Notes under the pieces: model-generated
Told to the model about the DNA's origin: nothing
The model's database searches: none
What the model saw: only the letters and a program-made list of their open reading frames with translations
Origin: Pohlia nutans
Lineage: Eukaryota; Streptophyta; Bryopsida; Bryales; Mniaceae
Assembly: GCA_022496805.1 (NCBI GenBank)
Contig: CM040103.1
Location: 2,808,001-2,872,000 of the forward strand
Length of the DNA stretch: 64,000 nt
Direction of reading: 5' to 3'
Made by a program: the position numbers and the translations under genes
Shown: positions 1 to 64,000 of the stretch, piece after piece
How positions within the stretch are numbered: position 1 is the stretch's first letter
How the letters are laid out: each line of letters starts with the position of its first letter

Positions 1-2460
1 TGGGCTCTCATTATAAAATATGTAAAAGCTTGGTGATCTTCAAAAAAGATTTGCACCAAAAAAAGACTTAAAAAAAACTTTTGAAGACCACCAAGCTCTT
101 ACACACCTAATAATAATAGACGACCAAGATCTTCCATACCTTTCAACTATTTAAAGTGAACAAATAAGAGTATAACAATCAGCTACGTTACGAGGAGCTC
201 TCATCGGAATAGAACAAAAATGCATTTCAGTGAAATCATGAACGGAATGTATTTACAACAGTAGTATTTAGCGCAAAAAATAAGAGTCCCCGCAATACCT
301 CATGTGAACCGTCGAAACGGTTCACGTTAGTGATAAACTCTTAATTCTATAGTTTTAATTTGTATAGCAATTTATATTTGTCTAACCAGGACATTTTAGC
401 CGGTTAGACAAATTCCCGGATTTGGTTGCATTTAGTGTTCGGTTTTTATTGGCAATATTAGATTCCTTTTTATCTAGATAATTTTGTGTGTGTATTCGCT
501 TCTAACGATTTGATTGATTGATTATGTGCAATTGGGCTGTTTGCCCTTTTATTTTACTTGATGATTTTAACCTATTTCTACTGCTTGTCATTCTAATTCA
601 TTAGTTAGTCTAATTGATTAGTCTATTTTATTAGTTGATTGAGTTATTCTTTGTGGGGTGTTATTTTAGCCTTTTAATTTCCTATTGTTTAGTCTTATTT
701 TATTAACTTATTGTTGAGTTTATTCTTTAGCCTATTAGAGTGAGTTTAGTTTATGTTAGTAGATTAGTGTAGTGTAGGACTCCCGGTTAAGTGGTAGTTA
801 AGTGGTAGTTTAGGGTTTTGATGGAGTTGGATGAATATTTCTAGGTGGATGGATGTAGTTTTGGTGGGATTCAAAATCCCACCGTGCCGCTTCTACAGCC
901 GCCAGTTCATTGTCTACGCCGTAGGAGCTTAGAGTGAGAGAGAGACGTTAGTTTTTAGATCTGGATCTGTGTTTTGGTTTTCTGGGTGAAGTTCTTGGAG
1001 ATTAGCAAGGAGTTGAGGAATTTGGTTTCATTGGATTGATTTTTAGGTGAAGGGAATTAGTAAATAAAACTTGGCTTGAATGAGATTCTGTGACAATTTT
1101 CAACAATCAAGGATAAATTAGAGAAAAACTACATTGTTATTTTGATTGGAAAAAGTGTGAGGATTGGAGAAGTGAAGGAGGATTTTCTAGTTGTGTGTTT
1201 AGGAGAATTGTAGGGAAAAATTAGTGAGAAATACATTGTTGCTTTGGTTGGAAAGATTGTGAGGTTGAGATAGGATTTTCTTTGTCTGTTTTTTATTGGA
1301 AGTAGAAAAAGAGAAAAAAAGAGAAGGATTTTGTTTTGCTGTGGAATCACTACGGGGGAAGACTACGAGCTGTGGGATTCAAAAGAGCAAGGCGACGAGT
1401 ACAAGGTGATTGGGCGACGCAAGGGCGCCGGATTTCGCGGCGGAGTAGCATCGGGAACAAAGACATCGAAGCACGAAGAAAACACGGCGATCGACGGGGA
1501 GCAACAACAAGGAGACGACGATTAGCAAGGTGGCGACGAAAACCAGAAGACGAAGACACGAAGACCAGGAGACGAATCCGGAAGGCGACGGGCTGTGAAG
1601 ACAGAGGGCAAGACGGCAAGGCGTTGGTAGCAGAGAGAAACGAAGGCCAACTCCCCCTGTCCCTCCCCGTGTGATAATACGGAGGGAAAGAGTGATATTA
1701 TAGAGGGAGACATCTCCTCTTCTTCTCGTTTTTAATTCTAGGTTTTGTGTGAATTATCTTCTATATTTGTGATCATTAGGAGAATAGATAAAACGTTATA
1801 ATTGAAATTGGTGACTTTAGTCACCTACAAAAATATTGTGTGCATCCTTTCAATTTTTGTTCAATTGTTTTGAGTTTTATATTTTGTGATTGCTTTGAAG
1901 TAGTTGTTCCTTGTAGTGTTGTTTGTGGGTGAATTGGGTCCGGTGAGGGTTCTAGCGCGGAAGCGCTGCCCGATTTTCACCGGGCCAATTCATTATTAGA
2001 AGTTTAGGCAATTTAGGGTTTTAGAACTAGGGTTTTGGGGCACGATTTAAACTTAGACCAATTTTCCCCATTTTTTCACCATTTTAATTAGAAGTTCCCC
2101 ACACAAACGCCTAGGTTAATAGGAGTCCATTGCTTGCGTCTATAATTCACCCACCCAACAGCCGGACATATGGGCTTTTGACCGGCGACGGTCAAAACGC
2201 TCATACCTCATCCCTACGATCAAAGCCAATAAAGCAAAATTAGCGATATCTTCTTCAAACTTTAATGAACTTTACAAGTAACTCTACTATTATTATTTTA
2301 GTTAAAAAGTGCCTCATGTCATCTCATGATTCATTTGAGCACATGCACGTCTAAAATTTTCAACACCAGGCTGTCGAATCTGACCCTCGTGTCCGGTACT
2401 GGACGGACGAAGTTACTCACACCCCATTCATCCAAACTTCATTCATCCAAAGTTCAGGGG
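1..2460. other. Gene-poor leader region with repeat fragment and GC-rich block
   Basis: No gene is recognised here. Bases 1 to about 215 resemble the right half of the hairpin repeat at 16,606-16,975: they share the phrases about 'accaagctcttacacacct' and 'aacaaataagagtataa'. A GC-richer block at 1,340-1,680 has short overlapping open frames rich in Arg and Lys, but no motif and no splice-site chain links them to a known protein. The block at 1,930-1,985 contains a short GC-rich hairpin-like phrase. The remainder is T-rich, unassigned sequence. Confidence 0.4.
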
Positions 2461-3887
2461 AAGCACCGCTGGAGATGCTCTCACTGAAAGAATTGCCAAC
2501 ACGGAAAAGCCTGCCCGCTGCGTGCCGTGATAGATTCCTCGTCATGCTTCTTATCGCCGCAATCTTCCCTGCCATACTTATCGCCATCGCCACCTCCTCT
2601 TCATTATTGTTGTAGAGTAAGTAGAGCTCCAGGTTGCCTGTTCATCGCAAATCTGCAAACAAGCAACAGAAAATCCATTTTTCTTTGCTCATTGAATTGA
2701 ATGCCGACCGCCCTCACCGCAACTACCATTCCCACACACCGTCAATCCTCTTCTCACGAGAAAACTTAACCCATCTTCTTCCTCTTCATTTTTCTCTGCG
2801 AATCCCGGTTTACGGTACATCCTTTTCTCCTTTATGAGTTCGCGCTTTTGGTGCTGAAACAGGGCAGGCAGGGGAATTAGGTTGAGCTTAGATCTGGAAG
2901 AGGCTCAGTTTGACTCTGTGTAGGGTTTTTGTGGAAAGACCTAATCAAGAGGGAGAACGAGTCTCTGTTTTTAAATTGCTTCTTTGTTAATGTCGTGGAT
3001 CGCTTCAGGGTTTTCTTGATGTAAATATAGTTCATGTTTGGTTCTATATTTAAAATTTTGAAAATACTTCCACTTGAATATTTTTGTTATGAATCAATCC
3101 AGTTTCAGAATTGAGTTTCATTCCCTTTAGTGCTTGGCCAACTCTGAATCTATGTGTTATGTGAGGTTCTGATTCTCTACTGTGAGTGGGGTTTTAAATG
3201 CTTATCATGTGTGTCTGCTTTCCCTTCTTCAAGATACTTGAACCCCTAAAGGACCAGGTGGCTCCTGTTTTTTTTTTAGTGATTTTGAGTAGGTTTTATG
3301 TAGATTCTCTTTTGTTAATTTTTATTTTATTTTCAATTCAACATATGTAATATTCTTCACTGATTCTAGTGATATAAAATTCAGTCCCATTCAAATTATA
3401 ATTTTCACAATATGATTGTTTAAACTTGTCATTTTGAATCCTTGGTCCTTTAGGGGTTAACTTAAAAGAACCTAAAAATGGTCCATATGTTTCTTTAGTA
3501 GGTCATATGGAGCCAACAGTTCACAGTAGCGGAGCAGACAGTGTGCATCCAAAAGAGTAACATCTTTTGTCTGATTTTACTTTACTTTTAGACCAACACA
3601 TGCTATGTTTTCTGGTGGAATGAAATTTGAATTATTGATTTTTCACAATATGATAAATTGAATTGGTCAATGAATCCTTGGGGTTAACCAGCTGGAGCCA
3701 TGTTTTTTTTTCTTCTTCTGTGAAATGGTAATTTGAGTCCGTGTATGGTGTGTAACAGGTGATTGTAACAGTATTGTCAAGGGCTACTTATGAGACAGAT
3801 TTAAGGGGGTTTTGAATTCTGGAGTGGATTCAGGGTTACTGGTTGCAACTTGGTAATGGTAACATGTGAAGCAGTTGAAGAAGCAGA
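2460..3887 (+). promoter_or_regulatory. Probable 5' leader region of the unknown-function gene
   Basis: The CT-rich, GC-richer stretch at about 2,460-2,840 lies upstream of the first coding exon at 3,888 and has the base composition of a plant 5' UTR exon. A leader intron would have to bridge to the start codon; it would contain the TTAA-type MITE at 3,239-3,460. No TATA box or precise transcription start can be claimed. The assignment rests on position and composition only. Confidence 0.3.
3239..3460. mobile_element. TTAA-type MITE, family A copy 1
   Basis: The ends read TGAA-CCCCTAAAGGACCA and CCTTGGTCCTTTAGGGG-TTAA, an imperfect terminal inverted repeat flanked by TTAA-like sites. It has no coding capacity and lies upstream of the first coding exon of the unknown-function gene. 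Confidence 0.75.
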
Positions 3888-6800
3888 ATGGGAAGCCGCA
3901 CTTATCAGCGGCGTCAACTTGCTCCCTCGTCGTTTAGGAAAAAGCTAACGGTAGAAGTTCACCGCAAGCTCCAGAAGGTACTGGATTAATTCTCACAATA
4001 CATTCAACTTTTAGAACTGTGAAGGATAGTTAACCACTAAAGGACCAATGATTCATAGTTCTAAAATGATAAGTTTAAAGGATCATGTTGTGAAAATTAT
4101 AATTTGAATGGGACCAAATTTTATATCACTAGAATCAGTGAAGAATATTACATATGTCGAATTAAAAATAAAATAAAAATTAACAAAAAAGAATCTACAT
4201 AAAACAGGAGCCAAAATCAACTGATAAAAACACTGATAAAAACAGGAGCCACCTGGTGGCCTCATGGTCCTTTTGGGGTTAAACCCTGAAGGACCGAATT
4301 CAGCCTCGTGTTTTTTTAGCAGTTTTGAGTAGTTCCTATGTAGACTTATTTTTGTTTGAATTTAGTCATATTTTTCACAATGTGATGGATTGAATTTGTC
4401 ATTTCAAAACGATGAATCCTTGGTCCTCTAGGGGTTAACAGGGGTTCACGATTTTAGAGTGAGCAATTTGATTGATCATATCGTGAAAAAAGTAATTCAA
4501 TTTTATATCACCAGATTCAGTGAAGAACGTTGCATGTGTTGGTCAATGAATAAATGAAATGGAACCAAAAAACTGTCCCTGTATGACTTGAAAATAAATG
4601 TAATGTTCTTCACTGATTCCGGTGATATAACATTTGGTCCCATTTTAATCATATTTTTCACAATGTGATGGATTGAGTTTGTCATTTCAAAACCATGAAT
4701 CCTTGGTCCTCTAGGGGTTAACAAAGATTCACGGTTTTAGAGTGAGCAATTTGATTGATCATATCGTGAAAAAAGTAATTCAGATGAGGCTAATTTTATA
4801 TCACCAGATTCTGTGAAGAACGTTGCATGTGTTCGCCAATGAATAAATGAAATGGAACCAAAAAACTGTCCCTGTATGACCTGAAATAAATGTAATGTTC
4901 TTCACTGATTCCGGTGATATAATATTTGGTCCCATTTTAATCATATTTTCACAATGTGATGGATTGAGTTTGTCATTTCAAAACCATGAATCCTTGGTCC
5001 TCTAGGGGTTAAAAAGGATTCATGATTGATTGATAAATGTAATTCAGATGATGCTAAATTTTATATCACTAGAATCAGTGAAGAACGTTGCATGTGTTTG
5101 CCAATGAAGAAATGTAACAGAACCAAAGAACAGTCCCTGTATGACCTATTCAAAGAAAATATGTTTATTTTCCGTCTTTTTCTTTTCCGTTGATGGTTTG
5201 TTGTATGGCAATGGCAGGCACTGGATTACCCCGCCCAGAGAGGAGAATTAGTGCGGCAGCTCTTTACTGATATTGCCTTAGAAGTGGACCCTCGTGCACA
5301 AGGTAGGAAAGGCCCTGATCTTCATAACCTCTAAAGGACCAAGGATTCATGGTTTTAAAATGGCAAGTTTAAACGACCATATTGTGAAAAATATAATATG
5401 AATGGGACCAAATTATATATCGCTGGAATTAGTGAAGAATATTACATATGTTGAATAATTTTATTTTTTAAAATTGAAAAAAAAGAATCTACATAAAACC
5501 TACTTAAAATTACTAAAAAAAACAGGAGCCACGTGATGGCCTTATGGTCCTTTAGGGGATAATGAAACGAATGTTACAACATGCAAAAAGAAATCACTGT
5601 CACTATAAGAAATCCATGTTTGCATGTCGCATTTCAGGTGACGTCAAGATGTTTTCATGTTATGAATAACATCAAAATGAATGTCGTGACGTTACGTTTG
5701 ATGTTATTATTTACATGAAAACATCTTGAAATGCGTCATGCAAAACATGGGTTTCTTATAGTGTGTGTGTCTATTAGTCTTTGTGTTGATGACACTTTTT
5801 TCTTTTAGTCTTCTGAGCAAGAAATGGATAAAATTGTGATTTGCAGAGAGGCTTTATGGAACTGTGGATACTGTGGAGGATGGCGGTCCTGTGACGGCGA
5901 ACGGCTGTCAACCACGTGTCTGCTTCTATGAAGTTTTTGCACAACACTATGCCCAAGTTCCAGAGGATGGGAAGGAAATCCTCCCTTTGTTTCTCCAATT
6001 ATGGAGTCAATCATTTGTTTCGCAAATATTTGCGCTTCTATTCCACCGATGGGTAAGTCACCTTTCTCTGTTCCTCCATTTCGGAATCCAATAGTCAATT
6101 ACAGTAACTTTAAAACATAATTCTATTTCAAAAATGTAGGACATGATATCTTCTTTCTCTTGATGCATTTTTTTTTTAATCTTGAATGATTTATATCAAC
6201 TCCGAAGCAGCCACTTTTTGGGTTAAATTATCTGGTTCTATTTGAAAGTTGCGTGTTGTTTGTCAAAAGGAGTTACTGGGATATAATGGAGTAGAAGACC
6301 AGCTGATTTCTCTGTCTTCATGTGTCTATCAGTTATTTGAAATTCCGAGAGAAGAGTCGGAAGGATTTTTGAGGTATTCAACAGCATTTGTAGAAGGTGC
6401 GAGCAATATATTTTGGTACGACCAATTCTGACATCATACCGTATGTGAGGGGGTCGGACTAGTGTCGAAAATGAAATTACACGTCATATTTTGAGGGATC
6501 CACGTCACCACAAACCAGCCTCAAGTTGACATGTGGCACATTGATTTTTGTCGAAACTGACCACGACGTAGGGTACTTTTTCTACCGTTATGGCCTCACA
6601 CGGCTATTGTAAACAACAAAACGGGGTCAACAAACTCTGGTTAAAAGTAGGGTCGACATTTTGTATTTGCTATGCATATGTGACCATACTGACTGTTTTT
6701 CATTGCTGTGAAGGATTGATTTGCAAAGTAATGTACGGCGATTCTTCTCTATGTTCAATGTAAGCCTACCCATTTTTTCTTTAAATATTACAAACGAGTG

Positions 6801-9800
6801 AACTTAATTTCATCGTTGTTGGCTTGTTATGTCAAGCTTTTTGCACAAAATTGGATTATAGGCATCCTTGTGGCTTTCATGTACTCGACATGCTTAATGT
6901 TCTTCAGGGACTCTTCTTGGCATGCAGACTATCGTTCTGTTTATTTCATGTATTCTTGTTTTTATTGCAGTACACATTTGAGGAGGTTGTCTTGGACCCT
7001 GTTCGTCTCTCAAGGGTTCCCATTCAGGTGCAATTATTTTCAACCTTTTTTGGTTCGTTATAGCATTGCAACATTATTGGTTTGTCTAAATTGTTTGAAG
7101 TCATGCCTTGTAAGTCTCGTTTGCTGATGTAGTGCATTTTTTTTTTCTTTTGAATGGACAGGCTCGACAAGATCTTCTTTTGTTGGTCTCTAGATACCTG
7201 TTGTACTATGAACCAGGTACCGGTTACCTGTTTTAGACTGGGATTTCTGGTGATTCTGTTAAAGCTATTGTATCCTAGAACAGCTGTAATAAATATGTTT
7301 GAATACCACTAATCTTTTGTCATTTTTGCAGCTGACGAACTTGCGCACTATTTGAAGAACTTTCCCAAGTCAGCCAATGTCATTGTTGAACCAGCAGACA
7401 TGTTTGTGACAGAGTTGACAGATCAGGTGCATCTCCACTTTGCAGAAAATGACATTTCTGGCATTAAAATCTTTAGCGTGGAAAAGAGAACAAAAATACT
7501 CCCCTTAGACTAGTGCCAGTTTATCTTCTTGTTGTTGAGGACAAGGTCATAAAACAATGTTCTAGTTCCGGACAATGTTCTGATGTTTCTATCTTTTGTC
7601 TATTTGAGGAAACTTGCAGCTACAAAAGGTGAAGGTGGAACCTGTGTTGCTTCATTATCTCACGAGCATGAAGGCTTTGAAAGGTATTGTACTAGTTCTC
7701 TTTTACCAAGAAGCCGAAATTGGGTCTCATGTAGTTTTCAGTAGGTCAAAAATGAAATTTATTTTCTCCATTAACCCCTAAACGTACCAACCCTTTGAAC
7801 AGAAGTAGATGATAGCCTCAAAAATAAATATTAGCATGGCTCAGATGTACATGAGGTGCACATGAGAGGACCATTGCAAGTATAAAAACTACCCAACAAA
7901 TTTGACATAAATGTAGTTGAAGGTCTTTCCAATATTATCAACAACTTCCCATCACAAGAGATTGGTATCGTAATTGGCAGAGAATTTAATAAGCTTTGAA
8001 AGGTGGCTTGGATGAAAGTCATCCGAGGTTTTATGAGAAAGTTGCAAAGCTTTGAATCTGTTCGTGATCCAGTGTTTGGACGCTGGGATGTTTAGGGGTT
8101 AACCCCTGAAGGACCAAGAAGTCCAAATTGGGCCTCGTGTTTCTAGTAGTAGTTCTGAGTAGGTTCTATGGGGACTTCTTTTTTGTTTAAATTTATTTGA
8201 TTTTAATCAACACATTTCGCTGACTTTGGTGATATAACATTTGGTCCCATCTAAATAATTTTTTTCACAATATGATCAATCGAATCTGTCATTTAAAAAC
8301 CATGAATCCTTTTTCCTTTTAAGGGTTGAAAAACATATAAAATTTAACCAACACATGCAGTGTATTCCACTAATTATGGTGATACAAGATTTGGCCTCTT
8401 CGGAATCATTTTGTTCACAATATGATCAAATAAATTGGCCATTTTCAAACCATGAATCCTTGGTCAGTTGTTGGATGAGCTGATAGAGGATTTGTCATGA
8501 TTTTGAAGGTGTGGAGTTGCGGGCAACTACAAGTACGCGGTTGAAAACTGCATTGTATTCCTTCACAGCTCCTGGAGGGCCTATGTATCCAACTCGGCCA
8601 GTTCGACATGCGGCTTGGGAAACTTTGGATGCTCTATTTCCAGTAAGCAAAAATCCAACCATGTTGAGTTTCTAATCTGCTAAACTTGGGAAGAATCACA
8701 AGGGTCACTAACCACCTTATCAACCTGGAGGAAATTGCATTATATTCAAACATGTAGAAACGTTTCTGCATGAAACATCTTGAGGTAGAGTTCATAATAA
8801 TTATTGAATGGGGAGAGTCAACCTTAGTTAAAGATTGACTGATCAAAATTGACACTTGGCTGGTTGAAATTCAAAACCTCAGTTAAAATAGTGAGATGTG
8901 TCATGTCTTAATTGATTGGGACCCCTAAAAACAGGCTGAACAATTAACGCATCTACTAGTGCCTATGACTAGTGAGTAAAATTGAGGGGACTATTGCTGG
9001 TTCTTCCCAAATCCTCCATGAACCCTGTTCATTATGTCTTTTGTAGAGCCACTAGTGGGACCCGTGCCGTTGAGCACATTGAACTTGGGTTGTCTCCTCG
9101 ACGGATTCCAGCGCGGAACAGTCGAGTGAGACAAAGCGAGCTGTATTGTATAATAGATTTGACTGCATCATACCTTTTCAAGACTTTATTGGCTCTATTC
9201 CTTTGAACACAAACTAAGGTAGGAGCACCCAATTCCGACAATGTACCCAATATTGATAATTTCTATACAAGGTAGTCATTTCAAAATGCAAATCTAAGCA
9301 CGTCATAGAGCCCTCATTGTTTGTTGACCAAAATGATAAGCTATCTATGGTCTACCTAGATTTACGTTCTATGATGACTAACATGTCAAGAAATTATTGG
9401 CATCGGGTACACTATCGGAATTGGGTGCTCCTACCTTACCCGATGATTTACACTCCTTGATAGACCACTTTTTTTTTTGACAGTGCCCTTTTTAGGATGG
9501 TTCAAAACACACCTTTTCACACATTGCTAACTAAGCTAAGAAAAATGTAATTTTTCAAGCAATGTACTATCCTAATACAATTGTCCCTCTGCATTATGAC
9601 ATGTTTGGGAAGCCCTAACTAAGCATGGATTAGTCACAAAAATGAAACAATAATATTGTCATATTATGGAGTGTCATTGTACAGAGGGTAGACTGTACAA
9701 CATATATTATCTATACATTTATACTACAATTATAATATTATTTTTTTGAAACTTGTTCAAATATTTACAACAAATATAAAGAAGGTTGGGACACTTTATT

Positions 9801-10192
9801 GACTTGAAACATCTTGGCAGGTTGGACGGCACTCAAGACATCTGATCAGCCTCTTTTTCCGATTACTCCATCCATACTACTGGCCAGTGTCAGCTTGGAA
9901 TTTCACCATCACAACAATCAAGTCCATGTATGCGAAGATCGTAAACATTTTGCTTGAGATTGTTGCATATGTATTGATGGTAATAGAGCGAATCACTGGT
10001 GTTCGCCGCCATGTAGCACACTAGATTAGGAAAGTTTTCAAGTATGGTTCCTTAGTTTATTTTTGAGTGAAACTGCTAATCATTCATCCTTTATTATTGG
10101 ATTTTGGATTTATCTAATTTATCTAATTGCAGAAAAAGGTGTGTTGGCTTCTTGTAAATGTTCTCGTCTTCCTCCTTCTGCTGCGAGGCTGA
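3888..10192 (+). CDS. Conserved plant protein of unknown function, 377 aa, 12 exons
   Basis: Exons that keep one frame: 3888-3977, 5218-5302, 5847-6052, 6333-6415, 6714-6759, 6971-7027, 7162-7216, 7332-7426, 7620-7683, 8509-8642, 9821-9979, 10133-10192; the sum is 1,134 nt, or 377 codons plus stop. The protein starts MGSRTYQRRQLAPSSFRKK and carries blocks I recognise from a single-copy family in other land plants, such as LLFHRW, LLHYL and a YSFTAPGGPMYPTRPVRHAAW segment near residues 280-300. It is mostly helical, without recognisable catalytic motifs. After the conserved RHLISLFFRLLHP..YWP stretch, the last exon adds a short hydrophobic tail (WLLVNVLVFLLLL), which suggests a C-terminal membrane anchor. 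If the last intron is retained, the protein ends instead at 10,024 with a different tail. Several introns host MITEs. The function is unknown; the exon chain is well supported, the final exon less so. Confidence 0.8.
4030..4438. mobile_element. Two abutting family-A TTAA MITEs
   Basis: The first copy runs from TTAA at 4,030 to TTAA at 4,279-4,282; the second starts from that same TTAA and ends at 4,435-4,438. Both have CCCCTAAAGGACC-like ends. They lie in intron 1 (3,978-5,217) of the unknown-function gene. The second copy is shorter (about 160 bp). Confidence 0.7.
4435..5012. repeat. Tandem pair of near-identical family-A derived units
   Basis: Two units of about 287-291 bp lie head to tail (4,435-4,721 and 4,718-5,012). 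Each ends with CCTTGGTCCTCTAGGGGTTAA and each carries the internal phrase GTGAGCAATTTGATTGATCA. The two units match almost base for base, so this is a recent local duplication inside intron 1 of the unknown-function gene. Confidence 0.75.
5324..5562. mobile_element. TTAA-type MITE, family A, degenerate ends
   Basis: The ends read ATAA-CCTCTAAAGGACCAAGG and GGTCCTTTAGGGG-ATAA. The interior matches the other family-A copies. It lies in intron 2 of the unknown-function gene. Confidence 0.7.
5601..5763. mobile_element. CACTA-like hairpin MITE
   Basis: The left end CACTATAAGAAATCCATG and the right end CATGGGTTTCTTATAGTG are inverted copies, and most of the 163 bp can fold into one hairpin. A TGT triplet flanks both ends (5,598-5,600 and 5,764-5,766), the 3-bp duplication expected of CACTA/EnSpm elements. 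It lies in intron 2 of the unknown-function gene. Confidence 0.75.
7771..8102. mobile_element. TTAA-type MITE, family B copy 1
   Basis: It starts TTAA-CCCCTAAACGTACCAACC and ends GCTGGGATGTTTAGGGG-TTAA. A second copy lies at 37,300-37,610 with closely matching interior sequence. It is in intron 9 of the unknown-function gene and directly abuts a family-A copy. Confidence 0.8.
8099..8466. mobile_element. Family-A TTAA MITE plus truncated second copy
   Basis: A family-A element starts from the TTAA that closes the preceding family-B copy and ends near 8,330 with a mutated TTGA. A partial second family-A copy follows to about 8,466; it retains the 'accatgaatccttggtc' end but lacks a complete right terminus. 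Confidence 0.65.
9215..9438. mobile_element. Hairpin MITE with TAAGGTAGG ends, copy 1
   Basis: The terminal inverted repeat is TAAGGTAGGAGCACCCAATT; the right end is its reverse complement. The interior phrase AAAATGATAAGCTATCTATG is shared with the element at 14,612-14,830. It lies in intron 10 of the unknown-function gene. Confidence 0.75.
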
Positions 10193-12413
10193 GTTGCCTT
10201 ACTGTGGACGTTCTGCGGCAGCCAATTGTTTTTTGTTTTCTATTGGTAGAGCGACATGCACCCTGGAATTTAGCGAGGTAAGGAAAATATGGATAGAATC
10301 ATCCATATACATTACATTGTATAATAATAGGGTTTTGTACCCCCTACTGCTTGGTTTGATTTTTATTGATACAATAACATTCCTTGGAACTAGAGTGAAA
10401 GATGACACTTGCCATTCTATGAGGGAATTTAGGAGTCAAACAAGTAAGACAATCTTAAGATGTGAAAACAAAGAGCATCAGAGAGAATCTTAGAAACTTT
10501 AGTAAGGGTACAAAGTCTAAGGCTTAACAATGTTATGTATGCCCATCCATAAATTTATCTATTACAAGGCACTTTCATTAATTAATCACAATTTTAGTAT
10601 TTTTTGAAAATACTCTAGTGATTTCATCCATGCAAAAACAAAGCAATGACATGTAACAATTCAAATTTACAGTACAAAAACAAAGATGACCACGAAGACA
10701 CAGAACTTCGAAGAAGAAGAAAAAAAAAAACAATAGAATAGGGGACTTCACAATTGCTTTGTTCTCGATGACTCCTTAAATTGGGTCCCATGGGGGTCCA
10801 CTCATCTAAAGGGGCGAGAGCATGCTCTCTTCGTTCACAATGTGATGTTTGTAAATTGTTGTTGTGCAATGGAAATAAAGCATTCATTTGTTTCAAACCA
10901 AAAAGAAAAGAAAAGAAAAAAAGAACTCGTTCACAGCTTCCGCTTAAGAGTATACATGTCTTTCTTGCCAAAAAGCTGCAAATGACCCAGTCAATATGGT
11001 CTCCACTATTTTGTGACGTTTTTAATTTTAATCGTAGTGTAGTAGAGATTCCAACACGCCCACTTAGAGAATCAATGTACTCAGAGCATCTTCAATGGTG
11101 ACTCGCTAAACTTGGATGATCTTTCAAAATATCCAAATATATAGAGTCTACAATGAAAGTGCCCACCTAAGGGCAATTTTAAAATTTTGGTAATATTCTA
11201 CAACAATCCTTATTCATAGGTAAAGTTTACAAGGGCTAAAGAACCTAATGACTACGGTCCCATTGCAAAAGGGTGTTGATTCCCATTGCTCTATTACCAT
11301 AGCACCACAACTCGGTCGCCAAAAAATAATTTAAAAAATGAAAAACGTAAAAAATTGGAAATCACAAAGACCAAAAAATGAAAATCGAACAAATTATTTT
11401 TAGTTATATTTTACAATTTCTTAGCTATTTTGGGCCATTTAAATCATTCTTTTGCTCAAAAACGAAAATCAAGTAATTCATTTCTTCAGGAATAAACCTT
11501 ATTTTTCAAAAAATATTAAACATTCGTCCTTGTGGTGGCAACCCAACTTTGGTATGCTATGTGCAGATGGACATATTGGACGTTTTCGGATATATTTCTA
11601 CAAATTATTTCATTTTTCTAGCTAAATAAGTAATTTTTGTAATTTTCTTGCTACATGTATGAGGCACTAGTTTTTAATATGTGTGATCAGTTTTTGGAGA
11701 ATACAAGATAGAGTTAAATTTATTTTTAGACTCCACAACTTTGTTGATTATTCGTTCTCTTGAAAAAAAATCTCTTACCACTGTACAAAGTTATGTTCCT
11801 AAAATTTATTATTTACATTGATGAGTAGAGGTTATTTAAAATTTTGGTGAGGAATTTAAAGATGCAAAGTGTATTAGGAGTTAAAACAACACGATTGCAC
11901 CAATGATCTCAAAACCACTTTATGATATTTAGAACATTATGCGACCTCCCACATAAACGGTATCTACTTTTGCTACCCAATGCATACAATATTCATGATA
12001 CCTCTATAATATCTGGCAATACCCTTGATATACTAAGGTGATATCATGATGATATCCGCGCATGTCACCTTATGAAGGTGCTACATATTTATATCATGAT
12101 GAGCATTCTCGCTAAATCTCAATTTTTTTTTTCATTTTCTCTCTTTGTATGTTTAGCAGCCCCATTTTTGGGTAGAAATCCAGCTAATTTTAGAGATCAC
12201 TGGATTGCACCAATAGAAAGTACTGTCCAGAATGGGAACGTGGGAACGTGGGAACGTCTTGAGTTCCCCTTGGGCGAGAATTAGGGTTAGGGGTGCGGCC
12301 TTCCTCCTTCATGAGTCTTGGTCGTCCTGCGCTCTTTCTCTTTCGCCATCGATCTTTCGCTTGAGCTCGCTGTAGCCGTGCGGTGGTCTCCGGCGTGAAG
12401 TACGACAGACACC
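10193..12413. other. Intergenic region before RPL27
   Basis: A dispersed repeat of about 200 bp (10,300-10,520) recurs at 24,100-24,325 and 31,300-31,522; shared phrases include 'aactttccttggaactaga' in variant forms. The rest is AT-rich and unassigned. From about 12,290 the sequence becomes GC-rich and pyrimidine-rich just upstream of the RPL27 start, as expected for a ribosomal-protein 5' leader. Confidence 0.5.
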
Positions 12414-15400
12414 ATGGTGAAGTTCCTGAAGCCCAACAAGGTGGTGGTGCTCTTGCAGGGCCGCTACGCCGGCCGCAAGGCCGTCATCGTCAAGAACTTC
12501 GACGATGGCAGCAAGGAGCGCCCTTACGGCCACGCCATCGTCTGCGGTATCGCCAAGTACCCCCGCAAGGTACCAAACCCTAAACCCTCTCTACATGTCC
12601 TTTCAATCTTACTCCCTCCGGCCCAAAGTTATTTTCATGTTTGAAAGTCATGTTTGAAAGTGCATTTTTAAGTAGGTCATATTGTGAGAAACATGATTAA
12701 AAAAGGTTCCAAATTATTTCACTAGAATGATTGAAGAACATTGCATGTGTTCATTTCAACCTACATAAAATTAGCCACAAGCAAGGTACCACACTTCCCT
12801 AAACCCTAAACCCTCTCTACATGTCCTTTAAATCTTACTCACTCCGTCCCAAAGTTATTTTCATGTTTGAAAGTTATGTTTGAAAGCGCTTTTTTAAGTA
12901 GGTCATATTGTAAGAAGCATGATTAAAAAAGGTTCCAAATTATGTCACTAGAATGATTGAAGAACATTGCATGTGTGCATTGCAACCTAAATAAAATTAG
13001 CCACAAGGAAGTGTTTTTTGACCTACTTAAAAAAGCACTTCAAACATGACTTTCAAACATGACAATAACTTTGGGACGACGGAGGGAGTAGTTTAGACAG
13101 ATTGCGGTTTCCGGGTGAATTTGACAGAGGATAGTGTTCGTACCTCTTTGCGTATTTCAGGTTGATACTCAGAGAATGTCATAGTTCGTGTTCTAACTCA
13201 ATGAACTATGACATTTAAAACGCTTTTTTTTTTTTCCCCAAAAAACCGTCTCAACAGTTTATTTACATTTTTTAATAGTATACTGGATGCCCCATATAAC
13301 AACGCTTTTAAACTGTTCACGAAAATCCAGGACTGGCATTGAATTAGAAGCTTTCAATGAACACCTGTTGGAGATACTCAGTGAATGTCATAGTCTGTGT
13401 TCTAACTCAACGCTTTTTTTTTTCCCCCAAAAAAGCCGGAGATAATCAGTGAATGTCATAGTCCGTGTTTTCTACTCAACGCTTTTTTTTTCCCTCAAAA
13501 AAGCCGTCTCAACAGTTTATTTACATTTTTTGATAGTATAGTGGATGCCCCATAAACCAACGCTTTTTAAGCTTTTCACGTAAATCTAATACTGGTATTG
13601 AATTAGAAGCTTTCAATGAATACCTGTTGGAGATATTGGTGGTTTATAGTGCACGTTGGTTATTGGGTCATCCACCTTAATATGTAGCTTTTGTGTCACT
13701 CTCATTGTTTGAAATGGACAGGGTTCACGTTTGGAGTATTCAATATAGTAAAATGTTGCAAACAATAAATACAGAAGTCAGAATCTACGGGGTTTGTATG
13801 GAGAGAACTTGTACCAGAGGGGTTGGTGTCCCCTGAGTAGTGAGCAGATTTTTAGGTTTTCAAGATGAATTACTTTTTGTTTGCTACGACGAGGTGCAGA
13901 TAATATTTTTAGGGTTTCGAATTTGGGTTGTGAGTGCGCAATATGGAATGATCAGGTGTTGCTTAATTTGAAATGGAATCTTTCTGTAACATAACCTGCA
14001 TCCGAGATTTATTATTTCGAGTTGAGCTGAGAATAACACGACCTTGGCTCCTCAGGAAACTTGCTTTAGTTGATAGATGTGAGTTCTTATTTTTTTTGTG
14101 GAAATTTGAACGTCAAAGAAGAACTCAAGGCATGCAAATTAGAGGACGTCTGCATGGTCAAGTTTGAAAAAATACAATTGAATTTACTGTTTTAACATTG
14201 ATCTTTATGTATCTGAATACAGGTGATCAAGAAGGCGTCACAGAAGACCATTGCCAAGCGCTCCAGGCTGAAAGCTTTCACGAAAGTGGTGAATTACAAC
14301 CACATCATGCCCACCAGGTACCTGTCACCGCAAAGTTTCTCAAGAGTTTTTATGTCCGTGAGTCTGAATTCGGCTGTTGTTACGTACATTCCAATCTACT
14401 GCACTTTCCAATCTGAGCTTTGAGTTTATAGTTGTGCCTTCATTTAATCCCAGCCTTACGTGACATGTTTGTCTGATTCATGGGAGGCCTAAAGAAAACT
14501 GGAAGTTTCGCTGACAACACCCTTACTAATGGGTGCACTCTGATAGTAGCTTCTCAGACAGCCTATTTGTATCGTCGGTAATGATTTTACGAGTTTTCTT
14601 TTACTTGATAGTAAGGTAGAGGGCTCCAAAACCAACAGGGTTCTAATTTCAACATAATCTAGACCATTTATTTTAGAACAAAAATCTAGGCACATCATAG
14701 AGCTCTTATTGAATGTTGGACCAAAATGATAAGCTATCTATGATCTTCCTAGATTTAGGTTCTAGGATGATTACTGTGCCTAGATTCTATTGAAATTAGA
14801 ACCCTGTTGGTTTTGGAGCCCTCTACCTTATATTCAATTTGTAGTGAAGGGTTTGCTGAGACGCTTAGTTTGATCATCATGGTTTCTAGTCCACTGCAAA
14901 ACACAGCTTTTCCTTCACACAAGGAAGTTGCTGCGAGTCTTTCGCCTAAAGTATGTGTGTTTTAGTTGGGATTTTTCATTTGCAGCTGAAAATTTATTAG
15001 GAGATCTAGCGTATGAGAGCTCAAAGTTCCAATGTTTACATGTTGCAGGTACACTTTGGACGTTGATTTGAAGTCCACTGTGACTGCCGAGAAATTGGAG
15101 TCCACTGCCAGCCGTGTAGAAGCCAGAAAGGTATTTAATTGTTCACCACTCCTACCTTTGGTTACTTGTGTATGGGATTTCAGTATTATTTTTGTGGCAC
15201 GTGAAATTTGGTTGTTCCATGTAAGACGAGTACTTAACCCTTAAACGTTAAAACGTGCCTTGGCGACCAGTAGAATACAGTGTTTTTTGGTTGTATTTGG
15301 AATGTATCCTCACCTTTAATGGGTTAGAGTTCAAAAAAAAAAAGTTGAAATCTAAATCAATGTGGTTTTAGTGAGCTATTGAGATCTCAATTTAGAGTTT

Positions 15401-15592
15401 CTTGTTGGTAGCAAATCCCAACTATACGACATTGTATATACTATCCCCATCGGACGTTTAAGGGTTAATGTTGCACCTGTACGTGTCAATAAGAGATTGG
15501 TGATTTGATGTTGGCAGGGGGCGAAAGCAGTTTTGGAAGAGAGGTTCAAGACTGGCAAGAACAGGTGGTTCTTCTCCAAGCTTAGGTTCTGA
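12414..15592 (+). CDS. RPL27: 60S ribosomal protein L27 (eL27), 135 aa, 4 exons
   Basis: Exons 12414-12569, 14223-14317, 15049-15130 and 15518-15592 total 408 nt, giving 135 residues, the usual length of plant eL27. The product begins [20 protein letters not shown], a KOW-type fold start; it then has the basic [18 protein letters not shown] segment and ends [10 protein letters not shown]. All of these are hallmarks of the eL27 family of the large cytosolic ribosomal subunit. All splice sites are GT..AG and phases agree. The start ATG has ACC immediately before it and no upstream in-frame alternative is needed. Intron 1 is long (1.65 kb) and full of duplications and a Stowaway-like MITE; introns 2 and 3 each carry one MITE. 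The identification is secure. Confidence 0.97.
12565..13012 (+). repeat. Tandem duplication spanning the RPL27 exon 1 donor edge
   Basis: The phrase GCAAGGTACC, which is the last five exon bases plus the donor, occurs at 12,565 and again at 12,781. In both places it is followed by ACCCTAAACCCTCTCTACAT and the start of the MITE. The repeat period is about 216 bp. Confidence 0.75.
12612..13088. mobile_element. Stowaway-like MITE, internally duplicated
   Basis: The ends CTCCCTCCGGCCCAAAGTTA and the matching right end TTTGGGACGACGGAGGGAG are typical of Stowaway elements and are flanked by TA on both sides. The left half occurs twice because of a local duplication of about 216 bp that also copied the adjoining splice-donor region. 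It is in RPL27 intron 1. Confidence 0.8.
13150..13635 (+). repeat. Local tandem duplication in RPL27 intron 1
   Basis: The phrases CAGTGAATGTCATAGTC, a T-run followed by CAAAAAAGCC, and GTCTCAACAGTTTATTTACA recur. Starting points near 13,160, 13,370 and 13,440 show one full duplication of about 220-260 bp with a partial third copy. No protein is encoded. Confidence 0.7.
14612..14830. mobile_element. Hairpin MITE with TAAGGTAGA ends, copy 2
   Basis: The inverted ends TAAGGTAGAGGGCTCCAAAA and TTTTGGAGCCCTCTACCTTA are an exact match. The core is shared with the element at 9,215-9,438, but the arms differ. It is in intron 2 of RPL27. Confidence 0.8.
15234..15468. mobile_element. TTAA-type MITE, family F copy 1
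   Basis: It starts TTAA-CCCTTAAACGTT and ends CGGACGTTTAAGGG-TTAA. An inverted relative lies at 25,527-25,759, sharing 'gctattgagatctcaattt' in the opposite orientation. It is in intron 3 of RPL27, about 50 bp before the last exon. Confidence 0.75.
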
Positions 15593-16342
15593 GCAGTTTC
15601 AGAAAGTTTTGGGCAGTTGTTTTGGATCCCATACTGTTCCTTAATCATGTTATGGAAAGAGGTTGGATGTCGTTCAGCATTCACAATTGAAAGCAACTCT
15701 TACTCGCTTCACATTCCTTGTTTTTTTTGTCCATGGTAGTTTAAGATTATTCAATGTCCACTATCAGGTGTGAAGTCATCGTGTTTATTACTGCTATAAT
15801 TATGCAAATTCTTTTGTTCGCATGAATGCCAACCATCATTATGAAGTGTTTTTGACTTGGAAATATACTCACTTCATATTGAAGTTGTCTTAATGAAATG
15901 GTATTGGTAGTTTAGCTGAATGTCAGTGTAGTCATACATGGAGTGTGAGTACACTGGGGCTGGCGTAGCCTGTTTTATAGATTCGTTATTATTAGGTGAC
16001 ATCCAATTCCGTTTTAGAGAGTGTGATGCCTTCGAGCCTTTGGTGATTTCCATGGGTCTTCACATTGATAGACCTTTTAAATGTCATTGATGCCGAGGCA
16101 CTCTAAATGCATGCGACATCCTGGAGCCATGTAGCATTCTGGCAATCCCTACTGTTGCATGTAAATGTGACATTTAGCACAAAACCATCCTAGTTTTTTG
16201 TTTTTCTAGGATATTTTTAACAGTTGTACCAAGATTTAACCCTTTAGTAGGACATTCCTTTGAAGAATAGTCAATGTAGATTTCAAGATTTGTTCAAATA
16301 ATTTTTTTTGATATTTTTCATGATTGAAATTGTATGTTTCCT

Positions 16343-16566
16343 ACTACACTAAATAGGTAGATTAGTGTTCGATACACTAATTTACATAAACATGTTGTAA
16401 GTTTTTACTGTTGACCAATTTTTTTACCCTCTATATTGGTCAAGATGGGGATCTTTCAATAGTATTGGAATCAATGTATTTGGTAATTTTTTTTGTCGAG
16501 AGTAAAAATCTATAATATTTTCAAATCTTATAATTATCTAACACTACTCTACCTATTTAGTGTAGT
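16343..16566. mobile_element. MITE with ACTACACTAAATAGG ends, copy 1
   Basis: The inverted ends ACTACACTAAATAGGTAG and CTACCTATTTAGTGTAGT are flanked by CCT on both sides. A second copy in opposite orientation is at 43,534-43,760. The 3-bp flank and CACTA near the tip suggest a CACTA relative. Confidence 0.7.
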
Positions 16567-16605
16567 CCTAAAACTTTTCTTTTTTTTTGATACAGGAGTT
16601 ATCCG

Positions 16606-16975
16606 TAAAGTCACCTTGGATTTGAAGAATCAACCAAGAATTTTGCTTGATTGTACTCTTATTTCTTCACTTCAATTAGTTAGAAGGTGTTCATTTGATT
16701 CAAAAAATAAAAATAGTTAGAAGGTGTGGAAGATCTTGGTGGTTTATCATTTTTAGGTGTGTAAGAGCTTGGTGGTCTTCAAAAGTTTTCAAAAGTTTCT
16801 TAGCTCCTTTCTTGGTGCTAAATTTTTTCTGAAAACTTTTAAAGACACACCTAATAATGATAAACCACCAAAATCTTACACACCTTTTAACTATTTAGAG
16901 TAAACAAATAAGAGTATAATAAAGCAAAATTCTTGGTTGATTCTTCAAATCCAAGGTGACTTTACGGATAACTCA
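16606..16975. repeat. Long hairpin repeat of about 370 bp
   Basis: The left end GAGTTATCCGTAAAGTCACC is repeated inverted at the right end, and the arms stay complementary through much of the element. Relatives occur at 1-215 and 37,118-37,270, so this is a dispersed fold-back repeat. Confidence 0.75.
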
Positions 16976-19720
16976 ACAAAATGAACTTTTTACAAGTTTT
17001 CATTTCAAATATTTCAAATTAATGACAAAAAATCTTTAAAAAATATAAAATTCCTAAAACATGTGCAAATGACAATGGAGAATCACATTACATATTCTCT
17101 GTAGAATTTTTTAATTTTAATTTTAAAATTCAAAAGGTGAACATCCTATGTGGTGTAATTCAGAATTTGAGCTACATAGCTTGCAGCAGAAATAAAATAT
17201 TTGAAATTTATAAGATCCGAAAAGTGAAGTGAAAACTAGACTCGATAAACTTCATTTTCTCAATTGAAAGCAGTAGCAAAAAACTTCATCTTCAAGGTCA
17301 AAATTGACTTTGACCAACAAACATCCACTATTTGAATGCAGAGTTCTTAAAAGGTTAACAAAATATCACAAATTTGTTTTTTCAATTTTGTAAAAATTGT
17401 TACTAAATTTATCCTTGAAATGTGAATTGGGTGGTTTTGTACTACATTTACATTTTGGACCTAGAAGGTGATCTAGAACCCTATACACCTTTGGAACTCC
17501 ATATTATCACATTTGTATGCCACTTCTTGTGACCACAAAATGTGAGTGGATACGCACATGTTTGAGCTGGGTTTGGGATCAATTGCTTTGCACAGTAATC
17601 ACCAACAAGTTTACCTTCATTCAACTTTTCAGAGAAGTGTTGATAAAAGTTTACAAAAATTATAAGCTTTGAGCCTACTTTGGACGAGTTGTAGGGCACA
17701 AGATGAACCACATATACGATTGAGTTTTGATGATAATTTTTTTTAATTTTTAATTAATTTATTTGAAATTCAAGCCTTCATTTTTTACCCTTAATTCAAA
17801 CAACTATGAATACAAATTTTGTTACTTGTGGTTTATAAACTTTCAATGGAAAGAATACAAACCCTCTGCTGAATCATATGAAAAAATAAAAATAAAAATA
17901 AAATAAAAATAAATAAAATAAATAAAAAATAAAAAATAAAAAATAAAAAATAAAAATAAAATAAAAATAAAAATAAAATAATAAAATATATATATATCAT
18001 GATTTTTGGGGTTATATTTACTAAAATATCAATGTTTGAAGTTTTCAATTCAGGAATGTTCAATTTGAAAATAAGTTTTGTAATTTAAAAAAAAAAAAAT
18101 CTGATCTTAAAATTGTCCTAAAAAGTAAATTTTCACACTTCAAATAGTTTAACATATATTAATTTTAATTTTAATTTTAATATTAATTTTTTTAATAAAT
18201 TTAAGTATTTGATTCAATCCTTCGAAAACTTGAATGAACGTAAACTTATTGTTGGGTATTGTATTGTACTGTACCATTAAATACGAGTTGTAATTTTTAC
18301 AAATGGTGGTCTATCTAAATGGTAAATAGCATATTGAAAACATCCAAAAAATTTGTATGATTTTCAATTACATATGAGTATATGTAATGATGATAAAGTA
18401 GACTCTAATATGATTCCAATACAATTTACAATTTGAAATACTGTTCATTTTTGAGCGTACATGGGCCTTCCAAAGTTCCCACAAGTTTCAACTGATCCAA
18501 AAATTCGTAACCATCTTCTACCCCACTGTACAATGACTGTACAATGACTGATGACCAAGTCTCACTAGTAAGATATGATGCTCGTCCAGATTCATTGTGT
18601 TCTGATATTGCACGCTTGACCAAGTAATTGCAGAATAAACATATATATTAGTTCAGCATTTTTTCTTGATATCAACACCATAACAACATGATATCAAGAA
18701 AAATAACATGATAATTATCAAGAAAAATGACTGAACTGATAACATCGATGTATTTGTCAAGACTTAAGGTAGAAGCACCAGAAACTGTTAGGTACCAATT
18801 GTGGTCACCTATAAAAGCACATGTTTCAACTTTAGGAGTCCCCAACCTAATTATCACATGTATTAATTATGAATATCAAGTTAGCAATCTGATTGGACTA
18901 GAAATGAAAAACAGTTATTGGTATACCTACTAACATCAATAGTAGTCCATGCATATTAAGTTTGAAAATTTATAACAAAATCATACATTGTGAAAAAATT
19001 AATTAAAAATTGAACTTGGTTATTGAACCCAACGATTTATATGCTGCAATTTTTTATCATTGAAAAGCAGCGCTCTATGTAGATTGAAATGCTTAAACTG
19101 ATGGCAACTGTACCCTTTACCTTATTAGATTTGGAAGGAGCAAACCGAGAGCAAGTACACAGAAATTCACGCAATAGAAATTACCCTTTGGAGTATGAAT
19201 GAAGAGGGAATCGAACTAGCCACTGCAGGAAAAATAAGAGTTGTCTTTGCAATAAGCTAAAGATCAAATCACTTCTAGAAAAGGCATCGCTGTCGCTTCT
19301 CACTCAAAACAATGTCAAAGTTCATTATACACACTCGTTTTACGTGACAAATCGCACTCACCAAGTCTTGAGAGCCCGGCAGTGAGTGCGAAGTGATACC
19401 TTTGACTCATCTACTAAGTGAAAAGCGACGCCTTCTCCTTGTAATGAATATGAAACGGACTCTGCAACAAAGTAAGGACAAACCGACAATGTCACTCAGG
19501 TGTGATGTCAGGGTGAAGTTATCTCTCAACAAAATTCAATACAAATGTTCTGTTGTCAGCAATTTCATTTGAAGTAACCAGGTTGGCTTGATAGCTCCCT
19601 TTTCTGTTACGAGAAGCACTCATCGAGAGGAATATTCATGAAGGGAAAACCAACACGTACAGTCTCTGCCTTGAGCTATTGTTTTGTAAGCAAAATGGCA
19701 GCGTCTGTCGCTTTTACTGA

Positions 19721-20040
19721 CATAACATTCAGTAGCCGCTGTGACTGTTGTCTTCCTCCATTAGAATGATGTGGAATATTTCACATCATTTCATCTCCTC
19801 AATGAAATGATGTGGGATATGTCACGTCGCATCAGTAGCTATGGGGCAGGTGCCATTAAGCAAGAGCAACTAACTATAGTGAATAGTAATTAAAAGCACT
19901 CACTCAGTCACAATTCAATAATGTCATGTAATTGTTTGTTTGATTCAATAACCCACTCAATTACAGATCCACTAGTCATTCTATATATAAAGGTGGATGA
20001 AGGTAACAGGGAGTTTTTTTGAAGGCTACTGAATGTTATG
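19721..20040. mobile_element. MITE with CATAACATTCAGTAGCC ends (family D), intact copy
   Basis: The left end CATAACATTCAGTAGCC is mirrored at the right by GGCTACTGAATGTTATG. It carries an unoccupied TTAA at 19,856-19,859 that corresponds to the insertion point in the copy at 24,334-25,156. Fragments of the same ends occur near 20,105, 20,260 and 47,360. Confidence 0.8.
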
Positions 20041-20662
20041 GAGTATATCGATTAGTTTATAGAACGTATAGAGAAGAGAGTTTGTCACGTCACAAATTTC
20101 AAAGATAACATTCAGTAGTCTTCATGTTCACTGCCTTTCCTTCATGCATCATCTTAGGACTCTACTTGTTCTGTTAATTACTGATTTGGTCTTGTTGGGT
20201 GTGGAATATGTTGTACCATCTACTGTAGGGCACGGCAAAGCCAATATAAGCTATTGAATGTTACGAAGCTAACTTACCATTGCAGAAGAATGCATATTCT
20301 TTGACAGAGCTAAAATAAGAATTACAGGTTGAAAAATGTGTTACACTGCGTCTCGTGAGAAATGTGTTACACATCGATCAAACAACATTTGTAAGGAGCA
20401 GTGCAACATAGGAGGACAATTAGTTTGTAAGGAGCAGTGCAACATAGGAGGGCAACTAGTGGAAAGTTACAATTTGCATTTTAAAATGGTAAATGTACAT
20501 TAAAAAATTAAAATTTTATATAATTTATACTACTTTGATCAATATATTTAAAGGATGACCATCATCTTTTCATTAATTACATCGGCTTTGAAAATATCAA
20601 AATTACAATGTTGGCATCTATGGTGATTGATCACAATATCTATGCCTATGGAGTTTACACCT

Positions 20663-21109
20663 CTATTTCCTACCCATGCCTACAAATAAACCATTTTTAA
20701 AATCAAATGTTATATGCTTAAATCCATCATCAAATTGAGGTTTTTTAGTTTGTTCATGAACGTTGTGGTTTTTATTCTTTATGATGAAGTCTCGCAATCT
20801 TTGTGCCTTATGTTGTGCCTTACGTTGTGCCTTCAATCTTCGTTCTTTTTTCACTTGCTGTAATTCATCATATGAAGCTCGGGCATTTTTGTCGCTAAGT
20901 ATGTTATATGCCTTTTGTAATTTTTGAAATTCTTTAGTTGCCATTAAAGGATTGTCTCTAAACTTGTCAGGATGAATTTCCAAAGCCCGTTTGTAATATG
21001 CTCTTCGAATATCAATATTTGTAACATGTGGTCCACTATGTTTCAATTCCAATACAGTATACAAATCTTCGTCCTCTGTCGGGTCCTCTATTTTTGTTTG
21101 GCTTGCCAT
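20663..21109 (-). CDS. J-domain protein, intronless, 148 aa (DNAJC17/Cwf23-like)
   Basis: The single open frame begins MASQTKIEDPTEDEDLYTVL. A J domain spans about residues 15-81, with the invariant HPD tripeptide in EIHPDKF and helix III/IV residues through ASYDEL. A Lys/Arg-rich helix of about 30 residues follows (KKERRLKAQRKAQHKAQRL), which resembles the segment after the J domain of spliceosomal J proteins of the DNAJC17/Cwf23 type; those also carry an RRM, which is absent here. J domains stimulate Hsp70 ATPase activity. The tail ends KNGLFVGMGRK, with no signal peptide or CaaX box. It is the only intronless gene here and lies in AT-rich, repeat-filled DNA, so it may be a retrocopy. The J domain is certain, the subfamily tentative. 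Confidence 0.8.
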   Translation of the reverse strand: MASQTKIEDPTEDEDLYTVLELKHSGPHVTNIDIRRAYYKRALEIHPDKFRDNPLMATKEFQKLQKAYNILSDKNARASYDELQQVKKERRLKAQRKAQHKAQRLRDFIIKNKNHNVHEQTKKPQFDDGFKHITFDFKNGLFVGMGRK

Positions 21110-22199
21110 ATTGAGAAAATATTCTATTAATTTTTGAATGCTACAAATATGAAAACTGCAAAATTATCAAAAAGAAGTCAAAATGAAGAATCTAATAAGT
21201 AAATATCTTGTATGATGGTTTAATAATAATCATTAAATGTTTGTTGGTTGTATAAACATATTTGTTATATTTTAATTGTATATTTTGTTTGTTAGCTTCA
21301 CGGTCTTGTATTTTATTTTTTGTACATTTTACTTTCTTGAACTTTTACTTTATCTTTTAAATTATCAAGTTTACTTTAATTTTACTTTATCTTTTAAATT
21401 ATCAAGTTTACTTTACTTTTACTTTCAAGCATAGTTTGAATGCACAAACTAACTTTTGGAACCAACGCTTTTAATCCTACAATAAACATTTTTATTATTC
21501 ACTTGGCACATGGTGAACATGGGCCTAGAAGCTGTTTGAAAGTGATGCCATTCAAAATTAGTTAAATATAAACTATTAAATATGAATAATTAAATATAAA
21601 ATTTAAATGAGTTTATTAAAAAATGAAGATAACATGTTTTTATTTTTTAAATATAATTAATTCATATAAAATGAAGAACCCAAGGCATGAAATTTGACAA
21701 ATAAAGTAGCCAATAAAAATAAAATAAAATAAAATAAAATAAATAAATATATATATATATATAATGAATTTTTGAGTGAATTTTAATCATTGAATTTTAT
21801 TTTTTTAAAGTTTAAAGAGCTATAGAAAAGTCTTTTTAACATTGCAAAGTTTTGAACCTCACCAAAAAAAATTATCAATTTTTGTACAAAAAAAATATTG
21901 ATTTATTGATGGTGCAGAACATCAATCAACTTCATATCTCAAAAGATGCTAAGTATTCAATTTAAAGGATTTTCTAAATTTTAATTATATATATATATAT
22001 TATTGTGCACAAAATTTATTAAAATGTTTTAAAAGCCATAAATTTGGTTTATGTTTGTAAAAGAATTTTTAAAATAATACTAACATTTTTGTTCATCATT
22101 TGTCAAAGTTAAAACTTCACTCAAAATTTTGTTCTTTACATTCCAAAGTTCTAAAGAATTTTGAGTTGTTATAAAATAGACAGACATTATTTCAGCCCT

Positions 22200-22784
22200 T
22201 TAACCCTTGACTACCTAGGCATCCATGTTTTGGACAATGTATAGAGTTCATCCACATTTTCTCAATCGTCATGCCCTTTTTGCAATGTGAAAATTTTAAT
22301 GGTAGGTTTTATAGGAGGTTAGCTTCATGCATATGTGAACTAATTTAAAACAAGATGATATGTAAAAATGTTATGTCTCATTTCATTTTGCAGTGATTCA
22401 CTGAGTAATTATAAGATATTATTTCAAAATAGTTCAAAAGTGCTCTTGAAAAGAACAATTCATAAAATTAAGCAACCAAAAATCTCCAAAATTCACTACA
22501 CTTAGAGTATTACATTTTAACCCGTTACAACAAATTTCATTCACAAATTGTTAATATCATATTTGTAATCAAATTGCAAATTAAAGCATTTTGAATTCTA
22601 TGTTTGAAATTATATACAAAACAATATTGATGATAGCAAACATAGATCTAACCATATGGATAAAATCCAAAACTCATAACTTATAACTTTTATTCATACC
22701 TCACGTTTAGAATATCCCTCTTAGTTCCATTTTTTATTGTATCTTTGCGATTCTCCAAATTTGAAAAGAGTCGTGGGCATTTAA
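22200..22784. mobile_element. TTAA-type MITE, family C, inverted copy
   Basis: It starts TTAA-CCCTTGACTACC and shares interior phrases in opposite orientation with 24,513-25,060 and 46,113-46,665, such as 'cactacacttagagtatt' and 'ttgtaatcaaattgcaa'. The right end is shortened where it meets the next element. Confidence 0.65.
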
Positions 22785-23540
22785 CCCCTAACCGTCCCAA
22801 CGTTCATAATTTGAACATTTTTTGAGGTAAATTCACCTTTTAAGAGCGGTGACTTTTGCAAAATGTATTCAGATTGAATGAAATTTAGTAAAACCAAACC
22901 GCATGATGTATGGAATGAGTGGTAAATTTTTTAGATCATTCCAAGATGTATTGGATTTTTGATGATCATTTGAAAGTAGGGGTCTTTTTTGAGACAAATT
23001 TTGTGCATTTTGATGGATGCAACTTTGCGGGCTTGCATCTCCATCCCTATCATGGTAAAATGTTCATGTCAATCCATGTTGATCTGAATGTTTGAGAATC
23101 ATTTTAGTGCACATGTCTATTCTGAATACTTTATGCTTTTTTGGGTCAAATGGGTCACTTATCGGGCTACTTTTTGACATTGCAAAGTCACATTAAATTT
23201 TTTCATGCATTCTTTTCTTTTTTGTGCCAATGTATTTATATGATAATTTTGAACTACATTATAGTTGAATTTTTCTTCATTTGAGTAATTTTGAAAACGA
23301 AATTCACCTCTAACTTTGTTGCTAGGAAAATTTCAGCATCCTTTTTTACACTAAAACACTATGATCCTGAAATCTATATGGCCAAATGACTCCAGATTTA
23401 AATCACATCATATAAATATGTATATTACAAGATTGTACGATTGAGATTTCTATACCTCACTTACTTTTAGACTTATAACACTAACATCAAAAGCAATGAT
23501 GTTTTTAAGCCCCAAAAAACTAGGGACGCTTAGGGGTTAA
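22781..23540. mobile_element. TTAA-type MITE, family G, 760 bp
   Basis: It starts TTAA-CCCCTAACCGTCCCAACG and ends CTAGGGACGCTTAGGGG-TTAA. It is the longest clear TTAA element here, and I found no transposase-like frame inside. Confidence 0.7.
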
Positions 23541-24333
23541 GGGTCAAGAGTTTTTCAACCATCGAAACTAAATTTGAAACTTCAAATTTTTTTTTAGAAG
23601 AAGTGATAAAATAACAGAAATGAAATTTCAAGAAATTCATTTATTAATTATTTTTATAAACTAAAAAATAGAGTCAACTCTAAATCCAACTGTCCAAAGT
23701 TACATAATTGTGATCATACAAAGTAATTAAATATGACAATTTAAAAAAGAAAGAGTATACATGATTAACAACTTTAAAAAGACGTTTTAATGTAACCCAT
23801 CATGTTCGTGTCACGTTGTGATTACTACTGTACTTGGCCGTCACGGTTGGCAAAAAAAACATTTATAAAAAGAAGTCCAAAATTCTAAGATTAAAAAAAA
23901 ACAAAAATTGATTTTTTTTTTCAAATATGTTCTTTAAGTTCAATGAGAGGATCTTAGAAAATATCTACAATATGTTAAAGAATATTCACATCATTTTAAC
24001 AAAAAATTAAACATTAGGCATGAGCTGTCAACCCTAACGGCTAGGGACAATGTATAAGTGTCTTTACATTTAAAATTTTGATATGTACTTAGTACCATTA
24101 CATTCTATAACAGTAGGATTGTGCACCCTCAATACTTTGTTTGCTTTTTCATGGTACAGTAACTTTCCTTGGAACTAGAATGAAAGATGAGACATGTCGT
24201 TATATGAGGGAATTTAGTACGAGTCAAGCAAGTAAGACATAATTAAGATATGAAAACAAAGAGCATCCAAGAGCATCGGAAAAAAATCTTGGAAACTTTA
24301 GTAGGGGTAGAAAGTCTGGGGTTTAAAAGTGTT

Positions 24334-25156
24334 CATAACATTCAGTAGCCTTCAAGAAGGTGCTTTTTGATTTCATCCACCTTTATATATGGAGTGACCA
24401 GTGATTTGTAATTGAATAGGCTATTGAATCAAATAAACAATTACATGACATTATTGAATTGTGACTGAGTGAGTGCTATCATTTATTGTTTACCATGGTA
24501 AGTTGCTCTTGCTCAACCCCTAAATGCTTAGAGCCCTCTCCAAATTTGGCAGTTTGCAAAGATGCATTATAAAATGCAATCTAGAGGGATATTTTGAACT
24601 TGATATATGACTAAAACTTGTAAATTATGAATTTTAGATTCTATTCATAGAGTTAGATCTATGATTGCTATTAACAATAATTTTGTATAAAATTTGAAAT
24701 GTCAAATTCAAAATTATTTTGTAATTCAATTACAAATAAGATATTGACAATCTATGGATTAATTTTTTGTGATTGGTTGAAATATAATACTCTAAGTGTA
24801 GTGATTTCTGGAGATTTATTGGTTGCTTGATTTTATGAGTTGATTTTTTCTTAGACCACTTCTACACTAAAATCTTCAAAATTTTGGATGAATCACTACA
24901 ACATGATTTGAGGCATAAAATTTTCACAAATCAGCCTCTTTCTAATGAAAGAAAATGATTCTAACTTCTTGTAGAATCTACAGTAAAAATTCCACACTGC
25001 AAAAAGTGCATGACGGATGTGAAATTATGGATGAAATCTGTACATACAATTAGGGGTTAATGCCACCTGCCCCCATACCTATTGATGTGATGTGGAATAT
25101 CCCACATCAATTCTTTTCGTTGGAGGAAGGCACTATTCATCACTATTGAATGTTAT
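24334..25156. mobile_element. Family-D MITE split by a TTAA-type MITE
   Basis: The outer parts match the reverse complement of 19,721-20,040. The match breaks at TCAA (24,513) and resumes after TTAA (25,060) with TGCCACCTGCCCC, exactly where the intact copy has a single TTAA. It is therefore an occupied target site. Confidence 0.85.
24513..25060. mobile_element. TTAA-type MITE, family C, nested insertion
   Basis: The ends read TCAA-CCCCTAAATGC and CAATTAGGGG-TTAA. It is closely related to 46,113-46,665. It sits inside another repeat, and the comparison with the empty copy fixes both ends and the 4-bp TTAA duplication (one copy mutated to TCAA). Confidence 0.85.
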
Positions 25157-25526
25157 ACTACAATAAGGTAGATGTGCTGAATTCCATGCGGGTCCCAATG
25201 TCAATCCCTACATTTCAGGGCTGGGTCTTTAAAACCGCCCAGCCAAGTTTGAAAAATCACACAAGAAGCACTCTAAAAATTGCTCTTTTATTGGTTGATT
25301 TTGAGAATTCAACCTGTGAATAAAGCACGAATTCTATGCGCAAGTAATGGCCAGTCTACGCTTTTAAACTTAGAAATTCACAGAAAATTGTAGACATATT
25401 CAAAAAATGTGTATTTTTTGGAGATGCCTTTGCACGAGCTTTGCGGAGCATTCAAGAATAATAAACTTTTTTTTCACAGACCTAACCATCTAAACCTGAA
25501 ATTTGGACGGAAATATAAACATCTAC

Positions 25527-25759
25527 CTAAACTCTAAATGTCCCATAGGGATAGTACATACGTGGCCGTATAATTGGCATTTGCTACCAACAAGAAGCTC
25601 TAAATTGGGATCTCAATAGCTCACCAAAACCGCATTGATGTAAATTTCAGCTTCTGTGTTGAACTCAAACCTATAAAAGGTCTGAATCCATTCCAAATAC
25701 TAGAAAAATACACCGTATTCTACCCCCCAGAAAGACACTTTCAGACGTTTAGGGGTTAA
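25527..25759. mobile_element. TTAA-type MITE, family F copy 2
   Basis: It starts near CTAA-ACTCTAAATGTCCCA and ends CAGACGTTTAGGGG-TTAA. It is the inverted relative of the RPL27 intron 3 element, sharing 'gctaccaacaagaa' and 'gggatctcaatagctca'. Confidence 0.7.
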
Positions 25760-26039
25760 TGGCACAAAGAGGATGCCTTCCAAATGTGGGCTTAAATGCA
25801 GCTTTTGTAATACGGTCCCTCTACGTAAGCGTAATATACAGTAATGGAATAATGAATGGGCTTGTCCGACTCCTGTGTCCTCCTTGACTTGTGCAGGCGC
25901 CATCATACAGTCTGACGCCTGCTTCAGACTTCATAGCAATCCTCGAGACCACAGCGACCAACGAGAAAAAGGCGACGAACGAAGACTAATGACGAACGAA
26001 GACTCATGACGAACGAACGAACGACAACCAGTAGAGTCA

Positions 26040-27841
26040 GAAGCCGCGAAAAGAGTGGACGATAATATGGCTCCGTCACGACGGATCCATTCCGTCCGTC
26101 GGACCGTCGGGCCTGCGCGCCTCTTCTCTGCTTTGTCTCCCTCACGCTTCTTCATCACCATTGCCATTGTCTTCTCTGCTCTCGCCCCCGCGCCCGTTTA
26201 CTCCCTCGATCGCCGTTGCCAATCCTCGTTCAAGCATTTTCCTGTACGTGCTCTGCATCCCGTGAGTCTCTCGTTGCTTAATTTGGCACTCGGTATGTCA
26301 TGCTTGGAATCTCACTCTGCCATTGCTGTCAGACTATCCTCAGTCCCTATTTTGTCAACAAAAAAGCTTTTAACACCGCTAAAAATGTTCAAAGTCTGCT
26401 ACGAAATAAAATTTTAAAAATCCTTTGTAATTTCTCTCCGACTTCTTTGTAATTTCTGAATTTTTTTTGTTCCGAGTTTCGTATGTCGCATTTGATTTTT
26501 TGTTATTGACATCAGAGGCTAGTCATGTGTTCCGTAATGCTACGATCGTGTGTTGTCTGTTTTAACGGTTTAGGAGCGTTTGTAGTGTTGAATTTTGCGG
26601 TATTGGAATAAGAAGTTTGAATAAGCTGTTTTTTTCTGCTGCGTGTACGGTTTTGTTATAGAATTGTACACCTGCATTTTGTACACTGACGTTTCTGCGA
26701 CGGTGTGGAGTTCTTTTGATTGCTGACATTGTAGGCTAGTCATGTGTTTGATGTGGATCATGTGGAGATGATGTTAAACGGTTTAGGAGCATTCTTAGTG
26801 ATGGAATTGTGTTTTTAGCGGAGTTAGTGTTCGAATAAGCGTTGTGTACGGTTTTGTTATAGAATTGTGGACCTGCATAATCTTAGTATTGCGGTTTCTT
26901 CGCTGATTAGTTCGTTGTTTTGGTTATTGTTATGGAAGCAAATGTGAGAGGGAGATTTGCGCCAGATGTTGCCACGATTCCGACATCTCTGGTTTGCGTA
27001 CGGTTTTGTTATAGAATTGTAGACCTGCATTTTGTACACAATTTTAGTATTGCGGTTGTTTTGGTTATTGTTATGGAAGCAAATTTGAGAGGGAGATTTA
27101 CGCTTGGCTGAAACCCGATGACGCTGTGTGAGATGTTGCCACGATTCCGACATCTCTGCTTTGTGTACGGTTTTTTTAATCGAATTGTAGACCTGCATTT
27201 TGTACACAATCTTAGCATTGCGGTTGTTTTGGTTGTTGTTATTGAAGCAAATGTGAGGGAAATTTACTCCTTGCTGCTGAGATGTTGCCACGATTCCGAC
27301 ATCTGTCTGCTCCTAGGGTTTCGTTGATGCGATTTTTAACCGTCTTTCTACAAATTAGCGCACGAAATTATCTGATTCTAAGTGACGTTGACGATCCTTT
27401 TGTGGTTGGCGTCTGAAAATTCTTCGCCATGGCGCTGACTACTAACCTACAGCGTTTTCTTACATGTCGCATCTTCTCTGTATTGGATTACTTTTGGTAT
27501 GGCTCCGTATGATCATGATGGCCGTGTGCACTGATTTTCCATTTTGTATTACTCTCCTAATCCGATGGTGCCATAACGATTGGCAATGCTAACATAATGA
27601 TAATAATAATTTATTACTGCTGCAGTTTTCGAACTGCTACTTGATGTGTCATATATGCATGGTATAATATGCGGAAGTGTGCCGTCCGAAGTGTCTGCTG
27701 CAATTGCCACTGGTTTTGGTTGACGTATATTGAGAATTTTTGCCTCACACATAGAGTTTTGACTCTGAAATGTGTTTTTTTTTTTGGTGAGGAGCCGTAG
27801 GCGGACGCACTACCTGAGGAAGTAGAAGATCGATCTCAACA
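26040..27841 (+). promoter_or_regulatory. Probable promoter/5' UTR and leader intron of the LC8 gene
   Basis: A GC-rich, pyrimidine-rich block at about 26,055-26,260 looks like a plant 5' UTR, and GTGAGTCTCTCG at about 26,260 is a possible donor. The LC8 start codon lies 1.6 kb further on. The intervening DNA contains imperfect repeats that restate TACGGTTTTGTTATAGAATT four times, near 26,645, 26,850, 27,000 and 27,165. No transcription start can be fixed. Confidence 0.35.
26490..27310 (+). repeat. Imperfect tandem repeats upstream of the LC8 gene
   Basis: Units of about 150-200 bp restate GTACGGTTTTGTTATAGAAT, ACCTGCATTTTGTACAC, and GATGTTGCCACGATTCCGAC. Short open frames on both strands here come from the repeat, not from a protein. 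Confidence 0.7.
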
Positions 27842-28838
<997 letters not shown>

Positions 28839-30523
28839 TAACATGCAAGGGCCACCATGGAAGTAGGGTTTCGCTTCGAAAAACCTGGACCCATGAGGCA
28901 AAAACTAATTATAATTGGAGGTTTTGGTAGGAACGATGCAACACCTGACAATGACTGGGGATCTCCAATCTTTCTCTCTCTCACTCCATTCCTTTTACCT
29001 TTTAAAGGACTAGAACCATAAGCAATGGCGCTTGTGCATGACTAATTCAGGGAGATGCGTCCTCTGCAAACTGTGAGCTCGGGGTATGGATTAGCACGAT
29101 GAACTTGGCTGGTCAGAAAGTTGTCAGCAACTTACATCTACAACTTATGATGTGGTATGCTTTCATTAGATGCTTTTGACACTGTTGCTGTAACACATTC
29201 TCCTGTTCATGTATGCAACTGCATATATAACGGGCATTACTGTCTCTTCTTCCAACATACTAGTTCTGGACACTGTGCCTTTGATCCATGGAAATCCTCT
29301 ACGCCCTGCTCGCGTGGCAATGTTGGCAAACTCGACAAGGCTGGTGTTGGCTGCTGCGGCTTTTGATTTTGTGCACAACTACAGAAAGCCAACATGCACT
29401 GCGACTTACTACTGCCACATTAAGTACTGAACGTAAGAAAATCATGCCAGTCTCCCTGTTTGAATTTGCGAAGCCTCTATCAGGGATCTTTCAAAACCAA
29501 TTGTTCCGTCGATGTGCACGCTTTCCGTCTCTCGCTTTTCAACATAGAGGAATATCGTACTTCTGTCAATTGTTTTCCTAGAAACCTGGCAAGTGCCAAA
29601 CTCCGACATGTTATAGATTGCGTGACTTATTGTTTTCTACGTTTCAGCAACTGCGTTGAGCCTAATATTCACATACGCTGAGGGTTGATCACTCTCTTCC
29701 AATGTCATGTACATATAACTTAGCAATTGATATTCTTTAATCTCAAACTGGAGCGACCGTACGTGGTAGGAGGTACTGACAGATTGGTGCTTGATCTGCT
29801 TTCGAGGGTAACCAGCACGGGCGAAAACATTAACGTATACGAGGGATTCGACAGCTTCCACTCAGACAATCTGTTCTATTGCTCAACCACAGCAGCCGAT
29901 TCAGGTAGATTGGTAGTAAAGCAAAGGACACCTGAAAACTATTGATAAGGATTGCCGATGTTACAGAATGTCTCAATTTGCGAAACATTTGACATTAATT
30001 AAACCCTTACAATACATCAATTGGTGAAACCCTAAAAAGTCGAACAAGCGTCTGAAGATTTGGACTGCGTGGTGGTAACCGTTACTCACTAAGCCGTTAG
30101 CCCTAGTCTGCCAGCTACTGCCTTGGCCCATGATTTCCTGGCACTGTCTTCAGTTACCTTGTTGGAGCACGCCGAAGTGACCCAGATGGCTTTGTAGAAT
30201 GGCGATGGGTCCGTGCGCACGATGAAGCTCTTTCGAGACTGCAATTTCCTCAAGGCCGGCATTCCGAAATATATGATGTTTCAAGGTTTTATGGTGAGTA
30301 CGATTGCTCTGCATCTGAGAAGAACTGACGAACTCTTTGATTTTTGATGTTTTTAAAATCTTTTAACTCAACAAAATCACAGCAGAATAACAGAGGGAAA
30401 GTCTCTGTTGCGTGCAATCATTCGCAAGCATTTCAATTTCAAATTGGTTGGTCTCCTGATTCAATAATTAGTTCTCACTCTCTGTGAGTGCGTTTCAAAA
30501 CTCGGATGCATTAAGTTGTGAGA

Positions 30524-30525
<2 letters not shown>

Positions 30526-30597
<72 letters not shown>
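30526..30597. repeat. (AT)n microsatellite, about 36 units
   Basis: An uninterrupted AT dinucleotide run of about 72 bp. Confidence 0.95.
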
Positions 30598-30600
<3 letters not shown>

Positions 30601-31299
30601 GTTGAATCACCCATCTTCAATAGAAGCACTCAGTGAACTGCCTTGTCATCCATTTGCATTTATATATAAGGTGAGTGGGCCATAAACCAACACTTTCAGC
30701 ACTGCGCCTATTTTATAGTAATATGAGGTGCAATGAGATAGTTTGAATGAACTAGCAAATTGATTCTATATCTACCCCAAGTTGAATCATAATTATTGGA
30801 GTTATATTGAATAAGTTATGAGTTTTCAAAGTTGTTTATTCATGACAGTAGACTTGGGCTAAAATTGACAATGAATATGCCTTGAAAGATCATAAAGTGA
30901 CTTTGAATAAATATAGTTCCTACAAATGAGGTGACTTCAAGTAGTGGTTCAAAGTCAACAATCACTAAACTATTTTAGCGATTTTTTATTTTATTTTATT
31001 TTTGGCACACTGGAATGCCATTCATGAAGTATTTACATGAGTCACTTTATGGTCGGCATCAGTTATTGACCCACTCACTTATAAAGTGATGAATTCCACG
31101 ATTGCAGTTAAGTGGCACCATACACCACCCACAATTTTACCATGATTTCGACTCACCAATGTAGTCGGGTTGTCTTTACTCAACATTGTCGCTTAGCCAT
31201 GTGTAGCCTATGTAGTTTAACGTTAAGACTCATAGAGTTACTTTTACCCATTTATTGTGGGGAGTCTTTGTTACTTCTTTAACAATGTTATGCAAAAGA

Positions 31300-31522
31300 T
31301 TGACCATTACATTCTATAAGAGTAAGGTTCAGCATCCCTACTGCTTCGTTTGATTTTTACTAATACAATAACTTTCCTTGGAACTAAAGTGGAAGACAAC
31401 ACTTGCCATTATATGAGGGAATTTTGTAAGAGTCAAGTAAGTAGGACATGAAAACAAAGAGCATTCAAGAGCATCAAAAAAAATCTTGGAAACTTTAGTA
31501 AGGGAACAAAGTTTAGGGCTTA
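31300..31522 (+). repeat. Dispersed repeat, third copy
   Basis: This unit of about 220 bp matches 10,300-10,520 and 24,100-24,325. All copies contain 'ataactttccttggaacta' or a close variant and end near 'aaactttagtaaggg'. No terminal inverted repeat or coding capacity is seen; the class is unknown. Confidence 0.65.
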
Positions 31523-31987
31523 ACGCCTAAAGGACCAAGAAGTCCAAATTGAGCCTCATGTTTTTTTAAGTAGTTTTGAGTAGGTCATAGGTGAACTTTC
31601 TTTTTGTTCAAATTTATGTGTTTTTGATCAACATACACAATGTCCTTCATTGATTCCAATGACTTGGTCCCATTTGACTTATGATTTCAACAACATAATC
31701 AATTGAAATTTGTCATTTTTAACCCCTAAAAGACCAAGAAGCCCAAATTGGGGCTCGTGTTTTTTACAATAGTTTTGAGTAGGTTATATGTGGACTTTTT
31801 TGGTTCAAAATTATTTGTTTTTTGATTCAACACATGCACTGCTCTTCATTGATTATAGTGGTACAAAATTTGGTCCCACCTGAATTATCATTTTGACAAT
31901 GTAATTGATTGAATTCATCATTTTAAAACTACAAATTCTTGGTCCTTTAGGTATTAAACCATGAATCTTTTGTCCTTTAGGGGTTAA
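31520..31987. mobile_element. Two abutting family-A TTAA MITEs upstream of SSNA1 gene
   Basis: The first runs from TTAA at 31,520 to TTAA at 31,719-31,722; the second continues from the same TTAA to 31,984-31,987. Both carry CCTAAA(A)GACCAAGAAG starts. The second has an extra degenerate end near 31,954. Confidence 0.7.
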
Positions 31988-32223
31988 GAATGTGGCATGA
32001 CATGATTGAGGTGGCTAATTTGCAGATATGATGGCCGCGTCTATGAAAGCGTCAATCTGTTGGTACTGATTGCTGCTGCATTGATGCCATGCGCACTGAT
32101 GCCAAGGATCTCGCCTTGAGTTTGTTTCAAAGACAGAAAGAGAGAGCATGTAATCGACAAAAAGAGACTGGAACTGAGAAGGAGAGCACATGTGACGACA
32201 GCCCGCCTTCAATGACACCAGGC

Positions 32224-35200
32224 ATGGCATCTGCATCGCAAGCCGGATCCACAGCAATGAAGGTCTACAACACAGAGCTCATTCATCGTAAGTGGCTGCA
32301 TACACAGCTCGGGGAAGTCACTTAGTGTAAATTTTGGGTACATATGAGCGAACAAAGGGTATTTAATGGGGGCTATGAAATAATTGGAATATTCTTCTAT
32401 TTATGGTATATTAAGGGTATATTTCATATGTATTTTAAGAATGTTCTTAAACTATTCCCCAATTGGTTTTAAAACACCCTATATTACTTCTATAAATTTA
32501 TAATTTTTATCTCAAATGAATAAAAGTCACCCCATATTTGTTCTCTCATCTATTATATTAAATGCACATTGTCACACATCATGTTACAACCCTGCTATCA
32601 CAAAAACAATCACATTTTCATCATCCTTTTCTGTAAAACTTTGACCAACCATCCAATTCATATTCTCCTACGTTCAATGTTGCACTGCAATAGGTCTGTG
32701 CTTGCATTTCTTAATGATAAATGTACAGAACCGTTGACAAATTGTTGGCTAATAGAGTCAACCGAAAAGTCAGCTCAAAGAGGAAAGTTTTAGCAAACTC
32801 CTCTTGAACTCCTCTTGAACTCATAATATAAATAGACCAAAAACTAGTAGTTATCTAAATTCTTAACAGTGACTTCCCAGGATACACAGGTGACATGTCA
32901 TGCATGCATGCACACTTTTGAGTCTTCTATTTTCCGTTCTTATCTTGAGTTTTCACAATGGCTAAAAAATTCCATTGTGCTTGTTAAAATGGAGAAATTT
33001 TAAATAATTGGCAATTTTCAAACACCCATTTAAAATCTCAGATTTATATCCATCCTAATTTGAAGAGTTTTGTACGTGGAAATGAATGATAGTTACAATT
33101 GTGGCCCTTTGAAACACTCCATTTTAACAAACATGACCATAGAATGGAATATGAGTTGTTTATGCCTTACATCCCAAAGAGAAATTAAGGGTCTTGTTGA
33201 TTACCTAGTCACATTCTTGTTTCTCGTCAAACCATGAGGCTCACAAATTAACACACAATATAAGAGAATTCAACCCTCTAACTACGTATATGGTAAAAAA
33301 GAGTGGTAGTTTCTATCTCTATAGAAGTTGGAATTTATCATACCCTATGTTATAGATTTGTAACCAATTCAGATGAGTAGGACCTAAATATTTTTTAAGC
33401 ACGTGTAAGAGAGTTATTGAATCCTATATGACACCTTTTTTAAAATAATTTAAATCATCATTTTGATGTTCAAAACCAACAATAATGTAAGCTTTTAGGA
33501 AGGTAACAAAATGTATCTATACAAAGTTTTAAAATGTATATATACAAAGTAATTAAATCAGGTGACATTTTTGAACTTCAAAATTATATTTTGAGAAGTT
33601 ACAATAAGCAACTATTAACTTCCAAAGTTCAGACACTTGGGTAGAAAAGCTCAATGGGCGGTGTATGTGTTGGGGTTGTTGGTTTGCAGTTAAAGCCCAG
33701 AACCAAAGAGAGGGTGCCCATTGGGTTTGAATTGAAGCAAAATAGAGGGAATACTATTAAGATAGACACTTCCTTTGTTCCAAATTGATTGTCAAATTTG
33801 AACTCATAATTTTGTTTCAAATTGATTGTCTGTTGAGGAATGTGATACATTTATCTTTAACATTTATTGTTGAAATACATTTACTAGTGAAACTTTGATC
33901 CTTCATAAATTTTGCATACAAAACCCAAGAAACGCATTCATTGGTGTTGGAATTGGCAATGAGAATATTATATAAAAAAATTATGATAATTTCAATTATA
34001 ATAACCACATCAGGTGATTGAGTAGATTTTTGTTACTCTTGTTGCAAATAATTTACTTGCTTATGTCATCATGCATATTACTTGCTACTTAGAGCTACAA
34101 GGGCACATGCAACACATAAGGTTCTCTAGAGCCCCTTGCTCACCTCTGAATGTCACTGAGATTTTGTAAGGGAATAGCAATTAAGTGGAGAATAAGGAAT
34201 TCCGTCAGAGAACTTAAACTTAAGAGTAGATGAGCAGAGTTTGGATGAGCATAATTATTCTATTTTAAAGCCAGCCCATGTGTACCACATAAGGGAAAGG
34301 GTGTGATCTCAAAAAACTTAACCCTTAAAGGACCAAAAAGCCCAAATTGAACCTCATGTTTTTTAGCAAAATCTTATATGATCTTCTTTTAGTTCAAATT
34401 TATTTGTATTTTGACCAATACATACAATATTCTTCATTGATCCCACTAGTATAAAATTTGGTCTCATCTAAACTATATTTTCTCAATTGAATTTAGTCAT
34501 TTCGAAACCATGAATCCTTGGTCCTTTACAGGTTAAGAATCTTATTGAGACCGTGTAGAATATGGGCACTAATTATTTTTATGCACTTATGAGCTCAATC
34601 TACGGCTAGAAATAAACCGTCATTTTGGAACAAAGGAAGTAGATGATATCATGTTGAGCAATATGTGTGGGTGCTGGTCTTGCTCTGAAATTGTGACTGC
34701 GTTGTCACAAGTTGACCTAGGCATCGAGGAGCTTCGGGAAAAGAAAGACAAGATGAAGAAGGTGATGCAGTTGGAGGAGGAAGAGAAGGCCAACATCCAG
34801 AGGGAGTTGGCCGCCCTCACCAAGCGCTTGGCCGTCATCGACACCTCTTTGTCTCAAAAATATGCGTATGTGGAAGAATACGATAAAACCATTCAAGATG
34901 TTGAATCGGCTTATTCCAAGGTATGACATACATGAAATAATCCCGGCACAACTTTATACTATTGGTGTTCAATTCTCACCCTTCGTGAAAAAACTAAATT
35001 GGCTAAAAATAGAATTTGGTTGGCCAGAAATAGATGTCACCACAGTGTACATCTCACTGTGCCCATCAAAAAAGTATGTAGGGTCCAAAATGACTATTTT
35101 TAGCCACATTACTTTTTCCACGAAGGGGGAGAATTTCAATCATGAAAACTTAATGTGACCAACAACACCTAAGAGCATCTCCGCTTCAATTCATCCCTCG

Positions 35201-35422
35201 ACCACTATCATCACATTTAAAATTTGCATGTGTAGAAGCTGATCTTGGAGTATGGTAGTGTTGTTGTATAGGAAAGAATGCACAAATTGATGAACAAAAA
35301 TTGAAGCCTTCTACATGAACCATTCCATTACATCTTTTGTGCAGATCTTAGAGAGCTCACAGGCTCTTTTGCATGTGCTGAAAACCGAAAATTCTAATCA
35401 AATTCTACAAAGCGCGAGATAA
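32224..35422 (+). CDS. SSNA1/NA14-like (DIP13-type) coiled-coil protein, 113 aa, 3 exons
   Basis: Exons 32224-32287, 34721-34920 and 35345-35422 give 342 nt, or 113 residues; the animal homologue is about 119. The protein starts MASASQAGSTAMKVYNTELI, continues as an uninterrupted charged coiled coil (IEELREKKDKMKKVMQLEEE), then ends with the family signature AYSKILESSQALLHVLK, close to the AYLKILESSQTLLSVLK of animal SSNA1. SSNA1/DIP13 is a microtubule-binding fibril-forming protein of centrioles and basal bodies. An in-frame upstream ATG at 32,089 would add 45 residues rich in polar and charged residues; I prefer the later start because it matches family length. Intron 1 (2.4 kb) and intron 2 both contain repeats. 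Its retention fits a plant that builds cilia. Confidence 0.88.
32318..32545. repeat. Dispersed repeat with an inverted relative at 61,915-62,137
   Basis: Matches include 'attaatttataaatt'-type phrases, AAACACCCTATAT, and CATATGAGCGAACAAAG against CTTTGTTTGCTCATATG. It begins just after the SSNA1 exon 1 donor. Confidence 0.65.
34318..34536. mobile_element. TTAA-type MITE, family A, in SSNA1 intron 1
   Basis: It starts TTAA-CCCTTAAAGGACCAAAAA and ends CCTTGGTCCTTTACAGG-TTAA, with the interior shared with other family-A copies. It sits about 185 bp before exon 2. Confidence 0.75.
34973..35133. mobile_element. Fold-back MITE in SSNA1 intron 2
   Basis: The left arm TTCTCACCCTTCGTGAAAAA and the right arm TTTTTCCACGAAGGGGGAGAA are inverted copies with TTGGCTAAAAATAG next to them. 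A relative lies at 62,183-62,343. Confidence 0.7.
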
Positions 35423-36198
35423 GGTCTGTCTTCTCATACATATTGCACGTACTCTTGTTGTCTACCTAGGATATCCCTTCAAACCTTACCAAAAGGTTTA
35501 CGATAATTATAAATTAAATCAATCTGCTAATCTTTGCCATGATTTATTTTAATGAGTAAACTATTTGTTCATTAAATGGTTTTCATCTTAGTGGGAATGG
35601 CAACATAGGCCTCGGTCAAGTTTTTTGGGTTTGCAAGAGATTTTAGTTGAAATCCTAACATAATAAGAAATCTTAGTAGAATGTGAGAACTAATTCTGAT
35701 ATTTACAAGAATCTCAACAAAATACCAACAAATTTCAAAAATTCTTGGCTCCTACTCATCATTGCATGGGATGCAAGACTTTTCATGTAGGGTAGCTAAA
35801 CTCCCAACTCTTCATGCATAGTACTTTTTGGAGAGGAACTTAGAAAGAATTTTGGCTTTATATTTGTTGGAAATTAAATAAATAAATAAACATTTTTGGG
35901 ATATTCTACGTTGATTATCCACCAAATTCAAAGATGCCAAATTGCATTTAAAATTATTTCAAAATTTCCTCTAATTTTCTTTGTTTCTTGTAGTTGGATA
36001 ACATTTTGATACGAAATTAAAAACTAAATTTAAGCAACTTTACAAACAATGCTCCTAACGAGATGAATCAAATGGAATGCAGATGATTTGAACACCAAAA
36101 TGAGAAAAAGATTATGACGATAAACAGTTGGCTTTTCGTCTACAGTTATTGCTCTGGAGATTCAGCAATCACCCAGCAGAGTTACGTAGAGTTTTAGA

Positions 36199-36422
36199 TT
36201 AACCCTAAAGGACCAAGAAGCGTAAATAGAGCTTCGTGTTTTTTTAACAATTTTGAGTAGGTCATATGTGACCTTCTTTTTGTTCAAATTTATTTGTTGT
36301 TTAATCAAAACATGCAATGTCTTCATTGATTCCGGTGATATAAAACTTGGTCTCTTTATATCAATATGATCAATTGAATTTGTCATTTTAAATTCATAAA
36401 TCTTTGATCCTTTAGGGGTTAA
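36199..36422. mobile_element. TTAA-type MITE, family A
   Basis: It starts TTAA-CCCTAAAGGACCAAGAAG and ends TTTGATCCTTTAGGGG-TTAA; interior similar to the other family-A copies. Confidence 0.75.
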
Positions 36423-37299
36423 AATAGCAACCTTTGAATACACATGTCAAGTTTTTAACTAATCTAATCAGTCATTATTACAATTGCAACATACAGTCTA
36501 CCTTCCATATAATGACACTCCATAATATAACGATACTATTGTTTCAAGCATTACACATGTGACAAGTCATTTTGTTGACAAATTCATGCGTGCCATCTTG
36601 AAGGTAGGGCTTTCCAAACATGTCATAATAGTGAGGAACAAGTGTAGTTTTAAGAATTGTTTCAAGTACATGACATTCTTTTTTAGGCATGAAATTTTCC
36701 AAATTATAATAATAAATGACAAATACTTTTAGATTGATGACTTACCTTGGTGGATGCTTGAAAGCGCATGCAACATGTCAAAGTAATAGCTTAGAAGATA
36801 ACTTGACATGTGTTACTTTTCACATTTGCCATGTGCATAAACTTTGGAAGGGCTCTTAGTTGTATTGCATTAAAAGCAAATCTATTGCTTCTAACATAAC
36901 TCACTTTTCACTTACTCAAAAGGAATCTTTTTCTTACTAAAAAGCACTAACCAACCCTAGAATGGCTCAAAATAGCAAATGAGAAGCAACCAGTTTGTTT
37001 GTAGTGTTGGTAAAGAATGACCTATGCAATGTTGCTTCTATTGTTGTAATATCAAATATTAACATTTCCAAACTCCTTTAATGACACAATCTAAGCATCC
37101 AAACATGTACATGATAATAGAGTTATCTTTAAAGTCACCTTGTGTTTGAATAAGATACCATGTATTTTGTTTTAATATACTCTTATTTGTGCACTCCAAT
37201 AGTTATAAGGTATAGAAGAGTTTGGTGATCTCTCATTAGTAGGTGTGTAAGAGCTTGGTGATCTTCAAACTCATAGAAAACTAATTCACGTGTCTTTCT

Positions 37300-37610
37300 T
37301 TAACCCCTAAACCTACCAACCCTTTGAACAGAAGTAGATACTAGCATGGCTCAAATGTACAGGAGGTGTACATGAGAGGACCATTCCAAGCATAAAATTG
37401 ACCCAACAAATTTGACACACTTGTAGTTGGAGGTCTCTCCAATATTATCAACAGGTCCCCATCACAAGAAATTTATTGTAATTGGTAGAGAATTTAATAG
37501 GCTTACAAAGATGATTTGGATGAAAGCCATCCGGAGTTGTATGAGAAAGTTGCAAGACTTTGAATCTGTTTGTGATCCAGTTTCTGGACGCTGGGACGTT
37601 TAGGGGTTAA
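37300..37610. mobile_element. TTAA-type MITE, family B copy 2
   Basis: It starts TTAA-CCCCTAAACCTACC and ends GCTGGGACGTTTAGGGG-TTAA. It aligns along its length with 7,771-8,102, sharing 'aaccctttgaacagaagta' and 'gaggaccatt'. Confidence 0.8.
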
Positions 37611-38154
37611 GCAGTGACATCTCTCATGAAAAACTAGACTAGCCGTCTTTCTTCAAAGAGTGAAAGTGAGGTCCTGTCAAGAAGGCAATTTAAAATCCTT
37701 TGGTGCACTTACGCAATTCAAAACTTGCTTTGTACTGTCACAAAAGTTGCATACAGATGTGATAGTAAGGAAATTTGTAACCCCATTCTGTAAGGCTGAG
37801 TAACAAAGAGATCAGGGTGTACTGCCAATCCCTTCCACCAGTAAGTAAATTTTGAGCTTGTTTCCATTCCATGTAAAGATAAGTTGCCAAAATGAGGTAT
37901 CATTATCATTCAGGTTCATGAGGGATGAACACATTGACAGGACACATGGCAAATCACTGTACACAACACAAAAGCTCGTTCTATAGCTATAGTGTCTCCA
38001 TGGTCCTAAGACCGACGATGACAGATAATTTAACTATTATGCTGACATGTTTATACTAAACAAGAGGCGCCAGCACTAATACATACTGTCTCATATGATA
38101 ATTGTTAGAGGACCTCAGAAAGGCTCTGTACTGTACAGAAAGGTCCTCAGGTCC

Positions 38155-41100
38155 TTAAATTCCAGCGCCTCCCCACAAATTCTCTCCCACCTGCCGACGC
38201 ACTGCCTCTTCCAGCTCCTGACAAAAATCTTGAGCAGCATCTGTGCAGAATGATCCACGAGTCAAAGAAGAAAAAACAAAAGTGAACTACCCATGACTGA
38301 AGAATCCCTCGCTGTATGTGATGCTACTAATTGATTGGTCATGGATAAGAAATTCATGGTGAAACTACACAAGAATTTGGGAATTAACAATACCATGTTT
38401 CATTGTCTCAGAAGGTGTTGATTCCTCCAAGAAGCCAACCACTTTTGCAGGAGTTCCAGCCACCATACTGCAGTTCACCGGATATTTGAGCATGAGTCAT
38501 CGTACAATTCACTGTAAGCAGCCATTTTTCCACCGAGAGGAACAAAACATGAACTGTAACATTACACATTTACAAATACTGGAAAAATGTAAAGGATTAA
38601 CCTATGAGCTGGGACGTCTTTCAAAACAAGGGATCCTGCTGCAACCATTGCTCCACGGCCAACCACGATGTTGCCAAGTATTGTCGCCCCAGCACCAATA
38701 AGAACTCCTTCCTGTATCTTGGGATGTCGATCCCCCGCATCTTTACCTGTTCCTCCAAGTGTGACGCCCTGGACAATGCAATTCCAACAGCTTCAAAACA
38801 AGTTGCTAGTACCTGTATTCATGCCACTGAAAACACGTACAACAGTGGGGCCTAACAAATCCCAATCCATCGCAGAAAATCATAAGCATCCAATTGTCAA
38901 TCGACGCGTAGTGTACACACATCAGGATACCCTACTACTGGGTCTCGTATGGGCAGAAAGTCCACAAAGGGCATGGCTTCATTCGTTGATGGGGTGTTCA
39001 ATCACAATTGGCATTCCAAATCCATCCAGTAGTAATGTAGAGAAATAAACAGACAGTTAAGAGACAGCTCATGTTTACTATTTCCACGTGTCACTAATAA
39101 CACGCACTGACGAGTGCGGGCCTCTTCAATTACCTGCAGTATTGAGACTCGATCACCAATAATAGCTGTCTCTCCAATTACAACCCCTGTACCATGGTCT
39201 AGCAGTATAGCTTTCCCAATGCGTGCCGCTGCCAAAAGCATCACAAGATCCGTGCTTTTCATAGTTAGAGAGATGAAAGAATAAACAAGATACAATCAAC
39301 GAGAAGCCCGGATGTATCCACGCGGCCAATACAAACATTCCATACTTAGTAAAATAAAGTAAATAAAACTGAGTTGTTTTGGATGCGATCTATTACAGAC
39401 CAAGATAGCGATTTCATCAAAATATACATCGCTAGAGTGGATTGCAACAACTTCCATTATATCTGAGATTTCAAAGTATGCTACATTCATTCGACATACA
39501 CATTCCTCATGAAAGAACTTGAATGTAGCTAACCAGCAAGGCAAAACCAAGAACAAGAGGCAAGACTAACCTGGATGAATGTCCACAGCAAAGACCTGCC
39601 CCAACCGTTGCATAAGTGTGAGGAGATTAGGAAAAAAGAAAGAATATATTTCCAGGCAGCTAAACATTTGATAAATTAACTGCATTAAACATTCCCTAAT
39701 ATGTCAATTGCAACAAGCATCAATATCACAAGTGTCTAAGAGACATTCAAAGACCTCATTCCGATTTGGCTTACAACAAAAAAAACCATTCACATCACGT
39801 AAGAAAGTAGAATTTTGTTGGTAGACCTAGCACCAAATTACTTTGCATTCATCTAGAACATGGAAAGCAACGAAGGTAACAGAACTGAATGCACCTCACT
39901 CATACGAGCTTGTAATGCAAGAGCAAGCACAGTTGACCCTTTATTCCACAACCAATGTGCCACTCTGTACGCTTGAAGTGCATGATATCCCTGCTTGAAC
40001 CAAGGTGCAAAATTGTTATCAAGTTCAAAATATTGCAAGTAACACTGGAGTAGCCAGCAAGAAATTGCATAGTACGTGTCAAATCATAACAAAGAAGACA
40101 AACGACACCTAGACATTAGAATGCTTCTCACCTTTAAATACAACAGTGCAGAGCTGTAGAAACGACATGAAGGATCCCTATCTTTCACAGCCTGCAGCAA
40201 TTTCAATATTCAGAGTCAACGACCAGTCTTTTGGACGGCTACAGTTTCAACTAAACTTTACGATGTTTCTGTTCTTAGGCACACGTATATTTCAAGCAAA
40301 CAGAGCTCCACCTTGCAAGCATTAGAACTCGCCAAGAGTCCGCTTTGTAATGAAGTAACCTTAACTCTAAGATACTCTGCAGTGGGCTATAGAAATAGAT
40401 ATACAAAAGTTGGAAACAATATCACTTCATTGGCTAACAAAGGGTGCATAGAGTGCTGACAGTGACCTTCAAAAGATTAAACAAAGGTTTGCACAACATA
40501 CAGAAGACATATGAACTTCCAAATATGTCCCGTCCAAACAAGATAAGGAGGCGACTAGTCACCTGAACATCTAATCGAATTGCTTGCCGTATGAATGGGT
40601 CAGTCATGAAGACGCCGTCAAAAACATCCATGAGTTGTGTAGCCAGGAGAGTCGCACTTGTTAGGCGATTGGCCAAAACAAAACCCAGGGACCGCTCGAA
40701 GCATGGGTGAGCCAAAATGCTGGCGTAGAGGAAACTACTCAACAACGGCTCACGCTCTGCCTGCCACATCATCATTCATTTCAGTTACTCTTCCCTACAA
40801 AAATAATGCATAGCGCACATTTCAACTCTACACATTTGGATGACCACATAAAATGTCTTCAGTTTTGCCTCTAGTTCTCACCAGCTACTCTCCAACTCCA
40901 ACCATACGATTTCGTCAAATTTTTCATACCTCCAATCGAGCCTCAGCCCTTACAGCTGCCCAAATGGGATCATAAGAGATCAAATCATTCAGGTTTTTCC
41001 CTTCTGTTGGCAGTCTAGCCGACGAGCAAGGTGGAGTTGCTAACGCTGGAGTAGACGGCAGATTCAAAGCATTCACATGTGATTCCAGAGCTTTTGCTGA

Positions 41101-42141
41101 TGCGGTAGCTGCTGCTGCTGCTTTGGCAGCTGCTACACCATTCATTCTCCCTCTTGTCTGTCCATTTGGGCTCACTGGTAATACCTGCATAGAAGACGGA
41201 TACCAAAAAAGAAGTTACTGCATGCTCTCCAGCACACAGGGAACGTGATACGCATTTACTACCTAAATCAGCTACCGGAAGTAGCACATTCTTCAGCAAC
41301 TAAGAACCTCGTGAATTCCAATACATTTCACATTACCACTCCAACAGCATGACCAAATCAATTGGCAATCATTACTGTTTGCAAAGAGAGAGTAACATAA
41401 TCTGCAGGTAAAAGCAAGCTGCCAGTCAAGCATCATTACCTGCACAAGTTCATCATTTTCACCATCTGATTCATCTTCTTTACTTTGCAAGTAGGAAGGA
41501 AACACATTCTTCCATTGAGCGCTCTCCAATTCAGACACATTGCTCACTTCTCCATTTGAGTTCTTTGCAGAAGATCCATTTGACCTAGAACTGTTTGTTA
41601 GATCGTCATCTTTGGATAGCTCGCCCTCTCCACATTTGCAACAACACAAGGCCTCTATTTGAAAATTCATACATACCATATCCAATAACCACAAACCAGA
41701 GAAAAAGACTACCAAACAAGTAATGCAACCAGGCAGTTTTAAAACTACAATAATAAAAGTCCCGGATGCCCGCACTGGTCGTGCAACCTCTACATGATTT
41801 ACATTATGAATAATAATTGTGTTTATAAAGGTTCGGACAACATACGAGGATTGGTCGTGCCTTCGAGGCTGTTGACGCGATCCCTCCTGGTTGCTCCGGT
41901 TGTCCTCACCAACAGAATCTCCCCCGCACCGAGCAGTGAAAGTTCTCAATTGCGAACTTCTATTTCTACCACACCTCTCCAACTTCAAAGAAACATAACT
42001 CATCGAAACGAGCTTATTTGAAAGCGTCACTTCAATAAAAGACAGTGCCGGCTGATGTGAAAGGGGACTAAAGCGTTGATGTGCTAGGCAACCTCGGCCT
42101 GTAAATTTTTCCTTCAGAAAGGCCATATTTCCAGAATACAT
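38155..42141 (-). CDS. Serine O-acetyltransferase, about 500 aa, 11 exons
   Basis: Minus-strand exons: 42141-41910, 41654-41440, 41184-40930, 40760-40563, 40191-40132, 39990-39895, 39595-39571, 39228-39134, 38768-38602, 38467-38394, 38240-38155; the sum is 1,503 nt. The enzyme makes O-acetylserine from serine and acetyl-CoA, the carbon skeleton for cysteine. The N-terminal CysE helical domain ([20 protein letters not shown], about residues 235-330) is followed by [15 protein letters not shown], the DIHP catalytic-His segment, the [19 protein letters not shown] left-handed beta-helix and [18 protein letters not shown]. It ends ...GGAGI; the final Ile is the residue that docks in O-acetylserine (thiol) lyase to form the cysteine synthase complex. 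The first 230 residues are basic and Ser-rich, then acidic and Ala-rich, and probably include an organelle transit peptide (starts [13 protein letters not shown]; a second ATG is five codons later). Exon 1 to 2 is the least certain junction. Which plant SERAT group it belongs to is unresolved. Confidence 0.95.
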
Positions 42142-42965
42142 CTTCGTGATCTCTTCTTCTAAAGTCTTGACATTCTATTCCATCCGCGCACCTTAAAGAT
42201 CTACACTCAGCGATCTGGTTTTTCTTCTACACAAGAACTAACCATTGCCGTTTCATTTAACAAACTCGGAAAATGGCCTATCCCTAGCTCCAAATCCCGG
42301 AGGATCGGAAGGTCGAAAAATTAGCCAGATTACAATTCACTGCTGTAGTCGTACAGCACGCACAGCCTCTTCAACAATATCAAACCTCACAGAACTCCAA
42401 CTCAGCAAAAAGAAAGAATTATTTCCAAGACATTCTCACGTAATTACTTCAGTCGCAAACAGTTCACAAAACTTCACAAACCTAGAATATCCGTAACTAA
42501 TTTCTAACTCACTCAAACATAATAGATGCGCAAATGTTCGTCATTCGAAAAACAAAAGCAGCTCGCCTTTCCAACTGCAATCTCTGCACCGAAGATGCTT
42601 CGAATTTCACACAAAATTCGCGGAAGGCGGAATTCAGAGAACGCTAATTATTTTGTATTTTTCTATAATACACCACAGACAATTGAAATAAGTTTTCAGT
42701 ATACCAAAACTCGCTCAAAAGACGCATATGAAGTGTCGATAAACTCCTCTGTAAAAGCCTACTACGAAACCTAACCTGCAAATACAAAGCAAAACAAGTG
42801 CAGAGCGGCCGGCCTTCGCCATGGCCATGGCCATGGCGCAACGAAGCGTGACTTTACGGAATTTGGGGACCTCAGTTCATGTCCTAATCCAGCCACGTCA
42901 CGTCCTGATCGAGCTTTTCAGGACCTCGAATATTATTCTATTTGAGGTCCTTTGTTCTGAGGGGT
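42142..42965 (-). promoter_or_regulatory. Upstream region of serine acetyltransferase
   Basis: This stretch lies 5' of the minus-strand gene and should contain its promoter and 5' UTR. A simple CCATGG run (CATGGCCATGGCCATGGC, about 42,821-42,838) lies within it. No specific control element is recognisable. Confidence 0.3.
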
Positions 42966-43327
42966 AGATAGATAGATAGAAACTCCGGTCCCTTTAGGGG
43001 TCGGCGTGAATGAAGTGTCCGTTCGTAATGTCAATGATATGATGCCCACCGGACAAGGGGAAATTGGGACAATACTACTCTCCCCTTTCGAGGATGGACA
43101 CTATAGTGACACACTATGCAACTACCTAGCTAACCACTAGTGCCTTGAAGATACCGGACATGGTATCCCTCAAAGGGCTTTGAGATACCCATACAACAAG
43201 GTCCAAGGATCCTCACCATAGTTGGATGGACTATGGTGGTGAGCACCACGCCGGCATGGGGAATAGAACCCACAATCTCCTCATTGGGGGCCATGAGCCC
43301 TAACCACCAAGCCAAGGCCCGTGGTGC
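42965..43327 (-). mobile_element. tRNA-derived SINE with (TATC)n tail
   Basis: On the minus strand it begins near 43,325 with a tRNA-like head: an A-box-like TGGCTTGGTGGTTAGGGCTC and a B-box-like GTGGGTTCTATTCCC (43,258-43,273). About 250 bp of body follow, with the 3' tail (TATC)n at 42,965-42,982. Flanks CCTTTGTTCTGAGGG and CCTTTCTGAGGG look like a degraded target duplication. The body recurs at 60,139-60,292. The open frame at 43,130-43,315 is this element. Confidence 0.8.
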
Positions 43328-43533
43328 CTTTCTGAGGGCTACTCTAGACTATGGCCAAGTCCAATGCAAAATTTAGGTCTGAGAATGAAGTTTGTGAGTT
43401 CATGAATAAGATCAATTTAACATGTAGTTTAATTTGGCTAAATCGAAGAAAAATATTAATCATTTTTATAAATGTTGTATTTGGTTGTAGATATTCCCAC
43501 TATATTAATGTCCTAGGGTATCATAATGTGGTT

Positions 43534-43760
43534 GCTACACTAAATAGGTAGATTAGTGTTAGATCTAATTATAAGATTTGAAAATATTATAGATTTTTAC
43601 TCTCGACAAAAAAAATTACCAAAGACATTTGATTCCAATACTATTGAAAGATCCCCATCTTGACCAATATAGAGGGAAAAAAATTTGGTCAACAGTAAAA
43701 AACTACAACATGTTTACGTAAATTAGTGTATCTAACATTGATCTACCTATTTAGTGTAGT
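43534..43760. mobile_element. MITE with CTACACTAAATAGG ends, copy 2
   Basis: The inverted ends CTACACTAAATAGGTAGAT and ATCTACCTATTTAGTGTAG bound an interior that matches 16,343-16,566 in the opposite orientation (for example 'gaaagatccccatcttgacc'). Confidence 0.75.
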
Positions 43761-44279
43761 GTACTCGTGCAGGCCACAACATGTCCAATTGCAACATTCT
43801 TTAATGTATAACTTTTCTTTTAATGATTCTTTGTTTAATTTTTCCAATGGTATGATACATATTTCCAAATGATCATTCATGAAGTAGTTACAAAATGTAA
43901 GAGTCGTAGCTTTTGTTAATTTAACCCTTAAGTGCCCAAGCTTTTATTCATTGAACGGTATACAGATTTCATCCACGTTTTCTCATCCGTCATGCACTTT
44001 TTGAATCATTTTTTAAAAATCATTTTTGCGTACAAATAAACCAAATCAAATTTCTTAGTGCATTTGTCATTTTTTCACACCTCGATCTCATACAAGGGCC
44101 AATTCGTAAATGAAATCGTTTTCAAAATTTATGTTACTTTAGATAGTAATAGCTAACAGAATTTGAAACTATAGTTTCAAAAAAATTAAATAACTTCTTT
44201 GACAAAAATAAAAGAAATTAGCATTCAAACATAAGTTTTCGATCACGAGCGGGGGGGGGGAATAGGGAAATTAAATTAA

Positions 44280-44761
44280 AACCTTATAATCTTGCAACCT
44301 ACTTCTAAGATGATTTTCAAAACTACATAGGTGTATGTCATAATGATCCTTTTTAACCTCTAAGTGGCTGAATGACCAATTTATGGTCACTGCCCATTTT
44401 TACGGACTACCCAAGATGAAAAAATATTCTTATAAAAAACTAAACTTAATATTAAATAAGAAATCAAGTTTACTTTCCAACTAATTTGAATCATCTCAAT
44501 CCAAGTTAACCTTTAAGGTCAAAGCAAGCCCTACGGGCTTGTTTTGAAAGAATAGTGTAGAAAAAGTGGATTCTCTCAACCAAAATTGAATTAGTTTGGC
44601 GCTTTGAAAAGGTGATTAAAAAGAGAGATTAAATTTAAGCAAATGTACATTTTTAATAAATTGTACATTCCAAAGAAATTGGAAAGAGAATTGATGGGGA
44701 GCGAGGAGAGGGGGTCATAGGAGTAGGTTGCAAGATTATAAGGTTGCAACCTACTCCTATG
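44280..44761. repeat. Inverted-repeat-bounded block with terminal 18-bp hairpin
   Basis: The right end has exact arms CATAGGAGTAGGTTGCAA (44,716-44,733) and TTGCAACCTACTCCTATG (44,744-44,761) around a 10-bp loop. The left end near 44,281 restates the complement of the first arm with small changes, so the block may be a fold-back element with an extra terminal palindrome. Confidence 0.6.
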
Positions 44762-45649
44762 TTGGGGTAAGACCTTGATACATACTACACGTGGCAACGC
44801 ATGCCAATGTTGTTCAACAATGTTTTTTTTTTCAATTTATATTCCATAATTACATAGCTCACTGTAGAACCGAAATCTCATCGAATTTTTTATATATTTT
44901 TTCAAAATGACATTATTCACTCCATTTACTATTCATAAAGGATTTGAGGAATTCTCAATGGTTGTTCACGTTACTCAAGTGGTAATTGTGGGGGGTAGCT
45001 CTCTAAAAAATTATTCTTTTGGGCCTGTCCAAGACCCTCTTAACGTTTAAGAATTAAATTCCACCAAAGAAAATGTTTCAAAGACAAAGACCTCAATATC
45101 ATCTCACTGTTTTAAAATTTACTATTTAGAGAAAGTAATGATGTTCTTTCTTTTGGAAAATTTGTTTTTTTTAATTTTTATAATAGAATGTTTAGTTTTA
45201 GCTAATCATACCAAATTTGAAATCCTAAAAAACAAAAAATAAAAACTTTGGTAAAATTTTGAAGTTAAATGCTTATGAATTCATCGCATGAAAACCTAAA
45301 ACTATTTCTGGAAAATTTAACCGTACAGATAATTTTAAGACATCATGCTTTTCATTTTCTCTGTCGGACAAAACTTCATCTAAGATAAAGAGCTCACATA
45401 TTATAACACATCTATGCTTTGTTCAATACCCCTCAATCATTTAGGGTTAAGATCAATCCCTTGGTTCATCTAAATAAATTTTCAAAACTTTTCATTTCAC
45501 CTATTTCTATGTTTCTCATTTTAGGTGGCTCTAAGTGCATAGTGACACCAAGGACCTTTAGGGTCTCAAACCTTTAGGTTTCTCATTAAGAATCTCAAAC
45601 TTCTATGGCTTGGGAATTTGTTTAATGAAAAGTTGGGCCAAATTTTGTT

Positions 45650-46762
45650 TTAACCCCTAAAGGTCTAAATGGCTCAATCCAGCATGATGAATGCAAAATA
45701 TGTTTCTACTTCAAGGTGTTGTTTTTAATTCATTTAATTTTTTCTTGATTAGTCTTCTAATTAAACAACATTTTGGTTGTGTGGATGTATATAACTCTTT
45801 TGAACTAATTCTCTATAAATTGTAGGATGAAAGTATTTTGTCACTTTGTTGCTAAAACAAATTGTTCTAGGAGATAGTTTTTTACAATGCAATTGAAAAT
45901 TAAATTTCAATTTTAAATTTTAATACCCATATATAGTATTTTAAATTTTGAGTCCATTACAAAAAATGAAAATAAAACTAAAAAAGATTCAAATGTCAAA
46001 TTTTGATTTGAATGTGGCAAAATTTATTTATTTTTAAAACTTTATTTATGTTATATAAATTTATTGGTGATGATATTTGCACATTTAATAGTATGGATGC
46101 AATTTGTGGTTCTTAACTCCTAAATGCGTAGTGACCTCTTTAGATTTGGAGAGGTTCAAATATGCATTACATTGTGCAAGTGGAAAGGATATTTTTAACT
46201 TGATGTATGAATAAAAGTTTGAATTTTAGATTCTATCTATATAGTTAAATCTATGATTGCTATGACCAATCTTTTTGTATAAATTTTGAAACTTAAAACT
46301 TTAATCTTTTGTAATTTGATTACAAATAAGATATTGACAATCTATGAATGATATTTGATGTGATTTGTTGAATTGAAATACTCTAAGTGTAGTGATTTTT
46401 GAAATTTTTTCGCCTGCTTAATTTTATGAGTTGACTTTTTAAGTGCACTTTTGGACTATTTTGAACTAAGATCTTCAATTTTTTTGGTGAATCATTGCAA
46501 TATAAAATGAGGCATAAGAGATTTACACATGCATAAGGTTAACTGGCTTCCCATATAATTTACAATAAAAAAACCACACTGCAAAAAGTGCATGAAGGAT
46601 GAGAAAACACAGATGAAATTTTTTATATCGTCCAAAAAATGAATGCATGGACAGTTAAGGGTTAATCTACAACTTTTATTCAACTTTGTCATTGATTTAT
46701 TATCCTAAAATTCTTTTATAAATCATCAAATTGTAAAGTATCCTCTGACCTTTATGGGTTAA
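45650..46762. mobile_element. TTAA-type MITE with a nested family-C insertion
   Basis: The outer ends TTAA-CCCCTAAAGGTCTAA and TGACCTTTATGGG-TTAA are inverted copies. Inside, a family-C element runs from TTAA at 46,113 to TTAA at 46,662-46,665. The outer pairing is inferred from the ends. Confidence 0.55.
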
Positions 46763-48076
46763 ACATTTGAGATTTGTAATTATTGTACCTATACAATAGT
46801 TTTGGTACATTTGTGTTGAATATTTTTAAATAATTTGGCAAAATGAATATTCTCTTACATCTATATTTAATCCCTGACAATTTATTTCTGAAAAATAATT
46901 TTCCAAAATGTTTGACATCTATTTTTAGACATTTTAATTCAAGAGCTACTTCAAAGTACGGTATTGAACATTTCATGCCTTCTACAATATGACTACCGAT
47001 CCTAAGCTGATACACTATTGACTTCTAGTGTATGCTAGCAAATAGATTGTAAGTCCTAACTCTCATTGTCTAGCACAAATTAATTCAAAATAAGATTAGA
47101 ATAAAAAATTGGAAATTATCACCTTAAAAGTGTTTTTCTAGAATAATAAAAGCATATTTATTTATTTATTTTGAAGTATTTGAGAGGACGAATTTTGCCT
47201 ATGGGTATAGCATTCAATAGATTTCATGCCTATTGCCTTCCCTTCATACACTTTGCTCATCACCTTGAGCCTCCACTTGAGTGTCCACTTAACTATTGAT
47301 AAAGTGATGTTGGGTTTAAAAAAATTCACACTATCTACTCTAGAGCCAAGGGGAAGACAATGCATGCTACTGAATGTTATGGGTACTAGCATAAATTGCC
47401 CTTTCTTAGTTAACTTATGTCGTCTAAAGATCATATTTCATATAAATGAATTATGGGGTGTTTCTTGAATTGTATCCATTTTTTAGTGTAAGTAAATGAA
47501 TTAATGTTTAAAGTTCCATTAAGACTAAACATTTAGATATAGCATGAGGCCAGGTATATAAAAGAGTAATTGTGGCATGGTCAAAGGGCCAATTTGAATG
47601 AAGAGTTTGTTGGGGGAAATATTGCCAAGTAGGCCACTAGGATCCAGTTCACCCAACTACGTGATATTTGTTATTCAATTAACACAAAGTTTTGACTCTT
47701 TGTTTAAAACTTACCAAACTCTAGTTAGACTACTTGTCATATTAAATTTTGTGTAGTTAGATTAATTTGTAGATGATATGAAGTTCTACTATGGTCATGT
47801 GTTTTTTCATCTATGACTACCACAAAATTATGTGACTATATCAACAAAGAAACGTTGATCACAACAGTGAAGTTTTTTGCCTCCACGCCTATCAAAAGCA
47901 CTATGGTTTTATCTCGGAAAACCATGTTTTGTCCCTGTAAAGGTTTTAGAAAGGGAGTCAAATTTTGACCTTTGACTCCCACTCTACACTTTCAGTCACA
48001 ATGCTAAATGGAGTAAAAAATGAGGCCAAATTATCCAGTTTTTACCCCGGCAATAATGTTTGGAACACTATGAGCA

Positions 48077-48695
48077 GTCATCCAATTCCTTCACAAGGGT
48101 GAATGAAACCTTTTCTCACGTGGTGATGAATGACTGATGTCGTTGTTTGCTTTGAAACATCTTTATAAACATGAACAGTTGTAACAAAGGCATCAAACGG
48201 CTTCATTTGCCGATTCATCGTAAAGCATTCTACTAAAGCGACGCGGGTTCGAATCCCGTATTCACTTTAGTTAGAGTTGAGGAGGAAGTCGCCTACTAAC
48301 ATCCAATTAAGAATCCAATTTGGGATTGCCAGTTGATTGTCAGTGGGTGACTTCTTCCTTAATTCCAGCTAGTACTACTACCTCCTATGTTTTTGTGATC
48401 AAAGAGTCATCCATCTCTTTCACAAGGGTGAATGATTTATTTTCTCAAATGGTGATGAACAAATGATGTCATTTTTGATTTTGAAATGTCTTTATATACA
48501 TGAACAATTGTAACAAGGGCACCAAATTTCATGTGCCGGTTCATAGCAAAAAAATTCATTACATCGACACAAGTTCGAATCCTATGTTCAATTTAATTAG
48601 AGTCAAGGTGGAAGTAACCTACTAACATCCAATTGGGAATCTAATTTGGGATTGTTGGTTGATTGTTAGTGGGTGACTTCTACCTTGACACTACT
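48077..48695 (+). repeat. Direct pair of 290-bp repeats with tRNA-like B box
   Basis: Copies at 48,077-48,366 and 48,406-48,695 share CACAAGGGTGAATGA, CCTACTAACATCCAATT and GTGGGTGACTTCT. Copy 1 contains GGGTTCGAATCCCG, a strong Pol III B-box-like motif; copy 2 has AAGTTCGAATCCTA. No complete tRNA cloverleaf could be drawn, so they may be SINE-like repeats. Confidence 0.6.
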
Positions 48696-48962
48696 TTATT
48701 AATGACCCAAAACAAAATTTTACATGACTTCAAATTAATTCATTTTTCTTAAATAATATAAAATTACACTTTTAATTTGAATTTCCAATAAAAGATAAAA
48801 CATTTTATTAGAAATAACGTGGCCGACAATAATTGCACAAGAAAATAAATAAATTATGATACATGTAATGAAATCTTGTCATATATTCTACATATGGTAC
48901 TTTGTGAGTGTCAGACTCATTGTCCTATTGGCCATGACGTGGAACCTTTAACAAACATACTC

Positions 48963-49190
48963 TTAACCCCTAAAGGATTAAGGATTTGTGGCTATTAAAT
49001 GACAAATTCAATTGATCATATTTTGAAAAATATAATTCATATGGGAACAAAATTTAAATCATGAATCAGTGAAGGACATTACATGTGTTGGTCAAACAAC
49101 AAATAAATTTGAAAAAAAAGAAGTCTAATAAAAAAATTGCTAAATACGAACACGAGGCCAATTTGGGCTTCTTGGTCCTTTAGAGGTTAA
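48963..49190. mobile_element. TTAA-type MITE, family A
   Basis: It starts TTAA-CCCCTAAAGGATTAAGG and ends CTTGGTCCTTTAGAGG-TTAA. Confidence 0.75.
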
Positions 49191-49739
49191 TGTATCACAA
49201 TTTCTAAAAACAAAAGTTTAAGTTGTTTGTCTCTTTAGTAGTTTATAATCAGTTCATTAACCGTATATTAAACACGTAGTGTGCAAAGTTGGGTCTCTCT
49301 AATATGAAAAGTGGATATATTGTGTGCATTGAGGATGCTCTTACTTAAACATTGTGATTTTATTTTGTGCATGGATCATGATTTGAAATATGGATATACT
49401 GCGTTGTATTGAACATGCTCTTATCCGAAGAAATTTGACCTAATTTTGTGCATTGATTAACTACTAGAAAATGTCAACCAAACCAAGAGACAATCAACAA
49501 TTTGTTGTTTTGGGCATTGGCGGTCACAACTTGACATATTCAACTACTACTAGAAAATTTTGTGACATATCAATAAGAAAGTGTTGATCGCGACAATTGA
49601 TTAAGACGCATTCTCATGGTCATTCTCCAAGTGAATATTTTCGAATCGTTGATTTGGTCAAAATAATTTTATTTCAATAATAATAACAATAATTCTACAA
49701 TGAAAAATATACAATTTTTCCATTTTCTTTGCCTTGTTC

Positions 49740-52690
49740 AAAAATAATTTCGGAGTGCTTAGGGAAAAAATTGGCTGCTCGGAGAAAAGACAACTATCCG
49801 ATCGAATTACTATGCAACCCAAACCATGGTGGAGCCCACAATCATGAAACCATGCTCCATCGTAGGTTGCCGAGTTCGAACTGTGGATCTCTTATCTCCA
49901 AACCTTGGCATACAAGCCTTGATGCAAGTCAAATTTTCTTTCTAAACATTATGAATGAATGTAACCATTTGCAAATTTTCTGCCATGTAAAAACAAAATT
50001 CCAATTCTTTTTTTCACTTCACCATGCAGGATTTTTATTGTATCTAAAATTTCCCAAAAATTTGAATTTTTTTTGGGCAAAAATTGCAAAGGCTGTGAGC
50101 TGTTTTTTATTTTTTGGTGGACTTTTGATGTTTTGAGAAATGTAAAAAAGCTTCTTTTCCAAAAAAAAATTGCACCTCATCATTCAAGAAATTTTCTATA
50201 ATTGGAAAGAATTTTTTTTAATTGAATTTTTATTTGTGCTCAAATTGGGAAGGTCAAATTGAGTTTGAAGAAAGTTTGATTTCAAACTCAATTTAACCCA
50301 TACTGCTTTGAGAGATTATTTTTAGATCAATGCCCCCTTTTATGAGTTGCCCAAGACTAAAACATTAAAAATTTGTTGGAATTATAATTATTTTCTAATA
50401 GGAAATCAAGTATAATTTTGAATCCAATTTGAATCATGACAATTCAAGTTAAACTCCACGAAGAAGAACTTTTTTAAAAACACATTTTTGTGTGTTACAA
50501 TTTTTTTTGTTTCAAAAAATTAATGTTCTTCCTAGTACATCTATTTTGTTTTTCTTCTATGACGAAAAGTACAATTATAATCAGTAATACCAAATTTTGA
50601 ATCCTAAAATAATAAAAATGTAATTTTATTGAATTCTAATGTTAATTGCTTCAAAATTCTATAATGAAGATCTAAAAATATTTTGGAAACTTAGATTGTA
50701 AGGATATTTTAAAGAAGATTCTAAGATTATTCTTGAAGATTCCAAAATATTAATATAAACTATTTTGAAAAATGCTAGAAGATTCCAAAATATTCCATTT
50801 TGCAATATTAAAATATTTTAAAAACATTCTATCAAATATTTTTTTGAAATTTTCCCAAGGTTGGCGTTTATGTCCAAATCATTATTACTGTGATCAAATA
50901 TATGGTCTTCATTTGTAGTTCTTTTTCAGCAAAGCTCATTTTCTTCATAAAAGAGTTGTCCATTCTCAAAAATCACACTTGACTTTCTAATTATCTCAAT
51001 GTAAAGTTTGGCTTCTAAGACCTTCTGAATGGTTGTTATAAATGAGTTGGTACTCATGGTTCGTTTTTCATTTGATGGAAACAAACATTTTTTGCTTCGA
51101 TCCAAGATTCAATTTTGTTTTCAATCTCATACCGGTTTACCACTATCCATCTATTTTCAATACTATTACAATGTGTCCATTGCGATTTCGAAACCCTAAA
51201 AAGCCACTTTTCTTTCAAATGAGGTAGAATGAATCTGACAACCCGGGTTTCTATAGAGCTCTCGCGGTTGGATGCCTCTTCATCTTAGGTCGCTCCTTGC
51301 GTCAAGATACTCGATGTGTCTAATAGTTTGTTGACTAAGTTTTTTAGTTCTTGAATCTTCCCGGGTTCTAAAGGTAGGCTACAGACTTTAGCTCCAATAA
51401 ATTGTAGACAAGCCTCATTTATAAATGTTTTTTTTTTTTTTTTTTTTTTTTTTTCCAGCTAGTCGATTGTTGTCCATTTGAATCCTTTTATGATTTGATC
51501 GCTTAACTGAGCGTTTTTTGAAGTGCATCTACATCATGAATTTCAGACCCCACTGATTCTGCACGATTTCAGTGCGTTCATCGTTAAACACTGATTCCGC
51601 ACGTCATACGTGCATTCATAAGTGTCGTTATGGTACGGAAGTGACATGCATTACTAAGATGTCGATGCAGTGTCTTTTCAATGATTATCAAAAAAGTGTT
51701 GTTTCTGCACGAAAGTCGTGCTTGACGAAATCCGTGCGTTAATCGTGTATCTACATTACATGGCTAATAAGACACAGATAATATGTGATTGCTTTGAATG
51801 CAGATTTAGTATCGTATACGTATCATATCAACGCCTTTTATTACATTCGTGCGATTTCAGCATCTATCAGAATGCAAATTATTTTCGTACGACATCTGTG
51901 TACAATATTTTAATAATTTTTGGAATCTTTTGGAATCTTTTGGAATCTTTGAAAATATTTTATATTATTTTGGAATATGTTGGAATATTCCAAAATATTC
52001 TTTAAATTATACTTACGGTTTATTTTCCCAAAACATTTTAGATCTCCATTTATAGAGTTTAGAAGCAATGCCCATTAAAATTTCAAAGAAATAACATTTT
52101 ATATTTTTAGTATTCAAATTTGGTATTATTGGTTATCATTGTACTTTTCATTATAGGAGCAAAAAAAAATAGCTCACAACCACCACGATTTTGGCAAAAA
52201 ATTAAAAAATTAAAAATATTATGAAAAAAATCCTAGATATAGAAAAAGTCCTGCATAATGTAGTACCCCAAAAAAATTGGAAAAAAAGTTTTTTTCACAT
52301 AGTTAAAAACATTCAAAATCCGCTGAAAAAAAAACAGCTCACAGCCATGATCTGCCATCACAATTTTGGCCAAAAAAAAAAAACTCAAAATATTCTGAAA
52401 AAATTTGTAGATGTAGGAAAAGCCTTGCATGTTGTAGTGCAAAAAAAAATTGAAAAAAGAATTATAGACACATGGCAAAAAATTGCCAATGGTTTCATTA
52501 TTTTATAATTACCAAAAGAGTTCCATTCTATGCATGAAGAGTTTGAGGTGGTTTGGTGGTTTGGAGCTTGGTTGGCAACCGGAAGGTCGTGAGTTCAAAT
52601 CCCACCATCAGCAATAGAGCTTGGGAAGCCATGGCGGGCCCCACCGTGGGTTCGGGCAATTTCCGTGTAGTTGAAGTGGGTAGCGAGGAA
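49740..52690. repeat. Large inverted pair: 49,740-50,830 versus 51,900-52,690
   Basis: The left part (CCATGGTGGAGCCC; TGTGAGCTGTTTTTTATT; AAAGTACAATTATAATCA) finds inverted counterparts in the right part (GGGCCCCACCGTGG; AAAAAACAGCTCACAG; GGTTATCATTGTACTTTT). The pair is diverged. The right copy ends with a tRNA-like head: GGTTTGGTGGTTTGGAGC at about 52,550 and GAGTTCAAATCCC at about 52,591. Confidence 0.5.
50831..51372 (+). repeat. Left arm of a ~540-bp inverted repeat
   Basis: It is the reverse complement of 55,502-56,043 over its length with few differences. Shared phrases include TTTCCCAAGGTTGGCGTTTA, CTCGCGGTTGGATGCCTCTT and GACTAAGTTTTTTAGTTCTT. The match stops just after TTCCCGGGTT. 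It bounds the decayed replication-gene block. Confidence 0.9.
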
Positions 52691-53093
52691 AATAATTACT
52701 TTATATTTTTTAATTATTTTATTTTATTTTATATTTTTTAATAATATTATTTTGATCAAATTTAGATATAGAAAGAAAATAAAATCTAGATATAGAAAAG
52801 ATGATGTCGCTCAAAAAACGCACTGAATCAGTGTAGTTTTAAAGACGATTAAAACACAACATTTGACGACTATAAAAAGTGCTAAATTCATACGTTTTCA
52901 ATAGATGTATCAATCGTGTCGAATCAGTACTATATCCGCTTGTACGAACATCGTGTCATATCAGTGTAGTTGCGATGAATGACGCAACGATGCAGAATCA
53001 GTGCGAAAACTGTACGAACCCTTGAAATATCGAAAATCGCACTGAAATCGTGCAGAATCAGTGGGGTCCAAAATTCCTGATGTAGGCAGGGCA
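51524..53093. mobile_element. 1.57-kb terminal-inverted-repeat element
   Basis: The inverted ends include GACCCCACTGATTCTGCACG and its complement near 53,051-53,070, with CATCTACATCA against TGATGTAG. It contains one copy of the 49,740-50,830 repeat and carries no transposase-like frame. It lies between the left arm and the primase-like remnant. Confidence 0.65.
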
Positions 53094-53099
53094 TTAAAG

Positions 53100-55190
53100 G
53101 TTCTAGGGGCGTAATTCAAGTCTTTCAAGAGCATCTAGTAAACGTGCTTTCTGTTCGGACCCATGATAATTATACGTTTTGAACTTTGTGTGTTTTTAAA
53201 CACTTCAATAGGCATTCCGCATAGACTTAGGCATGCTTAGCTTGCATTGAAGACTTGAGACAGAAAGTGTAATCCTTTACGCGGGGTGGTTTTGACCACC
53301 CAATTGAATTTGTCATTATGTGCCATCCCAACAAGGTAATTTAAAACGGCGTGGGTGTGTTTTGGGTTATCAACGACAATGATCACCACGTTCACCGGAA
53401 GCGTTTTGGTCTCAACGGCAATTGTATTAAAGTCGTCTTTAAATTATAATTGACTGTCTTGGATTAGGATCTCTAGAATTTTGAGCGTTAACTGGGTCCC
53501 GTCTCGCATCACCCGTCGTTTCTCTTGTTGAAAATAAAGCTCCACTCCATTTGTCAAAAGATCTCGTAGTATGTTATACTTTGTTATCTGATGCCCTTTG
53601 TCATCAGTAACAGTGTGTTCTTGCTTGATTTGGCCTTGTGATGTTTATCCCCCAATGTTGTAAACGTTATTTGGATCAAAATAGTAATGACTACAGTGCG
53701 TTGTGTGTCGTTTTTCCAATGGTTTCATGGTTGAAAATGTCCTTAGAGAATATGAATTTTGTATGAGTTCTTTGTCTGTAAATGGTTTAGACAAATGAGT
53801 CGTAAAGGGTTCTTCGGTAATTGAAGGAAAACTTGGTTCAGGTCTTGTCAATCACACGAAAGAGAGCAATCACAAACAATTCATCGCTTGTTTCGCCGTG
53901 TTTTTTTTTTTGTTTTTTTTCCATTATTGGTCATTGCTTTTTCATCAAATGCTAGCTTTTGTAGCATTTTGAGCGCTCTTGAAGCTAATATTTGATGAAG
54001 ATTGTTCAAATCCTTGTCAATTTGGACCTCGTCGTCAGTTCCAGATTAAAAAAGTACGTCTTTGTGTTTATTTTTTTCACTAGTATAGGTAATGTTTTAT
54101 CTTGGAAACTTAATTTTAACAAACTCAAAAAACAATATTTGTTAAGTACGGGCAATTTTTTTAAAATCATACAAGCACGGTAATAGGAATAATTATCTTC
54201 AAATGACTTTTGAACAACCTCTTTGGAATCTAAATTGTTTTGGGTCCACTCCTGGGCGGCTGGCTCCAATACTTCTTGACAATGCTCAAACAGAGGGGGG
54301 GGGGGGGGGTTGCCACCTTCGCCATCGGCGCTAATTCTAGGAGAAGATACTCTCGGTTCAAGATTTTAAAGGTTTTAAAATTCATATAATTATCTTGTTT
54401 TATTTTTTCATGGCTATTTTGGAGTCCACGTCAATTGACATCGAATCTTAACTATTTTCAATCCATTATATATACCTTGCCCCACTCGGCGGCAAACAAA
54501 AATGCCATGCGCTCGAATTGCATGTTAAGTCCATGAGTAAGATGAGGACTTTGAAGCTCTGGACTGCTTTTTAGTGATTTAGTCATTGGTGTGGCATACT
54601 CAGGTTCTACAGCTATAGAGGACGCAAGTGAAATTCTGAGACTCTTTTGTGAAATCTCGGAGTTTAGTTGATCGTCCAAAACCAAGGATAAGGGTTTGAC
54701 TTTAGGTTTATAGTAAAAACCGCAGTCGGGCTCGACTCGGGTAGATGATTCCCAATCCTCTTGCGAGGGCTAGATTAATTTATGAGCCCTTGCTTGGTTT
54801 TGTGTTTTTATGGCATTGTTGTATCTTTGCGCTTAGCCAAGAGCTCCTAATTTTGAACACTTACAACCCTATAAACTATTGTTTGCGCAAAATTTAGGAT
54901 CGTATCGGCACTACAGAGGTCACCATCTTGATCCCAATTTCGTGGAGAGGGTTCAAAGAGTCGACTCGGATCCAAGGTGAACGTTAATGAAAAGCCCCAT
55001 TCGCCCATACTTGAACCCCTTTAAATATGACTTGTATCCCGAGTAAAGAGCTTGTCTGCGGGGATATATAAGGGCGCGGCTAAAGTAATTTGGTCCGAAG
55101 AATCGATTAAACGTTCAACATGATAATCAGTTAAAAGATTTTCAATTAGATTTTTTGTACTTTAACTGTAGAATTGTGTAGAATAGTAGG
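53100..55190 (-). pseudogene. Decayed AEP-type primase-polymerase (replicon remnant)
   Basis: Read on the minus strand from about 55,190 downward, coding-like text continues through several frames broken by stops and frameshifts; open pieces lie at 54,685-54,458, 54,269-54,006 and 53,851-53,645. Near its end three blocks follow in the order seen in archaeo-eukaryotic primase (PrimPol) domains: a hydrophobic strand ending in an acidic site (VVIIVVDNPKH, about 53,389-53,358), a Thr-Pro-rich His motif (KTTPRKGLH, about 53,293-53,267) and a GPNRK-type loop (53,161-53,138). In live enzymes these form the active site; here the second acidic residue of motif I reads Asn. Such domains are often fused to SF3 helicases in plasmids and viruses, and a helicase remnant lies at 56,110-56,855. 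It is not functional as it stands. The AEP call rests on motif order, not on a search. Confidence 0.55.
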
Positions 55191-55501
55191 TGGGGGTAAG
55201 CGTGGAGTAGGTAGTTTCAAACAAGACTTATCTAGAAAATCCAAACCGGAATTAGAATGGATTGGGTAAAACCTGCTGAAAGACGCAACCAATAGCACAT
55301 ATGGGCCCTTTCAGATTCTAGAGGGCCGCAGGAAACAAAGGAAGCGCCAAGCAATCCAATGAAAAGAACTACTACAAGAGTTAGGGCTTTTAGCTTTTAA
55401 CAGATTCTATACAAAAAAGGGTTGTGGACGTTAGAAAAAAATACCTGGTTCTGAAGAGGCTAGCGCTCTGGCCCGTGAAAATGATCTCTAGAATCTTTTG
55501 A

Positions 55502-56043
55502 ACCCGGGAAGATTCAAGAACTAAAAAACTTAGTCAACAAACTATTACACACATTGAGTACCTTGACGCGAGGAGTGACCTAAGATGAAGAGGCATCCAA
55601 CCGCGAGAGCTCCATAGAAACCCAGGTTGTCAGACTCATTCTACCTCATTTGAAAGAAAAGTGGCTTTTTAGGGTTTCGAAATCGCAATGGACACATTAT
55701 AACAGTATTGAAAATAGATGATAGATGGATAGTGGCAAACCGTTATGAGATTGAAAACAAAATTGAATCTTGGATCGAAGCAAAAAATGTTTGTTTCCAT
55801 CAAATGAAAAACGAACCATGAGTACCAGCTCATTTATGACAACCATTCAGAAGGTCTTAGAAGCCAAGCTTTACATTGAGATAATTAGAAAGCCAAGCCT
55901 GATTTTTGAGAATATACAACTCTTTTATGAAGGAAACGAACTTTGCTTAAAAAGAACCACAAATGAGACCATATATTTGATCACAGTAATATCAATTTAG
56001 ACATAAACGCCAACCTTGGGAAAATTTCAAAAAAAAAATTGAT
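55502..56043 (+). repeat. Right arm of the ~540-bp inverted repeat
   Basis: It pairs with 50,831-51,372. An open frame at 55,770-56,000 within it has helical, charged text; the phrase FENIQLFYEGNELCLKRTTN could be part of the linker region of a primase-helicase, but this is weak. The arm leads directly into the SF3 helicase remnant. Confidence 0.85.
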
Positions 56044-56109
56044 GGAACCTCAAGAAGATAAATAGCCACGAGGCAATTGGGGTGGAATGAAAGAATAGAG
56101 ACCGTACGG

Positions 56110-56855
56110 AAGAAGTATTTTTGGAGACTGTAATTATTACGGGGAATAAGATTTGGCAATGAGATGAAGACACATCAGGCTATCGACGGAGAGTTATACA
56201 AACAGATAGGGTTGCACCTGAAATGGATCCAACATTGGGTGAGAAACTCAAAGCAGAGATTTCTGGCCTGCTTGTATGGGCACTCGAGGTTTTGGATCAA
56301 CTAACTCAACTGAGTGGGCAGGACTAGGAGATCAACAAAGTGTCCACATGAGAAGGTTTAGATCTATTTGGATTAAAGGAATGACTAAGCACGAGCCTTT
56401 ATATAAGCGCCAAAGAAAACACGGCTTTAGCCGCAACTACACAACCTAAGCCACAAAGTCTATATGAATTTTGTTTGAATCACGCGGAACATTATAATTT
56501 AGAAAAAATTACTTCTAAAAAATTTGGAGGAATGCTCGTTGAATATCTAAAGGGCCTTAGATATAAACAGGTAGCGCCCCAACAAAAAGAAAATGGGCAA
56601 TTTATAAAAGGGATAACTCTTACTAAAGGCAAAGGTACCACACCTATTAAAAGAACCTCATTGCCGATCCTAGCTTTACTAAAGACAATTGATCCCTGGA
56701 AAGGATTTGAAGACGACTTGATTCAATATAAAATCGATGAAGATGAAAGGTGGTCTAGAGAAGTCAAAGTATCCGAAGAATTAGTAAATCTAAGGGATCC
56801 AGAGGAAGGGGATTTAATAAAAATATTAATTAAAAAAATATGGAGGAGAGCATAA
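56110..56855 (+). pseudogene. SF3 (D5/P4-type) primase-helicase, C-terminal remnant
   Basis: The plus-strand text reads ETVIITGNKIW (about 56,123-56,156), resembling SF3 motif C with its conserved Asn. After one stop comes an acidic turn with an RRR cluster, then GEKLKAEISGLLVWAL (about 56,241-56,287), the characteristic helicase C-terminal element of D5/P4-type primase-helicases (E..G.L.WAL). After a further break, an open frame at 56,475-56,855 starts at a winged-helix-like stretch (ITSKKFGGMLVEYL). Walker A and B are not present: the segment that should hold them lies between the arm (ends 56,043) and 56,110 and is missing. SF3 enzymes are replicative helicases of plasmids, phages and large DNA viruses. 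The stops and the missing ATPase core make this a clear pseudogene. The SF3 call is firmer than the AEP call. Confidence 0.72.
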
Positions 56856-56873
56856 TCATGCATGAAACCTCAG

Positions 56874-56876
<3 letters not shown>

Positions 56877-56925
<49 letters not shown>
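56877..56925 (+). repeat. Poly(A) tract, about 47 bases
   Basis: A nearly uninterrupted A run lies between the helicase and polymerase remnants. Confidence 0.95.
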
Positions 56926-56927
<2 letters not shown>

Positions 56928-57002
56928 GCAATCCCAAAACCAAATAAAAATCCTAGAAGATGCTGAAGGGACAAAAATGAAAAAGCTAAAGCCTCTCCAA
57001 GG

Positions 57003-58615
57003 TTGAACAGAAAAAGACAGAATAGAGCGCATGCGTTTGAAGAGTGGGAAGACTCTTTGCCAGATAATTTGAGCTTACCGAAGAATTTACAAAAATCGAC
57101 GTCATTGACCGATGAACCTTATAGCCTAGCAAAAGAATTTGATCTTGGGATCGCAAAGATAGCGTTGGTACAAAAAAAATTAGAGAAAAGTCTCAAAGGA
57201 AATTACAGAGTATTGTTACACCTCGAATAAAATTAAAGACCCGGAGGATTCCTATTATAAGCGCAAATGTCCTATTAATCTTTTATGGCCAGAAACGTAT
57301 CAAAGCTACGCTAGGCTTCAAGGGTATACCTACTCAACGTGGAAGAAGAGTAGAGGGACGATTGGCTCTGCCAAAGAAAACCTTCGTGAAAAGATATTAG
57401 AAAAGTACAAAAAAGACTGCTTACCAAATGATTGGGTCTTTGTAGAAATTGACATGATGGCTCTCCACGTAGGGATTTTTATTGGTTTATCAAGAAAAGA
57501 ACTAGCACTAATAGACTATGTTTGTTATGTAGCAGATAAATTTTGGAAAGAGGCTATGAAAATATGCGGTGATTCCATAAAAAAAAGGCATTAAAACAAA
57601 TTCTTTATTCAGGTTTAAACGGAGCAAAGTGTTTTTCAAAAGTATCGCTCAATAGAACACTAAAGAAAGAAGTATGACAAAAGAAGAGTTAGACAAAAAA
57701 AATAGAACAAGCCAAAGAGAACAAGCTACTATTTCAAGATTTGGTCGGCAAGAAAAAAAAAATCTATTTGTTGAATAGGGTAGAATCCTACAGAGGCAAA
57801 GTAGAAGAAATAAAGTAGCAAAAAAGAAGAAGTAGATACTATGAAGGGTTAATGAGTCTATAGTATTAGCATCCCATAAAGTCATATTTTTAGCCTACTT
57901 AGTGGAAGTAATGATGACAAATAGGTTGGGGATACCGATCAGCTTAGAACACGACAAACACGCAATTCGCTATTTACGCACTTGGCCATATAATCATGCA
58001 CTTGGTCCCCGGAAGCATTAAAAATATTGTCGTAAAAATTTCTCTAAAAAACAACCATTTTTGTCGTTCTTTTTTTTTTCTTTTTTTTTTCTTTTTTTTT
58101 TCTTTTTTTGTCTTTGGTGCGGGCGAAGGATTTGCGGCTGCCACAAGAGGAATGAAAAAAAATAGAAGAAAAAGAAGAAGACAAGAAGGAAGACAAGAAG
58201 GAAAATAAATTGAAGACAAGAAAGAAATAAGATAAATGAAACAAGATAAAGAAAAGATAAAAGAAAAAATAAAATAAAAGATAAAGATAAAAGATAAAGA
58301 TAAGAATAAAAATTAAATTAAATAATTGTTTGTTTACAATGAAAGTAATTGTAGAACGACAAAAATGGTTGTTTTTTAGAGAAATTTTTACACAAAAAAT
58401 TTTAAGCAAGATTTGCTCATGAAATGAACGCACTTGACCAAGTGCATAAATAGCGAATTGCGTGTTGACATAGTCTTATATTTATTTAGAAAGGCCAATA
58501 AAGAACGCTTAAATTTGGTATTAAATGAAAAACTAACAAGAATGACTAAGCATGAAAATCCAGATAGAAGAAAAGCGATAAGTAAAAAACACACATACAT
58601 AACAGTTGGATGAAT
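57003..58615 (+). pseudogene. Decayed family-A-like DNA polymerase, split by a MITE
   Basis: Open pieces: 57,003-57,230, about 57,241-57,594 and about 57,600-57,956; the frame then resumes at about 58,467-58,613, where it ends in a stop. Landmarks occur in family-A order: a TIGSAKENLR stretch where active polymerases have the SS.NLQ loop; FVEIDMMALHVGIF (about 57,439-57,480), with the motif A Asp; KQILYSGLNGAK (about 57,594-57,628), like the motif B/O-helix K...YG; and a motif-C-like SLEHD (about 57,941-57,955). Internal frameshifts occur at an A run (57,579-57,586) and near 57,675. A 510-bp MITE separates motif C from the C-terminal part. Family A includes bacterial Pol I, organelle polymerases, many phage enzymes and the transposon-virus polymerases, which pair with SF3 helicases. 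The unusual motif A wording fits a divergent mobile-element lineage better than the plant organelle enzyme. It is not functional as it stands. Confidence 0.6.
57957..58466. mobile_element. Hairpin MITE inserted in the polymerase remnant
   Basis: The ends CACGCAATTCGCTATTTACG and GCATAAATAGCGAATTGCGTG are inverted copies, and AACAACCATTTTTGTCGTTC near the left finds its complement near 58,340. GACA flanks both sides (57,953-57,956 and 58,467-58,470). The T-rich and A-rich open frames inside are low-complexity artefacts. Confidence 0.8.
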
Positions 58616-60138
58616 AAGTTAAGAACACAACAAATCCCTCGTTAAAAGGAGGGGAGTGGCGAAAGGGGTGTAAATGGTATAGATAAATCCACATATCAAC
58701 TTGTTACCCCAACCACATTCGAGACCACATCACGAGATAAAAGATACATGGAGGGTGTAGATGGTGTAGATAAAACGCCTAAACCATACTACCCCATAAT
58801 TGATAAACGAATATCCAAATTATTCTATTGGATGATCATGAGATTTGGTGCATATGTGTAAATCTCTACACTATCTACAACATATATCTACACCTTTTCT
58901 TCCCGGATCCTGGGACTACCATAAGAAGACTGGTGTTTTGTTCTATCTAAACTAAAACAAAATACCAATCATTTTTCACATCTTCTAAGATTCACTATAG
59001 TGCATCAACTACATCAGACGATTTTTTTGTTGTCTAAAATAAAGTTAAAAAAGGAGTGAAAACGATCATTATAGTGCACAAAACCTCAAAATGTTGTTGA
59101 TTTTTTGGTTGATTTGGTCACCATTGTCTAGTAGTGTATTTTGTAAACAAGTAGGAGATTGTTCTCATACTTTACTGCATCACCGTATTTGGGTATACAT
59201 TTGTATTTGAGTACATGAAATAAACTAGCGCGTTGCTTCTCTCCGCACTACCATTAATAAAATAAAAGATTATGAAATTGAAAGATGTGAAAGGTTAGGT
59301 TACTTTACATAATGGTCTTTGGAAACGAAATGTTATGGGAAGACCATACGAGGATGTGAATGGTTACGTTACATCATATAAAACCCTACCCTAATATATA
59401 TATAAATATATATACACACACACACACACAACCTATAACTGTTGGGAATATACAAGTGGAACCTATAGTCACCAATATAATTTTTTTAAACCAGCCTAAG
59501 ATCGCCACTAGAATTATATGGGCAAATGCATAATGGTTATACATATGGAGCCCAAAAAACATTTAGAAATTAATCATCTAGTGCTAAAGGTAGTTCATCA
59601 CACTTGATGTATTTAGGTTTTTTTTCCTAATGATATTGACAAAAATAGAAAAAATAGAATTAGATTTCAACCATACTAATCCACTTCCAATCCATATGTA
59701 TAGTGGTATACTTTGTTAAAATGACTAGTGCTCTGCTTCACTCCACACCTCTACACCCATTATCTAATTTAGTCCAAATTGGGCTAATAATAAAAGTTTG
59801 GACTAATTATGGAATCAAAAGAAAATCCGTGTCAAAGTAATTGAGATAACTCGTAGTAATTAATTGAGGTAATGTAGGTATAGTGTGGCCTATACTAAAA
59901 AAATTAAATCCAAATTAGTATAAATTGACAATGTCAAATATGAATAAAATATGAATAAAATATCTATTTTTAGTTGTTTGACAAATAAAATATTATAAAC
60001 TAAATATTATTATTATTATTATTATAATTTCTTATTTTATCCTTGAACTAATTTGGATACTAGTACTAGAATTAGTTCAATGATACGAAAAAAAAATTGA
60101 ACTAGTTGTTGGTTTCAGACTAAATATGATAATTAGTG

Positions 60139-60292
60139 CTATAGTGTCCATCCTCGAAAGAGGAGAGTAGTATTGTTCCAATGTCCCTTTGTCCCGTGGG
60201 CATCGGGTCATTGACATTACGAACGGACACTTTATTCACGCCGGCCCATTTCTTTGGGCTGGTGTTTCTATCTATCTATCTATCTATCTATC
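60139..60292 (+). mobile_element. SINE, 5'-truncated copy with perfect target duplication
   Basis: It matches the 3' part of the SINE at 42,965-43,327 (for example GACATTACGAACGGACACTT) and ends in (TATC)n. It is flanked by an exact 12-bp duplication, TGATAATTAGTG, at 60,127-60,138 and 60,293-60,304. Confidence 0.88.
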
Positions 60293-62182
60293 TGATAATT
60301 AGTGTAGTGATGAAGTGAAAAGACGTGAAAGGCTAGGTCACTTCACATAATGATCTTCGAGTAGGTGTTTTCATGGTAGGGTGTCCAAAATGTGTAATAT
60401 GACATCGCATAACAAGAGAAATTTTGGCGGTAAACATTTTCTATTGGCCATTGAAATTGGTTTATTGGCAAAATGTTAACAACATTGAAATGATATTCTA
60501 GGATTGTATATATGCATATTCAAAAGTAGTATACAATATTATTTGAATCAAATGTAATACATTACATCCTGTGATGCTACACAATAAGTACGTTAATACG
60601 TTATTGATATGTTTCATTAAAAATGTATTAATGGCATTATTTTTCCTTAATTCTTCTTACATAAAGGTATCGTACTCAAAAAATAAATAAAAACTGTTTA
60701 GTGAACAAGGTATTTATTAGAAGTTTATGGCTACAATTCTTGTTCCTTTTCTATGATGGCCCTAATAATTGTTGGTTCTCCAAAACATTTTTGCGAGCTT
60801 GATTGGCTAATAGAAATGCAGTGTGCGGTGTGGTTGAAATATGCATTCTGCGTGGTTTGCCAACGGATATAAAGACATTAGTAGGAATATTTCCAAGAGT
60901 ATTCCAACAATATTTAAAAAGTTTCCATTTTACAATTAATTCTTTTTGGGTATTTTCCTTATTTATAATATTATGTCTTTAAATAAATTTCTTTACACTA
61001 CTGTAGCTTTCTAGCAGTTTGGTCAAAAACTAAATAATCAAAAGGGTGCCTAAATTTCTAAAAAAAGATATCTTATTTTGCCCTAAACGGATTAAAAGGC
61101 AAATTTTTTTAATATTATTATTTTATACGTTATTGCCCAATTTTAATTTATTATTTATAGTGTTGCCTAATTATTTTGGCACATTTATTAATTAATTACC
61201 AAGCAAAAAGTTCTCCAAGCTGCTAGGAAGCTAAGGTATTAAAAACATTTTTTGTTCACGACCTAAACACCTATAGTGCAAAAACACCCAAGACGCGACA
61301 TAATAGAACAATCATGGGAAGGCCATTCAAAGATGTGAAAGGCAAGGTTACATCATGGAAAACCCTACTCTAGAATTATCAACTGAGAGCATGCGGCTCG
61401 CCATCTTGCTTACATATCCTATAATTGTTGGAATAAATGGAACATGTAGTCACCAATACAAGTGGAACATACAGTCACCACTACAGTTCTTTGAAAACCA
61501 AGTCCGACCTAAGGTCATCACTATATTAAAAGAATCCAATAGTGCTTAGCTCAAATTATAACAACTATTCAAACCGTATTCTTTATTTTTGAAAGTGATA
61601 TTTTTGCAGGTGTTTCATTTTATTCATGAATAGAATGGAGAGGACATTTCATAAATTGTGAAACAATAGTTCAACTACATACAATGTTGACATCTAAACA
61701 CACTAACTTAGCAAGTGTCAAACAAAGTTCCTTAGATTTATTGAGGACACTTTTGAACTTAGATTTTTGAATGTTAGAAGCAAAATTGGATTTTTGTACA
61801 AGGTGTATAATCGTGCTTCCAAATTTGAACCCTTAAAAAACCAGACACCAATTTTCACAGTCTCGGGGAAGTCACTGTCAAAAATTTAAATAACTATGAA
61901 AGAATAAAATATAGGGTGTCTTTTATTCATTTGAGATTAAATTTATAAATTTATAGAAGTAATTTATATAGGGTGTTTTAAAACCAAGTTGAGAATATTC
62001 TAAGAATATTCTCATATATATATATGAAATTTACCCTAAATATACTATAAACAGTAGGATATTCCAATTATTTCACAACCCCATTAAATACTCTTTGTTT
62101 GCTCATATGTACTCAAAATTTTCACTAAGTGACTTCCCTGAGTTCACGGTTCATGAACTACTTCCATTTTCGCGGATCATGA

Positions 62183-62343
62183 ACTCTCACCCTCTGTGAA
62201 AAAACTAAAGTGGTTAAAAATAGCAATTCGTGACCTTATATTATCGAATGCAATAAAACAATAAAACTTGATTTTTGAGCAATTTAGAAAAACCACCCAA
62301 AATCTATTTTTAGCCAATTTAGTTATTGTGTGAAGGGTGAAAA
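62183..62343. mobile_element. Fold-back MITE, second copy
   Basis: ACTCTCACCCTCTGTGAAAA and the inverted right arm around GTGTGAAGGGTGAAAA match the SSNA1 intron 2 element, with diverged arms. Confidence 0.6.
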
Positions 62344-62726
62344 CTACGATACTTTTGTACAACAGGTGGATGTGTTCTTTTCGTCCGTCAGTTTGTAAAG
62401 TGTTGGGTTTCATTGTTTGGTGCAACTAAGCTTTGAAATTTGAGGCAGGAATGATATCAAAGTGATGTATCCTGTGAGTTGTGACCACTCATTCAAGCTG
62501 CAGAGGAGGAGTAACATGAAGTTCAATGAATTCAATCATGTACAGTACAACTGCGCAAACTTTGACATGAAGCAATATACAGTAGTAGATGCAGTACTAC
62601 ATGACAGGGTTAGGTCACAGTCAAAGTCGCTTATATATAGTCAAGGAACCAGTCAGTCAGTCAGTAGTTTCACTGAACCTGAATGCTTTGAGAAAATTCT
62701 GAAGAAAATAAAAGTAGCCCTGCTAA

Positions 62727-63220
62727 GGGGCGGTTTACACTATGGACCAAGAGCCACGACCAAGAAAATTAAATCATTTTCATGGTCATGGCTCTTGGTC
62801 AAGAGCCGTGACCATGAAAAATCAAAAATGCAATTTTAAACGACTTGGTCACTCTTTGTAGTGTAAAGTGGATTTAGACCGGGACAAGTTTAAGCTCATC
62901 ATTCTCTCTTTTATCCTCCCCTTTTTCCTCCTTTCTCTTTAAATAATTGAACACTAGCCAATCAATGATTTTTGAGCCCCATGGTCTCCTAGATTATAGT
63001 TGAGTCGAGGCATTTGCTTCGACTCAACTATAATCAAGGAGACCATGAAAACATTATCCATTTGGGAAATTTTAGCATTTTTGGGGACCTCAAAGTTAGT
63101 GGTCATTCTCCTTTTTTCAAGGTAGTGTAAAGCCAAATGGGACCAAGAGCTCTTTTTGGGCCAATCACAAATTTTAGAATTCCATGGTCATGGCTCTTGG
63201 TCCATAGTGTAAACCGCCCC
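62727..63220. mobile_element. Tourist-like (PIF/Harbinger) MITE with palindromic core
   Basis: The inverted ends GGGGCGGTTTACACTATGGA and TCCATAGTGTAAACCGCCCC are exact and are flanked by TAA on both sides, the PIF/Harbinger target. Internal repeats of GGACCAAGAGCCA and CATGGTCATGGCTCTTGGTC add further pairing. The core at about 62,981-63,049 is a near-perfect palindrome around CTTCGACTCAACTATAATC. Confidence 0.85.
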
Positions 63221-64000
63221 TAAGGTGGTTACCCCATTCCGAATAAGAAATACGAATATGAGACATTGATATTATTTAGATTTTTATTTTATTTTATTTT
63301 ATTTTATTTTTAGAGTTAGGCAAGAAGAAATAGATTCCAACACAAGTTGAAACATAATTTTTGGATGAAGAATGAATTAGTTATAAATTTTCAAAGTTGA
63401 AATACGACACATCCCATTCACGTCACATAGGATAGTTGTTTCTGTATAAAGAAGATTTATATTGCACACACTAAAGATGCTTAACCCCTAAACCTCACAA
63501 CGTCTAAAAACTAAACGACTAATAAATTCAAACCCTTCTAATGTTTTCATCAATGCTTGGATGAAAATCATTCAATTTTTTATAGATTCTTCACCAAGTT
63601 GTTCTCTTATCTAACGGTTGGATTTAGTCATACTTGATTACATTTTTTTTTAATTACAAATGTAGAAGTATGTCAAGTTGTTAACCAAGCCGAAATTGCA
63701 TTGACTGTAGTTCAAAAGTGGCCTTGTAAAAATGAGGTCATAGATTTAAGAAACACAACAATTTCAAAAAATCACCAGGTTTAAGAGTATCTGGTTTCAA
63801 ATTCATTCCAACAAATTTTACTCAAAAACTATTAAAATCTTGTTTGTAATCAAATTTTGAAAGAATTTTTAATTTTAACTTTCAAAATTTATAATTAGGA
63901 TTTGGTGATAGTATTAGTGAATCGAACCATACAGATGGAATCTAAATTCACAATCTAGAACTTTCATTCGTATATCAATTCCAAAATATTCTTCTAAATA
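63221..64000. other. Window end: AT-rich DNA and start of another TTAA element
   Basis: An (ATTTT)n tract lies at about 63,278-63,312. TTAA-CCCCTAAACCTCACAACG at 63,481 looks like the left end of a further TTAA-type element that runs off the window. Confidence 0.5.

What the first reader, a model, noticed from the sequence alone, without database searches (positions are those of the whole stretch)
53100..58615. Remnant of a primase-helicase plus family-A polymerase replicon in a plant nuclear window
Three decayed genes form a coherent DNA-replication module: an AEP-like primase (TPRKGLH and GPNRK blocks), an SF3 helicase C-terminus (VIITGN, then KAEISGLLVWAL) and a family-A-like polymerase with motif A, B and C look-alikes (EIDMMALH, KQILYSGLNGA, LEHD). 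Seen directly: the motifs, their order and the breaks. Known: AEP-SF3 fusions and SF3 plus family-A-like (including transposon-virus type) polymerases occur in plasmids, phages, virophage-like and Polinton-like elements. Inferred: this is the relic of a self-replicating element, possibly viral, plasmid or organellar-mobile in origin. No capsid, integrase or packaging ATPase was recognised.
Basis: partly seen in the sequence, partly recalled or inferred. Interest (0 to 1): 0.92.

Follow-up and report, generated by a model that had tools for sequence, protein, structure and literature searches.

The report
Broken replication genes of mobile element
This stretch of a probably plant nuclear genome holds the broken remains of the DNA-copying genes (a helicase, probably a polymerase and perhaps a primase) of an old plasmid-like or virus-like element that also left pieces on other chromosomes.

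Summary
The SF3 helicase tail is real. A profile from eight D5/P4-type phage proteins not chosen with the window piece ranks 56163-56324 first of 2100 window ORFs (E=0.032). It scores the C5 counterpart 5.3e-5 and a longer C3 ORF 4.4e-8. A profile partly chosen with the piece gives 9.7e-7.

The polymerase is probably a TV-Pol (transposon-virus polymerase): motif-B piece 57573-57674 ranks first of 2100 with three overlapping TV-Pol profiles (E 0.01-0.14). The motif-A piece ranks only 116 and 451. The AEP piece is plausible, unproven: rank 4 in the window (E=4.8), first of 325 ORFs at C5 (E=0.0041). A 510-bp MITE-like insert cuts the polymerase beside its 'LEHD'.

Related DNA lies on six other contigs. 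C5 and C3 carry rearranged copies with helicase matches; C16, C15, C2 and C1 carry fragments. The window, C5 and C3 copies are broken. Helicase followed by TV-Pol recalls a gene pair in the Nephroselmis chloroplast (PMC2579912). Viral, plasmid or organellar origin stays open; capsid genes were not searched for systematically.

The parts
56100..56324 (+). tail of a D5/P4-type SF3 helicase (broken by stops)
   Evidence: piece 56163-56324:
56385..56855 (+). downstream open piece, possible winged-helix end of the same helicase
   Evidence: rank 2, E=0.37; rank 311 with the other profile; recurs in C5, C3, C16, C15
57184..57594 (+). polymerase piece with motif-A look-alike
   Evidence: motif seen; profile rank 116 and 451 of 2100; C5 counterpart of its start E=6.5e-11
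57573..57674 (+). TV-Pol motif B piece, another frame
   Evidence: rank 1 of 2100, E 0.14, 0.032, 0.01
57944..57958 (+). motif-C look-alike (LEHD), its end overlapping the insert's first bases
53138..53443 (-). AEP (Prim-Pol)-like pieces
   Evidence: ranks 4 and 8 of 2100, successive profile parts; C5 counterpart E=0.0041
57957..58466 (.). MITE-like insertion with inverted arms, GACA on both sides; not part of the element
   Evidence: further copies at C5
55495..56047 (.). dispersed repeat beside the helicase, inverted copy at 50827-51373 (92.6%)

Best explanation
The region is one of several decayed nuclear copies of an old mobile replicon (plasmid-like or small-virus-like) that carried its own replication genes: a D5/P4-type SF3 helicase, a separate TV-Pol polymerase just downstream, and perhaps an AEP primase. 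In life the primase (AEP, or TV-Pol itself, for which priming has been predicted) would make primers, the helicase would open the DNA, and TV-Pol would copy it. Copies entered the nuclear genome long ago, were duplicated or spread, rearranged and hit by later repeats; the window, C5 and C3 copies are broken. Shown: helicase homology, related DNA at several places, decay, order helicase then polymerase. Inferred: TV-Pol identity (good), AEP identity (moderate), that they worked together, and origin. I lean to an organellar or cytoplasmic plasmid-like ancestor over a capsid-bearing virus, without direct evidence.
For: SF3. TV-Pol motif B; A+B+C spacing. AEP. Related DNA at ten places on seven contigs, window included; AEP-like, 54-kb and helicase pieces recur at C19, C5 and C3. 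TV-Pol linked with D5-like helicases in mobile elements, including a chloroplast pair: PMC2579912.
Against: Motif-A piece ranks 116 and 451 of 2100. Winged-helix piece falls to rank 311 with the less biased profile. No relatives in protein or viral-contig searches. AEP-like frame has dN/dS 1.06 against C5 and lies on the other strand. No terminal repeats or intact copy seen. Segmental duplication of one scrambled locus could explain the repeats.
Confidence: 0.7

Rival explanations
1. Endogenised polinton-like virus or virophage-like DNA virus (TVpol-helicase and AEP-helicase replicases occur there), of which only replication genes are still recognisable.
For: Such replicases are described in PLVs and virophages (PMC12220804, PMC3671162; passages).
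Against: There TVpol lies N-terminal of the helicase in one protein; here the polymerase pieces lie downstream. No capsid gene noticed, though none was searched for by profile across the region. PLVs are said to be absent from land plants.
Confidence: 0.25
2. Only a helicase relic is real; the polymerase and AEP look-alikes are chance or unrelated decayed DNA.
For: Motif-A piece unsupported; AEP E=4.8 in the window; A+B motifs occur in 28 of 200 shuffles.
Against: Motif B is first of 2100 in each TV-Pol profile; the pieces recur with the helicase at C5.
Confidence: 0.2
3. Decayed host organellar replication genes (family-A polymerase, TWINKLE).
For: Plants have such genes (PMC10557236 and PMC7699545, search listing).
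Against: No match to them with the pieces in Pfam, NCBIfam or PDB; the helicase is of the D5/P4 SF3 type, whereas TWINKLE is T7 gp4-like (listing).
Confidence: 0.02

Closest known systems
TV-Pol and D5-like helicase gene pair, Nephroselmis olivacea chloroplast (Iyer et al. 2008, PMC2579912)
   Same: a TV-Pol gene linked with a D5-like helicase in a presumed mobile element of a green-lineage genome
   Different: that pair is in a plastid; here decayed and nuclear, with a possible AEP nearby; the two were not compared by sequence here
TV-Pols of Microcystis phage Ma-LMM01 and of Polaromonas and Calothrix plasmids
   Same: motif B K-x8-GA, and D and HD motifs at like spacing
   Different: no overall alignable similarity of the motif-A piece by profile
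D5/P4-type primase-helicases of phages and plasmids
   Same: helicase tail
   Different: only the tail remains in the window; the Walker A part is absent from the matches
Polinton-like viruses and virophages with TVpol-S3H or AEP-S3H
   Same: same enzyme families as named in passages of PMC12220804 and PMC3671162
   Different: gene order; no capsid gene noticed
Plant mitochondrial linear plasmids (PMC10583447, passages)
   Same: mobile replicons with copies in plant nuclear genomes
   Different: they carry a protein-primed family-B polymerase; none was found in the 16 pieces sent to Pfam

Membership tests
D5/P4-type SF3 helicase | conserved tail block after the ATPase core | tested here: met
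   rank 1 of 2100, E=0.032, 9.7e-7; C3 ORF 4.4e-8
D5/P4-type SF3 helicase | C-terminal winged-helix region | tested here: inconclusive
   E=0.37, rank 2; rank 311
D5/P4-type SF3 helicase | Walker A and B motifs | tested here: not met
   no profile match before position 149 in the window; the C3 ORF begins at position 106; upstream part lost
TV-Pol | motif B (K-x8-GA) | tested here: met
   rank 1 of 2100
TV-Pol | motif A region | tested here: inconclusive
   D and H present at family spacing, but profile ranks 116 and 451
TV-Pol | motif C HD at family spacing | tested here: inconclusive
   joint set in 1 of 200 shuffles; spacing limits set after seeing the family; next to an insert
TV-Pol | neighbouring D5-like helicase | tested here: met
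   helicase pieces end 56855, polymerase pieces from 57184 on, same strand; also collinear at C5
AEP / Prim-Pol | profile match | tested here: inconclusive
   window ranks 4 and 8 of 2100; C5 first of 325, E=0.0041, among 4 profiles and 9 loci
AEP / Prim-Pol | catalytic D-x-D | tested here: not met
   only one D in the aligned block, whereas reference L040 has VDVDD; may be decay
Polinton-like virus / virophage | capsid proteins and packaging ATPase | not tested
   only 16 selected pieces went to Pfam; no systematic scan
Host organellar PolA (POP) / TWINKLE | match to family-A polymerase or TWINKLE-type helicase profiles | tested here: not met
   pieces are short and decayed, so the test is weak

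The most novel reading that the evidence does not exclude
A lineage of replicons with three replication enzymes (AEP, D5-type SF3 helicase and a separate TV-Pol) once lived in this lineage, in its organelles or as a small DNA virus, and left a multi-copy fossil record in the nucleus; AEP and TV-Pol, thought to replace one another, would have stood in one element.
Probability: 0.35. Interest if true: 0.8.

Novelty: new variant of a known kind. Interest (0 to 1): 0.58.

Why it matters
TV-Pol elements are described from bacteria, phages, virophages and an algal plastid (PMC2579912), and polinton-like viruses are said to be absent from land plants (PMC12220804, passage). A dispersed family of TV-Pol and D5-helicase fossils in a plant nucleus would show that such replicons reached this lineage, and would make it testable whether living relatives persist in plant organelles.

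Tried and rejected
Classic PolA: no Pfam hit. PDB searches: only chance-level or no matches. Protein searches with the polymerase and helicase pieces: no hit among 86 and 2091 candidates. Five scans of viral contigs with pieces of this genome: no relatives. A genome-contig scan with the Polaromonas TV-Pol: none. A motif-B DNA pattern gave five unrelated stretches. AlphaFold models of two single pieces: pLDDT about 42, not searched. L003 was a chance hit in a transporter-like ORF (by eye). Fern MORFFO: no mention of primase, helicase or plasmid in the 2026 paper's text, so no basis for a link. Leucomyxa plasmid: no DNA polymerase reported. dN/dS as proof of coding: a control stretch was as low in one frame.

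Such elements in land-plant nuclei did not turn up in paper searches (open-access papers only, listings partly read); this does not show that none is in print.

Full report
Setting. The window is C19:2808001-2872000 of a 698-Mb, 332-contig genome.

Helicase. Pfam, NCBIfam and PDB gave nothing of note for the pieces. PHROGs gave DNA primase 6088, E=0.0017, for 56163-56324; tblastn gave a D5-type protein on MT838804, E=2e-3. A profile of nine D5/P4-type proteins puts 56163-56324 first (E=9.7e-7) and 56385-56852 second (E=0.37) of 2100 window ORFs of 20 aa or more, at successive profile parts; the third has E=1.5. But six of the nine (L001, L002, L035-L038) had been found with this very piece, so I made a second profile from eight proteins found otherwise (L039-L041 through the L001 protein; L042-L046 through the L040 N-terminus). 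With it 56163-56324 is still first of 2100 (E=0.032), while 56385-56852 drops to rank 311; the best hits at C5 and C3 are the counterparts L049 5978-6103 (E=5.3e-5, of 325) and L062 4949-5254 (E=4.4e-8, of 338); nothing notable at C16 or C15. PHROG primase families also match the C3 ORF (best E=0.0011). The helicase tail is thus secure, its winged-helix end not.

Polymerase. Family-A profiles do not see it. Iyer et al. 2008 (PMC2579912, main section, parts 1 and 2 of 3) describe TV-Pol: a family-A-like polymerase of mobile elements, linked with D5-like helicases, also as a pair in the Nephroselmis chloroplast. Its member in phage Ma-LMM01 I take to be gp030, beside a transposase gene (the paper names the phage, the gene assignment is mine). 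Relatives: seven further proteins, a Calothrix plasmid and a Polaromonas plasmid, a second Polaromonas plasmid and a Vibrio phage. The alignment shows invariant D (motif A), K and GA (K-x8-GA, motif B) and nearly invariant HD (motif C). With three profiles from overlapping sets of these, 57573-57674 is first of 2100 ORFs (E=0.14, 0.032, 0.01). Against: the motif-A piece 57184-57591 ranks 116 and 451. Motifs A and B at family spacing occur in 28 of 200 shuffles, all three in 1 of 200; the window has one set (shuffles approximate, limits set by me after seeing the family).

Primase. A profile from six phage N-termini (the first, L040, was picked because it resembled the piece by eye, and its own Pfam Prim-Pol score of 21.8 is just under the cut-off of 22.8) puts 53240-53443 fourth (E=4.8) and 53138-53236 eighth (E=5.9) of 2100, at successive profile parts. 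The C5 counterpart is first of 325, E=0.0041, but four profiles were run on nine loci. The frame has few stops (1 against C5, 2 against C3) yet dN/dS 1.06 and 0.43, the lowest of six in neither. So: plausible.

Other copies. DNA 56118-57300 matches ten places, itself included, on seven contigs: C19, C5 (2), C3 (2), C16, C15 (2), C2, C1; the tool calls such counts lower bounds. C5 carries 56118-57298 at 74.7%, a second stretch of 56457-56823 at 83.1%, 54104-54767 and 53085-53326 at 74-75%; its AEP-like part abuts the second helicase stretch, on the opposite strand. C3 carries 53986-55174 (83.8%), helicase parts (82-85%) and 53085-53221 (78%), rearranged. C16 and C15 keep parts of 56668-57030, C2 and C1 about 150 bp (56947-57096), with no profile hit at E 0.3 or better. 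The recurrence of the three kinds of pieces at C19, C5 and C3 argues for one element, though duplication of an already scrambled locus would look the same.

Decay. The window, C5 and C3 copies are broken by stops, frame changes or inverted junctions. dN/dS is below 1 in 11 of 11 tblastn-aligned segments (0.17-0.69), but such alignments favour the conserved frame. On blastn alignments against C5 the helicase and polymerase frames are lowest or tied lowest of six (0.41, 0.37, 0.36, 0.20); against C3 the SF3 frame (0.42) is not, and the control stretch 54104-54767 reaches 0.37 in one frame. Weak support for past coding.

Later insertions. A MITE-like insert (my label; inverted arms, more copies at C5) at 57957-58466, GACA on both sides, cuts the polymerase beside its motif-C look-alike. 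55495-56047 and 50827-51373 are inverted copies (92.6%) of a repeat also on C1, C2, C3 and C5.

Mechanism. By established roles of the families: AEP or TV-Pol primes, the SF3 helicase unwinds, TV-Pol extends. PMC2579912 predicts TV-Pol to be primase and polymerase and to replace Prim-Pol, so both in one element would be unusual.

Papers. PMC2579912: two of three parts of its main section. PMC12220804, PMC10583447, PMC4524492, PMC3671162, PMC13000998, PMC11528492, PMC11348598: passages. PMC10061031: abstract and outline. Others: search listings.

Odds: helicase relic 0.95; TV-Pol 0.7; AEP 0.55; one mobile replicon 0.7; origin open.

Noticed in passing
window 57957-58466: MITE-like insert of 510 bp with inverted arms and GACA on both sides; similar stretches at C5 (L049 2525-2897, 3740-4030).
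   Followed up: partly
window 50827-51373 and 55495-56047: Inverted pair of a dispersed repeat, 92.6% alike, also near the pieces on C1, C2, C3 and C5; could have mediated inversion of 51374-55494.
   Followed up: partly
window 14447-14563: Rfam snoR83 (H/ACA snoRNA), 65.6 bits.
   Followed up: no
window 20663-21163 (-): 166-aa ORF that looks like a DnaJ-domain protein by eye; not tested.
   Followed up: no
window 56877-56925: Run of 49 A between the helicase and polymerase pieces.
   Followed up: no
L016 6095-7600, L033 37-1653, L015 from 12314 over the record start: TV-Pol-like genes on Polaromonas and Calothrix plasmids, annotated as Clp-like, hypothetical or, in Calothrix, without a listed gene on that strand.
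   Followed up: partly
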